A DNA stretch of 64,000 nt from an uncultured Spartobacteria bacterium (GTDB taxonomy: Bacteria; Verrucomicrobiota; Verrucomicrobiia; Chthoniobacterales; Chthoniobacteraceae). The stretch's first letter is position 1. Every line of letters starts with the position of its first letter. Shown piece by piece: positions 1 to 64,000 of the stretch. The position numbers and the translations under genes were made by a program. The notes beneath the pieces were generated by a model. The model did no database searches and had not been told where the DNA came from. It was given only the letters and a program-made list of their open reading frames with translations. The DNA lies in contig CAIRYQ010000034.1 of the NCBI GenBank assembly GCA_903882875.1, positions 1 through 64,000 of the forward strand, written 5' to 3'.

Positions 1-845
1 CGGAAACGGAGCAGTCGCTTGCGGAGACGCAGCGGCGTTCCGCAGAGGAGCACGCGGCGCTTTTGGCGAAGCACGACGGGCTGCACGCGAACTTGCAGGA
101 AGTCACGCGGACGCTGGAGGAGACGCGCCTCGCCGCGGCAGACGCGCACGGCGCATTGTCCGCGGAGAAGGCGGAACTCGGACGGCGACTCGCGGAAACG
201 GAGCAGTCGCTTGCGGAGACGCAGCGGCGTTCCGCAGAGGAGCACGCGGCGCTTTTGGCGAAGCACGACGGGCTGCACGCGAACTTGCAGGAAGTCACGC
301 GGACGCTGGAGGAGACGCGGCACGCAGCCGAGGAGGTGCATGGTGCGTTGTCGCTGGAGAAGGCGGAACTGGAGCGGCGATTTGCGGAGACGCAGCAGTC
401 GCTTGCGGAGACGCAGCGGCGTTCCGCGGAGGAGCACGCGGCGCTTTCGGCGAAGCACGACGAGCTGGATGCGAATTTTCAGGCCGTGTCAAAGACGCTC
501 GACGAAACGCGGCACGCAGCCGAGGAGGTGCATGGTGCGTTGTCGCTGGAGAAGGCGGAACTGGAGCGGCGATTTGCGGAGACGCAGCAGTTGCTTGTGG
601 AGACGCGACGGCATTCCGCGGACGAGCACTCTGCGCTTTTGGCGAAGCACGACGAACTGCACGCGAACTTTCAGGAAGTCACGCGGACGCTGGAGGAGAC
701 GCGCCTCGCCGCGGCGGATACGCACAGCGCGCTGTCTGCGGAGAAGGCGGAACTCGGGCGGCGGCTCACGGAGACGGAGCAGTCGCTTGCCGAGACGCAG
801 CGGCATTCGGCGCAGGTACACGCGGCACTTTCCGCAAAGCACGAC
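1..845 (+). repeat. 192-bp in-frame tandem repeats within the coiled-coil gene
   Basis: About four 192-bp (64-codon) units lie head to tail, with unit boundaries near 63, 255, 447, 639 and 831. Bases 1-127 are identical to 193-319, and the identity may extend left beyond the window. A different segment is shared between units 2 and 3 (about 318-395 against 510-587). The identity includes third codon positions, so the units were duplicated or homogenised recently. Copy number may differ between strains, and short-read assemblies could collapse it. Confidence 0.9.
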
Positions 846-3800
846 GAGCTTCAGGAACGGCATTCGGAGACCGTCCAGAGCCTGCTGGAGACGCGCAGTG
901 CCGCGGCCGAGGAAGTCACATCGCTGAACCGCGCGAAGGCCGCGCTCGAACAGCGGATCGCGGAGAGCGAGAAGGCTCTGGCGGAATTCCAGATCGCCGC
1001 GGCGGACAGGCACGCGGCGCTTTCTTCTGAAAAGGCGGCGCTCGAAGAAAGGCACCGGCAGTTGGAGCAGGTGCACGCGGAATTGCAGTCGGAGTCTTCG
1101 CAGAAACAGGCCAGCCTCGAATCCGAAAAATCCGCGCTCGCCGCGGCGCTCACGGAGGCGCAGCGCAAGGCGGCGGAAGATCTCAGGAATTTCGAGGGGC
1201 TGAAGGCCGGGCTCCAGCGGCGGCTCGCAGAGTACGAGGAGTCCCTGCAGGAACTCAATGCCTCCGCACGCGCGGAGATTGAAAAGCTGTCCGAGGAAAA
1301 GGCGGATCTCGAACGCCGCCTTGCGACGACCGAACACACGCTCGCCGACACGCGGCTCACAACGGACAAGGAGCACGCGGCGCTCGCCACTGCGAAGGGT
1401 GAGCTGGAGGCGCGGCTGGACGAGACCGAGCGGACGCTTGCAGAGGTGCGCAGGACCGCAGCCGAGGAACACGCGGCGCTCACGGGTGAGCGCGATGCGC
1501 TCCAGCAAAAGCTCATCGAGGCGGGGCTCGCGTCCGCCGAGGCGCAGCGGCTCGCGGATGAAAATCACGCGGCGCTGACCGCTGCGAGGGATGATCTCCA
1601 GCACCGCCTGAGCGCGATGGAGGCGAGCCTCATCGAGGCCCGCCGTATCGCAGCCGAGGAGCACGCCGCGCTTTCCGCCCACCGCGACGAACTGCACCGC
1701 AAGGCGGGCGATCTGGAGAGCACGCTCGCCGACACGCGCCGCGCCGCGGGCGAGCATCGCGAGAAGCTCGAGGGCAGGGCGGCGGAACTCGAGGCACAGC
1801 TCGAAACCGCACAGCAGGAACTCGCGGAGGCGAAGCATTCGCTCGGCGTGGAAATTTCCGGGTTGACCGCGGAGAAGGCCGAACTGGCGGCGGATCTCGC
1901 CGCGATGGGTTCGGCGAAGGCGGATTTGGAGAGGCAGCTCGCCGACACGCGCGAGGCGATGGCGCAGGCCGCGCATTCGATGGAGGCCCGGTGCTCGCTG
2001 CTGACTGTGGAAAAGGCGGATCTCGAACGCTGCCTTGCGACCGTCGAGAAGGCACTCGCGGACACGCGCCAGACTGCCGAAAAGGGCAATGCCGCGTTGG
2101 AGGAGGCAAAATCGGAATTGGAAACGCGGCTCGCCGATGCGGAGCGGATGCTGGCGGAATCCCGAAAGTCCGCCGAGGACGGGCACGCCGGGATCGCTGC
2201 GGAGCGCGATGAATTGAAGCGGCGGCTCGCAGCTTCCGAGCAGTCGTTCGCGGAGGCGCGGCGGCAGGCCGGCGAAGATTGCGAGCGGTTCGCGGCGGCA
2301 GCGGACGGCCTGAGGCGCCGCCTTTCCGCAGCGGAAGCCGGCCTCGCCGAAGCGCAGCGCAGCGCGGCGGAGCACCGTGGCACCGCGGAGCAGCACGGCG
2401 CGATTGTTGCGGAGCGTGACGAATTGCAGCGCAGGCTCGGCGAGGCCGGGAATGCGCTGGCCGCCGCACAGCAGGCGGCGGATGAAAAGCACGCCGCGCT
2501 TTCCACGGAGATCAGCGTGCTGCACGCGCGGCTTGCGGATGCGGAGAAAGATTTTTCCGAACGGCAGAAGAACACGGTCGCGGAGTACGCGCCGCTGGCC
2601 GCGCACCGCGACGAACTGCTCCAGAAGCTCGCCGACGCGGAGCACAGGGCCGCGGAGGAACGCCGGGGATTCGAGGCTTTGAAGGCCGGATTGCAGCGCC
2701 GTCTCGCCGAGCAGGAGGAGTCACTGCGCGAATTGAACGAGGCCGCGCGCGCGGCGGCGATCCCTCACGATTCCGCGGTGGCGGAGCATGGCGCGCTGGT
2801 CGCTGAAAGGGATGAGTTGCAACGCACGCTGGCCGCGACTGAACAATCACTCGCGGAAGCACGGCAGAAATTCGATGCGGTGCATGGCGAACTCGCCGAC
2901 GCGCAGCAGCATCTGGGCGACACGCGCCGTCAGCTCGGCGAAGCACAGGCCGGATTTGCGGCGGCGAGGGACGAATGGCAGCGCAAGCTGGACGAGACAG
3001 ATCAGAAGCTCGCCGGTCTGAACGATTCGTTTCATCAGGAAATCTCCGCACTCACCGCGTCGAAGACGGAGCTGGAGACGCGGCTCACCGAGGCGAGCAA
3101 CATCGCGGAGGCCGCGCGCATTTCCGCGGAGCGGGAGCGTTCGGCGCTCCTGGCGGAAAAGGAATCGCTGCAACGTCACCTTGGCGAGATGCAGGACGCG
3201 CTCGCCGCAGAGCGTGCCGCGTTGGAAAGCCACGCCACGGAGCTGGCGGCTGCGAAACAGGGGCTCGGGAACGAGGCCGCTGCGACCGCGGAAAAACTTG
3301 CGGCGGCGCGGCGGCGGATCGAGGAATCCGAGCAGTCGGTTGCGGCGCAGCAGTCGGCATTTTCCGCGGAAAAATCCGCGCTCGAACAGCAGCTTGCCGC
3401 GGCGGGCCGGGCGCTTGATGAACTTCACCAGTCGTCCGGGGGCGAACGTGCCGCGCTCGTCGCGGAGCGCGATGAGCTGCAGCGCCGTCTCACCGAGGCT
3501 GCCGCCGGGCATGAGTCGCTCACGGCCGAGCGCGCGCTCATCGAATCACAGCTCGCGCAGGCGAGGGATTCACATGCGGAATTGCAGACGCGCCTGGAGA
3601 CCGCCGCCGGGCACGAGTCGCTCGCCGCGACCGCACGCGCGGAGCATGACCGAGTGCAGGCCGCGCTCGCCGAGACGGAACGCAGGCTGCACGATGCGCT
3701 CGCGGAGAACGAGCGCCGCAGCGCCGAACGCGCCGGGCTGGAACACCAGCTCGCGGAGCTGGACGACGCACGCCAGCAGCTCCGCAGGGAACTCACGGAA

Positions 3801-4520
3801 AACGAGGGCACCGTGAAAATTCTCGAACAAAAACTCGGCGCAGTGCTGCGCGAGACCGGGCATGATGCCGAACTGCGGAATGCCGAACTCACCGGGATGC
3901 GCGAGGCCTTGGAAAATGCGCGACGCGACGCGGAGCAACTGCGGGCGAAGGCGGATGCCGCGGAGGATTTGGGAAGGCGCCTGCGCACGCTGGAGGAGCA
4001 CGCCGCCGCTGCGGATGCCGGGCGTCAGCATGCGGAGACGGAGCGGGATGCGCTCGCGAAGGCAGTTGCTGCCGCCGAGGAGGATGCGAGGAAGGCAGCA
4101 CTCACGCACGACGAGGCGTTTGCAAACGCGGAGGCGGAACGCGCACGGCAGACGCACGGGCTGGCCGAGGAGATCCGGAAAAAATCCGCCGAGATCGAGT
4201 CCGCTCGCGCCGCGCTCGATTTGGCCCAGCGTGAAAGCGCGGAAGCCAAGGCTGCACACGACTCGGCCGCGCGCCAGCGCGACGAGATCGCGCACCGCAT
4301 GACGCGCGTGACGGACGAGCACAAGCGGCTCCTCGACGATCTTGCCGCCTCCAGTACGGCCGAGTCCGTGTCGCGCTCCGTGCTCCCCGCGCCTGCGAAA
4401 CCGCACCATTTCGTCGAGCTGTCCGATACGGAAATTTTGCCGCCTGTGCGGGAGCGAACGATCAATTTGCCGCCCGCCCGCCCGGTGTCCGTTGCGCCGC
4501 CGAAGGTGCGGACGGTGTAG
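3..4520 (+). CDS. giant coiled-coil protein, 5'-truncated by the window edge
   Basis: The reading frame is open from position 3, so the true start lies upstream and 1505 residues are visible. Almost the whole length is Glu/Ala/Arg/Leu-rich with a heptad-like pattern, which indicates a continuous alpha-helical coiled coil. I see no membrane segment and no catalytic motif. The first ~280 codons are near-identical 64-residue units starting AKHDxLxAN; further in, shorter degenerate units (E/D-L-x-R-R-L-A-E-x-E, EEHAAL) recur. The last ~70 residues break the coil: a Ser/Ala/Pro-rich stretch, an acidic patch (ELSDTEILPP) and a Pro/Val-rich tail. A signal peptidase gene follows 99 bp downstream on the same strand. 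Such proteins are often cytoskeletal, SMC-like or surface scaffolds, but without the N-terminus I assign no function. The long antisense frames are by-products of the biased codon composition. Confidence 0.85.
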   Translation, partial: ETEQSLAETQRRSAEEHAALLAKHDGLHANLQEVTRTLEETRLAAADAHGALSAEKAELGRRLAETEQSLAETQRRSAEEHAALLAKHDGLHANLQEVTRTLEETRHAAEEVHGALSLEKAELERRFAETQQSLAETQRRSAEEHAALSAKHDELDANFQAVSKTLDETRHAAEEVHGALSLEKAELERRFAETQQLLVETRRHSADEHSALLAKHDELHANFQEVTRTLEETRLAAADTHSALSAEKAELGRRLTETEQSLAETQRHSAQVHAALSAKHDELQERHSETVQSLLETRSAAAEEVTSLNRAKAALEQRIAESEKALAEFQIAAADRHAALSSEKAALEERHRQLEQVHAELQSESSQKQASLESEKSALAAALTEAQRKAAEDLRNFEGLKAGLQRRLAEYEESLQELNASARAEIEKLSEEKADLERRLATTEHTLADTRLTTDKEHAALATAKGELEARLDETERTLAEVRRTAAEEHAALTGERDALQQKLIEAGLASAEAQRLADENHAALTAARDDLQHRLSAMEASLIEARRIAAEEHAALSAHRDELHRKAGDLESTLADTRRAAGEHREKLEGRAAELEAQLETAQQELAEAKHSLGVEISGLTAEKAELAADLAAMGSAKADLERQLADTREAMAQAAHSMEARCSLLTVEKADLERCLATVEKALADTRQTAEKGNAALEEAKSELETRLADAERMLAESRKSAEDGHAGIAAERDELKRRLAASEQSFAEARRQAGEDCERFAAAADGLRRRLSAAEAGLAEAQRSAAEHRGTAEQHGAIVAERDELQRRLGEAGNALAAAQQAADEKHAALSTEISVLHARLADAEKDFSERQKNTVAEYAPLAAHRDELLQKLADAEHRAAEERRGFEALKAGLQRRLAEQEESLRELNEAARAAAIPHDSAVAEHGALVAERDELQRTLAATEQSLAEARQKFDAVHGELADAQQHLGDTRRQLGEAQAGFAAARDEWQRKLDETDQKLAGLNDSFHQEISALTASKTELETRLTEASNIAEAARISAERERSALLAEKESLQRHLGEMQDALAAERAALESHATELAAAKQGLGNEAAATAEKLAAARRRIEESEQSVAAQQSAFSAEKSALEQQLAAAGRALDELHQSSGGERAALVAERDELQRRLTEAAAGHESLTAERALIESQLAQARDSHAELQTRLETAAGHESLAATARAEHDRVQAALAETERRLHDALAENERRSAERAGLEHQLAELDDARQQLRRELTENEGTVKILEQKLGAVLRETGHDAELRNAELTGMREALENARRDAEQLRAKADAAEDLGRRLRTLEEHAAAADAGRQHAETERDALAKAVAAAEEDARKAALTHDEAFANAEAERARQTHGLAEEIRKKSAEIESARAALDLAQRESAEAKAAHDSAARQRDEIAHRMTRVTDEHKRLLDDLAASSTAESVSRSVLPAPAKPHHFVELSDTEILPPVRERTINLPPARPVSVAPPKVRTV

Positions 4521-4619
4521 CGGCTTGGAGCTTGCACGGAACTTATCCCGAAAAACTGTGAAGGGTTTGAGCGCCTGCGCTTGCCTCCGCGAAGCCCGCC
4601 GCCTATCGAAGCGCCCTCA

Positions 4620-5816
4620 ATGTTTTTCCTCACGCCGAAGTTCATCAAGCAGGGCCGCCTCTACATCAAGGAGGCGGAGAAGCGCCTGGCCTACAATCGC
4701 GACCGCTGGACGCCGGAGGTGATCTCAAATTTCGAGGGCGAGATCGAGCGGCTCACCGATGCCGTGAAAAGCCGCGACGAGGCCGCGGTGAAAGTGCATG
4801 AGCAGTCGCTCGACAAGCTCTGCGGCCAGCATTGCCCGCTCGCGCCGAATGCGGGCATCGCGGAAAATGTGGAGGTCATTCTTGTGGCGATCATCGTCGC
4901 GCTCGGCATCCGCACGTATTTTCTCCAGCCGTTCACGATCCCCACGTCCTCGATGTATCCGACGCTGAACGGCATCACGGGCAAGGCCACGACGGAGGAA
5001 CCGCCGAATTTTTTGATCCGCGCATACCAGACCGCCGCATACGGGCGCACCTGGCACAACGTCATCGCCGAGGCTGACGAGACAGTGACCAATGTGGCCG
5101 AGGAAAAGCGCGGCGGTCTGCGCCGGTTCTTCACCTACACCCGCGTGGATACGAGCGCGGGGAACACCTACTGGATCAATGAGGCGAAGGATCCGGTGGA
5201 AGCCGCGTTCGGCGTGAAGCACGGGGAAGGATTTCGCGGGACTTTGGTGGGCAAGTCATTTCACAAGGGAGAGCCCATCGCGCGCGGATATACGGACACG
5301 GGCGATCATGTTTTCGTGGACAAGTTCAGCTACCACTTCCGCAAGCCCACGCGGGGCGAGGTGTTCGTGTTTCTCACCGAGCACATCAATATCCCCGGCT
5401 ACGGTGTCTCCGGGCCGCCGCCGATGAAGCCGTCGCAATTTTACATCAAGCGCCTTGCCGGACTGCCCGGCGACGAACTGCGCATCGCCGCGCCGGAGCT
5501 TTTTCACAATGGCCACCGTGCGGAAGAGCCGGGCTTTGTGCGCGTGATGAAGGGCAGCGATCAAAGTCCGTGGAACCAGTACCGCGGATACTCGAACACG
5601 ATCGGCCACAGGTACGACGAATACAGTCTGGCTTCACCTGACATGGCGTTCCGAGTGCCGGAGCAGAAATATTTTGCGCTCGGTGACAACAGCTACAACA
5701 GCTCCGACAGCCGCGCGTGGGGCACCGTGCCGCAGGAAAATCTCATGGGGCCCGGTTTCCTCGTGTACTGGCCGTTCGTGAATGATCGCGGCTCGCACTT
5801 CGGCCTGATCAAGTAG
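4620..5816 (+). CDS. lepB: signal peptidase I
   Basis: Membrane-bound serine protease that removes signal peptides from exported proteins. A 398-residue product starts at the ATG at 4620 (MFFLTPKF); a TTG 13 codons upstream is in frame but unlikely. Residues 1-80 form a charged cytoplasmic region, longer than in many LepB proteins. One hydrophobic segment follows at about 84-103 (VILVAIIVALGIR). The catalytic Ser is S111 in IPTSSMYPT and the general-base Lys is K277 in IKRLAGLPGDEL. Box E (GDNSYNSSDSRAWG) lies near the C-terminus. About 110 extra residues between the Ser box and the substrate-binding strands make it longer than the E. coli enzyme (324 aa). No second type I signal peptidase is in the window. 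Confidence 0.95.
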   Translation: MFFLTPKFIKQGRLYIKEAEKRLAYNRDRWTPEVISNFEGEIERLTDAVKSRDEAAVKVHEQSLDKLCGQHCPLAPNAGIAENVEVILVAIIVALGIRTYFLQPFTIPTSSMYPTLNGITGKATTEEPPNFLIRAYQTAAYGRTWHNVIAEADETVTNVAEEKRGGLRRFFTYTRVDTSAGNTYWINEAKDPVEAAFGVKHGEGFRGTLVGKSFHKGEPIARGYTDTGDHVFVDKFSYHFRKPTRGEVFVFLTEHINIPGYGVSGPPPMKPSQFYIKRLAGLPGDELRIAAPELFHNGHRAEEPGFVRVMKGSDQSPWNQYRGYSNTIGHRYDEYSLASPDMAFRVPEQKYFALGDNSYNSSDSRAWGTVPQENLMGPGFLVYWPFVNDRGSHFGLIK

Positions 5817-5827
5817 CGCGCCGCGCC

Positions 5828-7015
5828 TCAGAGCAGCCCGAGCGAGGTGTCGAGTTCGGCCTCCGTGTTGTAAAAGTGCGGACTGAAGCGCAGATAGTCG
5901 CGGCCCTCGCGATCGTGGCGGAGCGAGCTGACGACGCCCGCACTTTCCAGTTTCGCGTGAAGCTCCGCCATGCTGCGTCCTTCGCGGCGGAAAGTCGTGA
6001 TGCCGCTCGCTGATGCGGCCGCGACCGGGCTGTGGATTTCGTAGCCGCGCTCGCGAAGTCCGGCGGTGAGATGCGCGGTGAGTTCGAGGATGCGCGTGGC
6101 GATTTTTTGCGTGCCGTGGCGGAGGAACATCGCGATGGCCGTCTGCATCCCGTAGATGCCGGCGATGTTGAGCACGCCCGGCTCGTAACGCTGTGCGGTC
6201 GGCACGAAGCGCACCTCGTCCTGCGCCTGGAAATTTGGCGAATAGACATTCCACGCGCCGAGCAGCGTCGGGCGGCAGAGGTCGAAGTGCTTCCGCTTCA
6301 CATACACGATGCCGATGGCGACGGGGCCGAGCATCCACTTGTGCGCGTCGGCGCTCAGGAAATCCACATGCTCCACACTCAGCGGAAACGCGCCGAGCGT
6401 CTGAATCGCATCGAGGGAAAAAAGCACGCCACGCGAGTGCAGCAGCTTGCCGATGGCATCCACATCAATGCGGTACCCGGAGAAAAAGTGGCAGCTCGCG
6501 AGGGCGACGAGCCTTGTCTTCGGCGTGAGCGCGGCGGCGACGATGTCGGGCGTGATCTCGCCGGGACGCGCGGGCTGGAGCAGCTTTACGATCACACCGC
6601 GCCGGCGCAGATCGATCCACGGATACACGTTCGCCGGGTAGTCGCCCGCGTAGCAAATCACCTCGTCGCCCGGCTGCCACGGCAGGCCGTTTGCAAAAAG
6701 GCTCAGGCCGAGCGAAGTCGGGCCGAGCAGCGCGATTTCGTCCTGCTCCGCGCCGATGAATTCCGCGCAGAGCCGCCGCGCATTTTTGATGTCGCGCAGC
6801 ACGTCGCCGAATTCCTGCGGCATCTCACACGACTGGCGCACATGCGCGCACATCGCGTCCGCGACACAAGCGGGCAGTGCGGTGACGGCGGCGTGACCGA
6901 GAAAAATTTTCGATTTGCAGACGGGGAAAAGCCGCTGCCGTTCGGATTCGTCGGGAAAAAAATTCGGCATGTTGTCTTGTTGTTCCTTCGCGTCCCTCAC
7001 GGACGATTCAGGCAT
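5828..7015 (-). CDS. class V (NifS-like) PLP aminotransferase
   Basis: Fold-type I PLP enzyme of aminotransferase class V, the family of cysteine desulfurases, isopenicillin-N epimerases and selenocysteine lyases. The PLP-binding Lys lies in SADAHKWMLGP (K226 from the 7015 start), with the PLP-contacting Asp in SLDAIQTLG and the phosphate-binding region around LLGPTSLGLS. I see no obvious desulfurase Cys loop like that of SufS, so an epimerase-, lyase- or aminotransferase-type reaction on a small amino acid is more likely than sulfur delivery. The start is uncertain: an ATG at 6970 (MPNFFPDE) gives 380 residues and 7015 gives 395. It is the last gene of a compact minus-strand group with alanine racemase. 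The substrate cannot be read from the sequence. Confidence 0.85.
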   Translation of the reverse strand: MPESSVRDAKEQQDNMPNFFPDESERQRLFPVCKSKIFLGHAAVTALPACVADAMCAHVRQSCEMPQEFGDVLRDIKNARRLCAEFIGAEQDEIALLGPTSLGLSLFANGLPWQPGDEVICYAGDYPANVYPWIDLRRRGVIVKLLQPARPGEITPDIVAAALTPKTRLVALASCHFFSGYRIDVDAIGKLLHSRGVLFSLDAIQTLGAFPLSVEHVDFLSADAHKWMLGPVAIGIVYVKRKHFDLCRPTLLGAWNVYSPNFQAQDEVRFVPTAQRYEPGVLNIAGIYGMQTAIAMFLRHGTQKIATRILELTAHLTAGLRERGYEIHSPVAAASASGITTFRREGRSMAELHAKLESAGVVSSLRHDREGRDYLRFSPHFYNTEAELDTSLGLL

Positions 7016-7024
7016 TCGGCCCGA

Positions 7025-7327
7025 TCACTCCGCCGGAGCGGGTGCGGGATCTTTTTCCGGCAGCGCGGCGTCCGGCGATGGCGGCGGCGGGAGTTTTGCG
7101 AGCACGTCCGGCGTCACAAACTGCGTCTCGACCGTGAACTCGTGCTCCATCTTCAGCACTTTCCCGTCGGGCGCGCTGACGGTCGTCGTGTTCACGGTGA
7201 AGTTCGGCTCCGCCATCTTTGCCGCCTGCTGCGCGTGCGGCCTGCGGATGTTGTCCACGATCACGAGCACACAGAGGTGCGCGACGAGAACGCCCATGAT
7301 CACGCAGACCCAGAGCTTGGTATTCAC
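7025..7327 (-). CDS. small single-pass membrane protein, translationally coupled
   Basis: A 100-residue protein starting with GTG. Residues 5-25 (LWVCVIMGVLVAHLCVLVIV) form one transmembrane helix near the N-terminus. A short basic stretch (IRRPHAQQ) follows, then a polar domain and a Pro/Ala-rich tail (LPPPPSPDAALPEKDPAPAPAE). The GTG overlaps the stop of the upstream RelE-like gene in the sequence GTGA, so the two are probably co-translated. The stop lies 9 bp before the first possible start of the aminotransferase. I do not recognise the family. The N-in topology with a Pro-rich tail is reminiscent of small envelope or TonB-like stalk proteins, but that is only an impression. A much longer frame through this DNA out of phase with the neighbours should not be called. 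Confidence 0.65.
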   Translation of the reverse strand: MNTKLWVCVIMGVLVAHLCVLVIVDNIRRPHAQQAAKMAEPNFTVNTTTVSAPDGKVLKMEHEFTVETQFVTPDVLAKLPPPPSPDAALPEKDPAPAPAE

Positions 7328-7689
7328 GGTTGCCTGGCGGATTTTGCGCCGGCTTCGATGAGCTTCCAGAAGCCGTCCTTTTTGCTGAGCTGCTCGTCCT
7401 CCGCCGAGGAGAGCTTCGAGCGGAAAAAGAAATCCTGGAGCGTGTTCTTGTGCAGCACTCGGTGGACGGTGATGCCCTCGGGACGCCGCTCGAAATAGAT
7501 GCGGTGCTCGCGCGCGCGGTAGCGGTGCAGCGTCTTGCCGTTGCGCTCGAGCCTGCCGAATTTTTCCGGATCGAGGTCGTCGAGGTTTTCCGGCAGCCCC
7601 TCGAATTCCGCGAGCAGATCGAGCTGAAGCTCCTTCGGCAATGCAGCCATTTCCGCGGCGCTGATTTCGTTGAAGATGATCTGGTACAT
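7324..7689 (-). CDS. RelE/ParE-like protein without an evident antitoxin
   Basis: A 121-residue protein starting at ATG 7689 (MYQIIFNEIS). Residues ~1-90 fit the RelE/ParE superfamily: an initial strand, a helix with LPKELQLDLLAEFEGL, then LHRYRAREHRIYFERR and ITVHRVLHKNTLQDF, which match the strand-turn-strand core (Y-R-x-R-x-x-x-Y-R-I-x-Y) and the terminal strand of the fold. An extra Lys/Glu-rich tail follows (SKLSSAEDEQLSKKDGFWKL). Family toxins cleave ribosome-bound mRNA or poison gyrase and are normally paired with a small DNA-binding antitoxin. Here the flanking genes are alanine racemase (14 bp upstream) and a membrane protein that overlaps by GTGA. Neither looks like an antitoxin, so the role may have been repurposed. 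Longer upstream starts run into alr and are unlikely. Confidence 0.7.
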   Translation of the reverse strand: MYQIIFNEISAAEMAALPKELQLDLLAEFEGLPENLDDLDPEKFGRLERNGKTLHRYRAREHRIYFERRPEGITVHRVLHKNTLQDFFFRSKLSSAEDEQLSKKDGFWKLIEAGAKSARQP

Positions 7690-7703
7690 CGGCTCTGCAA
7701 TAC

Positions 7704-8834
7704 CTACGCGGGATCCGATTTTTTGAAAGCAGAAGCGTCGCCGTCGCGGTACAGTCGGGCGACGCGCGGGCCGATTCCGGTGAAAATGTCCCACACAATC
7801 GTGCCCGCGAGCGTGGCGAGTTCGCGGACGGTGATTGCTTCGGTGCCCTGCGTGCCGATGAGCACTGCCTCGTCGCCCGGCGCGGCGGTCACGCCGGTCA
7901 CGTCTGCCATGATTTGATCCATCGTCACTCGGCCGAGGATCGCGCAGCGTTTTCCGCCGATGAGCACCACGGCATTTTTTCCGGAGAGATGCCGCGGGTA
8001 GCCGTCGGCGTAGCCCACGGCGAGCGTCGCGATGCGCATGGGCGCGGGCGTGATGAAGTCCCGCCCGTAGCTCACGCCGCGTCCCTGTTCAAAATCGCGC
8101 ACGAGCAGCACGCGCGTCTTCCACGTCAGCGCGCGGGTGAGGCGGGGCTGGAATTCCGGCAGCGGCGATTCGCCGTAGAGCGCGAGGCCGGGGCGCGCGA
8201 GCGTGCCCGCGACTTTCGGGAATGCGAGCAGCGCCGCGCTGTTCTCGATGTGGACGAGCGCGTCGCGCAGGCCGATGTCGCGGAGCTGCACGACGAGCAC
8301 ATGGAAGCGTGTGAGCTGTGCGCGGGTAAAAACCGCGTCTTCGTCCGCGACGGGGAGGTGCGAGCCGATGCCTGTGATCTGTACGCGCGGAAGCACAGTG
8401 ATTTTCCGCGCGACGGTAATGGCGTCGTCCTGCCACACGCCGAGCCGGCCCATGCCGGTGTCCACCGAGAGATGCACTTTCACGCGCGTGCCGGCCGAGT
8501 ACGCCGCGTATTGCGCCGCCTCCTCGAAGCTCGACACGACCGGGATGAATCCGCGCTCCACGATCGCAGCGTGCTCGGCGGGCAGCGTGCCGCTGAGGAG
8601 GCAGATCGGCGTGCCGCGGGCGTGCGGAAAAATTTCCTCCGCCTCCGCGAGGTTTGCGACGCCGAACATCGCGACTTTTCCCGCGAGCGTATCCACGACA
8701 CCTGCCGCGCCGTGGCCGTAGGCGTTCGCCTTCACGACGGCCATGATTTTCACCGAGGGGCCGGCGATGGCGGCGAGCGTCGCGGCGTTGCTGCGGATGG
8801 CGGCAAGATCCACCTCGACCCAGCTTCGCAGCAT
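7704..8834 (-). CDS. alr: alanine racemase
   Basis: PLP enzyme that interconverts L- and D-alanine for peptidoglycan synthesis. A 376-residue product, the usual length, starts at ATG 8834 (MLRSWVEVDL). The PLP Lys is K35 in VVKANAYGHGA; the second catalytic base is the Tyr in GVSYGRDF. Other signatures are STVDTGMGRLG-like HLSVDTGMGRLG, the PLP phosphate contacts in HIENSAALL and LARPGLALYGE, and the C-terminal beta domain with VGYADGYPR and RVTMDQIMADVT. It is the first gene of a minus-strand group. A divergent gene for an exported protein starts 91 bp away, so the 8835-8925 gap should hold promoters for both directions. A 42-residue N-terminal extension is open but lacks family similarity. 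Confidence 0.96.
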   Translation of the reverse strand: MLRSWVEVDLAAIRSNAATLAAIAGPSVKIMAVVKANAYGHGAAGVVDTLAGKVAMFGVANLAEAEEIFPHARGTPICLLSGTLPAEHAAIVERGFIPVVSSFEEAAQYAAYSAGTRVKVHLSVDTGMGRLGVWQDDAITVARKITVLPRVQITGIGSHLPVADEDAVFTRAQLTRFHVLVVQLRDIGLRDALVHIENSAALLAFPKVAGTLARPGLALYGESPLPEFQPRLTRALTWKTRVLLVRDFEQGRGVSYGRDFITPAPMRIATLAVGYADGYPRHLSGKNAVVLIGGKRCAILGRVTMDQIMADVTGVTAAPGDEAVLIGTQGTEAITVRELATLAGTIVWDIFTGIGPRVARLYRDGDASAFKKSDPA

Positions 8835-8925
8835 CGCGGGGGCCGCATCCGTGGCGGAGATGGAAGACAGACTCGACAAGCGCCGCACTTGGAACACTAA
8901 TTCCCCTCCATTGCCAACCAAACCC

Positions 8926-9597
8926 ATGCGCAAGCTTTTCGCCACATTGCTCCTCACCACGGTCGCCCTGCCACTTTACGCACAGCGCAGCACTGCGCCT
9001 TCGGATTCGTCCGCGCCGCCGAGGCCCCTTGCGGCATCAGCCGAGAAGACGGAGAAGACCGAGAAGCCGAAGACGGAAAAGCCCGCCGATTCGCGCTCGT
9101 TTTTGAAGCGGCTCTTCGGCCCGCGTGCGACTCCGACCCCGGCGCCGAAGGCGACTCCCGCGCCCACTGCAAAAAGCAAACCGAAGACGAAGCCCGCCCC
9201 GGCGGAGATGCCCGAGGAGGCCACTTCAAAAACGAAGCCGAAGACGAATCCCACCGCGGGCGTTCCGCAGTCGCCGACGTCGGGCGGCACGAAGTCGAAG
9301 ACCGGAAAAGTGACGCCGAAGAAAGGCACGCCGAATTCGACCGAACCAGCCGGGCTTGATGACGGGGCAAAATTCAAGAGCGCAAAGGCCAAGGCGCTGG
9401 AGGATGCGAAGCTCGCCGAGCTGAAAAGCAAGGCCGACAGCGAAGTGGACGAGGCCGCAGCCGCGAAGGCATCCGCCGCCTACAACCGCGCGCTCTTTGA
9501 AAAAATCCGCGAGATCGATCCGAGCGTCAGCGAATACGCCACGAAGGTGGAGCATGCGCTCAGCAGGCGCGTCGGAGCGGAGAAGGGCAAGGAGTAG
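8926..9597 (+). CDS. exported Pro/Lys/Thr-rich protein with helical C-terminus
   Basis: A 223-residue protein starting at ATG 8926. A signal peptide spans residues 1-19 (RKLFATLLLTTVALPLYA, cleavage before Gln), with no lipobox Cys. Residues ~30-140 are low-complexity Lys/Pro/Thr (TEKTEKPKTEKP, PAPKATPAPTAK), which suggests a disordered, positively charged periplasmic linker that could bind peptidoglycan or anionic polymers. The last ~75 residues (KFKSAKAKALEDAKLAELKSK onward) are predicted helical and Ala/Glu-rich. No enzyme motif is visible and I do not recognise a family. It is transcribed divergently from alr and lies 36 bp upstream of the hemW-like gene. The in-frame extension upstream of 8926 overlaps alr and is not used. 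Confidence 0.7.
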   Translation: MRKLFATLLLTTVALPLYAQRSTAPSDSSAPPRPLAASAEKTEKTEKPKTEKPADSRSFLKRLFGPRATPTPAPKATPAPTAKSKPKTKPAPAEMPEEATSKTKPKTNPTAGVPQSPTSGGTKSKTGKVTPKKGTPNSTEPAGLDDGAKFKSAKAKALEDAKLAELKSKADSEVDEAAAAKASAAYNRALFEKIREIDPSVSEYATKVEHALSRRVGAEKGKE

Positions 9598-9633
9598 CGG
9601 CGCTTTGGCGACGACGGCACCGGAGGCGCGCGC

Positions 9634-10737
9634 GTGAGCACCATCCGGCACCTCTATTTCCACATCCCGTTCTGCCCGAAGCTGTGCCCATATTGCAGCT
9701 TCTACGTCGAGGTGGGCGCGAAGAACAAGAACACCGCATTCCTCGATGCGCTGCTGCGCGAGGTGGATCGCGCGGCGGAAAAATACGCGCTGCGTCCCGA
9801 GACGATCTACTTCGGCGGCGGCACGCCGACTTCGCTGCTCACCGACCAGCTCGAATATCTCCTCGGCGGACTGCGCGCGCGGCTCGACCTCTCCGCGCTG
9901 CGCGAGTGGACTGTGGAGGCAAATCCCGCGACGGTGCGCGCGGAAAAGGCGCGGCTGCTGCGCGACCTGGGCGTGACGCGCGTGAGCCTCGGCGTGCAGT
10001 CGTGGGACGACGCGCTGCTGAAGACGCTCGGCCGTGTCCACAGCGCCGCGGCGGCGGAGCGCACGTATGAAATTCTGCGCGCGGCGGAAATCCCGGCGGT
10101 GAATCTCGATCTGATGTTCGCCGTGCCGGGCCAGCGTCCGTCGCAGTGGCGCGCGACTTTGGAAAAGACGATCGCGCTGAAGCCGGATCACATTTCGAGC
10201 TACTGCCTCACGTATGAGGAGGACACCGCGTATTTTCAAAAGCTCGCGGGCGGCGACTACCGGCAGGATGTGGAACGCGACGCGCAGCTTTTCGAGGAGA
10301 CGATGGACACGCTCACCGCGGGCGGTTTCGTGCAGTACGAGATCTCAAACTACTCGCGCGATGCTCGCGAGTCGCAGCACAACCGCGCGTACTGGCTCGG
10401 CGCGGACTACCTCGGCTTCGGGCCGGGCGCGTTCAGCACGGTCGGTTTGTCGCGATGGGAAAATGTGCGCGACACGGCGGGCTACACACGGACGATGCTC
10501 GCGGGCGAACTGGCCGCGGGTTTCACGGAGAATCTCAGTGCCGATGTGCGCGCGGGCGAAATCGCGGCATTCCGCATCCGCATGGCCGAGGGAATTCCCG
10601 TGGCGGAGATCGCGCGATGGAGCGATGCGATGGCGGAGTTCGAGACGCTCGGTCTCGTCGCGTGCAGCGATGGCATCGTTCGCCTCACGCGCCGCGGAAA
10701 ACTTCTTGCGGACAGTGTCGCCGAAGCGTTCGTCTAA
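9634..10737 (+). CDS. hemW: HemW-like radical SAM protein (coproporphyrinogen oxidase-like)
   Basis: A 367-residue protein starting at GTG 9634, with CGGAGG at 9621-9626 as a good ribosome-binding site. The radical-SAM CxxxCxxC motif is FCPKLCPYC (C14, C18, C21), followed by the GGGTP SAM-binding element (YFGGGTPTS), the EANPAT strand and SLGVQSWDD. The C-terminal HemN-type domain includes QYEISNYSR and HNRAYWLGADYLGFGPGA. HemW proteins were long annotated as oxygen-independent coproporphyrinogen III oxidases but act as haem chaperones; they lack the extra N-terminal CxxC residues of true HemN, as this one does. Length and motif order suit HemW, and no haem biosynthesis genes lie nearby. Confidence 0.9.
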   Translation: MSTIRHLYFHIPFCPKLCPYCSFYVEVGAKNKNTAFLDALLREVDRAAEKYALRPETIYFGGGTPTSLLTDQLEYLLGGLRARLDLSALREWTVEANPATVRAEKARLLRDLGVTRVSLGVQSWDDALLKTLGRVHSAAAAERTYEILRAAEIPAVNLDLMFAVPGQRPSQWRATLEKTIALKPDHISSYCLTYEEDTAYFQKLAGGDYRQDVERDAQLFEETMDTLTAGGFVQYEISNYSRDARESQHNRAYWLGADYLGFGPGAFSTVGLSRWENVRDTAGYTRTMLAGELAAGFTENLSADVRAGEIAAFRIRMAEGIPVAEIARWSDAMAEFETLGLVACSDGIVRLTRRGKLLADSVAEAFV

Positions 10738-10756
10738 CCGCGCTCGCAACCGCCCC

Positions 10757-11032
10757 ATGAAACCAAATCGGAAAACGCCCATCATCGGCATCGTCGTCGG
10801 CATAGTGCTCCTGCTCTCGCCGCTGTTCGCTTATTGCGGATACCGCGTCGGCATGAATCGCGCATATGCCACCCTCGCTGCTTCCCGCACCGGAGACGCA
10901 TTTGCGATTTCCGCCAACATCAACACCATGCTCTATTCCATCGTCGCCGGAGGCGTGGGATTTTTGATCGGCATCATCATGCTCGCGCTTTCGATCAGAG
11001 CCTTCCGCCGCGCGGGACTCGCCGCGGGCTAA
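10757..11032 (+). CDS. small two-helix membrane protein, MotA/TolQ/ExbB-like fragment
   Basis: A 91-residue protein starting at ATG 10757, 19 bp after hemW. Two hydrophobic segments are visible: residues 9-30 (IIGIVVGIVLLLSPLFAYCGY) and 60-82 (IVAGGVGFLIGIIMLALSI). Between them VGMNRAYATLAASRTGD is similar to the VGMIxAFxxLAxxGxGDP loop of MotA/TolQ/ExbB proton-channel proteins, and YSIVAGGVGFLIG resembles the following helix. It would be a minimal version that lacks the large cytoplasmic domain. No ExbD/TolR partner is adjacent. No convincing Shine-Dalgarno precedes the ATG. The family link is an inference from motif resemblance only. Confidence 0.6.
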   Translation: MKPNRKTPIIGIVVGIVLLLSPLFAYCGYRVGMNRAYATLAASRTGDAFAISANINTMLYSIVAGGVGFLIGIIMLALSIRAFRRAGLAAG

Positions 11033-11034
11033 AA

Positions 11035-11985
11035 TCACACCAGCTTCAGGATCACGATCAGCGTCGTCACCGTGACCATGCTGAACATCGTGCTCCAGAA
11101 CACCGCGCCGGTCGCGTATTCCGTGTCGGCCTTGAACTCATGCGCGATGAACGCGGTGTTCACCGCGGTGGGGAATGCCGTGCTGAGGATCATCGTTTTC
11201 AGCAGTTCGCCGTGGAAGCCGAAGAGCAGCGCCATCCCCCAGCCGACGAGCGGGCCGACGAGCAGCCGCAGCGTGAGTGCCCAGCCGAGGCGCGGCAGCG
11301 TGGCGCGCGCCGCGGTCTTCGAGAGCTGCACGCCGAGCGTGATGAGCGCCATCGCGACGAGGCCGTCGTGGAAATATTTCACCGGCATCCAGAGCCAGCG
11401 CATCGAGGGGAGGGGATGCTCGGCGTCGAAGCTCCCGTGGATGCCGCGCGCGATCAGCGCGAGCGCGACGGCCCAGATGCTCGTCTGCCGCAGCATCGGC
11501 AGCACCGCGCGCCAGCCGCGATTTTTCGCCGAGGACACGAGGAAGATGCCCACGGTGAAATTGCCGATGTTCTGCACGAGCACGATGAAGACCTGCAGCG
11601 CCTCGCTCGGCCCCGGATACGCGAGGTGCATGAGCGGGATGCCGTAGTTGGCCGAATTGTAAAAGACACTTGCGATCTGCATCGAGCGCGTCTGCGCAAG
11701 CGAATAGCCGCGCCACCATGCGATGAGCCCCGCGATGACAAAGAGCACGACGACGACCGACACCGTGTAGGCGACGGCCATCCACGCGTCGCGGCCGGCG
11801 ACCGTCTTCGTCATCAGCTCGTAGAAAATGAACGCCGGGACGAAGACGTTGATGTTCAGCTTCACCACGGTGGCGAGATCGAGATTCCATTTCCGATCCA
11901 GCGCCCAGCCCGCGCCGAACATGATCAGGATGGGCAGCAGGACTTGGGTGAAGACATCGAGGACGAGCACAGTGCCGCGCACCAT
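11035..11985 (-). CDS. AEC-family permease (auxin efflux carrier-like)
   Basis: Membrane transporter of the AEC/BART superfamily. Characterised bacterial members export or import malate, malonate and other small organic anions. A 316-residue product starts at ATG 11985; a GTG five codons earlier (12000) is also possible. Around ten hydrophobic helices span the protein, with the typical inverted-repeat pattern. Polar kinks sit in the fourth helix (FYNSANYGIPLMHL, matching the N-x-G/A-x-x-G-I/Y-P signature) and near the end (AFPTAVNTAFIA). The Asn-Tyr-Gly-Ile-Pro and Pro-Thr-Ala motifs line the substrate path in the family. It converges with the plus-strand gene that ends at 11032. Upstream lies the repeat-filled gap. 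The substrate is unknown. Confidence 0.88.
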   Translation of the reverse strand: MVRGTVLVLDVFTQVLLPILIMFGAGWALDRKWNLDLATVVKLNINVFVPAFIFYELMTKTVAGRDAWMAVAYTVSVVVVLFVIAGLIAWWRGYSLAQTRSMQIASVFYNSANYGIPLMHLAYPGPSEALQVFIVLVQNIGNFTVGIFLVSSAKNRGWRAVLPMLRQTSIWAVALALIARGIHGSFDAEHPLPSMRWLWMPVKYFHDGLVAMALITLGVQLSKTAARATLPRLGWALTLRLLVGPLVGWGMALLFGFHGELLKTMILSTAFPTAVNTAFIAHEFKADTEYATGAVFWSTMFSMVTVTTLIVILKLV

Positions 11986-12203
11986 CCGCAATCCGCGCAC
12001 CGGAATTCAATCGCCAATCGCGTTGCCGCCCGCACGTGTTCAGGCGATGCCCGCGCGCAAAGCCCGCCACTGCCTCCCCGCCGCCTGCTGCACGTCGGCC
12101 TTCTCGGCAGCCAGAACTCCGGCGGCACTCCGCCGCGCCGTCACTCGGGCCTGCGCCCGCCGTCGGCAAGCCGTAGGCCGTCGGAGCCATTCCGCAAAGA
12201 CGG

Positions 12204-12420
12204 GCGGCCCAACCTCGCGGCTGGATCGCCCAACCTCGCGGCTGGACGGCTCAACCTCACGGCTGGATCGCCCAACCTCGCGGCTGGACGGCCCAACCTC
12301 ACGGCTGGACGGCCCAACCTCACGGCTGGACGGCCCAACCTCACGGCTGGACGGCCCGACCTCACGGCTGGACGACCCAGCCTCACGGCTGGATGGCTCA
12401 ACCGCGCGGGTGGACGGCTC
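12204..12420. repeat. 21-bp minisatellite, array A (~10 copies)
   Basis: About ten direct head-to-tail copies of a 21-bp unit with core CGGCCCAACCTCACGGCTGG. Copies differ mainly at three or four positions (CGGCCC/CGGCTC/TCGCCC, CTCG/CTCA, GGAC/GGAT). The array abuts array B, which has a different unit of the same length. Confidence 0.92.
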
Positions 12421-12427
12421 AGCGACG

Positions 12428-12660
12428 ACCCCGGATCGTCGGGGACCGGGCCCGGACGGTCGGGGACTGAGCCCGGACGGTTGGGGACCGGGCCCGGACG
12501 GTTGGGGACTGGGCTCGGACGGTCGGGGACTGGGACCGGACGGTTGGGGACTGGGCTCGGATGGTTGGGGACTGGGCCCGGATGGTTGGGGACCGGGCCC
12601 GGATGGTTGGGGACCGGGCCCGGATGGTTGGGGACCGGGCCCGGATGGTCTGGGACTGGG
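12428..12660. repeat. 21-bp minisatellite, array B (~11 copies)
   Basis: About eleven direct copies of a second 21-bp unit, core GGCCCGGATGGTTGGGGACC. The copies near 12580-12650 are almost identical and those toward array A are more divergent (GGAC/GGAT, GTCGG/GTTGG). That gradient suggests expansion from the distal end. The shared 21-bp period of arrays A and B, despite unrelated sequences, is notable. Confidence 0.92.
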
Positions 12661-12784
12661 CGAAAAGCGGCTAAATGCGGGCCTTTTTCAGAAAACAGCG
12701 GCGAAATGCCGCATTTCAGGCCGCGCCAACCATCCGGCACCTTTCTTTCGGTCCCCTCTCGCACAAACCCACCACCGACCCGAA

Positions 12785-12802
12785 GCGGCAGAGGGCTGCC
12801 GC
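12785..12802 (-). terminator. hairpin downstream of the kinase gene, possible terminator
   Basis: A perfect inverted repeat GCGGCAG-AGGG-CTGCCGC lies 33 bp past the kinase stop on the minus strand. No U-run follows, so intrinsic termination is doubtful. A second small hairpin (GAAATG-CCG-CATTTC) lies near 12703-12717. Confidence 0.35.
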
Positions 12803-12834
12803 ACCCCAAATGGCCCGCCTCCTCCCGCCAGCGG

Positions 12835-15783
12835 CTACTTCTTCCCCACCGCCTGCTGCGCGTCGTATTCGGCCCAGAACTCGGCGACGGGGCGGTAGGG
12901 GGCGAGGTTGTAGGCGATGAACTTCAAGTTCGGGTGCTGGCGCAACGGTTCGAGCTTTTTGCCGGCGGACGACACGCGCAGTTTTTCGAGCTTTGGTACC
13001 TGGAGCAGAGGCGTGTAATCGGCGATCGGATTGTCACAGATGTCCAATTCGTCGATTTGTGTATCGTGCAAGGGGGAGAGGTCGGTGATTTTGTTCATCG
13101 AAATTCTCAGAAGACGAAGTCTTTTCCCGCGCAGTGGCGAAAGATCGGAAATTCGGTTGTTGTAAGCCTTCAAGAATTCTAGCGGCGCTTTAGCTAGGAA
13201 AGTCAGGTCGCTGACGGAGTCCCCGTCAATAATCACCTCCCGGAGTGCGGCGACATTGAGCGGCGAGAAATCGACCAACTGCGAGCTGTATGCGCAGGTG
13301 AGCTTTTCCAGCGGCATGCCGCGCAAGGGCGATAAATCAGTGAGCTTCGTGTTGTCGATGATGAACTCTCGCAGTGGCATGCCGTGGAGGGGTGAGAGGT
13401 CGGTGACTTTGTAGGCCCCGTATATCTCAAGTTTGCAAAGGCGCATTCCGCGGAGCGGTTCGAGGCTGGTGAAGCTGCTTTGAGAAGCCTTGAGTTCATC
13501 AATGGGAAGTCCGCGCAACGGTTCCAGCGTGGCGGCATTGTTGAGCCAGACGTTAATGAGACCGGTGGCCGTCACAGTCAAATGTGTCCCATTGTTTTGA
13601 AGTTTGCCGAGCCATTCTGTGATCCGGTCTTCCACCAGTTTTCGCTTTTGCTCGGCTCCGAGTTGGAGCTTGCGGGAGAGTGCGGCGAATTCTCCGCTGG
13701 CTCCGACCTTCTGGAGATGCTCGATGAGCCGCTCCATCCACTTGGGTACCCAGCGCTCCTGCTCCGGTGCGGCGCCGAATTCCTCAACGGTGGGCAGGAT
13801 GTCCGCGAGCGCCGCGTGCGCGGGATCGCGCTGCTGCGCGAGCCGGATGGCGTCCGCAGCGGCACTCCACTGCTCCTGCCCGATGAGAATCCATGCGCGC
13901 CGCCAATAAGCCGGGAGCAATCCGGGATCCAGCAGGAGTGCGGTATCGATTTTTCCCAGCGCGCTGTCGAAACGCTGGAATCCCGCTTCGCTCTCCGCCA
14001 GCGCGAGCATCGTCGGCGCGGTCTTTTTCAAATCGGCGAGCGCTTTGGTGGCCTTGGCTTCGCCTGCTTCGGCGCGCACCGCTTCACTCTCAGCGCGGCG
14101 GCCTTCCTCGGCGATTTTCAATTTCAGCCCACGCTCCCTGGCAAACGCGAAGGTGAGGAAGACCGCAACGATGACCACGGCGGCGGCGGCGAAGGACAGG
14201 AGGCGCACCTGCTTCTTCCGCCGCGCCGCACGCGCCCGCAGCCGTTCCGCGGCTTCCTTTTCCATGCGGCGCTGCGGCAGCGTGCGCAGGTGCGCGGCGA
14301 GCTGCGCACCTCCGGCAAAGCGTTTCGCCGGATCGCCGGCGACGCAGTGCTGGATGTCTTCGCGCAACAGCGGGTCGGCGATGTCCTCGCCCCAGTCGCT
14401 CGTGAGCGGGCGGTTCATCGCGCCGACCGTGAGCTGGTAAAGCATCACGCCCAGCGCGTAGATGTCGCTGCGGATCGTCGCGGGCTGGCCTGCGAGCATC
14501 TCGGGCGCGAGGTAGAGCCGTGTGCCGGTGAGGCTGTCCTCATTCACCATCGTCTGCGTGAAGCCGATCTGTGTGATGCCCGAGGGTGTGTCGCCCGAGA
14601 CGAGCTGGCCGATGCCGAAGTCCGCAAGCCTCGCCCGCGGCTGCCCGTCCTTCTCCCCGTTTTCCTCGATGAGGATGTTCGACGGCTTCACGTCGCGATG
14701 GATCACGCCCGCGTCGTGCGCGCTCTGCAAGGCGTCGGCCACCTGCGCGATGATCTCCAGCCGCGTCTCCAGCGGCACCGAATCGAGCGGCACATGCGCC
14801 GCCGCCCAGCCCGCGAGGTCCGGGCCGTCAATGAAGTCCATCACGATGAAGTACGGCGGCTCGTCAAAGGAAACATCATGCACCGCGACGATGCCCGCCG
14901 AGGAGCCGATGCGGTCGCGCAGCACCCGGAACAGCGTGACCTCGCGCTTGAGCGAGCGCGCCTTGTCGGCATCGAAGCAAAACTTGAACACGCGCTGGTC
15001 CTTCAGGGTCCGGTGCCGCGCCAGCCACACTTCGCCGAAGCCGCCCTCGCCGAGCTTGCGCACCAGCACCCACTCCGCGCGCCCCGGCACCTCCAGCCCG
15101 CCCGCAGGTCGCCACCCCAGCGTCTCCTCCTCGCCCGGACGGAGCACGCGCTTTGCCTTCTCGCCATCCGGCGGCGCGACGAGCGGCGCACCTTCCGAGG
15201 CACCCACCTCGAAGACTTCCACCGGCTCCTCGCAGCCTTTGAAAAGATACGGCCCGTGCGCCAGCCACGTCAGCGTCGGCACCTCGCCATTTTCCACCTG
15301 CGGATGCGCGCGCACAAAATGCCGCGCCTCATCAAACGGCCCGCGCGTGAGCAGAATCTGCCCGCCCACCGCGAGTCCCATCACCCGCGCCACCAGATCC
15401 GCCGCAGGCGCGAGCACGTCCGCCTGCCCGAGCGTCGTGATGTCCGCGACTTCGCCCGCATGGATGCCCACGCGCGTCGTGATCGGAAATCCCGGCCATG
15501 CCATCGTCCGCATCCCGTGCTGGAAGCGCAGCGCAAACCGCACCACCGCCGCCACGCTCGTGCTGCGCGCAAAGTAGCCGTCGCCCGTGTTCTTGATCAG
15601 CGTCAGCTTCTCCTCCGCGGCGAGCGACTCGAAGAGCCGGTTGTGCAGCTCCGCCGCGCGCTTGTATTCGATCGCGCCGTGCTGCGACTTCAGCGCCGTC
15701 GAGTCGCAGATGTCCGTGAACAGCAGCACCGCAAACTGCGTGCGCTCATCCGGCACACTCTGGGGAGGCGTTTCACTGGCCAT
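12835..15783 (-). CDS. class III cyclase-like domain / Ser-Thr protein kinase / LRR fusion
   Basis: A 982-residue membrane signalling protein starting at ATG 15783 (MASETPPQ). Domains in order: (1) residues ~15-195, a class III nucleotide-cyclase homology domain with both metal-binding Asp (D24 in LFTDICDST, D68 in KNTGDGYFA) and RVGIHAGEV; (2) residues ~238-500, a Hanks-type kinase with glycine loop KLGEGGFGEVW, Lys in VFKFC (K267), HRDVKPSN (D364), DFG (388-390) and APE (426-428); (3) a transmembrane helix at ~526-548; (4) an outer region with a helical TPR-like stretch (SEAGFQRFDSALGKIDTALLLDPG); (5) about eight leucine-rich repeats built on DLSPLxGMPLxxL. All kinase catalytic residues look intact. 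Kinase and cyclase are placed in the cytoplasm and the LRRs outside, so the LRRs could be the sensor. Upstream codons to 15951 belong to an intergenic repeat. Confidence 0.9.
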   Translation of the reverse strand: MASETPPQSVPDERTQFAVLLFTDICDSTALKSQHGAIEYKRAAELHNRLFESLAAEEKLTLIKNTGDGYFARSTSVAAVVRFALRFQHGMRTMAWPGFPITTRVGIHAGEVADITTLGQADVLAPAADLVARVMGLAVGGQILLTRGPFDEARHFVRAHPQVENGEVPTLTWLAHGPYLFKGCEEPVEVFEVGASEGAPLVAPPDGEKAKRVLRPGEEETLGWRPAGGLEVPGRAEWVLVRKLGEGGFGEVWLARHRTLKDQRVFKFCFDADKARSLKREVTLFRVLRDRIGSSAGIVAVHDVSFDEPPYFIVMDFIDGPDLAGWAAAHVPLDSVPLETRLEIIAQVADALQSAHDAGVIHRDVKPSNILIEENGEKDGQPRARLADFGIGQLVSGDTPSGITQIGFTQTMVNEDSLTGTRLYLAPEMLAGQPATIRSDIYALGVMLYQLTVGAMNRPLTSDWGEDIADPLLREDIQHCVAGDPAKRFAGGAQLAAHLRTLPQRRMEKEAAERLRARAARRKKQVRLLSFAAAAVVIVAVFLTFAFARERGLKLKIAEEGRRAESEAVRAEAGEAKATKALADLKKTAPTMLALAESEAGFQRFDSALGKIDTALLLDPGLLPAYWRRAWILIGQEQWSAAADAIRLAQQRDPAHAALADILPTVEEFGAAPEQERWVPKWMERLIEHLQKVGASGEFAALSRKLQLGAEQKRKLVEDRITEWLGKLQNNGTHLTVTATGLINVWLNNAATLEPLRGLPIDELKASQSSFTSLEPLRGMRLCKLEIYGAYKVTDLSPLHGMPLREFIIDNTKLTDLSPLRGMPLEKLTCAYSSQLVDFSPLNVAALREVIIDGDSVSDLTFLAKAPLEFLKAYNNRISDLSPLRGKRLRLLRISMNKITDLSPLHDTQIDELDICDNPIADYTPLLQVPKLEKLRVSSAGKKLEPLRQHPNLKFIAYNLAPYRPVAEFWAEYDAQQAVGKK

Positions 15784-15851
15784 GCGCGGGGACGCTGACA
15801 GGAATCGCAGCCGTGGCAAGACCTGTGGCGGCGGGTTGTGGGTCAGTTTGG

Positions 15852-15947
15852 ATTTCACGACGAAGGGCACGAAGCACACGAAGAAGCTCCAAAGAGCAGG
15901 GCCGACCCAAACGCTTTCGCCTTCGTGCCCTTTGTGCGCTTCGTAGT
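15852..15947. repeat. intergenic palindromic repeat, GAAGGGCACGAAG family
   Basis: The arm CACGACGAAGGGCACGAAG (from 15853, continuing with CACACGAAGAAG) is matched by an inverted arm at 15915-15945 (TTCGTGCCCTTTGTGCGCTTCG) around a ~30-bp loop. Both arms read as pseudo-coding His/Glu/Gly/Lys-rich peptides. This type is familiar as a dispersed repeat in planctomycete and verrucomicrobial genomes. It fills part of the 396-bp gap between the divergent kinase and Tat-protein genes; I see no gene in that gap. Confidence 0.75.
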
Positions 15948-16179
15948 TCAAATAGAGCCCCTACCGGCGGCAGGGCTGACGCATGCAAATCACATTCGCG
16001 AGCGACGGCGACTCTCGGGTGGAGCACGCGAGAGGATGCGCTGGTTGCCAGCGGGATTTTTGAGCGCGCAAATACACGCCCTCGCGGTTCGCCACCACAC
16101 CGGCCTCGCCATTTTGAACCGTCAGATCAGCGGTAAAAGAATGCTTGCCTGTCTGCGTGCCGGGGGCACGATCCGTATC

Positions 16180-17769
16180 ATGAATACTTCTCCCCGAAAT
16201 ACCCCCACGAACACATCACGCACCCGGAGGGAATTTCTCTCCCAAGTCGGCCAGGGAATGCTGGCCGCAACCGTCGGCTTTGAGGTCGCGAACGGACTCG
16301 GCCTGTCCACCGCATTCGCCGGCGACCCAACCGATGCCCTCGACTTCGGCCCGCTCGAACCGCTCGTGCGGCTGATGCAGGACACGCCGGCGGACAAGCT
16401 GCTGCCCGTGCTGGTGGGAAAACTTAACAGCGGCACGGAACTTCGCATGCTCGTCACCGCGGGTGCGCTGGCGAATGCGCGCACTTTTGGCGGTGAGGAC
16501 TACGTCGGCTTCCACACGCTGATGGCGATCGCGCCGTCGTGGTACATGTCGCAGGAGATGAAGGGCGCGGAGCAGGCGCTGCCTGTCCTGAAGGTGCTGT
16601 ACCGCAATACGAACCAGATGCAGAGCCACGGCGGATGCAAATCCGAGGTGATGCACGCGGTCGCACCCGCGCCGCTGCCCGCGGGCAAGGACGCAGGCGA
16701 CGCACTGCAGGAGGCGATGCGGCGCAAGGATCGCGATGCGGCGGAGAAAATGTTCGCCGGGCTCGTGGCGGGGAACAAGGAGGACGCCTTCAACGCGCTG
16801 CTGCACATGGTGCAGGATCACACCGAGGTGCATCGCGTGGTGCTGCCGTATCGCGCGTGGGATTTGCTCGGCATCATCGGCAAGGATCACGCGCACGCGC
16901 TGCTGCGCAATTCGCTGCGCTACTGCGTGGCGGGGGAATCGTGGAGCGGCAATGCCACCTACAACGAGCCGCGCGAACTTTTGCCAAAGATGCTCGATGA
17001 GTTCAAGCTGCACGACCGCAAGCCTGGCGACCGAAAAATGGACGACGCTTGGGTGGGGCAGTTCAGCGAGACGATCTTCAAATCCACCGGCAAGCAGGCT
17101 GCGGCGGCGGTCGCGGCTGCGCTGGCGGACGGCATCTCGCCTGCGGACATCGGCGAGTGCATCACACTCGCTGCAAACCAACTCGTGCTGCGCGACATGG
17201 GCCGCACGCCGAACATGGAGGTGAATGGCAAGCCGCTCGGCAGCGTCCACGGCGACTCGATCGGCGTTCACGCCAGCGACTCGGCGAACGCGTGGCGCAA
17301 CATGGCCCGTGCCGGCAATGCGAGGAACTGCTGTGCGAGCCTGATCCTCGGCGCTTATCAGGTGGCGTTCGATCGCGTGGAGCGCGGCGGCGATTTCCTG
17401 CACTGGAATCCGCTGCCGGTGGAGAACCATGTCAAGGGCATCGGGACCACCGATGCCGAAGGTCTGCTGCGCGATGCGGAGAATGCGATTCGCGGCAATC
17501 TGCAAGCCCACGCCGCCGCGGCCATCCATCGTTATGGCCAACTGGGGCACGATCCGCAGGCGGCCTTCGACCTCATGCGCCGCTATGCGACCAGCGAGGA
17601 CGGCGCGCTGCACGCGGAGAAATACTACCGCACCTGTTCCGAGGAATTCACGGCCACGCGGCCTGCGTTTCGCTGGAGGCATCTCGTCTCGCTCGCGCGT
17701 GTCACCGCGAGTGAATACGGCAGGCCGGCGGCGGGCATCGCGCAGGCTCGGGAACTGTTGAAGGTGTAG
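16180..17769 (+). CDS. Tat-exported protein of unknown function
   Basis: A 529-residue protein starting at ATG 16180. A twin-arginine signal (SRTRREFLSQ, residues ~13-22) precedes a hydrophobic stretch and a likely cleavage site after TAFA. The mature part is mostly helical, with many His, Glu and Asp residues (MVQDHTEVHR, GKDHAHALLRN, SVHGDSIGVHASDSANAWRN, HAEKYYRTCSEEF). Clustered His/Glu could bind metal, and Tat export itself suggests a protein folded with a cofactor before transport, but no named family is recognised. An ATG at 16141 is also in frame; I prefer 16180 because the Tat motif then sits at the usual distance. A glycosyltransferase gene follows 63 bp downstream. Confidence 0.75.
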   Translation: MNTSPRNTPTNTSRTRREFLSQVGQGMLAATVGFEVANGLGLSTAFAGDPTDALDFGPLEPLVRLMQDTPADKLLPVLVGKLNSGTELRMLVTAGALANARTFGGEDYVGFHTLMAIAPSWYMSQEMKGAEQALPVLKVLYRNTNQMQSHGGCKSEVMHAVAPAPLPAGKDAGDALQEAMRRKDRDAAEKMFAGLVAGNKEDAFNALLHMVQDHTEVHRVVLPYRAWDLLGIIGKDHAHALLRNSLRYCVAGESWSGNATYNEPRELLPKMLDEFKLHDRKPGDRKMDDAWVGQFSETIFKSTGKQAAAAVAAALADGISPADIGECITLAANQLVLRDMGRTPNMEVNGKPLGSVHGDSIGVHASDSANAWRNMARAGNARNCCASLILGAYQVAFDRVERGGDFLHWNPLPVENHVKGIGTTDAEGLLRDAENAIRGNLQAHAAAAIHRYGQLGHDPQAAFDLMRRYATSEDGALHAEKYYRTCSEEFTATRPAFRWRHLVSLARVTASEYGRPAAGIAQARELLKV

Positions 17770-17832
17770 CCACCGCGCATTTTTTTCCGCCGCCGCGCTT
17801 GATGCAAATTTCCTGCGCGGCAGAGTGCCGCG

Positions 17833-19050
17833 ATGGCGGATTTTTTTCAGACCGGCGAGATCGCCACGCTGCACCGGCTCGGGCCGCCGAATGTCGCGCG
17901 GCTGGAGGCGGAGCTTTGCGGGTTTGCAAAGGAGATGCCCATCGCGCTCGTCCTGCCGTGCCATGTGCGCGAGCTGGGCACGCCTGCGCTGGAGCGGATC
18001 ATCGGCGAGCTGAAGGGCGCGGGATTTCTCAGGCAGATCGTCGTCGGAATTGACGGTGCGGACACGGCTGCGAAATGGAACCGCGCGCGGAAAATTTTCG
18101 GCGAACTGCCGCAGGAGACGCTGTTGCTGTGGAATGACGGCCCGCGGATTTCCAGGCTGCTGCGCACGCTCGCACGGCGCGCACCCGCCAACGGTGCGGC
18201 GGGAAAGGGGCGCAACGTGTGGCTCTGCCTCGGCGCGGTTTTTGCCGCGGGCACCGCGCGCATGATCGCGATGCACGACTGCGACATCGCGAACTACTCG
18301 CGCGAGATGCTCGCGCGGCTTTGTTATCCGCTCGTGAATCCCGCGCTCGGCTTCGGTTTTTGCAAGGGCTACTATGCGCGCGTCTCGGACCGGCTGCACG
18401 GGCGTGTCACCCGGCTGCTTGTCGCGCCGCTGCTGCGTGCGATGCGCGACGTCGCCGGATCGCATCCGCTGGCCGGGTATCTCGGCGCATTCCGCTATCC
18501 GCTCGCGGGCGAGGTCGCGCTGCGCACGGAGCACGCGCGCCGCCTGCGCGTGCCGCCCGGCTGGGCGCTGGAGTTGGGCGTGCTTGCCGAGACGTTCCGG
18601 CACTGCGCGCCGCGCGCCGTGTGCCAGGCGGAACTGTGTGAAAACTACGATCACAGGCACCAGGGCCTCTCTCCGAGCGATCCGTCGCGCGGCCTGCACA
18701 AGGTTGCGCGCGAGGTCGCGCTCGCATTCTTCCGCAGCATGGGGGCGGAGGGTGTGAAAATGGGCGCGTCGCATTTTTCCGCGTTGCCTGGGGCGTATTC
18801 GCATCATGCGGGCGAGGCGTTGCGGCTGTATTCTGCGGATGCGCTCATCAACAGCCTCAAGTATCCGAGGCGCGAGGAGGCGCTCGCTGTGCGGACTTTC
18901 GCGCGCGCGATCCGCGAGGCTGCCAGCGCTTTCCGCAAGGCGCCCGATGACGATTCCTCCGTACCGTGCTGGGATCACGTGGAGGAGGAACTGCCCGATT
19001 TTCTGCCGGCGCTGCGGGAGACGATCGCTGCGGACAACGGTGTGCGCTGA
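17833..19050 (+). CDS. GT-A glycosyltransferase, GT81-like (glucosyl-3-phosphoglycerate synthase type)
   Basis: A 405-residue protein with a nucleotide-sugar GT-A fold. IALVLPCHVREL is the first strand-loop, QIVVGIDGAD the second, and the DxD metal motif is MHDCDIAN (D149, D151). The second half matches the layout of GT81 enzymes (GpgS/MpgS): PALGFGFCKGYYARV, GRVTRLLVAPLLRAM, FRYPLAGEVALRTEHARRL and PGWALELGVLAETF, then a His-rich ENYDHRHQGLS. These enzymes transfer glucose or mannose to 3-phosphoglycerate, the first step to compatible solutes such as glucosylglycerate. No dedicated phosphatase gene is adjacent, so the acceptor and product are inferred. It lies between a Tat-exported protein and acetolactate synthase. 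Confidence 0.75.
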   Translation: MADFFQTGEIATLHRLGPPNVARLEAELCGFAKEMPIALVLPCHVRELGTPALERIIGELKGAGFLRQIVVGIDGADTAAKWNRARKIFGELPQETLLLWNDGPRISRLLRTLARRAPANGAAGKGRNVWLCLGAVFAAGTARMIAMHDCDIANYSREMLARLCYPLVNPALGFGFCKGYYARVSDRLHGRVTRLLVAPLLRAMRDVAGSHPLAGYLGAFRYPLAGEVALRTEHARRLRVPPGWALELGVLAETFRHCAPRAVCQAELCENYDHRHQGLSPSDPSRGLHKVAREVALAFFRSMGAEGVKMGASHFSALPGAYSHHAGEALRLYSADALINSLKYPRREEALAVRTFARAIREAASAFRKAPDDDSSVPCWDHVEEELPDFLPALRETIAADNGVR

Positions 19051-19162
19051 ACGGGAATGGAAGAAGGCGCGTCGTAATCCGGGCCTGCGCGCAATGGGAA
19101 TGCTGCTTGCCGGAGAGCGATGTCGCGGCTAAGATTGCCGTTCATTTTTCCAAGGCAAAACC

Positions 19163-21016
19163 ATGAGCACATCCACGAATCCCGCGAACCCCGCGACGCA
19201 AGCCCCCTCAAGCAAGAGCGAACTCGGCCCCACCATGAGCGGGGCGGACATCCTCGTCCAGGCGCTGGAACGCGAGGGCGTGACGAGCATTTTTGCCTAT
19301 CCCGGCGGCGCGAGCATGGCGATGCACCAGGCGCTCACGCGCTCAAAAAAAATCCGCACCATTCTCCCGCGCCATGAGCAGGGCGGCGTCTTCGCGGCGC
19401 AGGGCTATGCGCGCGTGACGGGCAGGGCGGGCGTGGTGATGGCGACTTCCGGGCCGGGTGCGATGAATCTCGTGACGGGAATCGCGGACGCATTTCTCGA
19501 TTCGACGCCGCTCGTGGCGATCACCGGCCAGGTGCCGCAGCACATGATCGGCAAGGGCGCATTCCAGGAGACGGACGTGTTCGGCGTGACCGCGCCGATC
19601 GTGAAGCACAACTATCTCGTGACGGACATCCACGATCTGCCGCGCATCGTGAAGGAAGCCTTCCACATCGCGCAGACAGGTCGCCCTGGGCCGGTGCTGA
19701 TTGACATCCCGAAAAACATCCAGATGGGTACCGCGCAGCCGGTGTGGCCGACGGAGGTGAAGCTTCGCGGCTACAATCCCGACATCCGCGTGGGCGACGC
19801 GGAGCTGAACGAACTCATCGGCCTCATCCGCGGCGCGAAAAAACCGATGCTCTATGTCGGCGGCGGCGTGATCAGCGGCGAGGCGCACGCGGAACTGCTG
19901 GAGTTCGCCGAGCGCGCGCAAATTCCCGTGGCCTCCACGCTCATGGGCGTGGGCTGCTTCCCTGAGACGCATCCGCTTTCGCTGAAATGGTTCGGCATGC
20001 ATGGCACCGTCGCCGGCAACAACGCGGTGAACGAGGCCGACCTGCTGCTCGCATTTGGCGTGCGTTTCGACGACCGCATCACGGGCAAGCTGGAGGCGTT
20101 CTGCGCGCACGGCACGATCGTCCATCTCGAAATAGACAACTCCGAGATCAACAAGAACAAGGTCGTGAAGCTGCCGATGCTCGGCGACGTGAAGGACGCG
20201 CTCACCCGCGCGAATGCGCTGCTCGCGAAGGCCGGCTATGAGCGTGTGACGAATGGCGCTTTCTCGCTCTATGCCCCCTGGCGCGCGCAAATCGCTCAGT
20301 GGAAAAAGGACTTCCCGTTTTACTACGAGGACACGGAGGACGCCATCCAGCCGCAGTACGTGATTGAGCAGCTTTACAAGATGACGAAGGGCGAGGCGAT
20401 CATCACGACCGGCGTGGGCCAGCACCAGATGTGGGCCGCGCAGTTCTATCATTTCGACAAGCCGCGCACGCTGATCAGCAGCCTCGGCCTCGGCTCGATG
20501 GGCTACGGCTACCCGAGCGCCATCGGTGCAAAGGTCGCGGCTCCCGACAAGGAGGTCATTGACATTGATGGCGACGGCTCCTTCGTGATGAACATCCAGG
20601 AACTCGCCTGTGCGCGCGTCGAGGGCATCGCGGCAAAGGCGCTCGTGCTAAATAACCTGCACTTGGGAATGGTCGTGCAGTGGGAGGATCGCTTCTTCAA
20701 ATCGAACCGCGGGCACACCTTCCTCGGCACGTTCCTCGACGAGAAGCGGGAGCAGCCGAACATGAACAAGATTTACCCCGACTTCCAAAAAATCTGCGAG
20801 GGCTTCGACATCCCGAGCAAGCGCGTGTCGCACAAGAAGGATCTCGCCGCCGCGATGGAGTGGTTCCTCGCGCAGAAGACCGCGTGCCTGCTCGAAGTGA
20901 TGGTGCCGTACTCCGAGCATGTGCTGCCGATGATTCCTGCCGGCGCGACCTACAAGGACATCATCTACAAGGATCCCGAGCAGCGTCAGACGCTGACGCC
21001 GGGTTCGGGTCTGTAG
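19163..21016 (+). CDS. ilvB: acetolactate synthase, large (catalytic) subunit
   Basis: ThDP-dependent enzyme joining two pyruvates, or pyruvate and 2-oxobutyrate, in branched-chain amino-acid synthesis. A 617-residue product starts at ATG 19163, with AAGG eight bases upstream. The catalytic Glu is E72 in LPRHEQGGV. SGPGAMNLVTGIADA and GAFQETDVFG belong to the Pyr domain; IDIDGDGSFVMNIQELA holds the Mg/ThDP motif GDGS...N; GMVVQWEDRFF is near the substrate site. The first ~24 residues are a Ser/Thr/Pro tail not needed for the fold. No regulatory subunit (ilvN/ilvH) or ilvC follows; the next gene is convergent. This genome therefore separates the operon genes or uses an unpaired subunit. Confidence 0.95.
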   Translation: MSTSTNPANPATQAPSSKSELGPTMSGADILVQALEREGVTSIFAYPGGASMAMHQALTRSKKIRTILPRHEQGGVFAAQGYARVTGRAGVVMATSGPGAMNLVTGIADAFLDSTPLVAITGQVPQHMIGKGAFQETDVFGVTAPIVKHNYLVTDIHDLPRIVKEAFHIAQTGRPGPVLIDIPKNIQMGTAQPVWPTEVKLRGYNPDIRVGDAELNELIGLIRGAKKPMLYVGGGVISGEAHAELLEFAERAQIPVASTLMGVGCFPETHPLSLKWFGMHGTVAGNNAVNEADLLLAFGVRFDDRITGKLEAFCAHGTIVHLEIDNSEINKNKVVKLPMLGDVKDALTRANALLAKAGYERVTNGAFSLYAPWRAQIAQWKKDFPFYYEDTEDAIQPQYVIEQLYKMTKGEAIITTGVGQHQMWAAQFYHFDKPRTLISSLGLGSMGYGYPSAIGAKVAAPDKEVIDIDGDGSFVMNIQELACARVEGIAAKALVLNNLHLGMVVQWEDRFFKSNRGHTFLGTFLDEKREQPNMNKIYPDFQKICEGFDIPSKRVSHKKDLAAAMEWFLAQKTACLLEVMVPYSEHVLPMIPAGATYKDIIYKDPEQRQTLTPGSGL

Positions 21017-21046
21017 CCGGATTTTCCGCCAGGAAAAGCAACGGGC

Positions 21047-21727
21047 TCACTCGCCGAGCGGCGTGCTGATGTGGGCATTCGCCGGAGGCGTGAAGTCGAA
21101 TTTCGCCTCCACGGATTTCTGCATCCGGACGTTTCGATACGTCGTGACGATGCGATCACCTTTCGGCAGCGCGGCATCGGTCCTCTCGACGACACCGTCG
21201 GCATTCATCCACACAGTGAGGCTCGAGAGCAGGCGGCGGACACCGGCGGATTTCGGCGTGAGGACAATGCGGAAGCCGCCGCCTTCGCGCGAGGGAGCGA
21301 TGCGGAAAAACTTCTCCACGTCCTGAAAGTTCAGTCCGGCGGTGAGCGCGGCGATGCTGTCGTCAAAAAACTGCTTTTTGCCGAGCGTGTAGTGCTCGGC
21401 CTCGCTGAAGTTTGGATAGTAGATCCACAGATCCGTGCCGTTGGAGATCGTGAGGCTGGGCGATGAACCCTTCAGCTCGCGGCGGAATTTTCCGGGCGCG
21501 TGAAATGCGATGGTGCCGCTGCCGTGGATGGGTTTGTTCAGCAGGTGCGTCGTGCGCTCCTCGGCGAATTCGGCGGTGAGCGCGGGGAATTGCACGCGCT
21601 GTTCGCGGAGCTTTGTGAGCAGCGTCTTCTCATCGTCCGCGGAGAGCTGCTGTGCGCGGGCGGTGCACGGGAGGAGGATTAGCGCGAACGCCAGGGCTGC
21701 GCTACGGATTTTGAAAAAGCGGGACAT
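21047..21727 (-). CDS. LolA-like outer-membrane lipoprotein carrier
   Basis: A 226-residue periplasmic protein starting at ATG 21727 (MSRFFKIRS). A signal peptide with hydrophobic core AALAFALILLP is cleaved near ARA-QQL. The mature part has the LolA/LolB half-barrel pattern: LTAEFAEERTTHLLNKPIHGSGTIAF, PGKFRREL, LWIYYPNFSEAEHY, FRIVLTPKSAG and a final strand GDRIVTTYRNVRM. The start lies 26 bp inside the 3' end of the acyltransferase gene. It is the last gene of a five-gene minus-strand unit with an acyltransferase, an MMPL exporter, a lipoprotein and a flavin halogenase-like protein. LolA paralogues in such units are thought to carry a specific lipid across the periplasm rather than lipoproteins in general. 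Confidence 0.85.
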   Translation of the reverse strand: MSRFFKIRSAALAFALILLPCTARAQQLSADDEKTLLTKLREQRVQFPALTAEFAEERTTHLLNKPIHGSGTIAFHAPGKFRRELKGSSPSLTISNGTDLWIYYPNFSEAEHYTLGKKQFFDDSIAALTAGLNFQDVEKFFRIAPSREGGGFRIVLTPKSAGVRRLLSSLTVWMNADGVVERTDAALPKGDRIVTTYRNVRMQKSVEAKFDFTPPANAHISTPLGE

Positions 21728-22580
21728 AGTTGAACCATTGGTCGGGATGCTCCCGGGTGAGAACTTCAAAAACATCCGTGATGCGCTGCGTGTTCTGTTG
21801 CATCGTGTCGCGCAGCGGGCCCCGGATCATCTCGACTGGCGGGCAGGTGATGGCGCGGTAGCGGTGATTCGGCAGCCGCAGGACGAATGCGGGAATGACC
21901 GCCGCGCCGGTGTGGTGCGCGAGCATCGCGGGGCCGGTGCTGAACTGCGTCTCGCGATCGAACTGCCGCACGGTGACGCCGGTGCCGTGGTAGGGACGAT
22001 CCACGAGCATCGCGAGGCAGCCGTTGCCGCGCAGCGTGCGCAGCATTTCCACAAAGGCGAAGTCGTGTCCTGGCCCGACTGCGACGGTACCGATGCCAAG
22101 ATGCCGGCGGCACGCACCGCGCCAGCGCATGAGTTCGTCGGACGGTTCGGGCAGCGTGACGACCGTCATGCACAGTCCGCGCAGCGCGAGGAGGAGGCCG
22201 CCGAGTTCCCAATGGCCGAGGTGCGCGGTGACGAGGATGATGCCGCGGCCCGCGGCCTGCGCTTTGACGATGTGGTCCCAGCCTTCGGTGGAATCGAGGA
22301 GTTCATTTGCGCGGCTCGCGTGATCGCCGGCGCAGAGGAAATAATCGGCAAGCATCCGCGCAAAATTGCGGAAGTTTCCGCGCACGAGTGCATCGAGTTT
22401 TGCGCCGGAAAACCCGGTGGCGACGGCGAGGTTGTTGCGGACGATTTTTTTCAGATCGTGTGAACAGCGCAGTCCCCACCATGCGAGTGCGTCGGCGATT
22501 TTGCGTGTGACGGGGCGGGGGAGCAGTTGCGCGAGCGCGAACGCGGACTTGAAGGCCCCGATACGGTAGAGCGAGCGCAT
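21702..22580 (-). CDS. LpxL/HtrB-like lysophospholipid acyltransferase
   Basis: A 292-residue membrane-associated acyltransferase of the lipid A late-acyltransferase family (LPLAT superfamily). The catalytic HxxxxE motif is HLGHWELGG within IILVTAHLGHWELGGLLLAL. The second block is CLAMLVDRPYHGTGVTVRQFD, and PAMLAHHTGAAVIPAFVLR follows as in LpxL. The N-terminus has a weakly hydrophobic helix (FALAQLLPRPVTRKIADALAWWG). The start ATG 22580 lies 6 bp after the MMPL stop. Family members transfer an acyl chain from acyl-ACP to a sugar lipid. In its operon context it may acylate a dedicated outer-membrane lipid, such as the headgroup of an aryl polyene, rather than lipid A. Confidence 0.88.
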   Translation of the reverse strand: MRSLYRIGAFKSAFALAQLLPRPVTRKIADALAWWGLRCSHDLKKIVRNNLAVATGFSGAKLDALVRGNFRNFARMLADYFLCAGDHASRANELLDSTEGWDHIVKAQAAGRGIILVTAHLGHWELGGLLLALRGLCMTVVTLPEPSDELMRWRGACRRHLGIGTVAVGPGHDFAFVEMLRTLRGNGCLAMLVDRPYHGTGVTVRQFDRETQFSTGPAMLAHHTGAAVIPAFVLRLPNHRYRAITCPPVEMIRGPLRDTMQQNTQRITDVFEVLTREHPDQWFNYVPLFQNP

Positions 22581-22586
22581 GGTGTC

Positions 22587-25241
22587 CTATGTCGCGCCGT
22601 GCGGCACCGTGCGGCGTGACAAGAGTGCGCACGCGGGGAGGATGAAGATGAATGTCGCGAGCACGCACCACGCGATGCCGATGCTGCACACGATGCCGAG
22701 TCCGCGGAGTGCGGGATTTTGCGCGAGCGCCAGCGATCCAAAGCCGACGACGCAGGTGTGGCCGCTGAGGAGCACGGGTTTCATCACGGTGCGCAGTTCG
22801 CGCAGCGGCTCCGCGGCGCGCATCGCGACGGCGATGTAGATGCCGTAGTCCACGCCGACCCCGAGCACGAGCGGAAAGGCGAGGACGTTGAAAAGGTTTA
22901 GCGCGATGCCGGTGAACTTCAGCGTCGCGACGAGCGCGCCGACGGCGAGCGCGAGGCCGAGCATGAGGATGATGATGGGCTTCAGCGAGCGCAGGAGGAA
23001 GGTGAGGATGATGATGTTGAGGCCGACCATCAGCGCGGTGAGCTGCACCATTTTCCACTGCGACCACGGGCCGAGTTCCGCGAGCGTGTAGCCCCAGCCG
23101 GAGAGGCCGACCTTGATGCCCGGTAAGTCGAGCGCACTGCGCAGTGCAGCGGCTTGCGTCTCGGTCTCGATGTTCGCGGCGGGCTTGATGCGCGCGATGC
23201 CGATGGGATTTTCGCGGCTGAGGAAACCATCAATCAGAAACCACCACGCGCTCGTCTCGGGCAGGTTGCGCTTCCATTCGGTGACGTTCATGCGTCCCTG
23301 TGCGGCGTCGGCGAGTGCGGCGAGCAGGCCGCGTGCGGCGGAGAATTGTTCCGGGGAAAAATCGCTCGCAGCGAGCGTGCTGTCGAAGGCAGCGGTGGCC
23401 TTGGTGAAATCCACGGCGGCGAGTTTCGTCGCGTTGGCCTTCATCCGCGCCGGTGAAGTCGCGAGTCCGGCGGGTGTGGCGATGGATTTGAGGAGCGGTT
23501 CGTGTGCGCCGCCGTCGGGCGTGAGTTTTGTCCACGCTGTCTGCGCCTTCTGCCATGCGGCGGAGAGCGACTCTGCATCAGGCGCGCGGATCACGGCCAT
23601 GACGGATTCGATGCCGTCGGGATTCACGTGCGCCATGATGGTGCGGAGCGCGTGTCCGGCGATGCTGTTGCGCGGTTCGAGGGACTTGGGATTCAGGTCG
23701 AAGATGATGCGGCCGACGGGTGCGAGTGCGAAGATTGCGAGTGCGATTAGCCCGGCGGCGGACGGGCCGAGCAATTTCCACGGGCGCGAAAGCGCGAGCG
23801 CCGGCAGCAGCGGGATCCATTTGCAAAGGTAGTGCGCGATTGCCATCGCGAAGAACGTGATGATCGCGGACCAGCCAATGTTCCGCCAAGTCCCGGCGTC
23901 CCACGTGCGGATGGTGGTTGCAATGAACCACACGCTCACCACTGCGGCGCAGGCAAGCACGACGAGGACGATTTTCCAGAGCCAGCGCGGGAGCGTGATG
24001 CCGAGGAAGAGCCAGAAGAAGGTCATCATCACCGCCGCGGCGAGCAGGATGCCGCAGGCGATGAGCACGCCGAGCTGCTCGTAGCCGAGCGAGCCGCTGC
24101 CGAGCAGGCAGAAAAATGCGGCAGCAGTCGTGAACGAGCCGAACCAGATCCCGCGCCCGTGCATGCGCAGCGCGGTGGCGATGGCCTGCTCGCGCGTGCG
24201 GCCCTCGCTGGTTTCATTGAGGAAGCGCGCGTAGAGGATCATCGCGAAGTCCACGCCAAGCCCGACGAGGATCGAGCAGAGGCCGATGGTGATCATGTTC
24301 AGCTCGCCGTAGAGCGCCGCGCCGCACGCGACGGCGAGCACGCAGCAGAGCAGCAGCGAGTCCATGATCGCGCGCAGCGGTTTCCATTTCCGGAAGCCCG
24401 CGTAGAAGGTGAGCGCGACGAGCACAAGGCTGCTGGCGAGCGTGCTGTTGATGTCGCTTTTCATCTTCGACGCCATCTCGGCGACATAGGCGGTGCGGCC
24501 CGTGCAGAGGATTTCCGGCGCGGGGCCGTCGCGCCATTCGGCGCGCACGCGCACTTTGAAGTCCTCGAACTTGCGCATGATTTCGCGGCACGCGTGCTCG
24601 TTGATGTCGGGCTGGTTGCAGTGCGCCATGACCAACCGGAAGCGCGGGTCGCTCGCGGCGGAGAGGTTCGCGCTGCGCAGTCCCTTCAGTGCGGGGAAGA
24701 CGATGCCGAGCGGATCGTATTCGAGTTCCGCCTGAGAAAGGCCGACGCCGGATTCGAGCTTCGCGCGGAGCTTGCCGAGGCGCGCGGTGATCGCGTCGGG
24801 CTGCAATGTCGCGAGGAGTTTTGCGAAGTCCTCGTCGGACTGGTTCAGCATGAGCGGCAGCGCGACGGCGCGCAGCTCGGCGAGGCCGCCGGGGGCTTCG
24901 AGCGGCGACTGATCCATCACGCGCACTACCCACGGCTCCTTGCGCAGCGCGGAGGCGAAGTGCTCGGTGAAGCCGTCCATGTCCACCTCGTCCGATGGCG
25001 CGAGGAGGCCGATGACGAGGTCGCGCGCAGAACTGAATTCACGGTCCGCGAGCTTGTATATCTGCACGCTTTCGAAATGCCCCGGCAGCATGTCGAGCAC
25101 ATCACTGCTCAGCCGCGTGCGCGTGAAGATCAGCACGGCGGCGGCGGCGAGCAGCACGCAGAGGATTCCCCACAGCACTCGCGGACGGTGCACGACGAAG
25201 TGCGCGATGCGATCGGAAATGGTCAGCCGGGTTTTTTCCAA
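22587..25241 (-). CDS. MMPL/RND-superfamily lipid exporter
   Basis: An 884-residue inner-membrane transporter. Topology fits the RND pattern: helix 1 (VLWGILCVLLAAAAVLIF), a ~200-residue periplasmic loop, five helices including the MMPL signature region (LNMITIGLCSILVGLGVDFAMILYAR), a second periplasmic loop, then five helices with the repeated signature (NLFNVLAFPLVLGVGVDYGIYIAVAMR). The conserved Asp residues in GVDFA and GVDYG are those expected for proton relay. Closest recognisable types are the predicted exporters of aryl-polyene clusters and HpnN, the hopanoid transporter; both carry lipids to the outer membrane. The neighbours (LolA-like, acyltransferase, lipoprotein, flavin oxidoreductase) favour the first. 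No hopanoid synthesis gene is in the window. Confidence 0.88.
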   Translation of the reverse strand: MEKTRLTISDRIAHFVVHRPRVLWGILCVLLAAAAVLIFTRTRLSSDVLDMLPGHFESVQIYKLADREFSSARDLVIGLLAPSDEVDMDGFTEHFASALRKEPWVVRVMDQSPLEAPGGLAELRAVALPLMLNQSDEDFAKLLATLQPDAITARLGKLRAKLESGVGLSQAELEYDPLGIVFPALKGLRSANLSAASDPRFRLVMAHCNQPDINEHACREIMRKFEDFKVRVRAEWRDGPAPEILCTGRTAYVAEMASKMKSDINSTLASSLVLVALTFYAGFRKWKPLRAIMDSLLLCCVLAVACGAALYGELNMITIGLCSILVGLGVDFAMILYARFLNETSEGRTREQAIATALRMHGRGIWFGSFTTAAAFFCLLGSGSLGYEQLGVLIACGILLAAAVMMTFFWLFLGITLPRWLWKIVLVVLACAAVVSVWFIATTIRTWDAGTWRNIGWSAIITFFAMAIAHYLCKWIPLLPALALSRPWKLLGPSAAGLIALAIFALAPVGRIIFDLNPKSLEPRNSIAGHALRTIMAHVNPDGIESVMAVIRAPDAESLSAAWQKAQTAWTKLTPDGGAHEPLLKSIATPAGLATSPARMKANATKLAAVDFTKATAAFDSTLAASDFSPEQFSAARGLLAALADAAQGRMNVTEWKRNLPETSAWWFLIDGFLSRENPIGIARIKPAANIETETQAAALRSALDLPGIKVGLSGWGYTLAELGPWSQWKMVQLTALMVGLNIIILTFLLRSLKPIIILMLGLALAVGALVATLKFTGIALNLFNVLAFPLVLGVGVDYGIYIAVAMRAAEPLRELRTVMKPVLLSGHTCVVGFGSLALAQNPALRGLGIVCSIGIAWCVLATFIFILPACALLSRRTVPHGAT

Positions 25242-25294
25242 TGGGTGCGTGCGGATGCCCGGTGCATCGCGGGCTTTCGCCCGCGCCTACGATG

Positions 25295-25936
25295 CTAGTC
25301 GAGCTTGCAGACCACTTTTTCGAGAGTCGGCAGCTTCTTGAGTGTTTTCCTGTCCAGCGGCGCGTCCACGGGTGATGGGTTCTGATGGCGCGAATAGTCG
25401 AAGTAACCCACATGGCCGTCACGGGCGCGCGCATGGATTGCGAGGTTCGGCAGCGTGACGCGGACGGGCTCGCCGGTGGCGTCGCCTTCGCCCCACATGA
25501 AGACCTCGGGCAACGCGGCCCACGCGTAGCGCGGATCGGACAGCTTGTCGGCGGAAGCGCCCTTTTTTGCGAAGTCCTTTGGGGTGTAAGTGAGGCCTCC
25601 GTGCGCGAGCGGGCCGCTGACGTGGGACGAGATCATCTGGCGCTCCTTGTTTTCCTTCGACTTCGAATCAGTGCCGAATTTCGCCGAGATCGTGAGAAGC
25701 GGGACGCCGGGGCCTTTTGTGATCTCCGCGCGGAAATGCTCCTTGTCGTGGCGGATGGCGATTTCGCCGACGATTTGTTCCTTTGCGCCGGAAAATTGCA
25801 CCTGGCCGTGCCGTTCCGTACCGCCTTTCACGGCAGTGGTCGTCGAACAGGCGCCGAGGAAAATTGCGGTGGTGGTGGCGAGGGCGCACTGCACGATGCA
25901 GCGGCTGTTGCGATTGGAGTGGAGCGGTGTTTTCAT
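25295..25936 (-). CDS. outer-membrane lipoprotein, possible DUF3261 analogue
   Basis: A 213-residue protein with an unusually long basic n-region (MKTPLHSNRNSRC), a hydrophobic core and a lipobox FLGAC followed by STTT. It should be a lipoprotein; Ser at +2 favours the outer membrane. The mature part looks beta-rich: VQFSGAKEQIVGEIAIR, FRAEITKGPGVPLLTISAKFG, ALPEVFMWGEGD, EPVRVTLPNLAIHARARDG. This strand pattern, loosely LolB-like, and the position beside an MMPL exporter match the lipoprotein (DUF3261) found in aryl-polyene clusters. I cannot confirm the family from sequence alone. It lies 53 bp upstream of the exporter start and 42 bp downstream of the oxidoreductase stop on the minus strand. 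Confidence 0.7.
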   Translation of the reverse strand: MKTPLHSNRNSRCIVQCALATTTAIFLGACSTTTAVKGGTERHGQVQFSGAKEQIVGEIAIRHDKEHFRAEITKGPGVPLLTISAKFGTDSKSKENKERQMISSHVSGPLAHGGLTYTPKDFAKKGASADKLSDPRYAWAALPEVFMWGEGDATGEPVRVTLPNLAIHARARDGHVGYFDYSRHQNPSPVDAPLDRKTLKKLPTLEKVVCKLD

Positions 25937-25978
25937 CGTGGGAATCGGGTGGTTCGGATGTGGTGTTCTCGGTGCGGC

Positions 25979-27250
25979 TCAGAGCGTGCCGGTGGCCGCG
26001 GGTGCGGCTTCGCCGTCTGTCTGTTCGAGGCGCGGGACGAGAGCATGGCGCTTTTGCACCCAGAGGACGAGGTAAAAAAGCTGGAGCCTCCACCACACGC
26101 CGAAGTTCGGGTGGATGTTGCCGCCGAGGACGCTGTTCACGGCCTGCGGGATTTGGAGCGGGGGATTCGAGGCGGTGAAGACATCCACGAATTCATCCGT
26201 GTACCACGCGCTCACGAAGCGGAGGTAGCGGTTCATCTGGCGGTTCAAATCGCGTGCGTATGAGGCCATGCGGATGCGGCCGAGGAGCGGATGGCGCAGT
26301 GCGAAGTTGAGCGTCTCCGCGGCCTGCTCGGCGCTGTGGAGCGCTAGGAAGACGCCGGTGCTGAAAATCGGGTCTATGAATCCCGCTGCGTCGCCGGCGA
26401 GCAGCCAGCGCGGGCCGTGCAGTCGGGTGTTGCGGTAGCTGTAGTCGCCGATGGCGTGGACTTCGGTGATGCGCCTCGCGGCGGCCATGCGTGAGCGCAT
26501 GATGGGTGCGGTGGCAATGGCCTCGTCGAGCGCAGCTTCGGGTGAGAGTTTCGCTGCGTGGAAGTCTGCGATGTCCATCACAACTCCGATGCTCGTGCGC
26601 CTTCCATCGAGCGGGATGAGCCAGAACCAGGATTTATTTCCGCGCACGAGGCGTGTGAGCGTGCCATCCCGCCCCTCGTCGCGCTGCACGTTCTCGTAGT
26701 GCGCGAAGACGCTGAATTTCTGGAGGTGATCGTAGCGGCGCTTCAGATCGAACTGCGAGCCAACGACGGCATTTCGCCCCGAGCAGTCGAGCACGTAGGC
26801 CGCACGGATTTCGCCGCTGTCGGTCTTCAGCGTCACGCCGGTCTTGTCGAATGCAACGTCGCGGACGGCGCAGGGCTGGCGGATTTCCGCGCCGGCCGCG
26901 GCTGCGTGATCGAGGAGCATCTTGTCGAACCACGCGCGCTCGACCTGATACGCGCTGCGGTGGCTGAGCTGCATCGCGCCCTCGAAATAAAAGCGCTGCG
27001 TGCGGCGTCCGCACGCGGTGGAGATCTCGCCGCCGGCTTTTGGAAATGCGTGGCGTTCGAGTTCGCCGCGGACGCCGAGCTTGTCGAAAAGCGCGAGCGA
27101 ATGAGGCAGCAGCGACTCGCCGATTTTGAAACGCGGGAAGGATTCCTTTTCGCAGAGCACGACACGCCGGCCCGCACGCGCGAGGAGGATCGCCGCGGCG
27201 GAACCTGCGGGCCCGCCTCCGATGATTGCGACGTCTGCTTGGGAATCCAT
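25979..27250 (-). CDS. FAD-dependent oxidoreductase, flavin halogenase-like
   Basis: A 423-residue flavoprotein starting at ATG 27250 (MDSQADVAIIGG). FAD-binding GxGxxG is IIGGGPAGSAAAI; RFKIGESLLPHS follows as in halogenase-like proteins. NKSWFWLIPL carries a WxWxIP motif like that of tryptophan-type halogenases, but without the leading Gly. The second FAD motif is LLAGDAAGFIDPIFSTG. The C-terminal ~100 residues are aromatic- and Arg-rich. Relatives include true halogenases, geranylgeranyl-reductase-like enzymes and the oxidoreductase of aryl-polyene clusters. Halogenation is not certain: the motif is incomplete and a flavin reductase partner is absent. It heads the five-gene minus-strand unit and is divergent from the LptF/G-like gene 108 bp away. 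An upstream 47-codon extension is open but unlikely. Confidence 0.85.
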   Translation of the reverse strand: MDSQADVAIIGGGPAGSAAAILLARAGRRVVLCEKESFPRFKIGESLLPHSLALFDKLGVRGELERHAFPKAGGEISTACGRRTQRFYFEGAMQLSHRSAYQVERAWFDKMLLDHAAAAGAEIRQPCAVRDVAFDKTGVTLKTDSGEIRAAYVLDCSGRNAVVGSQFDLKRRYDHLQKFSVFAHYENVQRDEGRDGTLTRLVRGNKSWFWLIPLDGRRTSIGVVMDIADFHAAKLSPEAALDEAIATAPIMRSRMAAARRITEVHAIGDYSYRNTRLHGPRWLLAGDAAGFIDPIFSTGVFLALHSAEQAAETLNFALRHPLLGRIRMASYARDLNRQMNRYLRFVSAWYTDEFVDVFTASNPPLQIPQAVNSVLGGNIHPNFGVWWRLQLFYLVLWVQKRHALVPRLEQTDGEAAPAATGTL

Positions 27251-27358
27251 TCGCGCGCAGCATGGCAGTTGCGGCGCGTGCGGCGCAAACGGGAACTTTT
27301 TGCGGCGCGGGCACAGCGCGCTTGCAATGCACTCCCGCAAGCGGGCAACGTCCGCCGC

Positions 27359-28477
27359 GTGCGCCTGCTCGACCGCTACATCGGACGTCAACTGCTGGTG
27401 TCGGCGATCTTCGCCGTCGCCGTGCTGAGCGTCGTGCTCGTACTGGGGAACATTTTCAAAAAGCTGCTGGATCTGCTGATCAACCAGAACGCGCCGCCGA
27501 GCCTCATCCTGAGCTTCATCGGCTACGTGCTGCCGTTCTCATTCACGTTCACGATTCCGTGGGGATTCCAGACGGCGGTGCTGCTGGTCTTCGGAAGGCT
27601 CTCGGCGGAAAATGAACTCACCGCGATGCGCGCGACCGGCGTGAGCGTCGCGCGCGCGTGCATCCCCGTGTGGGTGATCGCGGTGCTGCTCTCGGGCGTG
27701 TGCCTGTGGATCAATCTCGACGTCGCGCCGCGCGCGCAGCAGCGGATGAAGGATGCGCTTTTCGAGATCGCGACGCACAATCCGCTCGCGCTTTTCGGGG
27801 GGGACAAGGTGATTGACGACTTTCCGGGAAGGAAAATTTTCGTCGAGAAAAGCGAGGGCAACAAGCTGACGAACCTGCTCGTCTATCAGCTCGATCCGGA
27901 CAACCGGGTGAAGAATGTGATGTATGCGCGCGAAGGAAACATCGGCATGACGACGGTGCCGAAGACGCTGCCCGACGGCACGGCCACCACGGAAAACCAA
28001 ATCCTCCTCACGCTGAGCCACTGCCTCTACGAACAGCGCGACGAGGATCATCCGCAGGATGTGTCGCGCATCCGCAACGGCATCACGATGGAGGACGGCA
28101 GCATCGCGATCTCGCTGAAGGAACTTTACGAACGGCAGCGCAAGACGAAGGGCGTGGGCGCGCTGCCGATCGCCGAACTGCTCGACAGCGACCGGCCCGA
28201 GAAACTCGTGGAGCTGAACAAGCGCATCGGCAATGCGATGGCGACCATCGCGCTCGCGCTGCTCGCCGTGCCGCTTGCGGTAACTGCGCAGCGGAAGGAG
28301 ACCTCGGTCGGCTTTGCCGTGAGCCTCGTGCTCGGGATGTGCTATTTTTTCCTCATCTTCATGGCCGACCTCGCGCGCAACCGTCCCGCGCTGCATCCAG
28401 CGCTGCTCGTGTGGCTGCCGAACCTGATCTTCCTTTCCATTGGCGCGTACCGTTTTTCGCGGCTGTCACGCCGGTGA
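27359..28477 (+). CDS. LptF/LptG-family permease (LPS export)
   Basis: A 372-residue inner-membrane protein of the YjgP/YjgQ family, the permease of the LptB2FG machine that extracts LPS for transport to the outer membrane. I place the start at GTG 27359 (RLLDRYIGRQLL); no ATG lies close in frame. The N-terminal LDRYIGRQLL helix, then FTIPWGFQTAVLLVFGRLSAENELTAMRATGVS, is the strongest family signature. A periplasmic beta-jellyroll domain (~residues 110-270) follows, then three C-terminal helices (NAMATIALALLAVPLAVTAQRKE, FAVSLVLGMCYFFLIFMADL, WLPNLIFLSIGAYRF). Only one permease is present here, and its partner and LptB are not in the window. F against G cannot be decided. Confidence 0.88.
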   Translation: MRLLDRYIGRQLLVSAIFAVAVLSVVLVLGNIFKKLLDLLINQNAPPSLILSFIGYVLPFSFTFTIPWGFQTAVLLVFGRLSAENELTAMRATGVSVARACIPVWVIAVLLSGVCLWINLDVAPRAQQRMKDALFEIATHNPLALFGGDKVIDDFPGRKIFVEKSEGNKLTNLLVYQLDPDNRVKNVMYAREGNIGMTTVPKTLPDGTATTENQILLTLSHCLYEQRDEDHPQDVSRIRNGITMEDGSIAISLKELYERQRKTKGVGALPIAELLDSDRPEKLVELNKRIGNAMATIALALLAVPLAVTAQRKETSVGFAVSLVLGMCYFFLIFMADLARNRPALHPALLVWLPNLIFLSIGAYRFSRLSRR

Positions 28478-28495
28478 TTTGTCTCACGCGGCTGC

Positions 28496-28524
28496 TTGAC
28501 ATGAAAACTGCTGCACGTTTTTAA
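28496..28524 (+). promoter_or_regulatory. possible sigma-70-type promoter before the PP2C gene
   Basis: TTGACA at 28496-28501 is a perfect -35. TTTAAG (28520-28525) is a weak -10 at an 18-bp spacing. It sits just after the LptF/G-like stop and ~80 bp upstream of the phosphatase ATG. Confidence 0.35.
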
Positions 28525-28605
28525 GTATCGCGACATGCAGGCTGTTCATTCCCCATTCCCCGCACGATGTGATGGTCTTGCGGCTCCGAGGAGCCGATCC
28601 GACTG

Positions 28606-29385
28606 ATGAACGGGTTTGTGGCCAGTGGAGCGTGGATCTGCCACACGGGAAAGGTCCGCAAAATGAACGAAGACGCCTGTCTGTTCGGCGGTGCATTCGG
28701 TGGCGCGAGCACTTCCGCCCCGATGAAGGCGGTGCTGAAAAAATCACCCTGGGTTGTCGCGCTTGCCGACGGTATCGGCGGGCACCGCGCGGGCGCCTTC
28801 GCGAGCCGCGAGGTGGTCGCGAACCTTGAGGCCGCTTCGGAATTCAGCCGGACGGCGATCGGCAACGTGCTGCAGGCGACAAACCGCAAGTTGCACGAGG
28901 TCGGGCAAGAGAAACCGGAATTCGAGGGCACGGGCACCGCGGTCGTCGGGCTCGTCTCGGGGCCGGACGGGATGTTTGGATTCAATGTCGGCGACGCGCG
29001 GCTCTACCGGCAGCAGGCTGGGCGGCTCACGCAGATCTCGGCCGACGATTCCGTCGAGCAGATGCTCATCCACGAGGGGCTGCTGAAGGCGAGCGACGAC
29101 GGCGTGCGATCGAAATACATGCACGCACTCACGCAGAGTGTCGGAGGTTCCGTCGAGTATCACCCGCTCGATCCGCACTTTTATCCGCTCACGGTGAAAA
29201 GTGCCGCGCGTTTCCTGCTTTGCACGGACGGGCTCACGGACATGATTTCAGTGAAGACGATCGAATCCTACGTCGTGCCGCAACTGAAGCCCGTGGCCGC
29301 CGTCCAGTCGCTCTTTTCCGCCGCGATGGAGGCGGGCGGACGCGACAACATCACGATCGCGATCGTGGATGTGGAAAAGGCCTGA
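28606..29385 (+). CDS. PP2C-family Ser/Thr protein phosphatase
   Basis: A 259-residue metal-dependent phosphatase of the bacterial Stp1/PrpC type. Motifs: GKVRKMNEDA (residues 15-24), ADGIGGHRAG with metal ligand D55, GTGTAVVGLVSG, FNVGDARLYR, LCTDGLTDM and the terminal GGRDNITIAIVD. The metal-binding Asp residues are all present and no regulatory or membrane domain is attached. Such enzymes dephosphorylate targets of Hanks-type kinases; the window contains one such kinase about 13 kb away. A partner FHA or kinase gene is not adjacent. The start ATG 28606 has only a weak ribosome-binding site. Confidence 0.92.
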   Translation: MNGFVASGAWICHTGKVRKMNEDACLFGGAFGGASTSAPMKAVLKKSPWVVALADGIGGHRAGAFASREVVANLEAASEFSRTAIGNVLQATNRKLHEVGQEKPEFEGTGTAVVGLVSGPDGMFGFNVGDARLYRQQAGRLTQISADDSVEQMLIHEGLLKASDDGVRSKYMHALTQSVGGSVEYHPLDPHFYPLTVKSAARFLLCTDGLTDMISVKTIESYVVPQLKPVAAVQSLFSAAMEAGGRDNITIAIVDVEKA

Positions 29386-29437
29386 GACCGTCCGGGCGGG
29401 CGCAGTAAAAGTTTCGCCCCGGCTCTGGCCCCATAAT

Positions 29438-29461
29438 TGCTATAATCGGTGTGAACACACC
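29438..29461 (+). promoter_or_regulatory. extended -10 promoter with overlapping palindrome
   Basis: TGCTATAAT (29438-29446) is a consensus extended -10 element. No -35 is evident. A perfect palindrome GGTGTG-AA-CACACC (29448-29461) covers the expected transcription start, and the ATG of the next gene is at 29465. The mRNA would be nearly leaderless, and the palindrome could be an operator. Confidence 0.5.
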
Positions 29462-29464
29462 TTT

Positions 29465-29953
29465 ATGCTCTGGTTTTGCTCCGGTCACTTTGCCGCCACC
29501 TGGCTCGTCTGCCTCACGCTCATCTTCCGTTTTCACGCGGCGGCGGAGAAGCCGCTCACCTTCGTCCTCTTCGCGCTCATCCTCTGGCCCGTGCTTCTGG
29601 AACTCCTCCCGCTGCGCGGCTATTTCGCGCTCAAGCGCGTGACGCTGGATCGCCTCAAGGCCCGCGTGCATCGCGGCGAACTCAAGAAGGCCATCGTCTT
29701 TGCATTCGGCTTCTGCACGAGCCTGTTCGCGGCCATCGGCATCGGTGTGGCGGCGTGGGGCTTCGGCCTGCTCGATGGATGGCTGGGGAAAATGAGCGAC
29801 GGCGTCAACGTGATGTCCACCCTTGCGTGGCTGCCCGTCACATTGATCCTCTGGGTCGTGCCGCCGGTGATCGCCGTGGCGGTGCTCGCCGGCCGCGCGG
29901 AAAAGGCGTTGGCCAGGAAGCAGGAGTTCAAGCACGAGATGGCGAACGCGTAA
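29465..29953 (+). CDS. membrane protein of unknown function
   Basis: A 162-residue protein starting at ATG 29465 (MLWFCSGHFAATW). Three or four hydrophobic segments: residues ~3-20, 28-48 (LTFVLFALILWPVLLELLPL), 72-95 (IVFAFGFCTSLFAAIGIGVAAWGF) and ~115-140 (LPVTLILWVVPPVIAVAVLA). A basic loop between the second and third (ALKRVTLDRLKARVHRGELKK) indicates a cytoplasmic side. The C-terminus is charged. No Shine-Dalgarno is visible, which agrees with the nearly leaderless promoter just upstream. I do not recognise the family. It follows the PP2C gene on the same strand after 79 bp. Confidence 0.65.
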   Translation: MLWFCSGHFAATWLVCLTLIFRFHAAAEKPLTFVLFALILWPVLLELLPLRGYFALKRVTLDRLKARVHRGELKKAIVFAFGFCTSLFAAIGIGVAAWGFGLLDGWLGKMSDGVNVMSTLAWLPVTLILWVVPPVIAVAVLAGRAEKALARKQEFKHEMANA

Positions 29954-30014
29954 GCCGAGTCGCGCGTCCTTTCTTCGCACGTCTGACTTTGCACCTCGCT
30001 CAAGGGCTACTCGC

Positions 30015-31139
30015 TCATTTCCGCTGCGGCTTCAGCACGAGGTCGGTCTTTGTCACCATGTAATAGAGCCATGCCGTGCGAGTGCCGGGATCGAGGATGC
30101 TCCGGATCGGCTGCGCACCGTTGTAGAACGGAGTCTGCGACGCGCTTTTTTTCACCGTATCCACATACTCCTGCCGGTCAGGCGCAAACTGCGCCGGCTT
30201 CTGATCTTTCACCGATTTGATATTCCACCATTTCTTCAGATCGGCGGGAATGTAGCACGTCCACTGCTCCGAAGTCTCGAACAGGAACTCGCCGTCCGGC
30301 GCGAAGCACGAAAGCCAGAAGCAATTGATGTCGAAACGATCCGTGAGCTTCACCGCGATGATGTCGCCATCGTGCAGGCGGTGCGAGAATGAGCCCGGCT
30401 TGTCGCGTTTCACCGTCACGATTTCCTTGCCGTTGATCGTGATGATGCAGCCGTTGTTGCCCGAGGCGTGGATGTGCGTGTTCTCTGCGAGCTTCGCACC
30501 GACCGGCACCGAGCCAGTGGAAGGCTTCGTCACCGGAACCGGCACGACCGTCTTCGGTGCGACCGGAGGAATGCCGACCAGCGAAGTGCCCGGCGGCACG
30601 GGCGGCAGCCATGCCGCGGCGACCTGTTCGCGCTTTGCCTTCACCATCACCGCATCGTCGAGCCGCTGATGCTGCGTGAGTTGCGCCTGCGCCTGCGCGA
30701 GCACCTGATCATATCGAATCTGCACCGCCTTCGCATGCTCCGCGCGTTCGGCCAGGATTTTCAAATTTTGCGCACGCCATCCTGCGCGGAGCTGTTTGAT
30801 CGCGGGGAGAATCCCCGCCTCGTCCTCAGATGGCACATCCTTTGCAGCGGAGAACCGGTCGCGTTCCTTGCGCCATGCGAGCGCCGTGTCGAGATCCGCC
30901 GCGCCCGTCGCTTTGGTGATCGCCGCCTCGATCCCCACGAGATATTGTTCCCACAGCTTCACGCGCTCCGCCTCCATCGGCGCAGTCACCTCGCGTGCGA
31001 ACACCGCCTGCCACTGTGCATCCAGCGCGGCGATCCACTTTTGCATTTCGCTCTGCTCCGGGGCCGGTGCGGCTTCTTGTGCCGCAAGCGCGCCGCAAAG
31101 CGCCAGCAGCCCGGCGAGAATGATGCACTGGATTTTCAT
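30015..31139 (-). CDS. exported protein, helical stalk plus beta domain, unknown function
   Basis: A 374-residue protein with a clear signal peptide (MKIQCIILAGLLALCGALAAQ). Residues ~30-175 are helical and Ala/Arg/Glu-rich with coiled-coil character (AQWQAVFAREVTAPMEAERVKLWEQYL). A Pro/Val/Thr linker follows (PPVPPGTSLVGIPPVAPKTV). The C-terminal ~170 residues form an apparent beta domain (HIHASGNNGCIITINGKEIVTVKRD, SHRLHDGDIIAVKLTDRFDINCFWLSC) with many aromatic residues, ending in WLYYMVTKTDLVL. The layout suggests a periplasmic structural or ligand-binding protein. No family is recognised. It faces a convergent membrane-protein gene downstream, and its upstream neighbour on the same strand is the Gfo/Idh/MocA gene, 95 bp away. 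Confidence 0.7.
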   Translation of the reverse strand: MKIQCIILAGLLALCGALAAQEAAPAPEQSEMQKWIAALDAQWQAVFAREVTAPMEAERVKLWEQYLVGIEAAITKATGAADLDTALAWRKERDRFSAAKDVPSEDEAGILPAIKQLRAGWRAQNLKILAERAEHAKAVQIRYDQVLAQAQAQLTQHQRLDDAVMVKAKREQVAAAWLPPVPPGTSLVGIPPVAPKTVVPVPVTKPSTGSVPVGAKLAENTHIHASGNNGCIITINGKEIVTVKRDKPGSFSHRLHDGDIIAVKLTDRFDINCFWLSCFAPDGEFLFETSEQWTCYIPADLKKWWNIKSVKDQKPAQFAPDRQEYVDTVKKSASQTPFYNGAQPIRSILDPGTRTAWLYYMVTKTDLVLKPQRK

Positions 31140-31234
31140 AGGGAAGTGACCGGCTCACCTAGCGATGAATCCGCACGCGCGCACGCAAATTTCCGCACAG
31201 TGCGGCTCGGAAATGCGTTGGCAAGATGCCGGCG

Positions 31235-32593
31235 TTACGACAGCCCCGCGACTTCGCGGCCCTTGCGGTACGCACGTCTCACGAAGGCGTTCGCTTCGGC
31301 GACATCGGTGAATTTCACCGCGGCGGCATCCCATGCGAGCGTCTGTTTCGGGAAACGCGTGGCGACGCTGCCGAGCAGCACAGCCTCGGTGAGCGGGCCG
31401 GAGTAATCCCAGTTTGCGTCGGTCTTCGGGCGGTTGCCGAGAACGGTCTCGATGAATTGATGCCAGTGGCTCTCACCTTCGACCTTCTCGATTTTCACGC
31501 CTTCGACATCCTTGCCGACGAGCCGGGGCTGCGCGATGTGCGGGAGAATCATGATGCCTTTGGTGCCGATGAAAATGCTGCCTTGATCCGGCAGGCCCTT
31601 GCCCTTTTCGCCTTTCACGATCTGCGCGGCATCCTGGATTTCCTGCGGCGGACGCTGGTCGCCGTCGTACCACACGACGCGCACGGTTTTTCCCTCGGTG
31701 AATGAGGTGCCGGGGAAAATGTAATCAATGACCGCGTCCGTCGCCCACGAGTGGTCGTTCGGCTGAGGCCCGTCGCTGCGGATGCTGAGCGGCGCGGTGA
31801 GCGCGAGCGCCTTGAAGACCGGATCGTAAATGTGGCAGCCCATGTCGCCAAACGTCCCCGTGCCGAAGTCGAGCCGCTTGCGCCAGTTTCCCGGATGGTA
31901 AAATCCGCCGCCGATGAAAGGCCGTTCGCCCGCGATGCCGAGCCAGAGATCCCAGTTCAAGCCCTCGGGCGGCTGCTCGGTCTTCGTCGGCATCGCGCCG
32001 TTGTCGCCCCACTTCTTGCTGCTCCACGTGTGGACTTCCTTGATTTTTCCAATCACGCCGTCTTGCACCGCCTTGCACGCCGTTCGGTATTCCGAGTTGC
32101 TATGGATCTGGATGCCCATCTGCGTGTGCAGCTTTTTCTCCCGCGCGATCTCGGTCATGCGGCGCACCTCGTGAATGTCGTGCGCGAGCGGCTTCTGGCC
32201 ATAGACGTGCAGCCCGCGGTTCAGCGCGCTCACGCCGATCGGTGCGTGCATGTGGTCGGGCGTGGAGACATTCACCGTCTGGAGATCCTTCTCCTTCTCC
32301 AGCAGCTCGCGGAAGTCGGAATAAATGCGCGCCTCGGGAAATTTTTTCCGAAACTCGACGGTGCGCTTTTCATCCACATCGCACCCCGCGACGATCTTCA
32401 CCGACGCGTGCCGCGAGATGGCGCTCACGTCGGACATCGCCATGCCCGAGCAACCGAAGCTCGCGTGATGGATGACGGAATTCGGCGACTGCGCGAGCAG
32501 GCCGCGCGCGATCCACGGCGCGACGGCGGTGCCGAGCGCGAGATCGCGGAGAAATGAACGACGGGTGCGGAGGAGGGGACGTGTGGGGTGCAT
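31235..32593 (-). CDS. Tat-exported Gfo/Idh/MocA-family oxidoreductase
   Basis: A 452-residue NAD(P)-dependent sugar oxidoreductase starting at ATG 32593. The Tat signal is RTRRSFLRDLALG (residues ~9-21), followed by a hydrophobic stretch and GLLAQ. The N-terminal Rossmann fold is degenerate at the glycine motif (ASFGCSGMAMSD). Later elements are intact: VAGCDVDEKR, VNVSTPDHMHAPIG and GLHVYGQKPLAHDI, the family's EKP position, with Gln in place of Glu. MGIQIHSNSEYRTACKAVQDGVIGKIKEVH is the usual start of the C-terminal beta domain. Secreted members are common in Planctomycetes and Verrucomicrobia, where they are taken to modify glycans in the periplasm. The substrate is unknown. Confidence 0.9.
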   Translation of the reverse strand: MHPTRPLLRTRRSFLRDLALGTAVAPWIARGLLAQSPNSVIHHASFGCSGMAMSDVSAISRHASVKIVAGCDVDEKRTVEFRKKFPEARIYSDFRELLEKEKDLQTVNVSTPDHMHAPIGVSALNRGLHVYGQKPLAHDIHEVRRMTEIAREKKLHTQMGIQIHSNSEYRTACKAVQDGVIGKIKEVHTWSSKKWGDNGAMPTKTEQPPEGLNWDLWLGIAGERPFIGGGFYHPGNWRKRLDFGTGTFGDMGCHIYDPVFKALALTAPLSIRSDGPQPNDHSWATDAVIDYIFPGTSFTEGKTVRVVWYDGDQRPPQEIQDAAQIVKGEKGKGLPDQGSIFIGTKGIMILPHIAQPRLVGKDVEGVKIEKVEGESHWHQFIETVLGNRPKTDANWDYSGPLTEAVLLGSVATRFPKQTLAWDAAAVKFTDVAEANAFVRRAYRKGREVAGLS

Positions 32594-32632
32594 GGTGTGG
32601 AATGGGTCTCTATCTATCGCGCGGGGCGGAAT

Positions 32633-32712
32633 AAATTTTGAATTTTGAGTGCTGAATTTTGAATTCGGGCGAACGGGCCGCGGCCCGTTCAAAATTCAGA
32701 ATTCATCATTCC
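32633..32712. repeat. AT-rich direct and inverted repeat with GC palindrome
   Basis: AAATTTTGAATTTTG-type direct repeats (32633-32666) are followed by a perfect 20-bp palindrome GAACGGGCCGCGGCCCGTTC (32671-32690) and an inverted arm AAAATTCAGAATTC. The element begins 4 bp past the GH57 stop on the minus strand, so it could act as a transcription terminator for GH57. It resembles the AT-rich element at 52.3 kb. Confidence 0.7.
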
Positions 32713-32715
32713 AGT

Positions 32716-34854
32716 TTAGACCACCCACTCCGCGAGCGTGCTCTCGAATCCCGGCACGGCAAGGGCGATCGGCGAATTCTCGGGGTAGCACTCACGCTCG
32801 ATGCCCTTCTCGAAGACCTTCACCTGGAAGTGCAGCACCTCGCCCGCGTGAACGCCGAGGGCGGAAAATGGCACGCTCAGCTCGACGATTTCGTCTGCGG
32901 CGAATTCCCCGGCTTCCCGCTCCGCCGCATCGCGCCTGCGGACGGTGAGCTTCCCGCTGCTGCCCCGCACGGCGGGCGGCGCCTGCACGAGCACGCCGGC
33001 GGGATCGTGAAAGACGACACGGATCGTGAATTCGCCCGCGCGCCGCAGATCAAAGCGCAGGTGCAGCCGCTGCGTGTCGCAGCCGAAGCGCACCGCACGC
33101 AGGAAGCGATCGTCGCGGAACATCGCGCCCTGCTCGCTGCCCGCGAGGTAGATTCCCGCGCCGACCCATTCGTAAAACGGCGCAAGCAGGCCGTTGATGA
33201 TTGGCGAAATCTGACGGCGCGGCGGCGCATAGAGCACGGCGGCCTTTGCCGTGAGAATGCTGCGGTCGAGTTCGGCGGGCGCAATTTCGCCGCAGATCGA
33301 ATAGACGTTCTTCAGGTGCTGCCGGAAGAGATCGTCGAAGAGCTGGTCGCACTCCGTCGAGAAGTCCGGCCCATACCACCAGAACCAGTCGCTGCCCTCT
33401 GCGGCGTACACCTCGTGCAGCGCCGCGTCGCGCTGCTCCGGCGTGAGCGACGGCAGTTTTCCCTCGAGGAAACGCCGCGTGTCGCCGAGCAAATCCCACG
33501 CGCAGTTTTCCTCGTCCTCGCCGATCCAGATGTCGAAGTTGCTGTAAATCCACGAGCCGCTGTGGAGCTTGTGCAGCGTCTTTTTCGGCGGGCAGTGCCG
33601 GAGGTGATTTTCAATCGTGCAGCTCCGCAGTTGCGCGCCGCCCTTGGAAAGTCCGGCGTAAAGTTCGCGCAGGAACGTCTCGCCGCCGTCGCGGAAAGTC
33701 TCCCACGCGTTCTCGCCGTCGAGGATGATCGGCACGAGGCCGCTCTCGGGCGGGAGGTGATCCGCGATGTGGCGGATGTGCATGAGCAGGTGCTCGGCGG
33801 AGTCGCGCGGATCATTCCGTGATGCCATGAAGCCGACGAAATCGCTCAGGGGCTTTTCGCGGAACACGGCGTTCACCGACGCGCCTTCGTGCTCGACTCG
33901 CCAGCCCTGGAACAACTCCAGATGATCCGCGTGGATGCCCTCACGCCGCAGTGAATTGAACAGGTTCTCCTCGTCCGAGCAGAAATACCGGATGCCCGCC
34001 TTTTGCATCAGCGGCACAAGCTCCGGCGCGATGCTGCCCTCGCTCGGCCACAGCCCGCGCGGCGCGCGGCCAAACATCCTCGTATGCTGCGCGACCGCGA
34101 GATCGAGCTGCGCCTGCGCATCCTGCGGCCAGTGGAAGCGGCGCGGCAGCGCGCGGCCCGGCATCGAGCGCGCGGCAAAGTCGCTGTCGTACACGAGCGG
34201 CAGGATCGGGTGGAAAAAAGGCGTGGTCGTCAGCTCGGCCTGTCCGCGCGCCTCGGCGTCCGCATAGAGCTGCGGGATGCTCGCGAGGATCTCCATGTGG
34301 ATTGCGAGCACGCGCGATTTTTCGTCTTCGGAAAAACTGCGGCCCTTCTGTTTCAGCGCCGCGAGTTCGGGATACAGCCGCGACGCGGTGAAGCCGCACC
34401 ACGCGAGATTGTACCACGTCTGCAGGTCGCGGAAATCCTCCGTGCTCCAGTGGCGCAACTCGGAGCGCACGCGGTCGCGCTGGAAATGCGCGCCGCGCTT
34501 CGCCAGCAGTTCGGCGTAGCGCGGGAAGGGCTTCAGCAGGTTGTCGTGCTGGATTTTGAAAAAGTGTTCGAGGATCGCGAGGCGCTCATTTTCGTCGAGG
34601 CTTGCCGCCGGCTTGCGCGACCAGTCGAGCCACAGGTCGCGGATCTTTCCCTGCACGAGTTCCTCGATTTGCAGCATGAGCACCGGCGTGAGGTTGAAGT
34701 TCACATGCACGTCCGGGAACTCCGCGAGCACGCTCACCATGTCGAGGTAGCCCTTCACCGCGTGCAATCTCACCCAGGGCATCATCGCCACTTTCGACGT
34801 GGGATTCACGTAATACGGCTGGTGCATGTGCCACAGAAAAACGACGTTTGCCAT
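32716..34854 (-). CDS. glycoside hydrolase family 57 protein
   Basis: A 712-residue alpha-glucan-type hydrolase. GH57 region 1 is WHMHQPYY (residues 8-15). Other family elements are FNLTPVLMLQIEE (53-65), LTTTPFFHPILPL (208-220), GLWPSEGSIAPEL with the likely nucleophile E272, and IILDGENAWETF with the likely acid/base D379. A C-terminal beta-sandwich follows. No signal peptide is present, so it should act on cytoplasmic alpha-glucan, for example glycogen, either cleaving or branching it. Members of this subgroup are often annotated as alpha-amylase/alpha-mannosidase; specificity cannot be read from the sequence. The next gene upstream on the same strand is separated by a short repeat-like gap. 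No glycogen genes are adjacent. Confidence 0.9.
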   Translation of the reverse strand: MANVVFLWHMHQPYYVNPTSKVAMMPWVRLHAVKGYLDMVSVLAEFPDVHVNFNLTPVLMLQIEELVQGKIRDLWLDWSRKPAASLDENERLAILEHFFKIQHDNLLKPFPRYAELLAKRGAHFQRDRVRSELRHWSTEDFRDLQTWYNLAWCGFTASRLYPELAALKQKGRSFSEDEKSRVLAIHMEILASIPQLYADAEARGQAELTTTPFFHPILPLVYDSDFAARSMPGRALPRRFHWPQDAQAQLDLAVAQHTRMFGRAPRGLWPSEGSIAPELVPLMQKAGIRYFCSDEENLFNSLRREGIHADHLELFQGWRVEHEGASVNAVFREKPLSDFVGFMASRNDPRDSAEHLLMHIRHIADHLPPESGLVPIILDGENAWETFRDGGETFLRELYAGLSKGGAQLRSCTIENHLRHCPPKKTLHKLHSGSWIYSNFDIWIGEDEENCAWDLLGDTRRFLEGKLPSLTPEQRDAALHEVYAAEGSDWFWWYGPDFSTECDQLFDDLFRQHLKNVYSICGEIAPAELDRSILTAKAAVLYAPPRRQISPIINGLLAPFYEWVGAGIYLAGSEQGAMFRDDRFLRAVRFGCDTQRLHLRFDLRRAGEFTIRVVFHDPAGVLVQAPPAVRGSSGKLTVRRRDAAEREAGEFAADEIVELSVPFSALGVHAGEVLHFQVKVFEKGIERECYPENSPIALAVPGFESTLAEWVV

Positions 34855-34907
34855 GCGATGCAGCTAGCGTGAGAGGGGCGTCGCGCGCAATCGCGGAGTG
34901 GCTGTCG

Positions 34908-34990
34908 GGCGCTGAAAGTTGCGTGTTGAATTTTGAGAGGAGGACGGCCGCATCCTGCTCCCGACTCCCAACGCTCACCTTTCAACATCC
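34908..34990. repeat. weak imperfect inverted repeat (TGAAAG...CTTTCA)
   Basis: GCTGAAAGTTGCGTGTTGAA near 34911 is imperfectly mirrored by ACGCTCACCTTTCAACATCC at 34971-34990. The core resembles the AT-rich element at 32.6 kb. The right arm runs into the 3' end of the TRIC gene. The resemblance may be partly compositional. Confidence 0.4.
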
Positions 34991-35601
34991 TTCGGCGGCC
35001 CGTCGAATTCCGGCAGGCCGAGCCGCCAGCGGATTCCCGCGAGTCGCAGCGCGAGCGTGACGAGCGTGCCCGCCACGAGCGCCGCCGTGCGCCCCGGCAG
35101 CCAGTGCCGCATCGCGACGAAGCATCCCGCGCCGATCGCGGACGCCGTGGCGTAGAGGTGGATTTCACGTCGGAACACGAGCGGGATTTCGCTCATGAGC
35201 ACGTCGCGGCACATGCCGCCCGCGACGCCGGTGTTCACACCCATCGCGATCACGATCTGCGGTGCGACGCTGTGCGCCAGCGCCTTCTCCGCGCCGAGCA
35301 CCGTGAAAAATGCAAGCGTCAGCGCATCCGCGATCAGCAGCACGTTGCGCGGGAGGTCGCGGACACGAGCGATGAAAAACGTGATGATCGCCGCCGCCGC
35401 CGCAGTGATGACAAAGCTCCCGTCGCGCACCCAGAAGATCGGATGCTCGCCGAGGATCACATCGCGGATCGTCCCGCCGCCGAATGCCGCGACCAGCGCG
35501 AGCACGAGCACACCAAACAGATCCACGCGCTTGCCACGTGCCGCGAGACCGCCGGTGATCGCACCCACGGCCACTCCGAAATGTTCGAGCAGCGGCTGCA
35601 T
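34975..35601 (-). CDS. TRIC/UPF0126-family cation channel
   Basis: A 208-residue, seven-helix membrane protein of the trimeric intracellular cation channel family (formerly UPF0126), built from two repeated halves. The half-repeat signatures are AFGGGTIRDVILGEHPIFWVRD and GVAGGMCRDVLMSEIPLVFRRE; both GG...RD motifs that bind ions or lipid are intact. Bacterial members conduct K+ or may carry amino acids such as glycine. ATG 35601 gives a normal N-terminus (MQPLLEHFGVAVGAITGGL). It lies 16 bp downstream of an unknown gene on the same strand, so the two are probably co-transcribed. It extends into the weak repeat element at its 3' end. Confidence 0.92.
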   Translation of the reverse strand: MQPLLEHFGVAVGAITGGLAARGKRVDLFGVLVLALVAAFGGGTIRDVILGEHPIFWVRDGSFVITAAAAAIITFFIARVRDLPRNVLLIADALTLAFFTVLGAEKALAHSVAPQIVIAMGVNTGVAGGMCRDVLMSEIPLVFRREIHLYATASAIGAGCFVAMRHWLPGRTAALVAGTLVTLALRLAGIRWRLGLPEFDGPPKDVER

Positions 35602-35617
35602 CGCGCGCGGGCGCGGT

Positions 35618-36118
35618 TTATGCGAGTTTCAGGCGCGCGTCCTCGGCGAGCAGTTCGTCGAGCGATGTCCAATCAGCGTCACTGGTCGCGAGGAACGCGT
35701 GAAGATACACGGCCACCACCGCCGGGTCGTGCTTCTCCAAAAGCGTGTTCACCACTTCCGCGAGTTTCGCCTTTTCCGGCGACGCGGGGAGTTCCTCCAC
35801 GGTGCCGTGCTCGTCGTGCGCGATGCCGAGGCCGTCGAGGAAATCGCAGAGCAACTGCTTCTGCGTTCCGACCAGCCAGATTTGCAGCAGGTGCGCGCCC
35901 ACGCCTTCGTTCTGCTTGCGCCCTAGCGCGTCGCGCAGCCACGCGAACCGTTCCGCCTTTGGCTTCCGCTCGACAAAGACGGGGCGGAGCTTGCGCTGCT
36001 TGCAGAGCGTATCAATCGTCGCCTTCATCAGCGCCTTCTCGTTGTCGGCGACGTGGGAGAAGAGCTGCGTCGCCGCGGACGCAGGCATCTTGGAGAAAAT
36101 TTCGTGAGTGGAATACAT
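35618..36118 (-). CDS. conserved-looking soluble protein of unknown function
   Basis: A 166-residue protein starting at ATG 36118 (MYSTHEIFSKMP). It is soluble and largely helical, with Lys/Arg in the first half (DTLCKQRKLRPVFVERKPKAERFAW) and an acidic second half (LDGLGIAHDEHGTVEELP). It lacks a signal peptide, membrane helix or catalytic motif. Clean codon use and short spacing to the TRIC gene support it as real. A 13-codon extension to 36157 is in frame but has no better start. The segment FAWLRDALGRKQNEGVGAHLLQIWLV is the most distinctive for a search. I do not recognise the family. Confidence 0.65.
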   Translation of the reverse strand: MYSTHEIFSKMPASAATQLFSHVADNEKALMKATIDTLCKQRKLRPVFVERKPKAERFAWLRDALGRKQNEGVGAHLLQIWLVGTQKQLLCDFLDGLGIAHDEHGTVEELPASPEKAKLAEVVNTLLEKHDPAVVAVYLHAFLATSDADWTSLDELLAEDARLKLA

Positions 36119-36168
36119 GAGGGCCGCGGAGACTAGGCCCCTCGCGATGCGTGGCAAGCGCGCAGCGA

Positions 36169-36246
36169 GCCGCCGACGGAAGGAGGCGGGCTGTCTGATG
36201 CGACGGTGATCGTGCAGAAAGTGCCCGCCTCCTTCCGTCGTCGGCT
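36169..36246. repeat. REP-like inverted repeat (22 of 23 bp)
   Basis: Left arm GCCGCCGACGGAAGGAGGCG (GGC follows) at 36169-36191 pairs with its inverse at 36223-36245 with one mismatch, around a 31-bp loop. A half-copy (GCCCGCCTCCT...CGGCTAC, 22 of 26) lies at ~12814-12839, over the 3' end of the kinase gene. The pattern is that of a dispersed palindromic element. Confidence 0.85.
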
Positions 36247-36308
36247 ACGAATGGATGGCGCGCAATACAGTCCTTGGCGTCCGATGCATCCTGCGCCATT
36301 GGTCACGC

Positions 36309-37391
36309 ATGTCGGCCACTACGGAAAAGCCAGCCATCCAAAGCCTCGATCCCGCGGAGATCGAAGCCGCACTCGCCGCGCGCGGACAGCCGAAGTATCG
36401 CGCCGCGCAAGTCATCCGCTGGCTTTACGAAAAGCGCGTCACCTCCTTCGAGCAGATGACCGACCTCCCCGTGGCCTTGCGCGCCGACCTCGCCGAGGCC
36501 TTCGAGTTTGTCCGGCTGGAAAATCTCCGCGTGCTCGGCAGCGAGGACACGACGCGCAAGTATCTTTTCAAACTTCCCGACGGCGCACTCATCGAGAGCG
36601 TGCTCATCCCCGCTTCGCCAGCGCTCTACGGCGAGGCGAGCGACCGTCGCACGCTCTGCGTCAGCACGCAGGTCGGCTGCGCGTATGGGTGCAAGTTCTG
36701 CGCGAGCGGGCTCGACGGCTTCTCGCGCAATCTTTCGCCCGGCGAAATCGCCGGCCAGCTCATCGAGGCCGAGCGCCTCTCCGGCGAGCGCGTGAGCAAC
36801 CTCGTCTTCATGGGCATGGGCGAGCCGCTCGCGAACTTCGCCAACCTCATGCGCGCGATCGACATCATCAATTCCCCGTGGGGCCTCGGCCTCGGCGCGC
36901 GCCACATCACCGTCTCCACGAGCGGCCTCGCCCCGCAAATCCGCCAGCTCGCCGACCAGCCCCGCCAGATCCGCCTCGCCATCTCCCTGCACGGCGCGAC
37001 GGACGAAGTGCGCGGCCAAATCATGCCCGTGAACCGCAAGTTCCCGCTCGCCGAACTGCTCGACGCCTGCGCCTACCACGCCTCGAAAAAGAAGCAGCAC
37101 ATCACCTTCGAATACATCCTCATCGAGGGCATCAACGACGAGCCCGCGCACGCCGCCGACCTCGCCCGCGTCGCGAAGCTCGTCCGCGCCAAGGTGAACT
37201 GCATCCCCTACAACGCCGTCGAGGGCCTCCAGTGGAAACGCCCGAGCGAAGCGCGTCAGGACGCCTTCATGGAAGTCCTTGAACGCGCCCGCATCCCCGC
37301 CACCATCCGCCGTGAGAAAGGCCACGACATCGCCGCGGCGTGCGGGCAGTTGCGGAGGCAGCAGACCCAGCCCGCCCAGCCCGCCGCATAG
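36309..37391 (+). CDS. rlmN: 23S rRNA (adenine-2503-C2)/tRNA methyltransferase RlmN
   Basis: Dual-specificity radical SAM enzyme that methylates A2503 of 23S rRNA and A37 of some tRNAs. A 360-residue product starts at ATG 36309 (MSATTEKPAIQSLDP); an upstream ATG at 36255 is less likely. The N-terminal accessory domain reads PKYRAAQVIRWLYEKRVTSFEQMTDLP. The CxxxCxxC cluster is GCAYGCKFCAS (C124, C128, C131). The methylene-carrying pair would be the Cys near the C-terminus (AAACGQL, C345) and a radical-domain Cys. VFMGMGEPLANF and RLAISLHGATDEVR are typical RlmN blocks, and MPVNRKFPLAELL separates it from the resistance enzyme Cfr. It is monocistronic between repeat elements. Confidence 0.96.
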   Translation: MSATTEKPAIQSLDPAEIEAALAARGQPKYRAAQVIRWLYEKRVTSFEQMTDLPVALRADLAEAFEFVRLENLRVLGSEDTTRKYLFKLPDGALIESVLIPASPALYGEASDRRTLCVSTQVGCAYGCKFCASGLDGFSRNLSPGEIAGQLIEAERLSGERVSNLVFMGMGEPLANFANLMRAIDIINSPWGLGLGARHITVSTSGLAPQIRQLADQPRQIRLAISLHGATDEVRGQIMPVNRKFPLAELLDACAYHASKKKQHITFEYILIEGINDEPAHAADLARVAKLVRAKVNCIPYNAVEGLQWKRPSEARQDAFMEVLERARIPATIRREKGHDIAAACGQLRRQQTQPAQPAA

Positions 37392-37521
37392 CGCATCTCC
37401 CGGAGGACAACAGAAGCCGGTTGTGAAGCCGAGCGCAGCGAGCGACGAGTACAGGTTTCACGGTGCCCAAAGGCCAACGCGCCCCTGTAGCGGCGCAGTC
37501 ATTGTGGTGGGCGGTGGAAGC

Positions 37522-37594
37522 ACTGATGGACACTGATTGGCACTAACGTTCCCAGCAGCGCATCAGTGTTCATGAGTGTTCATCAGCGGTTTCC
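37522..37594. repeat. inverted repeat of the GATGGACACTGAT / ATCAGTGTTCAT type
   Basis: CACTGATGGACACTGATTGG (from 37521) is mirrored at 37561-37586 (CATCAGTGTTCATGAGTGTT). Each arm itself contains short direct repeats of a CACTGAT-like core. It lies in the 238-bp gap between RlmN and the convergent zinc-cluster gene, otherwise empty. Confidence 0.7.
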
Positions 37595-37629
37595 CCAGAA
37601 CCGCCAACGCAATGCCGCCAAGCCCCTCT

Positions 37630-38223
37630 TCACTTCCCGTGCACCGCTGCGTCGTGCGCCGGCATCTCGTCCCGCGTGAACCATTCATTGCACCACCTGC
37701 ATCGCTGGCACGGCCCGGCCAGCACATGGGCCGCCGCCGCCTGCATGAGCGTCCCGATGGTCTCATGGAGCGATGCGAGGCTTGCCGGTGCGGGATCCCA
37801 AGCGTCGTCCTTCGTCTTCCATACGGTCGTCCTGTTATCGAGGTGATTGAGGATGAGCACCCGATCCCGCGCCGCGGGCTGCACGAGCACGGCCGCCACC
37901 CGACACACGGCCAGCGCGCCGCGCGGGCGGTTGTGAAAGGCGCGGGCAAACTCCGCCGCCGCCGGTCCTCCGGCAAAGCAGCCATGCAGGGGCCACGGCC
38001 ACGCGATGGGCCCGTCCAGCCACACCGAGCCGCCGTCGTGCAGGAGAAAATAGACGCCTGCGCCGCACTGCGGGCACTTCGAGGGCCTGCAAAAATCGTC
38101 CTTCCCGCGCACATTCTCCAGCAACGCCGGATCGCACGCGCAGCCGGTCGGCCGGAGACGACCCCCGGCCATGAGCAGGACCACTTCGTTCCCGCATCCG
38201 TGGCATGTCTTTGGTGCGCTCAC
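37630..38223 (-). CDS. Cys-rich zinc-binding protein of unknown function
   Basis: A 197-residue protein starting at GTG 38223, chosen because AAAGGAAA lies at a good ribosome-binding distance. Cys clusters: CHGCG (7-11), CACD (28-31), CRPSKCPQCG (45-54) and a C-terminal C2H2-like unit (CxxC at 175-178 followed by AHDAAVH). The spacing suggests two zinc ribbons at the N-terminus and one treble-clef or zinc-finger-like unit at the end. Between them is a hydrophobic, Trp-rich region (SVWLDGPIAWPWPLHG) and a helical part. It may bind nucleic acid or act in a protein complex. I do not recognise the family. An in-frame open extension upstream runs into the esterase remnant and should not be fused to it. 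Confidence 0.65.
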   Translation of the reverse strand: MSAPKTCHGCGNEVVLLMAGGRLRPTGCACDPALLENVRGKDDFCRPSKCPQCGAGVYFLLHDGGSVWLDGPIAWPWPLHGCFAGGPAAAEFARAFHNRPRGALAVCRVAAVLVQPAARDRVLILNHLDNRTTVWKTKDDAWDPAPASLASLHETIGTLMQAAAAHVLAGPCQRCRWCNEWFTRDEMPAHDAAVHGK

Positions 38224-38374
38224 AGCGTTTCCTTTTGCCCGTTGAACGGGCTCGTGTAAAGGCTGCGCGTCGCCGGGTAGGGCAGTGTCCTCGTTTGGGC
38301 ACACTGCCGGTAGCCGCCCATGCCTTCCTCTTCGCCGCGTGCTCGTCGAGCGAGAGCAGCACGCCGATGGCGGC

Positions 38375-38661
38375 ATGGGAAATAGGGGAGCCGAGGGCAC
38401 CTCGCGGCCTTCGCCACGGTGTCGAGCGCGCGCACGTCGTCGAGCTTCATGCTGCCCTTCACGGAGAAGAGGAACATCTGCGAAGTCGCTTGGCGCGTTC
38501 GCCAGCTCGGGGCAGCGGTCTTTTCCGATGTCGCGGAACAGCGCGCCGCTCGCCGTGTGCAGATCGAGCACCTGAACTTTTTTCTCCGCGGCCACGGCCT
38601 TCATCGCTTCCGCGCATGAGTTTCCCAGAACCCGTGGGTGGTCTGCAAAACGTGGCATCGG
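38375..38661 (-). pseudogene. remnant of an SGNH/GDSL esterase (rhamnogalacturonan acetylesterase-like)
   Basis: Only the C-terminal third is recognisable: RVLGNSCAEAMKAVAAEKKVQ, then VLDLHTASGALFRDIG, the usual V-x-D-L-H block of this family. Just after PSDFAD (~38473) the reading frame shifts, and the continuation FLFSVKGSMKLDD (the DxxHFxxKG block, catalytic residues lost) lies in a second frame up to about 38375. The N-terminal catalytic GDS motif is absent from the 200 bp upstream. This is a decayed fragment: frameshifted, truncated and missing both catalytic blocks. The family assignment rests on my reading of the two blocks. Confidence 0.5.
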
Positions 38662-38861
38662 TGTGCCCGCGCCTCTCCGGCCATCCTCTGTACCGAATGG
38701 AATCTCGCCGCACCGCATCTCACCACAGACCAAACCATCAGAGGCTCCCAGCCATGAAGACAAAGGAGGAATACACCCAAGGCCATCACCGGCGCCGTTT
38801 TTTTCTCGCCAACGGTTCCGCCCCGCCTCATGTTTCGCTCAGGGATTCAACGTTCAGGGAC

Positions 38862-39902
38862 ATGGCCGCTTCAGCACAGAGCATCTTCCGCAAATTCCGA
38901 ACCAGCCTGCTGTTTTTGGCGGTGGTCTTCACCGTCTGCGTCAGCGGCTACCGCATCTACGGATGGAATCTCATAGACTCGGTGTACATGGTCGTCATCA
39001 CCATGTTTGGCGTGGGCTACGGCGAGGTGCATCCGCTCGACACTGCGGGAAAAATTTTCACCATGTTCGTCGTCGTCGCCGGCAGCAGTGCCGTCGTCTT
39101 CGTCATCGGTGAAGTCATCGGAGTCATCACTAGAGGAGAAATTATGAAAGCCATTGGAGAACTCAAAAAGAGCAAGCAAGTGGACGAAATCACCGAGCAC
39201 GCCATCATCTGCGGTTACGGACGAATCGGCCAGATTCTCGCCCACGAACTCAGCGCGGTGAAGTTTCCGTTCGTCGTCGTGGATCTCGACGACACCCGCC
39301 TCGCGATGGCCGAGGAAAGCGGCTACCTCTTTGTAAAAGGCAGCGCCACCGAGGAGGAGACGCTCCAGCGCGCGCATGTCGAGCGCGCCGTCGTCCTCGC
39401 GACCGTCCTGCCGCAGGACACGTTGAACGTCTTCATCACCCTCACCGCGCGCAACCTCAACCGCCATCTGCGCATCATCGCCCGCGGCGAACATCCCCCC
39501 ACCGAAAAGAAACTCCGCCAGGCCGGTGCGGATGAAGTCGTGCTCCCTTCCAGCATCGGCGGCATCCGCATCGCGCACAGCATTACGCGCCCTGCGACGT
39601 TGAAATTCCTCGGCGACAACCGCGAGATGATCGGCGAGGAACTCAAGAAGCTCGGCGTCGAAATTGACGAACTCCGCCTGCACAAGCGCACCCATCTTGT
39701 CGGCAAGACCATCCTCGAATTGCAAAACATGTCCGAAGGCCACCTCCTCGTCATCGCCCTCCAACGTGCCGACGGCAGCGTCCTGAAATCCGGATTCATC
39801 GAGGAAAAACTCCGCTCCGGGGATTCCGTGATCATCATCGGCCGCGTCCAGTCTCTGCCGCTGGCACTGCGCGGAGAGGTGGATCGGCAGGAGATGAGTT
39901 AG
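38862..39902 (+). CDS. potassium channel protein with RCK (TrkA-N/TrkA-C) domains
   Basis: A 346-residue channel of the Kch/MthK type. Residues ~15-30 form TM1 (TSLLFLAVVFTVCVSGY), 38-50 the pore helix, 50-54 the filter and ~62-90 TM2 (IFTMFVVVAGSSAVVFVIGEVIGVI). The filter reads GVGYGEV, so the Thr of the usual TVGYG is Gly. A TrkA-N Rossmann domain follows (AIICGYGRIGQILAHEL, FVVVDLDDTRLA, LFVKGSATEEETL), then a TrkA-C domain (LKKLGVEIDELRLHKRTHLVGKTILEL). The RCK domain probably binds NAD(H), nucleotide or Ca2+ to gate the pore. The start is taken at ATG 38862; an ATG at 38754 is in frame but adds a polar His/Arg-rich segment before TM1. Confidence 0.92.
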   Translation: MAASAQSIFRKFRTSLLFLAVVFTVCVSGYRIYGWNLIDSVYMVVITMFGVGYGEVHPLDTAGKIFTMFVVVAGSSAVVFVIGEVIGVITRGEIMKAIGELKKSKQVDEITEHAIICGYGRIGQILAHELSAVKFPFVVVDLDDTRLAMAEESGYLFVKGSATEEETLQRAHVERAVVLATVLPQDTLNVFITLTARNLNRHLRIIARGEHPPTEKKLRQAGADEVVLPSSIGGIRIAHSITRPATLKFLGDNREMIGEELKKLGVEIDELRLHKRTHLVGKTILELQNMSEGHLLVIALQRADGSVLKSGFIEEKLRSGDSVIIIGRVQSLPLALRGEVDRQEMS

Positions 39903-40097
39903 CAGTCCATCGGCGGTCAAACAAGGCGACTGCGAAGAATGCGGAGGATGTCATCGCCGGATTCGCTGCAAATCTTTGCGTACATCGAAGTCTCTTTTTT
40001 CCCGCCAGTTTCATTTTGGAAGATGGGATGATTCACCCGGCTGGTGAGTCATGAGGCGTGTGCTCGTCGAGGACTTCCGTCGGCGCTACAACCGCCA

Positions 40098-40184
40098 TCA
40101 GGATACGATGGTGAGCTTTGCTTCTTCGGCGATGCCTGCCATCACTGCGAGTGCGATGAGGATGGTGAGAATGATGTATTTCAC
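40098..40184 (-). CDS. 28-residue hydrophobic small protein overlapping a GT9 gene
   Basis: Starts with GTG at 40184, whose bases overlap the GT9 stop as GTGA, so it can be read by termination-reinitiation. It ends with TGA at 40098. The product starts MKYIILTILIALAVMAGIAE: one helix of ~15 hydrophobic residues and an acidic-then-basic tail (EEAKLTIVS). The size and GTGA coupling suggest a real small membrane protein, although chance cannot be excluded for 28 codons. Its function is unknown. Confidence 0.4.
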   Translation of the reverse strand: MKYIILTILIALAVMAGIAEEAKLTIVS

Positions 40185-41152
40185 AGCGGCGGAAGCTGCA
40201 CGGCATCGTGCGGCAAGATGGCGAGGTTCCCGCCGGGCGCGCGGATGGTCGTGACGTTCGGGCCCGCGGGCGCCCATACGGACGGGCCGGTGGGGCCGAA
40301 GAGGAGCGTGCATTTTGCGCCCACCGCGGCGGCGATGTGCGAGATGCCAGTGTCGTTGCCGAAGTATGCGACGCAGCGGGTGAGCAGGGCGGCGACGAGG
40401 TGCAGCGGGAGATTCCGCGCGAGGATCGGGCTGTGGCCCTCCAGCTTTTTTTCGAGGTAATTGAGCGACTCGGTGTCCGCCTCGCCGCCGATGATGAGCA
40501 GCCGTGCGCCTGCGGCCGCCGCGCGGTCGCCGAGCGAACGCCAGTGGCCGACGGGCCAGTTTTTCCGGGTGCTGCCGGAGCCGGGATGGATGGCGATGAG
40601 CGGGCGTTTGTCGGACGGGTCAGTCCGCGTCGCGAGCCACGCGCGCGCGCTTTCCAGCGCGGTCTCGCCGAGGAAAAGGTGCGCGACGGGATCCTCGAGT
40701 GGGACCGAAATCTTCGCGAGTTCCGCCGCGAGCTGGAGGCTGGCGTGGCGATCGTTTTCGACGGGTGTGTAGGCGGCGGTGAAGTTTTTGACGCCTGCGC
40801 GCCCGAGGTTCGTTTCGAAGACCTTGTCCGGGTCGAAAAGCCAGCTCACGACGCGATCGAAACTGGCGAAATACCGGCACAGCTCCGCATCAAGATCAAA
40901 GGCGCGCGCGAAGAACGCGGCGAGCGCGCCGTATTCGATGCAGCGGATGCCGCGGGCGTACACGGAGCCCGCGACCGGGCCGCCGTGCAGGCCGAGTTCG
41001 GCGATGTGCTTGTAGCCGAGGATCTCCATGTGGCAGCCGGGGAAGGCACGGTGGAGCGCGGCGAACGCGGGCAGCGTGAGGACGAAGTCGCCGATCGCGC
41101 CGCCACGGATGGCGAGGATGCGCGGGGCTTGCGTGGAATTTTCCGCCGCCAT
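40181..41152 (-). CDS. glycosyltransferase family 9 (heptosyltransferase-like)
   Basis: A 323-residue GT-B protein starting at ATG 41152 (MAAENSTQAP). Signatures: N-terminal RGGAIGDFVLTLPAFAAL, the acceptor-side element of WaaC/WaaF/RfaQ proteins; HPGSGSTRKNWPVGHW, the donor-binding loop of GT9; and YFGNDTGISHIAAAVGAKCTLLFGPTGP, the DSG/DTGxxHxAA motif. Members transfer ADP-heptose or related sugars to LPS inner core. It starts 2 bp after the PhoH-domain stop, so it shares an mRNA with the split PIN-PhoH gene, an unexpected partner. A tiny ORF overlaps its stop as GTGA. A second GT9 gene lies at 51.3 kb. Confidence 0.9.
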   Translation of the reverse strand: MAAENSTQAPRILAIRGGAIGDFVLTLPAFAALHRAFPGCHMEILGYKHIAELGLHGGPVAGSVYARGIRCIEYGALAAFFARAFDLDAELCRYFASFDRVVSWLFDPDKVFETNLGRAGVKNFTAAYTPVENDRHASLQLAAELAKISVPLEDPVAHLFLGETALESARAWLATRTDPSDKRPLIAIHPGSGSTRKNWPVGHWRSLGDRAAAAGARLLIIGGEADTESLNYLEKKLEGHSPILARNLPLHLVAALLTRCVAYFGNDTGISHIAAAVGAKCTLLFGPTGPSVWAPAGPNVTTIRAPGGNLAILPHDAVQLPPL

Positions 41153-41154
41153 CG

Positions 41155-42453
41155 CTACATCAGATTCGCAGCGACCTCGGCCATCTCGCTGCGTTCGCCC
41201 TTGAAGAGATTCACGTGCGCCATCCACGGCTGGCCTTGCAGGCGGTTGCGGGCATAGACGAGGCCGTTCGTGTGGGCGTCTACGTACGGGTTGTCAATCT
41301 GCCCGAGGTCGCCGATGAGGATCATCTTGCTGCCCTTGCCCATGCGGGTGATGAGCGTCTTTGCCTCGTGCGGCGTGAGCTGCTGCGCCTCGTCCACGAT
41401 GAAGACGGCGTTCGGAATGCTGCGTCCGCGGATGTGTGTGATGGCCTCGATTTCGAGACGTCCGCTCGCGGTGAGCGGTTCCCACGGGCGCATCGGTTTC
41501 GTCGGGCCGTTTTGTTGCGAAGGGTTCTGCTGTGGCTGCTGCTGCGGACGGTTGTCGGCCTTGCGCTGGCTCTGGCGCTTGTTTTCGAATTGCTCCGGGC
41601 GGCGCGGGCGCGTGAGCAACAGCTCCAGTGCGTCGAATGCGGGCTGCACCCACGGCTGCATTTTTTCCTCCAGCTTGCCGGGGAGGAATCCGATGTCGCG
41701 GCCGGTGGGCATGATCACGCGGGTGATGAGCATCTTCTCAAAGACGCCGGTCTGCACCTGTTCCAGCGTTGCGCCGACGCTGAGGAGCGTTTTTCCCGTG
41801 CCTGCTTTTCCATATACGGTCACGAGCGTGATGGCCGGATCGTAGAGCGCATCGAGCAGGAATCGCTGGCCGAGATTCAGCGCGGCGAGCGTCCGTCCGT
41901 TGCGGATCACGATGCGGTCGCGGCGGAGCTTGTGGAGTTCGCCGCCGCCGGCGTGCCGCGCGGGGATTGCGTGTGTGGGCTCCTCTTCGTTGCGGAGGAG
42001 GACGTAGTGGTTTGGGTGAAAGTTCTTCGCCTCGGGGATGATGATGGATTCCTGGCTCGCATACGCCTGGAGCGTGTAAGGCGCGACATCGAGCGTCTCG
42101 TATTCCTCCTCGCTGCGGCGCATGGTGAGGCGGATGTCCACGTCCTCCACGCGATCGGTGCGGTAGTCCTGCGCTTCGAGGCCGAGGGCGCGGGCCTTCA
42201 GCATCATGTTGAGATCCTTCGTCACGAGGATGACGTCGCCTTTTTCCGCGTCTGCGACTCCGCAGGCGGCGGCGAGGATGCGGTTGTCCGGCAGGGTGAG
42301 GTCCGCGAACAGATCGCGCAGCGCCTGGAAGCGCGGCGAGTCGCTCACGAGATGCCAGCCGTCCTCGTTGAAACGCGCGGTGGGATTGATGCACACGCGC
42401 AGCGTGCCGCCGTTCTCCAGCTTCACGCCCGCCTGCATGTCGCTCGGGTTCAT
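41155..42453 (-). CDS. PhoH-type ATPase with the C-terminal part of a PIN domain (split gene, part 2)
   Basis: The PhoH half of a PIN-PhoH protein. The frame holds the C-terminal part of the PIN domain (LPDNRILAAACGVADAEKGDVILVTKDLNMMLKARALGLEAQDY), a linker region and the PhoH ATPase: Walker A TVYGKAGTGKTLLSVG, Walker B NAVFIVDEAQQLTPHEAKTLITRMGKGSKMILIGD, then a final helix. A Gln/Pro/Asn-rich insert (QPQQQPQQNPSQQNGP region) sits before the Walker B. With a start at ATG 42453 it has 432 residues. This ATG lies in the second copy of a 17-bp duplication that overlaps the PIN stop as ATGA. An intact relative would be one protein acting as an RNase-helicase in RNA turnover. Confidence 0.85.
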   Translation of the reverse strand: MNPSDMQAGVKLENGGTLRVCINPTARFNEDGWHLVSDSPRFQALRDLFADLTLPDNRILAAACGVADAEKGDVILVTKDLNMMLKARALGLEAQDYRTDRVEDVDIRLTMRRSEEEYETLDVAPYTLQAYASQESIIIPEAKNFHPNHYVLLRNEEEPTHAIPARHAGGGELHKLRRDRIVIRNGRTLAALNLGQRFLLDALYDPAITLVTVYGKAGTGKTLLSVGATLEQVQTGVFEKMLITRVIMPTGRDIGFLPGKLEEKMQPWVQPAFDALELLLTRPRRPEQFENKRQSQRKADNRPQQQPQQNPSQQNGPTKPMRPWEPLTASGRLEIEAITHIRGRSIPNAVFIVDEAQQLTPHEAKTLITRMGKGSKMILIGDLGQIDNPYVDAHTNGLVYARNRLQGQPWMAHVNLFKGERSEMAEVAANLM

Positions 42454-42474
42454 GAACCGCTCGGGTTCATGAAC
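42441..42474. repeat. 17-bp tandem duplication that splits the PIN-PhoH gene
   Basis: CGCTCGGGTTCATGAAC occurs twice in direct tandem (42441-42457 and 42458-42474). Seventeen is not a multiple of three, so the second copy shifts the reading frame and brings in a TGA. The junction on the minus strand reads ATGA. Confidence 0.95.
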
Positions 42475-42707
42475 CGCTCGCTCAGTCGTCGGTGTACCTC
42501 GCGCGCATTTGCGCCGCGCGTGGAGCTTTCGCTCTTGAACCGGTCCAGCTCCTCGAAAACCTCGACGGGGATCCAGACAAAGTTGTCCTTGAATTGAAAT
42601 GGCGAGCCGGGGTCGTGGATGAGGACGTTCGTGTCGAGGATGTAGTGCTTCTGGACGTGACGTGGCGCTGCGGCTGGCTTGGGTGGCATGTAGATTTGTG
42701 CCTGCAT
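42450..42707 (-). CDS. PIN domain N-terminal fragment (split gene, part 1)
   Basis: An 85-residue product starting at ATG 42707 (or M7 at 42689). It holds only the first half of a PIN nuclease: first strand HYILDTNVLIHDP with the metal-binding Asp in DTN, then NFVWIPVEVFEELDRFKSESSTRG with the second acidic position. The frame ends in MNPSGS and TGA. The missing acidic residues are in the following ORF (DNRIL, TKD). Deleting one copy of the 17-bp duplication restores a single continuous frame, so this fragment should not fold or act alone unless it complements the second half. It could be a disabling mutation, a reversible slippage site or a sequencing error. Confidence 0.8.
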   Translation of the reverse strand: MQAQIYMPPKPAAAPRHVQKHYILDTNVLIHDPGSPFQFKDNFVWIPVEVFEELDRFKSESSTRGANAREVHRRLSERFMNPSGS

Positions 42708-42892
42708 CCGCAGGCGTCGCGACGGTGAACAGGGATGGCGGGCGTGGGCAAGAAGGGAAACGAAACAAATGCGCGGAGGCCGCCGGCTTGCCGTTTGACG
42801 CCGGATTCGCGACGGCTCCGGGAGGCAATCTTCGCGCGGGAGTTCATGTGGAGTGGTGCGCTGCTGATTTTGCGCTACAACGGTGCGTGCTC

Positions 42893-43867
42893 ATGTCATC
42901 CACACCACGCCCGCGCATCGTCGTCCTCGACGGACATACATTGAATCCCGGCGACCTCGACTGGCTCGCAGTCGGAGCCCTCGGCGAACTCACCGTCCAC
43001 CCGAGAACGGCCGCTTCGGACATCACCGCCCGTGCTGCGGGCGCGGAAATCCTGCTCACGAACAAGACGCCCGTGAGCGCCGAAACAATAGCCGCATTGC
43101 CCGCGCTGCGCTTCATCGGCGTGCTGGCGACGGGCTTCAATGTCGTGGACACCGCTGCCGCAAAAGCGCGCGGCATCCCCGTGTGCAATGTGCCCGGCTA
43201 CGGCACTGCGTCCGTCGCACAGCATGTCTTCGCGCTGCTGCTCGAACTCACGCAGCGCACCGGCCACCACGCCCGGACCGTGCGCGAAGGCCGATGGAGC
43301 GCGTGCCCGGATTTTTGCTACTGGGATTTTCCGCTGGTCGAACTTTCCGGTCGCACGCTCGGCATCGTCGGCTACGGGAGCATCGGCGAGGCGGTCGCAC
43401 GGATCGGCGCGGCCTTCGGCATGAAAGTCATCGCCAGTGCGCGACGATCGCGCGACGTGGACGGCGTGGAGTTTGTTTCCACCGAGGAAATTTTCCGTCG
43501 CGCGGATGTCGTGACGCTGCACTGCCCGCTCACCGAGCAGACGTGCGGAATCGTGAACGCCGCACGCATCGCGACGATGAAACCGTCGGCATTTCTCATC
43601 AATACCGGGCGCGGCCCGCTCGTTGTCGAACAGGATCTCGCCGATGCGCTGAACGCCGGGCGCATCGCCGGGGCCGCGTTCGACGTGCTCTCGACAGAGC
43701 CGCCGCCGGCGGGCAATCCGCTTTTCGCCGCGAAGAACTGCATCATCACGCCGCACATCGCGTGGGCCACGCACGCGTCGCGGGCGCGGCTCATGGATGT
43801 CGTCGCGGAAAACATCCGCGCCTTCCTCGCCGGCACGCCGCGGAATGTCGTGAACGGCGCGGTGTGA
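42893..43867 (+). CDS. D-isomer-specific 2-hydroxyacid dehydrogenase (glycerate/hydroxypyruvate type)
   Basis: A 324-residue NAD(P)-dependent dehydrogenase starting at ATG 42893 (MSSTPRPRIVVLDG). The cofactor fold carries LGIVGYGSIGEAVARIGAAFG. Catalytic elements are the Arg in LINTGRGPLVVEQ, the Glu in DVLSTEPPPAG and the His in CIITPHIAWATHAS. The substrate-binding loop LATGFNVVDTAAAKARGIPVCNVPGY matches glycerate/hydroxypyruvate-type enzymes (HprA-like). A plausible role is reduction of hydroxypyruvate or glyoxylate, but other 2-ketoacids are possible. It is divergent from the PIN fragment. An in-frame extension begins within that gap and is not used. Confidence 0.9.
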   Translation: MSSTPRPRIVVLDGHTLNPGDLDWLAVGALGELTVHPRTAASDITARAAGAEILLTNKTPVSAETIAALPALRFIGVLATGFNVVDTAAAKARGIPVCNVPGYGTASVAQHVFALLLELTQRTGHHARTVREGRWSACPDFCYWDFPLVELSGRTLGIVGYGSIGEAVARIGAAFGMKVIASARRSRDVDGVEFVSTEEIFRRADVVTLHCPLTEQTCGIVNAARIATMKPSAFLINTGRGPLVVEQDLADALNAGRIAGAAFDVLSTEPPPAGNPLFAAKNCIITPHIAWATHASRARLMDVVAENIRAFLAGTPRNVVNGAV

Positions 43868-43926
43868 ACGGCAACTCCGGCGGGGCGCGCTAATTTTGCG
43901 CGCAGCCGCGGATTGCAACGGGACGT

Positions 43927-44877
43927 ATGATTCCAAGCCTCAGCTCATTCTCCCGCGCCGCGATCCTCGGCCTCACGATTTTCGTATCTGGCGTCCGGGC
44001 CGAGCAGACCGGGCCTGCGCGCCGTGTGCTCGCGGGCGACGACTCCACGCACCGGCTCGCGATCGTCGGCGCGGATGGAAAGCTCGAGTGGGAAATCAAA
44101 GTCGGTGCGATTCACGATGCGCACATTTTACCGAATGGAAATGTGCTGCTCCAGCAGGGCTGGACGAAGGTGCAGGAGGTGACGCCCGACCAGAAGGTCG
44201 TGTGGGAATACGACGCGGCGAAGGCGAATGCGCCGAAGCCCGTGCAGGTGCATGCCTTTCAGCGGCTCGAAAACGGGCTCACGATGGTCGCGGAATCCGG
44301 GCCCGCGCGCATCATCGAGATTGATCAGGATGGCAAGGTGCAGCACGAGGTGAAGCTGACGGTGAAGAGCCCGAACACGCACAGCGACACGCGGCTCGTG
44401 CGCAAGCTCGCGAATGGAAATTACCTCGTCGCCCATGAGCGCGACGGCGCCGTGCGCGAGTACGATGCAACCGGAAAAATCGTGTGGGAATACGAGGTGC
44501 CGCTTTTTGGAAAACCCACGAAGGGTGGGCACGGGCCGGAGGGCTTCGGGAATTCAGTGTTCAGCGCGGTGCGTCTGCCGAACGGCAACACGCTCATCGG
44601 CGCGGGCAACGGCCACAGCGTGCTCGAAGTGACGCCGGCGAAGGAGATCGTGTGGAAAATCGAGCAGAATGATCTGCCGGGCATCACGCTCGCCTGGGTC
44701 ACGCGCATCGAGCGACTTGCGAATGGAAACACGCTCATCGGCAACTGCCATGCGGGTAAGGACAACCCGCAGATCATCGAAGTGACCGCGGACAAGAAGG
44801 TCGTGTGGACATGGAAGGATTTCACAAATTTCGGAAACTCGACGCCGGTCGTCGCGGTGCTGCCGGACAAGAAATAG
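43927..44877 (+). CDS. exported beta-propeller protein
   Basis: A 316-residue protein with a signal peptide (AILGLTIFVSGVRA-EQT). At least six blade-like repeats are visible, each with a W-E/W-x-Y segment and a following L-x-N-G-N motif (WEYDAAKANAPK, LENGLTMVAESGPARIIEID, LANGNYLVAHERDG, LPNGNTLIGAGNGHSVLEVT, LANGNTLIGNCHAGKDNPQIIEVT). The pattern fits PQQ-like or DUF-type propellers (arylsulfotransferase-like) in the periplasm. Catalysis is not evident; the His in VGAIHDAHILPNG and VHAFQRLENG could bind metal. It begins a four-gene plus-strand row with PSCyt/DUF1549, DUF1501 and a hydrolase. Function is probably linked to extracellular polysaccharide use, by context only. Confidence 0.8.
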   Translation: MIPSLSSFSRAAILGLTIFVSGVRAEQTGPARRVLAGDDSTHRLAIVGADGKLEWEIKVGAIHDAHILPNGNVLLQQGWTKVQEVTPDQKVVWEYDAAKANAPKPVQVHAFQRLENGLTMVAESGPARIIEIDQDGKVQHEVKLTVKSPNTHSDTRLVRKLANGNYLVAHERDGAVREYDATGKIVWEYEVPLFGKPTKGGHGPEGFGNSVFSAVRLPNGNTLIGAGNGHSVLEVTPAKEIVWKIEQNDLPGITLAWVTRIERLANGNTLIGNCHAGKDNPQIIEVTADKKVVWTWKDFTNFGNSTPVVAVLPDKK

Positions 44878-44893
44878 GCGTTTCACCGTCTCC

Positions 44894-47356
44894 GTGAATC
44901 TCCGTCGCATCATCCCGATTGCATTTGCGCTCGCTGCGCTTTTCTGCGGGTGGCTCGGCGCTGCCGAACCATCGGCGGCAGACATCGAGTTTTTTGAAAA
45001 GCACATCCGCCCGGTGCTCTCGGAGCGCTGCCACAAATGCCACAGTGCCGGCGCGGACAAAGTGAAAGGCGGGCTGCTGCTCGACAGCCGCGCGGCCATG
45101 CTCAAGGGCGGCGACACCGGGCCTGCAATCGTATCGGGAGATGCGGACAAGAGTTTGCTGATCCAGGCGGTGCGTTGGGCCGACAAGGATCTGCAAATGC
45201 CGCCGAAGAAAAAACTCGCCGACGCGGAAATCGCGGATCTCGCGACGTGGGTGAAGATGGGCGCGCCGTGGCCCGCGGGCGACAAGCCGCCGGTCGCGTC
45301 GGCGAAGAAGGGATTCAAAATCACCGACAAGGATCGCGCGCACTGGGCCTTTCAGCCGGTGAAAAAGCCGATGCCGCCCGCGGTGAAAAATGCGGCATGG
45401 GTGGCGAATCCGATTGATGCGTTCATTCTCGCGAACCTCGACGAGAAGGGGCTCGCGCCGAATGCGCCCGCGGACCGGTGCACGCTGATCCGGCGTGTGT
45501 GCTACGACATCACCGGGCTGCCACCGACACCGACGGAGGTCGAAGCGTTCGTCGCCGACCAGTCTCCGAAGGCTTGGGAGAATCTTGTCGAACGCCTGCT
45601 CGCATCGCCGCGTTACGGCGAGCACTGGAGCCGCCATTGGCTGGATCTCGTGCGCTTTGCCGAGACGAACAGCTACGAGCGCGACGGCGCAAAACCGAAT
45701 GCGTGGCGTTTCCGCGACTACGTCATCCGCGCGTTCAACGAGGACAAGCCGTATGACCGCTTCGTTCGCGAGCAGCTCGCGGGCGACGAACTTTCCGACG
45801 CGACGAAGGACAGCCTTATCGCCACCGGATTCTACCGTCTCGGAATTTGGGATGACGAGCCTGCGGACCGCGAACTCGCGCGCTTCGACATGCTCGACGA
45901 CATCGTCGCGACGACGGGCCACGTCTTCCTCGGGCTCACGGTGGACTGCGCGCGCTGCCACGATCATAAAATCGATCCCATCGCGCAACGCGACTACTAC
46001 GCGATGCTCTCGTTTTTCCAAAATGTGAACCACTACCGGAATGGCGGCCCAACCGACGAGGTGGCGCTGGAGGAGGAAAACATTTCCGAAGGCGGTGGCA
46101 AGGATCACACGGCGCAGATCACGGAACTGGAAGCGCAGGTGGCCGAATTCGAGAGACACTACCGCGAGATCGCGAAGCCGCCGAAAGGCGCGGGCGCTGT
46201 CGCAAAGCTCATCGAGGAGGACGGGCTGGCGGTGCTCGGAAAGGAGGCGTTTGAACGGTACATGAGTTTCAAGAAGCGCCTCCTTGGGATGAAGCGGAAC
46301 AACGATCACGACGGGAAGGCGCTCGTGGTTTCGGAGGCGGGCGCGAAGCCGCCGGAGACTTTCATACTTCAGCGCGGGATTCCCGCGAACAAGGGAGACA
46401 AAGTGGAGCCGGCATTCCTCCAGGTGCTCAGTCCGCCGCCCGCACAGATCGCGGAGCCTGCGTCGGGAAAGTCCACCGGGCGGCGCACTACGCTGGCGAA
46501 CTGGATCGCGTCGCCCGAAAATCCGCTCACTGCGCGCGTGATCGTGAACCGTGTTTGGCAGCGGCATTTCGGTCGCGGCATCGTACGGTCGAGCAGCAAC
46601 TTTGGGCTTCAGGGTGACGCACCGACGCATCCCGAACTGCTCGACTGGCTCGCATCGGAATTTGTCGCGCGCGGTTGGAGCCTGAAGTCGCTGCACCGGC
46701 TCATCCTCACATCAAATGCCTACCGCATGTCGTCGCGCCCCGCGCCTGCCGCGCTGAACCTCGATCCGCAGAACGATTTGCTCTCGCACTTTGACATGCG
46801 CCGTCTCGCCGCGGAGGAAATCCGCGACTCGATCCTCGCGGCGTCGGGCACGTTGAACAAAAAAATGTTCGGCCCCGGAATCTACGTGGACATCCCGAAG
46901 GAAGTGCTTGCGGGTCAGTCGCGGCCCGGCAGCGGCTGGGGCAAATCTCCGCCCGAGGAGCAGTCGCGGCGCAGCATCTACATCCATGTGAAGCGATCAC
47001 TGATCGCGCCGATCCTCGCGAGCTTCGATGTCGCGGAAACGGATCATTCCGTGCCCGTGCGTTTCGCTTCCACTCAGCCGACGCAGGCGCTCGGAATGCT
47101 CAACAGCGCATTTGTGAACGAACAGGCGGCAAAGCTCGCCGAGCGTGTGCGCCGTGAGGCAGGCGATGACGTTGCAAAGCAGGTGCGGCTCGCGTTGAAT
47201 CTCGTCACGTCGCGTCCGCCGTCGGAGGCTGAAGTGCAGCGCGGCATGAAGCTCATCGGCGCGATGCAGAAGGAAGACGGCGTCACGCGCGAGGCGGCGC
47301 TTGGGTCATTCTGTCTGCTCGCACTGAATCTGAACGAATTTCTCTACCTCGACTGA
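44894..47356 (+). CDS. PSCyt1-DUF1549-DUF1553 planctomycete-type cytochrome protein
   Basis: An 820-residue exported protein starting at GTG 44894. A signal peptide with FALAALFCGWLG is followed by a planctomycete cytochrome domain (PSCyt1) with haem motif CHKCH (C46, C49, H50). DUF1549 (PSCyt2) follows (PIDAFILANLDEKGLAPN, TLIRRVCYDITGLPPTP, WLDLVRFAETNSYERDG), and then, after a lysine/glutamate-rich coil (~residues 395-480), DUF1553 (PSD1: LANWIASPENPLTARVIVNRVWQRHFGRGIV, MRRLAAEEIRDSILAASG). These proteins are abundant in Planctomycetes and Verrucomicrobia, usually followed by a DUF1501 gene as here. Their activity is unproven; redox-linked degradation of complex glycans is a favoured idea. 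Confidence 0.95.
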   Translation: MNLRRIIPIAFALAALFCGWLGAAEPSAADIEFFEKHIRPVLSERCHKCHSAGADKVKGGLLLDSRAAMLKGGDTGPAIVSGDADKSLLIQAVRWADKDLQMPPKKKLADAEIADLATWVKMGAPWPAGDKPPVASAKKGFKITDKDRAHWAFQPVKKPMPPAVKNAAWVANPIDAFILANLDEKGLAPNAPADRCTLIRRVCYDITGLPPTPTEVEAFVADQSPKAWENLVERLLASPRYGEHWSRHWLDLVRFAETNSYERDGAKPNAWRFRDYVIRAFNEDKPYDRFVREQLAGDELSDATKDSLIATGFYRLGIWDDEPADRELARFDMLDDIVATTGHVFLGLTVDCARCHDHKIDPIAQRDYYAMLSFFQNVNHYRNGGPTDEVALEEENISEGGGKDHTAQITELEAQVAEFERHYREIAKPPKGAGAVAKLIEEDGLAVLGKEAFERYMSFKKRLLGMKRNNDHDGKALVVSEAGAKPPETFILQRGIPANKGDKVEPAFLQVLSPPPAQIAEPASGKSTGRRTTLANWIASPENPLTARVIVNRVWQRHFGRGIVRSSSNFGLQGDAPTHPELLDWLASEFVARGWSLKSLHRLILTSNAYRMSSRPAPAALNLDPQNDLLSHFDMRRLAAEEIRDSILAASGTLNKKMFGPGIYVDIPKEVLAGQSRPGSGWGKSPPEEQSRRSIYIHVKRSLIAPILASFDVAETDHSVPVRFASTQPTQALGMLNSAFVNEQAAKLAERVRREAGDDVAKQVRLALNLVTSRPPSEAEVQRGMKLIGAMQKEDGVTREAALGSFCLLALNLNEFLYLD

Positions 47357-47369
47357 TCGCACCGAATCC

Positions 47370-48836
47370 ATGCCACACCACGATCCCAAGTCCGCCGGAA
47401 GTTTCTGCCATCGCACGCGCCGCGAATTTTTGTGGGAAGCGGGCGGGGGATTCACGGCCCTCGCTCTCACGGGCCTACTGTCGCTGGATCGGTTTTTCAC
47501 CGCGAGCGCCAACGCCGCGGATGTCGTTGCGAATCCGCTCGCTCCGAAGAAGCCGCACTTCGCACCGAAGGCGAAGAGCGTGATTTTCCTCTTCATGTAC
47601 GGCGGGCCGAGCCATGTGGACACGTTCGACTACAAACCCACGCTCTACCCGCTCGACGGGAAGACGATTGAGGTGAAGACATTTGGCCGCGGCGGAAAGA
47701 GGAATCAGGGCCGCGTGGTCGGGCCGAAGTGGCAGTTCAAGCAATACGGAAAATGCGGCAAGCATGTGAGCGATCTTTTTCCAAACCTCGCGACGTGCGT
47801 GGACGACATCGCGTTCATCCATTCGATGACTGCCGACTCGCCCATCCACGGCTCGGCGATGCTGCAAATGAACACGGGAAAGATCCTTTCCGGCAGCCCG
47901 TGCCTCGGCTCGTGGGTGAACTATGGCCTCGGAAGCGTGAGCGAAAATCTGCCCGGCTTTGCAGTGATGCTCGATCCGATCGGCGGCCCGATCAGCGGCG
48001 CGAAGAATTGGTCCAGCGGCTACATGCCCGCGAGCTTTCAGGGCACCGTGCTGCGCTCCGCGGGCGATCCGATTTTGGATCTCAAGCGTCCCGAAGGAAT
48101 GACCGCGCCGATGCAGCGCCGCATGCTCGACACGCTGCGCGAATTCAACACCGAGCACGAGGCGTCGCGCGCGGACAACTCGAACCTCGCTGCGCGGATC
48201 GCGAGCTACGAACTTGCCGCCAAGATGCAGCTTCACGCGCCGGAGGCCGTGGACATCGCGTCCGAATCCGAGGCGACGAAGGAACTCTACGGGATGAACG
48301 ACAAGAAGACCGAGGAGTTCGGCCGCCGCTGCCTGCTCGCGCGGCGCATGGTCGAGCGCGGCGTGCGTTTCATCCAGCTCTACTCCGGCGGCGCGCATAA
48401 CGATGACAACTGGGACGCACACTCCGACATCGAGAAGAACCACAACTTTCACTGCGGACGCACCGACAGGCCGATCGCCGGCCTGCTCAAGGATCTCAAG
48501 CAGCGCGGGCTGCTCGACAGCACGCTCGTGATCTGGGGCGGTGAGTTCGGACGGCAGCCGACTGCGGAATACGCGAAGGGCACGGGTCGCGATCACAATG
48601 CGTACGGCTTCACAATGTGGATGGCTGGCGGCGGTGTGAAAGGTGGCGTGAGCGTGGGTCAGACGGACGAACTCGGTGCCGCGGCGGTGCAGGACAAGTT
48701 TCACGTGAAGCACTTGCACGCAACCGCGCTCCACCTGCTTGGCCTCGACCCGGAGAAGCTCACGTATTTCTACGGAGGCCTCGATCAGAAACTCGTCGGC
48801 GTGGAAGGCGCAGAACCGATCCGTGCGGTGATGTGA
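47370..48836 (+). CDS. Tat-exported DUF1501 (sulfatase-like) protein
   Basis: A 488-residue protein with a Tat signal (HRTRREFLWEAGGG, residues 14-27) and a hydrophobic stretch. The DUF1501 core begins at KSVIFLFMYGGPSHVDTFDYKP, an alkaline-phosphatase/sulfatase-like strand with HVDTFD. Further blocks are ADSPIHGSAMLQMNTG, PLGSWVNYGLG-like CLGSWVNYGLG, and the C-terminal LVIWGGEFGRQPTAE with GRDHNAYGFTMWMAGGGVKGG. The family belongs to the alkaline-phosphatase superfamily, but a classic formylglycine motif is absent. It starts 13 bp after the PSCyt gene, the usual pair order, so both are probably one operon. The substrate is unknown. Confidence 0.93.
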   Translation: MPHHDPKSAGSFCHRTRREFLWEAGGGFTALALTGLLSLDRFFTASANAADVVANPLAPKKPHFAPKAKSVIFLFMYGGPSHVDTFDYKPTLYPLDGKTIEVKTFGRGGKRNQGRVVGPKWQFKQYGKCGKHVSDLFPNLATCVDDIAFIHSMTADSPIHGSAMLQMNTGKILSGSPCLGSWVNYGLGSVSENLPGFAVMLDPIGGPISGAKNWSSGYMPASFQGTVLRSAGDPILDLKRPEGMTAPMQRRMLDTLREFNTEHEASRADNSNLAARIASYELAAKMQLHAPEAVDIASESEATKELYGMNDKKTEEFGRRCLLARRMVERGVRFIQLYSGGAHNDDNWDAHSDIEKNHNFHCGRTDRPIAGLLKDLKQRGLLDSTLVIWGGEFGRQPTAEYAKGTGRDHNAYGFTMWMAGGGVKGGVSVGQTDELGAAAVQDKFHVKHLHATALHLLGLDPEKLTYFYGGLDQKLVGVEGAEPIRAVM

Positions 48837-48880
48837 CGCGGTTCAGGGAGTGCACCGATCGGAGTGACAACCGCCGGTGA

Positions 48881-51148
48881 ATGCGGGACAAACTTTTCGC
48901 CATGCTTCGATCCCACTTCACCCGCCGTGTGCAGGTCACAGTCTGCGCCCTCACCTTCCTGACTTCCGCGACATGGAGCGAGACGCCTGAGAGCGGCGCG
49001 TGGGCCTTTCATTATCCTGCGGACAAATTTGACACGACCGCGCTGCTCGATCTGCGCGCGCTGAATGAAAAGGTCGCGGGCGAATCCGGCTTCGTGCGGC
49101 TCACGCCGGATGGCAACGGCTTTGCCCTCGGCAACGGCCAGTCCGTGCGTTTCTGGGCCGTCGGCAGCGATCTGTATCGCAAGCATTCGCCCGAGGAAAT
49201 GGAACGCCACGCGCGCTTCCTCGCGAAGCTCGGCGTGAACATGGTGCGGCTGCACTGCGACTTCACGGCGAAGGCGAAAAACTCGAAAGTCACCGATGTG
49301 GATGAGACGGAACTCGACGGCGTTTTCCGCTTTGTCGCCGCGCTGAAAAAGCAGGGTATCTACGCGACCATCTCGCCATTTTGGGCGCACACGAAGGCGC
49401 CCGCGTCGTGGGGCATCGAGGGCTACGCAGACAAGGAGCCGTGGGGCGTCATCTTTTTCAACGAGACGCTTCAGACCGGCTACAAGGCGTGGGCGCGCGA
49501 AGTGTACACGCGGAAGAATCCGTACACCGGCATCCCGCTCGGGCAGGATCCCGCAGTCGCGATCATCCAGATCCAGAACGAGGACAGCCTGCTCTTCTGG
49601 ACATTCGAGGGCATCGCGCCCGAGCAGAAGCGCGTGCTCGGAAAAATGTTCGCCTCATGGCTCGCGAAAAAATACGGCTCGTTGGAAAAGGCGCGCGCCG
49701 CGTGGGGCGCGGCAGTTGCGAAGGGCGACGACTTTGCAAACGGCGTCGCGGGCTTCTTCATCACATGGGACCTCACGCAACCGCAGGCTGGCGGCAAGGC
49801 ACTGCGCGCGGCGGACCAGCTCGAATTCCTCGCACGCACGCAGCATGATTTTTACGCGGGCATCGCCGACTACCACCGGAAGACACTTGGCTGCAAACAG
49901 CTCATCAATGCGAGCAACTGGCGGCCCGCCGACATGCTGCGCGAGGGCGATGTCGAGCGATGGACGAATGCCGCGAACGAAGTCATCGCCGTGAACAAGT
50001 ACTACAATGGCGGCGAGCACATCGGCCCGGCCAACGGCTGGCGGATCGATCCCGCGGATTTTTTCCAAGGCGAATCCGCATTGAAAAATCCGACCGCGCT
50101 GCCGGTCGCGCTCAAGCAGGTCGTCGGGCATCCGATGATCATCACCGAGAGCACGTGGGTGTCGCCGCTCGGCTACCAGAGCGAAGGCCCGTTCCTCATG
50201 GCGGCGTATCAGTCGCTCACCGGCGTGGACACGTTCTATTGGTTCAGCGCGACAAACGTGGATTACGTCACAAATCCGAACCTGAACTTCCTCAATTTCG
50301 GTGGCCAGCACCCGCTGCAAAAATGGAGCTGCTCGATCCCGTCCATCATGGGCGCCTTTCCCGCGAATGCGCTCGCGTACCGGCTCGGTTACATCCGCGC
50401 GGGCGCGCCTGTCGTCCACGAGGAACGCAGCTTGGAAAATCTGTGGCAGCGCACCGCACCCGTCATCGCCGAGGGGCAGTCCTTCGATCCGAACCGCGAC
50501 AAGATCGCCTTTGCGGAAGGCTCTTCGGTGAAGACCGCGGTGGAGCCGCTCGCATTCCTCGTCGGGCCGGTCGAGGTGAAATACGACGGCGATCCTGCAA
50601 AGACCCGCGTCGCGGACCTCTCGTCATTCATTGATGCGAAGCGCAAGATCGTGAAGAGCAACACGGGCGAGATCATGCTGAACCACGACATCGGCATCTG
50701 CACGCTCAACGCGCCGAACGCGCAGGGCGTGACGGGTTTTCTGAAACAGGCCGGCGGCACATTCGCGCTCGCCGACGTGAGCATCCAATCCGGCAACGAA
50801 TACGCCGCGATCTCCGTCGTCGCGATGGATGGCAAGCCGCTGAAGCTGTCGCGCAAGATTCTCGTGCAAGTCGGCACCGTCGCGCGTCCGACCGGCTGGC
50901 AGGTGCGCGAGGCGACGCGTGATCAAAAGGGCAGCAAGCTGCACGGATTTGAAATCGTCCGCACCGGCACGCCGCCGTACCAAATCGCAAACACCGACGC
51001 GACGCTGACGATCAACAATCCATCTCTCGCAAAAGCCACACTGCTCGACCCCGCAGGCTACGCCACCGCGCCCGTCGCCCTCACGAAGACCGCCGCCGGT
51101 GTGACCTTGAAGCTGCCATCGAACAGCATGTATCTCATCATTGAATAG
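48881..51148 (+). CDS. exported glycoside hydrolase of clan GH-A type (cellulase-like)
   Basis: A 755-residue protein with a signal peptide (VTVCALTFLTSATWS), starting at ATG 48881 (an ATG at 48902 is also possible). The catalytic barrel occupies ~50-480: LGVNMVRLHCDF (strand 2), VAIIQIQNEDSLLF with acid/base E234 after Asn (strand 4), VNKYYNGGEH (strand 6) and HPMIITESTWVSP with the nucleophile E423 (strand 7). The N-E pair and the TES motif are those of GH5-like families. The C-terminal ~250 residues form a beta-sandwich. It is encoded 44 bp after DUF1501, so a role in the same polysaccharide pathway is likely. Specificity cannot be assigned. Confidence 0.88.
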   Translation: MRDKLFAMLRSHFTRRVQVTVCALTFLTSATWSETPESGAWAFHYPADKFDTTALLDLRALNEKVAGESGFVRLTPDGNGFALGNGQSVRFWAVGSDLYRKHSPEEMERHARFLAKLGVNMVRLHCDFTAKAKNSKVTDVDETELDGVFRFVAALKKQGIYATISPFWAHTKAPASWGIEGYADKEPWGVIFFNETLQTGYKAWAREVYTRKNPYTGIPLGQDPAVAIIQIQNEDSLLFWTFEGIAPEQKRVLGKMFASWLAKKYGSLEKARAAWGAAVAKGDDFANGVAGFFITWDLTQPQAGGKALRAADQLEFLARTQHDFYAGIADYHRKTLGCKQLINASNWRPADMLREGDVERWTNAANEVIAVNKYYNGGEHIGPANGWRIDPADFFQGESALKNPTALPVALKQVVGHPMIITESTWVSPLGYQSEGPFLMAAYQSLTGVDTFYWFSATNVDYVTNPNLNFLNFGGQHPLQKWSCSIPSIMGAFPANALAYRLGYIRAGAPVVHEERSLENLWQRTAPVIAEGQSFDPNRDKIAFAEGSSVKTAVEPLAFLVGPVEVKYDGDPAKTRVADLSSFIDAKRKIVKSNTGEIMLNHDIGICTLNAPNAQGVTGFLKQAGGTFALADVSIQSGNEYAAISVVAMDGKPLKLSRKILVQVGTVARPTGWQVREATRDQKGSKLHGFEIVRTGTPPYQIANTDATLTINNPSLAKATLLDPAGYATAPVALTKTAAGVTLKLPSNSMYLIIE

Positions 51149-51308
51149 CGACACGGAGGCGGAGCGACGGAGTGCGTTCCGGGCGGACGAATGAAGTGCG
51201 CTGCTCATCCGATGAAGATTTGCCGTGATCCGCGTTGACAAATCGCCCGGGCTTCTCCGTTTGACACGCCAATTCAAAATCAGCGTCGGGGAGGGTCCGT
51301 CAGGGTTG

Positions 51309-52280
51309 TTAAGCTGCGGGCCCTGTGATTTTTTCCGTAAGCCATCGGCCAATGGCCTGCCGCGGCACGGGCGATCCGTTTGGAAAATCGGACATGCGCC
51401 CGATTTTCCCGTCCTTCCAAATCCATGCGTGCGGCGCAAACGGGCCGACTTTGCGAGGGTCGCTCCATGTGTGGATCGAGAGCAGGTTTGCGGAAATGGC
51501 GGCGGCGATGTGCATCGGACCGCTGTCCACGCTGACGATGAAATTTGCACGGCGCAGCATCCAGCACAGCTCGGGAAGCGTGGTCTTGTTCAGCAGGTTC
51601 AGGACGTTTGGCTGCGGTGAAAGTGCGGCGTCGCCCCGGCCTGCGATCACGATTTTTGCGGGGCCAAGTTCGCGGCAGATCGCGGCGGTTTCGTCTGCCG
51701 TGAGCGACTTGCCTTCGCCCCTGGAAAGCGGATGCAGCAGGATGAAATCATCTGGACAATCCGTGGGCCGGGTGCCTTCGGGGAGCCGCCATTCGAGCGG
51801 CCCGGAAATGTCGCACCCGAGCGCGGCGGCCAGCGCGAGATAGCGATTCACCGCGTGGATCGGCTCGGAGCGCGGCGGCACGCGGACGATGCGGCGGTGG
51901 AAAAAGCGTGCGCATTCCCGCGAGTCCGACGTGCCCCAGCATTCGCCGCCGACGGCGCAGGAAAAACGGGCGATGAGCGCACTGCGCAGGAGGCCCTGGA
52001 AATCGAGCGTGAGATCCGGCTGCACGCCTCTGCGCAATCCGCGAATCCAGCCGGGCAGCCGCGCCCAGCCGATGAGTCCGCGGAACCGCTTGCGAGGAAA
52101 TTCGATCACCTCGTCAATGTCCGGATTGCCTTCGAGAACCGGAGCCCACTCGGGGTTCACGAGCCAGCGGATTTTCGCCTCCGGCCAGCGACGGCGCACG
52201 CGCGCAACCGCCGGAAGCGTGTGGACGACATCGCCGAGCGAACTGGGCTTGATGACGAGGATGGAGCGGGGCGGAGTCAC
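51309..52280 (-). CDS. glycosyltransferase family 9 (LPS heptosyltransferase-like)
   Basis: A 323-residue GT-B protein starting at GTG 52280 (TPPRSILVIKPSSLGD). N-terminal VIKPSSLGDVVHTLPAVARVRRRWP is the classic heptosyltransferase start. DEVIEFPRKR, LDFQGLLRSALIARFS and the C-terminal FIVSVDSGPMHIAAAISANLLSIHTWSDPRKVGPF are the remaining family blocks; the DSGPMH motif binds the nucleotide sugar. It probably adds heptose or another sugar to the LPS inner core. It has the same length as the GT9 at 40.2 kb, but the two are diverged, for example SVDSGPMH against YFGNDTGISH. It is convergent with the hydrolase gene (160 bp gap) and is preceded by the AT-rich repeat. Confidence 0.9.
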   Translation of the reverse strand: MTPPRSILVIKPSSLGDVVHTLPAVARVRRRWPEAKIRWLVNPEWAPVLEGNPDIDEVIEFPRKRFRGLIGWARLPGWIRGLRRGVQPDLTLDFQGLLRSALIARFSCAVGGECWGTSDSRECARFFHRRIVRVPPRSEPIHAVNRYLALAAALGCDISGPLEWRLPEGTRPTDCPDDFILLHPLSRGEGKSLTADETAAICRELGPAKIVIAGRGDAALSPQPNVLNLLNKTTLPELCWMLRRANFIVSVDSGPMHIAAAISANLLSIHTWSDPRKVGPFAPHAWIWKDGKIGRMSDFPNGSPVPRQAIGRWLTEKITGPAA

Positions 52281-52283
52281 TCG

Positions 52284-52376
52284 GGATTCAGGATTTGCGA
52301 TTTAAGATTTTGCAACGGCTCCCAACCGCGCCGACAGCCCACGAACAAAAAATCTAAAATCCCAAATCTAAAATTC
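52284..52376. repeat. AT-rich hairpin repeat filling an intergenic gap
   Basis: The left arm GGATTTGCGATTTAAGATTT (from 52291) and an inverted arm from 52350 (AAATCTAAAATCCCAAATCT) flank a GC-rich loop of ~40 bp. Each arm is a direct repeat of a GATTT-type core. The element occupies all 96 bp between the GTG of the GT9 gene and the phosphodiesterase stop, so it could end the phosphodiesterase mRNA. Confidence 0.75.
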
Positions 52377-53102
52377 CTACCGCCCCTCGCCGAGCCGCAT
52401 TGCGAGGCGCGGCGGGAGGCCGACGGAGATGATTTTTTTCTGCGCGGTGCCGACGTCGTAGTCGAGCCGGCGGAGTTCGATGCGGTGCTCCTTGACGTGG
52501 AAGATCGCATACGATGCCCGCCAGTCGCCGTCGCGCGGCTGGCCGACGCTGCCGACGTTGAGAAAATATTTCTTCCCCGGCTCGATCGCGACATTCGCCC
52601 AGTGCTCGACGGCGTGGACCTGATGGTCGCGTATGTAGGCGCGCGGGACGTGTGTGTGGCCGAAGAAGCAGACCTGCGTGTGCTGGTAGCTGAAGCTCGC
52701 GCCGGCATCGAGCTGGTTCAGGACGTAGCCCCACTTGTGCGGCGTATCGAGCGTCGCATGGACGACCGTGAAGTCGCGCACCTGGCGGACAAATTTCAGC
52801 GAGTCGAGCCATGCGACGTCCTCCGGCGTGATCTGTGTGCGGGTGTAGGCGATGCCTTCGTTTGCGAGGCCGGAGACGTTGCTCGGGTGGCTGCTCATGC
52901 ATGCGAGTTCGTCATGGTTGCCCTTCACCGTCGGGCAGCCGAGGTCGCGGATGATGTCGAGGCACTCCTTCGGGTTTGCATTGTAGCCGACGATGTCGCC
53001 GAGGCAGACGAATTGCGCGCACTGATGCGTCTTTGCATCCGCGAGCACAGCCTGGAGGGCTTCGAGGTTTGAGTGGATGTCTCCGAAGATTGCAATTCGC
53101 AT
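52377..53102 (-). CDS. calcineurin-like metallophosphoesterase (YfcE/MJ0936 type)
   Basis: A 241-residue phosphoesterase starting at ATG 53102. All five family blocks are present: GDIHSN (7-12), CLGDIVGY (34-41), GNHDE (~60-64), VVHATLD and FFGHTHVPR. The last ~60 residues include VGSVGQPRDGD. It should bind two metal ions, and related enzymes hydrolyse phosphodiesters such as cyclic nucleotides. The long VQVHAVEHWANVAIEPGKKYFLNVGSVGQPR arrangement matches the MJ0936/YfcE branch; the physiological substrate is unknown. It lies 4 bp downstream of the TPR-like gene on the same strand, so it probably belongs to the ABC-exporter transcript. Confidence 0.9.
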   Translation of the reverse strand: MRIAIFGDIHSNLEALQAVLADAKTHQCAQFVCLGDIVGYNANPKECLDIIRDLGCPTVKGNHDELACMSSHPSNVSGLANEGIAYTRTQITPEDVAWLDSLKFVRQVRDFTVVHATLDTPHKWGYVLNQLDAGASFSYQHTQVCFFGHTHVPRAYIRDHQVHAVEHWANVAIEPGKKYFLNVGSVGQPRDGDWRASYAIFHVKEHRIELRRLDYDVGTAQKKIISVGLPPRLAMRLGEGR

Positions 53103-53106
53103 CAGT

Positions 53107-54036
53107 TCAGTCTGTGGGGCGCTTGTCTTGAGCGGGCAGCTTAACCCGGCGCTCGGCGGGGATGTCCATCTTTTGTTCGAGAGCGCGCGCGGCCTCGATG
53201 ACGGCAGGCTCGCGCGAACCGGTCTTGATGAGATCGGTGAGCGCCGCGTAGGCGGAGCCCGCCTTGCCGGGTGTGCCTGCGAATTTCACAACGGTGCGCC
53301 AGATGCGCTGCTCGTCCGGGATGGCCAGCTTTGCCTCAAGATTTTGAATGTGGCGGAAGAGCGTGAGCAGCCACTCGTGTTCGCTTTCGTTGAAGAGCGT
53401 CATGAGCCGCTCATAAGCCTCGCGCTCGCGGCCCGGCACCTCGGCCAGCGCATAGGCGGCGAAGCGGCGCGTGTATTCGAGGTGGCCGGGGCGATTCGAC
53501 GCCTCATCGTAGGCCTTCGATGCCCTCTCGAAATCCTTGAGCTTGTCCTTGTACAAAGTGCCGAGCCGCTCGTACAGCTCCCAACTGTCGGGATTGCTCT
53601 CGATTCCGCGCTGGAGAAAATCTTTTCCGACCATGAAAAACTCCCGCATCTTCGCCTTCCGTACGACGGGATCGGGCTCGTGGTTCTCGATGTGTGCCGC
53701 GCCGTTCCACGCCATGTGCCATGCGCTGAGATCCCAGAAAAGGATGCGCCGCGGCTGCATCGCCGTGCAGGTGTCGAAGAGCAGCTTCATGCGGCCGTAC
53801 TGCACATCGTGCCACGCGGTGTGCGCGCGAATCCACAGCAGGTCCGCGACCGCCGCGCGAAGGCCGCCGAGCGCCGCGATGAATCCCGCCTGGCCCGCCT
53901 GCTGCCGGAGGCTTACGGTCGGTTTGAAGCCGCCAAGCCGCGTGTTTTCCATGCGCTGCTCCAGCCGCGACTCGAAGGAAAACTTCGCAACGCCCCACGC
54001 CAGCAGGACGAGGATGCCGAGCACCCGGCCTTTCAT
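53107..54036 (-). CDS. membrane-anchored TPR-like protein linked to an ABC exporter
   Basis: A 309-residue protein starting at ATG 54036 (MKGRVLGILVLLAWGVAKFSFE), where residues 4-18 make a signal anchor or signal peptide. The rest is helical. ISNPDSWELYERLGTLYKDKLKDFERASKAYDEAS-like helices (from ~150) look like TPR units; LLWIRAHTAWHDVQYGRMKLL and FWDLSAWHMAWNGAAH are conserved-looking Trp-rich parts. The ATG overlaps the permease stop as ATGA. It is therefore translationally coupled to the ABC transporter and may be an accessory protein. No family is named. Confidence 0.7.
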   Translation of the reverse strand: MKGRVLGILVLLAWGVAKFSFESRLEQRMENTRLGGFKPTVSLRQQAGQAGFIAALGGLRAAVADLLWIRAHTAWHDVQYGRMKLLFDTCTAMQPRRILFWDLSAWHMAWNGAAHIENHEPDPVVRKAKMREFFMVGKDFLQRGIESNPDSWELYERLGTLYKDKLKDFERASKAYDEASNRPGHLEYTRRFAAYALAEVPGREREAYERLMTLFNESEHEWLLTLFRHIQNLEAKLAIPDEQRIWRTVVKFAGTPGKAGSAYAALTDLIKTGSREPAVIEAARALEQKMDIPAERRVKLPAQDKRPTD

Positions 54037-54953
54037 AGCTCGCGCCACGCGAAAAACAGCCAGCCCACGAAAAGGTACACGAGCAGGTAGCCCGCGCCGA
54101 GCCCGGCGATGCGGACGAACACATCCGCATCCACATTGATGCCGACGGCGATGTCGTCCACGACATTGAAAAGCTGCATGTCCGGCACGAACACCGTGAT
54201 GAGCCGCAGCAGGATCGCGGTGTGGGTCGGAACTTCCGCGGTGCCCAGCGGCCCCTGCCACACGCTGCGCGCCATCGGCACGAGGTAGCCGGCGAAAATG
54301 ACCATCAGCGAGATGATCACCGTGAAGAGCCACGAGGTCGAAAAGCACGAAATCATCAACGTTAGTCCCGCACACACGATCGATCGGAAAAAAATCACGC
54401 CGATTCCACCGAAGAGCGTCGAGGTGAAGGTGCCTGACTTGACCTTTGCGATCGCCGCCGCCGCGCGTTCGGGCATTTCCGTTAACTGGAGATTTTCAAT
54501 CTCGCGGCCCTGCCAGAAATACAGCACGACGAGGAACGCCGCCGTCATGAGCAGCGTGGCGACGAGGAGGATCATCGTCACGCCCGCGAGCTTTCCCACG
54601 AGGTATTCAAAGCGCGAGACGGGCTTCGCGAGGATCGTGTAGAGCGTGCGATCCTCCATGTCCTTAGGGAGCAGCATCGCGGTGGCGAGCACGGCGAGCA
54701 GCATCGTGAAGACGGACATCGCGCCGAGGCACACATCCATCACCGTCTGGAGCTGCCCCTGAAATGAAATCGAGGCCGTCAGGAGCGAGGTTCCGATGAG
54801 GAAGAGCCCGAAGACGAGCATGAAGTAGAACACTTTCTGCCGGACGAGATCGCGAAACGTGTTCGCCGCGATCGCCCATGTGCGGCGGAGGGAGAAAAGC
54901 TTGTGCGCGGAGGCGTGGGCTGCCACGGCGGGGCCGGAGGATTCGGTGGTCAT
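54033..54953 (-). CDS. ABC transporter permease (ABC-2 type)
   Basis: A 306-residue integral membrane protein starting at ATG 54953. A cytoplasmic N-terminus with TWAIAANTFRDLVRQKVFYFML leads into six hydrophobic segments (FYFMLVFGLFLIGTSLL, MSVFTMLLAVLATAMLL, VTMILLVATLLMTAAFLVVLYF, FFRSIVCAGLTLMIS, TVIISLMVIFAGYLVPMA, GAGYLLVYLFVGWLFF). The loop PKDMEDRTLYTILAKPVSRFEYLVGK is the recurrent ABC-2/GldF-like element that contacts the ATPase. Both ends overlap neighbours by ATGA (ATPase upstream, TPR protein downstream). It most likely exports a lipid, polysaccharide or peptide; the substrate cannot be deduced. Confidence 0.9.
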   Translation of the reverse strand: MTTESSGPAVAAHASAHKLFSLRRTWAIAANTFRDLVRQKVFYFMLVFGLFLIGTSLLTASISFQGQLQTVMDVCLGAMSVFTMLLAVLATAMLLPKDMEDRTLYTILAKPVSRFEYLVGKLAGVTMILLVATLLMTAAFLVVLYFWQGREIENLQLTEMPERAAAAIAKVKSGTFTSTLFGGIGVIFFRSIVCAGLTLMISCFSTSWLFTVIISLMVIFAGYLVPMARSVWQGPLGTAEVPTHTAILLRLITVFVPDMQLFNVVDDIAVGINVDADVFVRIAGLGAGYLLVYLFVGWLFFAWREL

Positions 54954-55804
54954 TTCTTTCCGGCTGTCACATCGAGGAAATACCGCTCGAGATTCTGCTG
55001 CGGCTTGTGCGCGCCGAGCACGCGCGCCCCGCCGGCCTCGGCGCGTTCGCGCAATTCGGCGAGCAGTGCGGGGGAGACATTTTCGAGCGTGAGTTCCGTC
55101 TGGTTTTCGATCGAGATCAGATCATCGAGCGGCCCTTCGCGGACGAGCTTCCCGTGGTTCATGATGCCGATGCGATCGCAGATTTCCTGCACCTGGCTGA
55201 GCAGGTGCGAGCAGAGCAGGACGGTGATGCCTCGCTGCTTCAGCCGCAGGATCAAATCGCGGATATCGTGCGAGCCCGCCGGGTCCACGCCCGCCGTCGG
55301 CTCGTCGAGCACGAGCAGCCGAGGATCCTGGACGAGCGCCTGCGCGAGGCCGATGCGCTGGAGCATGCCCTTCGAATATCCGCCCACGCGCCGGTCCGCC
55401 GCGGACTCCAGCCCGACCAGCGCGAGAAGTTCGCGCGAGCGGTCGCGCAGCATTTTCCCTCCGAGGCCACACAGCTTGCCGTAGAAATCCAGCGTCTCCG
55501 AGCCGGTGAGGAATTTGTAGAAGTACGGATTCTCGGGGAGAAAGCCGACGGCCTCGCGGCTTTCCACATCGCGGCTGTCGCGCCCGAAGATGCATGTGCG
55601 CCCCGAAGTCGGCACGACGAGGCCGAGGACGATTTTCATCGTGGTGCTTTTGCCTGAGCCGTTCGGCCCGAGCAGGCCGTACACATGGCCGGCCTCGACG
55701 GTGAGCGAGAGGCTGTCCACCGCGGTGACTTTTCCGCGGTTGAAAATCGAAGGGTTCGTGAACTCCTTCGTGAGATTCTCGATGGTGATCGCAGGGGTGC
55801 CCAT
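54950..55804 (-). CDS. ABC transporter ATP-binding protein
   Basis: A 284-residue ATPase starting at ATG 55804 (MGTPAITIENLTKEF; ATG 55813 is also possible). Walker A is GLLGPNGSGKST, the signature motif is YSKGMLQRIGLAQAL (SKGM for SGGQ, as in ABC-2 exporters), and Walker B is PRLLVLDEPTAGVDPAG with catalytic Glu; the H-loop is LLCSHLLSQV. Its type is that of drug/lipid exporters such as GldA/CcmA rather than import systems. An N-terminal insertion (TNPSIFNRGKVT) between the first strands is unusual. The permease follows with an ATGA overlap. A SOD gene of the same orientation begins upstream. Confidence 0.92.
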   Translation of the reverse strand: MGTPAITIENLTKEFTNPSIFNRGKVTAVDSLSLTVEAGHVYGLLGPNGSGKSTTMKIVLGLVVPTSGRTCIFGRDSRDVESREAVGFLPENPYFYKFLTGSETLDFYGKLCGLGGKMLRDRSRELLALVGLESAADRRVGGYSKGMLQRIGLAQALVQDPRLLVLDEPTAGVDPAGSHDIRDLILRLKQRGITVLLCSHLLSQVQEICDRIGIMNHGKLVREGPLDDLISIENQTELTLENVSPALLAELRERAEAGGARVLGAHKPQQNLERYFLDVTAGKK

Positions 55805-55838
55805 TCGTCTCAAGACCGCCGGGACTTTCGCACGCAGA

Positions 55839-56549
55839 TCAGCCCTGCAATTTCTTGAATCGCGCTCCGACGAATTCCCAGTGGATCACGTCCTGGAACG
55901 CTTTCACGTATTCCACACGGCGGTTCTGATACTTCAAATAGTAGGCGTGCTCCCACACATCAATGCCCAGCAGCGGCTGCCCGCCGGTGCTCAGCGGCGA
56001 ATCCTGGTTCGGCGTGTTTTCGATCGCGAGCTTTCCGGCGCGCAACACGAGCCAAGTCCACCCGCTGCCGAAGACCTTCATCGCGCTGTCGCCAAACTGC
56101 TCCTGCCATTTCGCGAATGCGCCGAAATCCTTTTCGATCGCCTTGAGCAGATCGCCCTGCGGTCCGCCCGCGCCCTTTTTCAAATGCTGCCAGAAGAGCG
56201 TGTGGTTGAAATGTCCGCCGCCCTGGTTGCGGATGTCGTTGCGGATGCCCTCGGGCACGGCGTCGAGATGCGCGACCAAATCCTCCACGCTCTTGCTCGC
56301 GAGCGACGGCTCCTTTGCGACGGCGGCATTCAGCTTCGCGACGTATGCGGCGTGGTGCTTGTCGTGGTGGATTTTCATCGTCTCGGCATCAATGTGCGGC
56401 TCCAGCGCGTCGTAGTCGAAGCCGAGCGGCGGCAGCTTGAAGACCTCCGGCGGCGTCGCAGCAGGCTGTGCGAAGGCACCCGATGTGGCGAGTGCGCCGG
56501 TGGTGAGGATGATGTTCTTGATGGCGTTGCGGCGAGTGAGAGGAGTCAT
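55839..56549 (-). CDS. Fe/Mn superoxide dismutase with a Tat-type leader
   Basis: A 236-residue enzyme that converts superoxide to peroxide and oxygen. It starts at ATG 56549 ([12 protein letters not shown]). Residues 5-30 look like a Tat or Sec leader ([26 protein letters not shown]). The metal ligands expected from the SodA/SodB family are H61 (MKIHHDKHH), H116 ([10 protein letters not shown]), D197 and H201 ([13 protein letters not shown]). The aromatic gate residues around GSGWTWLVL are kept. Fe against Mn cannot be told. Export is unusual, but extracytoplasmic SODs with Tat leaders are known in some bacteria. It lies upstream of the ABC exporter genes, about 34 bp from its own stop to the ATPase start. 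Confidence 0.92.
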
Positions 56550-56654
56550 GGGATGAGATCGGAGGTGGAGTGTGCGTATAAGCCTGCTTCGGAGAAAATG
56601 CCAGCACGATGAGCGCAGTTGCGCGCGCCGCGCCGCGATGACAAGGTGCAAGCG

Positions 56655-57869
56655 ATGACCAGCATTGATTGGGCGAAAGTCCGCGCCGACTTTCCGATTC
56701 TCGCACAGCAGGTGAACGGCAGGCCGTTGCTCTACCTCGACAACGCCGCCAGTTCGCAGAAGCCGCGCGCCGTGATCGAATCGCTCGTGAACTACTACGA
56801 GCGCGACAACGCAAACGTCCACCGCGGCCTGCACGAACTCAGCTCGCGCGCGACGGACGCCTTCGAGGGTGCGCGGACGAAAATCGCGCGCTACCTCGGT
56901 GCCGAGAGCGCGGAGCAAATCATCTTCACCCGCGGCACGACCGAGGGAATCAACCTCGTTGCAAATACGTGGGGCGTCGCAAACCTGAAGGCTGGCGACG
57001 TGATCCTGCTCACCGAGATGGAGCACCACAGCAACCTCGTCCCGTGGCAGCTCCTCGCGGAAAGGACGGGCGCGAAGCTGCGGTTCGTCCCCGTCGCCGA
57101 CGATGGCACGCTCGCCTTCGAGCCCGCGCTGCTCGAAGGCGTGAAGCTCTTCGCATTTGTCCACGTCTCAAACTCCCTCGGCACGATCAATCCCGCCGCC
57201 GATCTTTGCCGCGCCGCGCGTGCAGCCGGTGCCGTGACGCTCGTGGACGGCGCGCAGTCCACCGGACACATGCCGGTGAACGTCCGCGAAATCGGCTGTG
57301 ATTTCTACGCATTCTCCGGCCACAAAATCTGCGCGCCAACGGGCATCGGCGCGCTTTACGGACGGCTCGAACTGCTCGAAAAAATGCCGCCGTGGCACGG
57401 CGGCGGCGAGATGATCGTGAGCGTGACGTACGAACGCGCGACCTACAAACAGCCGCCGCACAAGTTCGAGGCCGGCACGCCGAACATCGCCGACGCGGTC
57501 GGGCTCGGCGCGGCGATTGACTACCTCGAAGCCATCGGACGCCAGAACATCTTCGACCACGACGCCGAACTCACCGCGCGCGCCGTCCATCACCTCGCGG
57601 AAATCCCCGGCGTCCGCGTCCTCGGCCCGCAGAAAAGCCGCGGCGCGCTGGCCGCATTCCACGCCGAATGGGCGCATCCGCACGACCTCACCACATTTGC
57701 CAATGAGCACGGCCTCGCCTTGCGCGGCGGGCACCACTGCACGCAGCCGCTCATGCGAAAAATGAAACTCCCCGGCACCACGCGAGCCAGTTTCTACTTT
57801 TACAACACGCTCGACGAAGTGGATCGCATGGCCGAAATCCTCCGCGCCGCGCACCGCTTCTTCGCGTGA
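56655..57869 (+). CDS. sufS: SufS-type cysteine desulfurase
   Basis: PLP enzyme that removes sulfur from cysteine for Fe-S cluster assembly. A 404-residue product starts at ATG 56655 ([14 protein letters not shown]). The PLP Lys is K224 in [11 protein letters not shown], the phosphate contact is TRGTTEGIN, the PLP-ring Asp is in [10 protein letters not shown], and the active-site Cys C362 is in [10 protein letters not shown]. The HHC loop is that of group II (SufS/CsdA) enzymes. No sufBCD or sufE/sufU gene is adjacent: the downstream gene is convergent and the upstream gene divergent, so it is monocistronic here. Its start is 106 bp from the divergent SOD start. Confidence 0.93.
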
Positions 57870-57882
57870 CCGGCCCGGCGCG

Positions 57883-58572
57883 TTAAGCCGCCGCCCCGGT
57901 CTCCACGATCCGTCCGTCGCGCATGTCGAGATGCCGGTCGCCGCGCTTCGCCAGCTCGCGATCGTGCGTCACCACCACGAGCGTCTTTCTCTCCTCGCGC
58001 ACGAGGTTCAGCAGCAACTCCACGATGCTGCCGCCCGTCGCGGAATCGAGATTGCCCGTCGGCTCGTCGGCGAAAATCACCTCGGGGTTGTTGATGAGCG
58101 CGCGCGCGATCGCCACGCGCTGCTGCTCGCCGCCGCTGAGTTCCGCGGGGAGATGCTGAAGCCGTTCGCCGAGCCCCACACGCTCCAGCGCGGACTGCGC
58201 CGCGGCCTGCTTGTCCGCGCCGCCGATGAGCGCGGGCAGCATCACATTTTCCAGCGCCGTCAGCTCCGGCAGCAGGTGATACGCTTGGAACACGAAGCCG
58301 AACTTCGTGTTCCGCAGCTTCGCGAGATTCCGCTCCGACTGCGCATACACGTCCACCTCGCCAAATTTCACCACGCCCTTCTCCGGCCGCTCCAGCCCCG
58401 CCAGCGTGTAGAGCAGCGTGCTCTTGCCCGCGCCGCTCGCGCCGCAGAGGAACAGCGATTCGCCTGGCGTGATGGCGAGCGTGATGCCACGCAGCACCTC
58501 GATCGTGCGCACGCCCATTTTGAAGGAGCGGTAAAGTGCGTGTGCGGAAATCTGTGCGGCGGTCTGGCTCAT
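57883..58572 (-). CDS. LolD/MacB-type ABC ATPase, orphan
   Basis: A 229-residue ATPase starting at ATG 58572 (MSQTAAQISAHALY). Walker A is LCGASGAGKSTLL, signature LSGGEQQRVAIARAL, Walker B PEVIFADEPTGNLDS with catalytic Glu, H-loop VVVTHDREL. The ALYRSFKMGVRTIEVLRGITLAI and QAYHLLPELTALENVMLPAL segments are typical of the LolD/MacB/FtsE branch, which drives lipoprotein release or substrate efflux by mechanotransmission. Its partner permease (LolC/E or MacB) is not in the window: the downstream gene is convergent, and upstream lies a 502-bp gap. It is probably encoded separately from its permease, or serves one encoded elsewhere. Confidence 0.9.
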   Translation of the reverse strand: MSQTAAQISAHALYRSFKMGVRTIEVLRGITLAITPGESLFLCGASGAGKSTLLYTLAGLERPEKGVVKFGEVDVYAQSERNLAKLRNTKFGFVFQAYHLLPELTALENVMLPALIGGADKQAAAQSALERVGLGERLQHLPAELSGGEQQRVAIARALINNPEVIFADEPTGNLDSATGGSIVELLLNLVREERKTLVVVTHDRELAKRGDRHLDMRDGRIVETGAAA

Positions 58573-59074
58573 CGTGAGCGCGCACCGTAGGCGGCGGCGC
58601 ACGCCTCGGCAACTCCGATAACTCCCATGTGACGTTCGACGGCGCAGCGATGCGTTTTATCCTGCGGGGTGATGCCGGAGGGCATCATCAAATGGGACCG
58701 CGCCCCGCGTAGAGCGGCGTGGCCGCCACGCGGCTTTACGCCGTTCCGATTCACCCGACGCATCCGTCATATGCGTGCCGTCCGCCAGCAAAATGGAGGC
58801 CGTGCATGGATAGAAGAATGGACGCTGAAGCCCTCAGCCCAATCCACCGAAGCGGAACCGTTCCCAAGTGATCTTCCATAACCTTCAAACCATAACCCAT
58901 CCCCTCAACCCCACTCCGGCCTGAATATCGGGGGGAAGCTCAGCGGCAACGCCTCCTGGATGACAGGAAAACAGGGCTGGCCACTGACGATCCAATTTCG
59001 GCCTGACGATTCTTTGACAAATGCCGCGCGGGGATTTGACGACTCCGTGGGCGTACGGCATTACTCTCCGAAGC
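58573..59074. other. 502-bp gap with two palindromes and no recognised gene
   Basis: No reading frame here has coding character. A small hairpin TGATGCC-GGAG-GGCATCA lies near 58670-58688, then the 35-bp palindrome at 58707-58741. The rest shows no clear element; a TTGACA (59014-59019) lacks a good -10. Confidence 0.6.
58707..58741. repeat. 35-bp REP-like palindrome
   Basis: GCGTAGAGCGGCGTGGCCGC and the remainder through TTACGC read almost the same on both strands: the two halves pair with about two mismatches around a central C, with a perfect 7-bp core (GCGTGGC-C-GCCACGC). It is of the type found as dispersed intergenic palindromes and is unrelated in sequence to the element at 36.2 kb. 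Confidence 0.75.
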
Positions 59075-59998
59075 ATGGGGCACCATCACATTCATACCAG
59101 TAAGTTGCCCGCGCTTTGGGCGGTGTCTCTGCTGTGCTGGGAGGTTTTTTTCGCGCCCGGATTGATCCGGGCGGATGTCCTCCCCCATGTGGGCATTCTC
59201 GAAAGGGCGATCACCGCGCAGGCGGTGTTCGTCGGCAAAGTCACCGAGATCGAGAAAGAGGAGGGGATTGCGGAGGAACCTCCCGAGGAATCGGAGGCGA
59301 AGGAGAAGCGGACGAAGGTTAGTTATCAAATGGCCGTCGTGAAGATTACGGATCCACTGATTGGAGTGAAGGATTTGAACGAGTTGCGTGTGGGCTTTGG
59401 TCCGCATGTCGTGGGTGCGGTGCGGAAGGGAGAAGCGCCAGAGGAGGGAGGCAGGCACGCCCCGCGGATTGCCCCTCTGCCACAGCTCCAGAAGGACGAA
59501 CAATGGCTGTTCTTCCTGAACAAACACCCAAATGGGAAATTCTGGGTGATGCCGCAGCTTTATTACCCGCTCAGCATTGATACCAAGGAAGACCGGGAGC
59601 ATTTCTCGGGTGTGGCGCACGTCGCGGCAGTTCTGGCAAATCCCCTCAAGGAGCTAAAGGCCGAGAAGGCTGAGGATCGCTGCTTTGCCGCGGTCGTCCT
59701 CTTGGAGACATACCACCTCATTCCACCAGGAACACCGGGAGTGAAGGTCAGCAAGGTGCCAGTGGAAGAAAGCCGCCTGATCATGAAAGGCCTGACGGAG
59801 TCCAACTGGAATAGGGCGAATCCGATCGTCGGTGGCGGCATGTGGCAGACTTATCTGCGGCACCGGCCGAGCGAGAAGGACGGATGGGTGAGCGAGGATA
59901 TCACTGCGGACTTCAATGAATTCCGGGACGACTTTGCATGCTGGCTGGCTGATCCCGGTGCGGATTACCAGATAGAAAGACGGGAGCAAGTGCGCTAA
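59075..59998 (+). CDS. exported protein of unknown function
   Basis: A 307-residue protein starting at ATG 59075 (MGHHHIHTSKLPALW; an ATG at 59021 is in frame). A signal peptide with hydrophobic core LPALWAVSLLCWEVFF is followed by ADVLPHVG. The mature part begins with ILERAITAQAVFVGKVTEIEKEE and a Glu/Lys-rich segment, then alternates strands (YQMAVVKITDPLIGV, VGFGPHVVGAVRKGE, EQWLFFLNKHPNGKFWVMPQLYYPL). That opening resembles exported proteins with an OB- or TIMP/netrin-like beta-barrel that begins with a phrase like 'VFVGKVTEI'. The C-terminal half is helical. No named family is recognised. It is divergent from the orphan ATPase and convergent with the sensor-kinase gene. Confidence 0.65.
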   Translation: MGHHHIHTSKLPALWAVSLLCWEVFFAPGLIRADVLPHVGILERAITAQAVFVGKVTEIEKEEGIAEEPPEESEAKEKRTKVSYQMAVVKITDPLIGVKDLNELRVGFGPHVVGAVRKGEAPEEGGRHAPRIAPLPQLQKDEQWLFFLNKHPNGKFWVMPQLYYPLSIDTKEDREHFSGVAHVAAVLANPLKELKAEKAEDRCFAAVVLLETYHLIPPGTPGVKVSKVPVEESRLIMKGLTESNWNRANPIVGGGMWQTYLRHRPSEKDGWVSEDITADFNEFRDDFACWLADPGADYQIERREQVR

Positions 59999-60059
59999 AA
60001 CGGGCGGCAGATTCAGAGTGCGACTTCGCTCGGAGCGGCTGAAGACGGCGATATCCGGC

Positions 60060-63000
60060 TCATTGCTTCCCGTTGGGTGCAAGGGTGAAAAAGAATGTGG
60101 CGCCCCGGTTCACTTCGCCCTCGCCCCAGATGCTTCCCCCGTGTCGCTGCACGATGCGCTGCACCAGTGCCAGGCCGACACCGGTGCCTTCGAACTCCTC
60201 CGGGCCGTGCAGCCGCTGGAAGACGCCGAATAGCTTGTCTGAGTAACGCATGTCGAAGCCGGCCCCGTTATCTTTGATGTAATAGATGTGCCCGGCATCC
60301 CCGCCGTCCTTGGTGCCGATCTCAATCTCGGGAAATTCGCGTCCTTTGGTGAACTTAATGGCGTTGCCGATGAGGTTAATCCACACTTGCCGAATCATGG
60401 CCGGTGTGCCGAAGGCTGGAGGAAGCGGATATAGGGCGAGCCTTACCTGGCGCTCTGTTTCGCTCGCGACCAAACTGTCGAATACATCCCCGGCCAGTGA
60501 GCGCATGTCAATTTCCTCCGGCTTTAGCGGCTGCCGTCCGATGCGGGAGAATGCGAGCAGGTCGGCGATGAGCTGCCCCATCTGTTTCGCACCGGAGGCG
60601 ATCATTTCCAAGAGGGCGCGGCCATCCGGGCCGACTTGCTCGGCGTACCGCTTCAGCACGATGCGTGAGAATCCATCCACGGCTCGCAGCGGCGCGCGGA
60701 GGTCATGCGAGACGGAGTAGGTGAATGCTTCCAGTTCCTTGTTTGCGGCTTGCAACTCACTGGTCCGCTGCTCGACCCGCCGTTCGAGATCCGCATTCAG
60801 CGCGTGGATTTGCTCCTCCGCCCGCTTGCGATCGCTGATGTCGCGGACGATTGCCTGAAGCATCAGTCGTCCGCCAAGGGTTACGGTGTTCAAGGCGACC
60901 TCGGCGGGGAATGGAGTGCCGTCGAGCTTCGTGTGCATCCATTCAAAGAACTGCGGCCTCCCGGAAAAAGCCGCTGTGATTTTTTCGATCGCGCATTCGC
61001 GCGAACTCCGTCCGTCCGGTTGGAGCTGTGGCGAGAATTCATAGGGCGGATGTCCCACAATCTGGTCGCGTGTCCCGCAGCCGAACATCTGCAGTGTGCG
61101 TGCATTGCAGTCCACAAACTGTTCGCCCTCCATGAGGAAGATCGCATCGCCTGCATTCTCGAATAACGTGCGGAACTTATGTTCGCTTTCCCGCAGCGCC
61201 TCCTCCGCCCGCTTGCGTTCGATGGCAATGCGAATGATATGGGTGGCCCGTGCAATGAGATACTGCTCGGCCGGCAGAGGGGAGCGCGGTTCGCGATAAT
61301 AGATGGCGAAGGTGCCGAGGGTTTTTCCCATGCTGCCGAATATCGGCGTGGACCAGCAGGCGCGCAGTCCGTGTCCCAGCGCCAGCTCCCGGTAATCAGG
61401 CCAGAGTGGATCGCTGCTGATGTCCGAGACGATTATCTGGCTTTTCGTGCTTACCGCGGTGCCGCATGAACCTGCGTGGGGACCGATGGGAGCACCGTCA
61501 ATGGCGCGGTTATAAGCTGCGGGCAGGCTCGGGGCCGCGCCGTGGCGCAAATGGATGCCATCCTCGTCGAGCAGAAGGATCGAGCAAAGTGCTCCTGGCG
61601 CCTGCATTTCCAAGCCAAACATGAGCCTTTCCAGCACGTCGTGCAGCGGCGAGGTGCTGGTGATTAGTTCCATGGCGGCCTTTTCCCAATTCAATAGCTT
61701 CTGCACCTGTGTCCGCTCAGTGACATCCACCACCACGGAAGCGACGCCAATGACTTTTCCGTGCCCGTCAACCAACGGAGTATTATACCAATCGCAGAGA
61801 ATGATTGCCCCGTCCTTGCGCACATTGTCGTTTGAGCTTCGTTCCCCGCCGGCTGTCTTTAGCAGCGATTTCCACACTTGATCCACTTTTGGGCGGGAAT
61901 TTCTGGGAATGATGAAGGAGGCATGCCGGCCGATTGCCTCCTCGTGTGTGAATCCAAAAATCGTCCGTGCGGCGGGATTCCACCGGGTCACGCGGAAATC
62001 GAGATACCATTCGATGACGGCCATCGGCGTCTGCTCAAAGTGCAGCCGCAGTTTCTGATTGGCCAGCTCCAATGCCTCCTCCGCACGTTTCTGCGCGGTG
62101 ATGTCGCGGCTCACGCCCACGAGTCCGACGATATTGCCGGCGCCATCGCGCATGGGCACCTTGGTCGTCAGTTCCGTGCGGGCCGTGCCATCCGGGGCCG
62201 CGCTTGCCTCCTCCAGATTCAACACTGCCTCACCCGAAAGCACACGCCGCTCATCTTCGAGAAAGGCCGCGGCAATCGCTGGTGGAAAATAGTCGGCGTC
62301 CGTCCTGCCGATCATCTCCTGCCAGTTTGCAGTGCCGAGAGATCGTGCGCATGTCTCATTGGCCATGAGGAAGCGGCTTTGAGTATCTTTCAGATAGATG
62401 GAGATAGGCAGCACATCCAGCACTGTGCGCAAGCGTGTCCGTTCGGATGCCAATGCTTCCTCGGCCTTTTTCCATCCGGTGATGTCCTTTATTGTCGCCA
62501 GATAGTTCACATATTTCCCATCCGAATTCTCGATGGCCGACGGGCTGACGATTACCGGGAATCGCTCGCCGCTCTTGCGCATGAATGTGAGTTCAAAACT
62601 GCTGAACTTGCCCTCCATCGTCTCGGCGAGCGCAGCCTGAATACGTTCATGTTCCTCCGGCGGCCAGTACGGGAACGGCAGATTGCGCCCGATGAGTTCC
62701 CCGCGCGTGAAGCCTGTCATTTCGCAAAAGGCCCGGTTCACATTCACCTGAACGCCGTTCGCATCGAGTAGCGAGAACCCGTCCGGCATGGAATCAATCA
62801 GAGTGTTGGCAAATTCAACGGAGGTGCCCTGCATCACCACGGCATGGAGCCGGCCGGCATTCAGTGCGGCGATCAGCCAACCGAGCGTCGAGCACGTCAC
62901 CATGAAGAACCAAAGCAGAAGCACGCTCTGCGTCGGGTTTGGACGGAAAAACGGGCCGTGCCCCGTCGCTGTCGCGGCGGCCGAGGCGACCGTGAGTGCG

Positions 63001-63710
63001 AAGATTGCCAGCGAAGTGCCAATCGTCCCAAATCGCATCGCCGCCCACGCGAGGAAGGGGAGGGTTACATTGGACGGCACCCACGTCCGTCCGGTTGTGT
63101 CCATGCGCGCAAAAAATACCGCGAACACAACGGTCCCGGCTGCAAGAATCCAGATGAGAACTTCCCCGGGGCGGGAGGAAATGTTTTTCCATTCTTCCTT
63201 GGAAAACGAAAGGAGGAGCGGCGCGGCGGTCATGACGCCCATCGTGTCGCCGACCCACCAGGTCAGCCACGCGGTCAGCCAGTGATCGGGCAATGCACCA
63301 ATCAGCGCGAGCATGGCCGCACCGATGCTTGCCGACACCAGCATCCCGATCACAGCGCCCGATGCGAGAAGCAGGAAATCGCGCCGCCGATCCAGTGCCG
63401 GGTGCAGATCCATCCGCCGCAAAAACCACGCGGCCAGCAGGGGCCCTGCCGTATTTCCCGCTGCGATGCCGAGCGCGGCAGGCCAGTGGACGCCCGTCAG
63501 CAGATTCACCGCCAAGGCTCCCAAAGTCACGCCCGGCCAGCAGCCGAATCCGAAGCGGAGCAGTGCCGCGACAGCGATCCCAGTGGGCATCCAGATCAGG
63601 GTGATGTGGGAGCCGATGACGGGAAACATCAGCCCGATGCGCCCCGTGATGAGGTACGCCACGGCCAGCATCAGGATTCGCGCCGCGTTTTTTTGGGGGG
63701 ATGGGATCAT
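60060..63710 (-). CDS. MASE1-PAS-PAS-PAS-GAF-PAS sensor histidine kinase
   Basis: A 1216-residue inner-membrane histidine kinase starting at ATG 63710. Residues ~10-300 hold about eight to ten helices of the MASE1 sensor type (LMLAVAYLITGRIGLMFP, LIWMPTGIAVAALLRFG, WWVGDTMGVMTAAPLLL). Then come three PAS domains (from about 310, 430 and 560; the third ends in VVDVTERTQVQ), a GAF domain (~690-830; IVSDISSDPLWPDY) and a fourth PAS (~850-960). The transmitter has H1002 in SVSHDLRAPLRAVDGFS, N box NLIGNAIKFT, and G boxes DNGAGFDM and GTGVGLALVQ. The transmitter is of the phytochrome-like family. No receiver domain is fused and no response regulator is adjacent, so the partner must be encoded elsewhere. 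Confidence 0.93.
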   Translation of the reverse strand: MIPSPQKNAARILMLAVAYLITGRIGLMFPVIGSHITLIWMPTGIAVAALLRFGFGCWPGVTLGALAVNLLTGVHWPAALGIAAGNTAGPLLAAWFLRRMDLHPALDRRRDFLLLASGAVIGMLVSASIGAAMLALIGALPDHWLTAWLTWWVGDTMGVMTAAPLLLSFSKEEWKNISSRPGEVLIWILAAGTVVFAVFFARMDTTGRTWVPSNVTLPFLAWAAMRFGTIGTSLAIFALTVASAAATATGHGPFFRPNPTQSVLLLWFFMVTCSTLGWLIAALNAGRLHAVVMQGTSVEFANTLIDSMPDGFSLLDANGVQVNVNRAFCEMTGFTRGELIGRNLPFPYWPPEEHERIQAALAETMEGKFSSFELTFMRKSGERFPVIVSPSAIENSDGKYVNYLATIKDITGWKKAEEALASERTRLRTVLDVLPISIYLKDTQSRFLMANETCARSLGTANWQEMIGRTDADYFPPAIAAAFLEDERRVLSGEAVLNLEEASAAPDGTARTELTTKVPMRDGAGNIVGLVGVSRDITAQKRAEEALELANQKLRLHFEQTPMAVIEWYLDFRVTRWNPAARTIFGFTHEEAIGRHASFIIPRNSRPKVDQVWKSLLKTAGGERSSNDNVRKDGAIILCDWYNTPLVDGHGKVIGVASVVVDVTERTQVQKLLNWEKAAMELITSTSPLHDVLERLMFGLEMQAPGALCSILLLDEDGIHLRHGAAPSLPAAYNRAIDGAPIGPHAGSCGTAVSTKSQIIVSDISSDPLWPDYRELALGHGLRACWSTPIFGSMGKTLGTFAIYYREPRSPLPAEQYLIARATHIIRIAIERKRAEEALRESEHKFRTLFENAGDAIFLMEGEQFVDCNARTLQMFGCGTRDQIVGHPPYEFSPQLQPDGRSSRECAIEKITAAFSGRPQFFEWMHTKLDGTPFPAEVALNTVTLGGRLMLQAIVRDISDRKRAEEQIHALNADLERRVEQRTSELQAANKELEAFTYSVSHDLRAPLRAVDGFSRIVLKRYAEQVGPDGRALLEMIASGAKQMGQLIADLLAFSRIGRQPLKPEEIDMRSLAGDVFDSLVASETERQVRLALYPLPPAFGTPAMIRQVWINLIGNAIKFTKGREFPEIEIGTKDGGDAGHIYYIKDNGAGFDMRYSDKLFGVFQRLHGPEEFEGTGVGLALVQRIVQRHGGSIWGEGEVNRGATFFFTLAPNGKQ

Positions 63711-63800
63711 CCGCAGAGATGTCGAAGTTTACGACGAAACAAGCGGATCAACTTTTATGCGGAAGCCATCTCCCTGCCAAGCGACAAGTCCGGGTGCTGC

Positions 63801-64000
63801 CTAAAAAAGACCGATCCGCATCAGCGCCGCGATGGCGGCGAAGGCGAGGATGAGTCCGTCAAAAAGTTTCTGCGGGACATGGTGCAGTAGCCAGCGGCCG
63901 AGGAAGAGCCCGGCGACGATGGTGGGGACGAGCGCGAGATTGAAGAGGAGCGTGTCTTTTCCAATGAGGCCCAGGCCGAGGCTGAAAGGCACCTTGTAGA
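63801..64000 (-). CDS. TauE/SafE (TSUP) family permease, C-terminal part
   Basis: The frame is open from the right edge (64000) down to a TAG/TAA-type stop at 63801, so the N-terminus is missing. About 66 residues are visible: a helix with FSLGLGLIGKDTLL, a second, LALVPTIVAGLFLGRWLL, a basic loop HHVPQKLF and a final helix GLILAFAAIAALMRIGL. The L-x-x-x-x-x-G-x-x-L-G-R segment followed by a conserved loop and last helix is the typical end of TSUP permeases, which move sulfite, sulfoacetate or related anions. It lies 90 bp upstream of the sensor kinase on the same strand. Too little is visible for more. Confidence 0.75.
   Translation of the reverse strand, partial: YKVPFSLGLGLIGKDTLLFNLALVPTIVAGLFLGRWLLHHVPQKLFDGLILAFAAIAALMRIGLF

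Follow-up and report, generated by a model that had tools for sequence, protein, structure and literature searches.

Prokaryotic satellites are defined as at least four tandem repeats of 10–200 nt; they are species-specific and scattered, many units are unique, and transposition of noncoding satellites is termed rare, as stated in the parts of that survey drawn on here (PMC6749651). The BrickBuilt minisatellite-MITE of Porphyromonas gingivalis has a 23 nt unit in up to 22.8 copies (PMC4596501). REP elements, with GTAG or CGTC tags, are palindromes of 20–40 bp with stems of 5–13 bp, found mostly as inverted dimers (PMC3733652). Intergenic tandem repeats, in that case tied to structural variants, are described from lake Planctomycetota (PMC9426551).

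Here we describe two tandem arrays, A and B (positions 12205–12661), in a 64-kb stretch of DNA from an uncultured Spartobacteria bacterium; this whole stretch, on contig C34 in our numbering, is called the window below. Like the prokaryotic satellites, A, B and the other arrays of this genome are tandem, scattered and species-specific with many unique units, whereas the portion of the satellite survey used here describes no bacterium with unrelated noncoding satellites of one period, as found here. The arrays resemble BrickBuilt in having a unit of about two helical turns, an intergenic position, several dispersed copies and imperfect repeats; BrickBuilt, however, has one unit sequence with a common leader and tail and inverted-repeat ends, whereas here the units are unrelated and common ends are seen for locus pairs only. 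The likeness to REP elements lies in the short, intergenic repeats, in the palindromic units of some arrays and in the presence of RAYT genes in the genome, but A and B differ in being head-to-tail and without a dyad. The Planctomycetota repeats are likewise intergenic and come from a lake bacterium of the same superphylum; that is another phylum, and the passages used here give no period. In the same partial view of these four sources, a fixed 21-bp period is not found (PMC6749651, PMC4596501, PMC3733652, PMC9426551).

A composite 21-bp array beside a permease gene

Using TRF on the 64-kb window, we identified array A at 12205–12418 (period 21, 10.2 copies, 87% matches, 0% indels, score 316) and array B at 12430–12661 (period 21, 11.0 copies, 90% matches, 0% indels, score 324). 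Both far exceed chance expectation and, being internally regular, fall within the satellite definition (PMC6749651). By wraparound alignment, the A copies (unit CGGCCCAACCTCACGGCTGGA; also laid out in a 21-column listing) contain 16 substitutions and the 11 B copies (unit CCCGGATGGTTGGGGACTGGG) contain 20, with 0 indels in either; counted by type, substitutions are mostly transitions (12 against 4 others in A, 19 against 5 in B). When the sequence is written in rows of 21 from 12205, a GGAYGG core straddles the row boundary (GGA before it, YGG after it) in almost all A and B copies, and one mixed copy (CGGCTCAGCGACGACCCCGGA, at about 12415–12435) joins the two without a change of the 21-bp register; contig C91 has a matching junction. 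Given the same register, the common core and the mixed junction copy, A and B are one composite array. The earlier note had taken them as two adjacent minisatellites with the same period: both arrays and the period of 21 stand, but they are in phase and not independent.

Other points of that note hold at this locus. Array B had been seen to be more alike at one end, and the identity of adjacent copies does climb from left to right (17, 18, 19, 18, 18, 19, 20, 21 and 21 of 21, followed by a degenerate last copy at 14), so that the right-end copies are the most alike, supporting a recent, one-ended expansion. The arrays had been read as open in several frames on both strands, and long ORFs indeed cross both of them (782 aa and 356 aa on the plus strand, 222 aa on the minus strand), as expected of GC-rich, stop-free units with a length divisible by 3. 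The array was also correctly placed upstream of the AEC-type permease (Pfam Mem_trans; 11035–11985, minus strand), about 220 bp 5' of its start at 11985. On the other side, 173 bp from the array, is the 3' end of a gene for a protein with a guanylate-cyclase-like domain, a protein kinase domain and LRRs (12835–15951, minus strand).

No promoter-like site was found, and the only terminator-like one, a weak site, lies 3' of the kinase gene; Rfam matches in 11900–12900 were all far under the gathering scores and belonged to eukaryotic miRNA/lncRNA families. The core of the B unit recurs once more, as a lone inverted 12-nt copy (CCAACCATCCGG) at 12726–12737, 65 bp past the array. The stretch 12066–12125 resembles C94:1023–1074 as well as the neighbouring kinase/LRR gene at its 3' end (12834–12886), and is likely to be what remains of a gene end that was duplicated. 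According to TRF, the only other 21-bp array in the window is a short row at 373–421, inside a larger repeat. The left edge of the window (1–966) has repeats of 96, 192 and 384 bp, which are coding-type and coiled-coil-like.

The permease is 96% and 92% identical to those of the two closest relatives, G004 and G003, respectively. Homology from the permease side ends within 12019–12029 (G003 matches the window up to 12019, G004 up to 12029), and beyond it the gene lying just upstream of the permease is a different one in these genomes. The segment carrying the array and the kinase gene is therefore not the one seen in the nearest relatives, and no array is present at the permease locus of either.

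Copies of the A and B units in the same genome

The genome (G000; 5.78 Mb in 129 contigs) is fragmented and looks like a draft or a MAG. The A units form an array again only at C91, while B-like units are found at C91, C21, C115, C48, C26, C94, C72 and C4; with the many other 21-bp arrays described below, this bears out the expectation of related arrays elsewhere in the genome. C91 aligns with the window from the leader flank (12079–12204 in the window; 80% over 130 bp) through array A and the junction into the first copies of B; the composite and its flank were thus copied as one piece. Copy numbers at C91, where the contig ends within array B, differ from those of the window; this difference, like the identity of the right-end copies of B in the window, is an indirect sign of change in copy number. 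C26 and C115 have a common tail (p 0.003), to which the window tail shows no significant likeness (p 0.71 and 0.14). Apart from this pair and the leader in common with C91, no flanks are in common among the other B-like copies.

Tandem arrays across the genome

We surveyed the first 20 kb of contigs C1–C101, with C34 represented by the window, and a few array loci in addition; the sample amounts to 1.71 Mb, or about 30% of the genome, and comes mainly from contig starts. TRF reported 119 arrays in this sample, a count that may miss indel-rich arrays and in which not all arrays are independent families; as the assembly is a draft, arrays may also be collapsed and their true lengths hidden by gaps. 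Coding and noncoding arrays were separated by a simple home-made codon-usage gene caller, which called some coding repeats noncoding (e.g. a collagen-like repeat at 211–330 of locus L286). Among the 46 noncoding arrays with a TRF score of at least 100, 32 have a period of 21, 42 or 63 (13, 10 and 9 arrays, respectively), 5 have a period of 22 or 44 (4 and 1) and 3 have a period of 106, which is about 5 × 21.2; the other periods are single. Arrays called coding mostly have other periods, which are spread and chiefly multiples of three. The units are mostly unrelated between arrays (e.g. GCATACCCGATCGGAAACGCG, TTCCAAACTGGAAAACGCACC and GCATTGGCCCCATCACACCGT). Autocorrelation of the noncoding DNA has peaks at 21, 42, 63, 84, 105 and 126, which are mostly gone once the arrays are masked. 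Wraparound alignment of 33 arrays gave 481 substitutions versus 10 gap positions (7 inserted, 3 deleted), 7 of the 10 being in one 42-bp array. Gene ends facing arrays are 26 5' ends versus 22 3' ends, and thus the arrays prefer neither terminators nor promoters.

A 21/22-bp array is found in or beside 13 of 100 sampled contig starts, compared with 24 arrays in the other 1.59 Mb. Such a contig-end excess is as expected if these arrays break the assembly, and many of the assembly breaks of this genome are thereby explained; the true number and lengths of the arrays are consequently likely higher.

Several individual loci were also recorded. Three 22-bp arrays of about 95% identity (C53:697–1014, C87:1–469 and C89:1–175) include two that are related (GTCGTACGAC-like core) and lie on different contigs. 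Related 106-bp noncoding repeats (C19:12649–12914, C39:16018–16372 and C80:934–1239) look like five sub-units of 21–22 bp, i.e. a higher-order satellite. At C92:13340–13990 (L344), a RAYT (Y1_Tnp) gene (13522–13872) lies between inverted copies of a palindromic element (CCCAGCGCTTCAGCGC...), and from this arrangement the locus is probably a REPIN-RAYT system; the palindromic CCCAGCGCTTCAGCGC family is found at 14 sampled loci, with one copy beside the 21-bp array of C4. Within C3:7678–9101 (L256), another RAYT gene (8763–9101) is about 0.9 kb from a 21-bp array of CCGATCGG units, and the C44 and C50 contigs, which carry arrays of the same family, are without RAYT.

Arrays in relatives and other bacteria

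Two other members of this verrucomicrobial genus, G001 and G007, contain many 21-bp arrays with other units (e.g. GGACGGCGGAATAACGTTATT and GGACGGAGTTTCCTCCGAGGC). G002 has a 42-bp array, and the 42-bp array of G009 is made of two alternating 21-mers. In 120 kb of G008, also of this genus, we found one weak 21-bp noncoding row of 2.3 copies only, so the 21-bp regime may differ across the genus. The noncoding arrays of G018, from the same family, have other periods. Of ten genus members, only G000 was found to have the CCGATCGG arrays. Judging from these units, unit sequences vary from one species to the next while the period is kept.

By a cruder ORF criterion, applied to both sets, a period of 21, 42 or 63 was counted in 15 of 26 strong arrays outside long ORFs in our own sample and in 4 of 22 in a control set of loci from 77 contigs of other bacteria (Fisher p 0.008). 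The arrays that had brought the control loci in were left out; this set is small, and a 21-bp pattern had served to fetch it. No plasmid relatives were found, and in viral sequences the anchor pattern matched 24 stretches, 0 of them with A or B units.

At some loci of the relatives (G001 L234, L235 and L242; G007 L244), 21-bp arrays lie near genes with 69-bp (23-aa) LRR repeats, and it is possible that LRR genes and their flanks were co-duplicated; an association of arrays with LRR genes was not retained, because the neighbours of the G000 arrays varied. In G007 (L245), two heptamer arrays (AATCCGC at 3901–3932 and CAATCCG at 5132–5164) flank a 21-bp array, the period of which is three times theirs.

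Explanations for the common period

We consider it probable that the composite array is a member of a genome-wide set of noncoding satellites in which the sequence is free and the period is fixed at 21 bp (sometimes 22, with the multiples 42 and 63). One period across unrelated, species-specific units points to a common length-setting process, and not to a protein or a single binding site. The main rival to amplification in whole units is selection on helical phase for a bound protein: each array would be a set of protein sites on one helix face (iteron- or centromere-like), and the phase constraint would explain why indels are few. The period of two turns and the rarity of indels agree with this, as does the GGAYGG core, which is retained in A, B and several other arrays of the genus, but the GGAYGG arrays of the relatives were fetched by that very motif. 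In an unbiased set of 34 arrays, unrelated arrays share no 5- or 6-mer above a column-shuffled null, which gives no genome-wide support to the sequence-specific binding array suggested in the earlier note; the units of sister species are wholly different, and the closest relatives are without an array at the permease locus. Phased binding is thus unlikely in our judgement. Curvature phasing, suggested along with it, finds no support in A and B, where the longest A/T run is 2, and there is no G-quadruplex match in either array. An unusual recombination site, also raised in that note, would be compatible with the break in local synteny, although the break does not count as evidence for it.

If the array were instead a minisatellite within a miniature mobile element (BrickBuilt-like), with leader, tandem array and tail moving jointly between intergenic sites, this would account for the B-like units on eight further contigs, the leader, A, junction and B in common between the window and C91, the common tail of C26 and C115 and the synteny break near the array. 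Yet a common leader and tail at most copies, as in BrickBuilt, is not what we observed: the leader is common to the window and C91 only, the candidate common tail was rejected since the window tail does not significantly match that of C26 and C115, and the flanks of the other copies are not in common. In 12000–12900, where the ends of such an element are undefined, no terminal inverted repeats were found around the array, the only matches being the 12-nt inverted B-core ones at 12726–12737. As most 21-bp arrays of the genome have unrelated units as well, we hold this explanation to be improbable.

The units might also act as tandem hairpins (REP-like DNA or RNA elements), with stem-loops that function in transcripts or block nucleases. 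The hairpin potential of the arrays is modestly enriched: 17 of 51 arrays, where about 5 were expected, exceed their column-shuffled versions in self-complementarity on one strand or both, the two strands being alike, and Watson–Crick dyads are enriched overall (Fisher p 0.001, with arrays that are not all independent). Against this, A (p 0.99) and B (p 0.87) have no dyad beyond shuffles and so lack the palindromic unit of REP elements, their folding is marginal, on the minus strand for A (p 0.066) but on the plus strand for B (p 0.033), and the orientation of gene ends is unbiased. The large z values from dinucleotide shuffling are mostly an effect of periodicity (for the A minus strand, −11.6 becomes −1.8 with a period-keeping null), and with the dyad test failing for A and B, a hairpin or RNA element was rejected as a general rule; for the array itself it has only a slim chance. 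Slimmer still is that of a coding heptapeptide repeat, belonging to a low-complexity and possibly phase-variable protein as the earlier note had considered. A unit of 21 bp does equal seven codons and several ORFs are open through both arrays, but the codon model calls the array region noncoding, the same genome has 22-bp arrays, and the codon-position substitution test gave a random mod-3 distribution, with p 0.62 for A, p 0.94 for B and a Fisher p of 0.99 for 30 arrays combined.

The 22-bp arrays, inexplicable by codons, fit two helical turns, in keeping with the original reading of the period, and the higher-order 42- and 63-bp arrays imply that growth keeps whole units. Under the preferred explanation of a fixed period with free sequence, then, amplification advances by whole units of 21 bp, a step size that two helical turns probably determine. 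New arrays would start within intergenic sequence and lengthen by whole units through slippage or unequal recombination; either the physics of amplification or the enzymes that carry it out would keep the unit to two turns of B-DNA. What holds it there could be a slippage or recombination intermediate that tolerates whole turns only, or an enzyme with such a ruler, and self-complementary units are perhaps favoured as starters. At the present locus, A would have drifted into B within one array, the right end of B being amplified last, and no role for the neighbouring permease or kinase gene would be needed. More tentatively, and with a good deal less confidence, we suggest a lineage-specific process, dedicated or strongly biased, that uses a two-turn DNA ruler to make 21-bp satellites from arbitrary intergenic sequence, with fast replacement between species, such that the period would be inherited and not the sequence.

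The unusual feature of this genome is a single two-turn period in most of its noncoding minisatellites, the units of which are unrelated and change between sister species. Such a genome lends itself to asking, in a natural setting, whether the length of an amplified tandem unit is determined by helix geometry, by an enzyme or by selection for phase.
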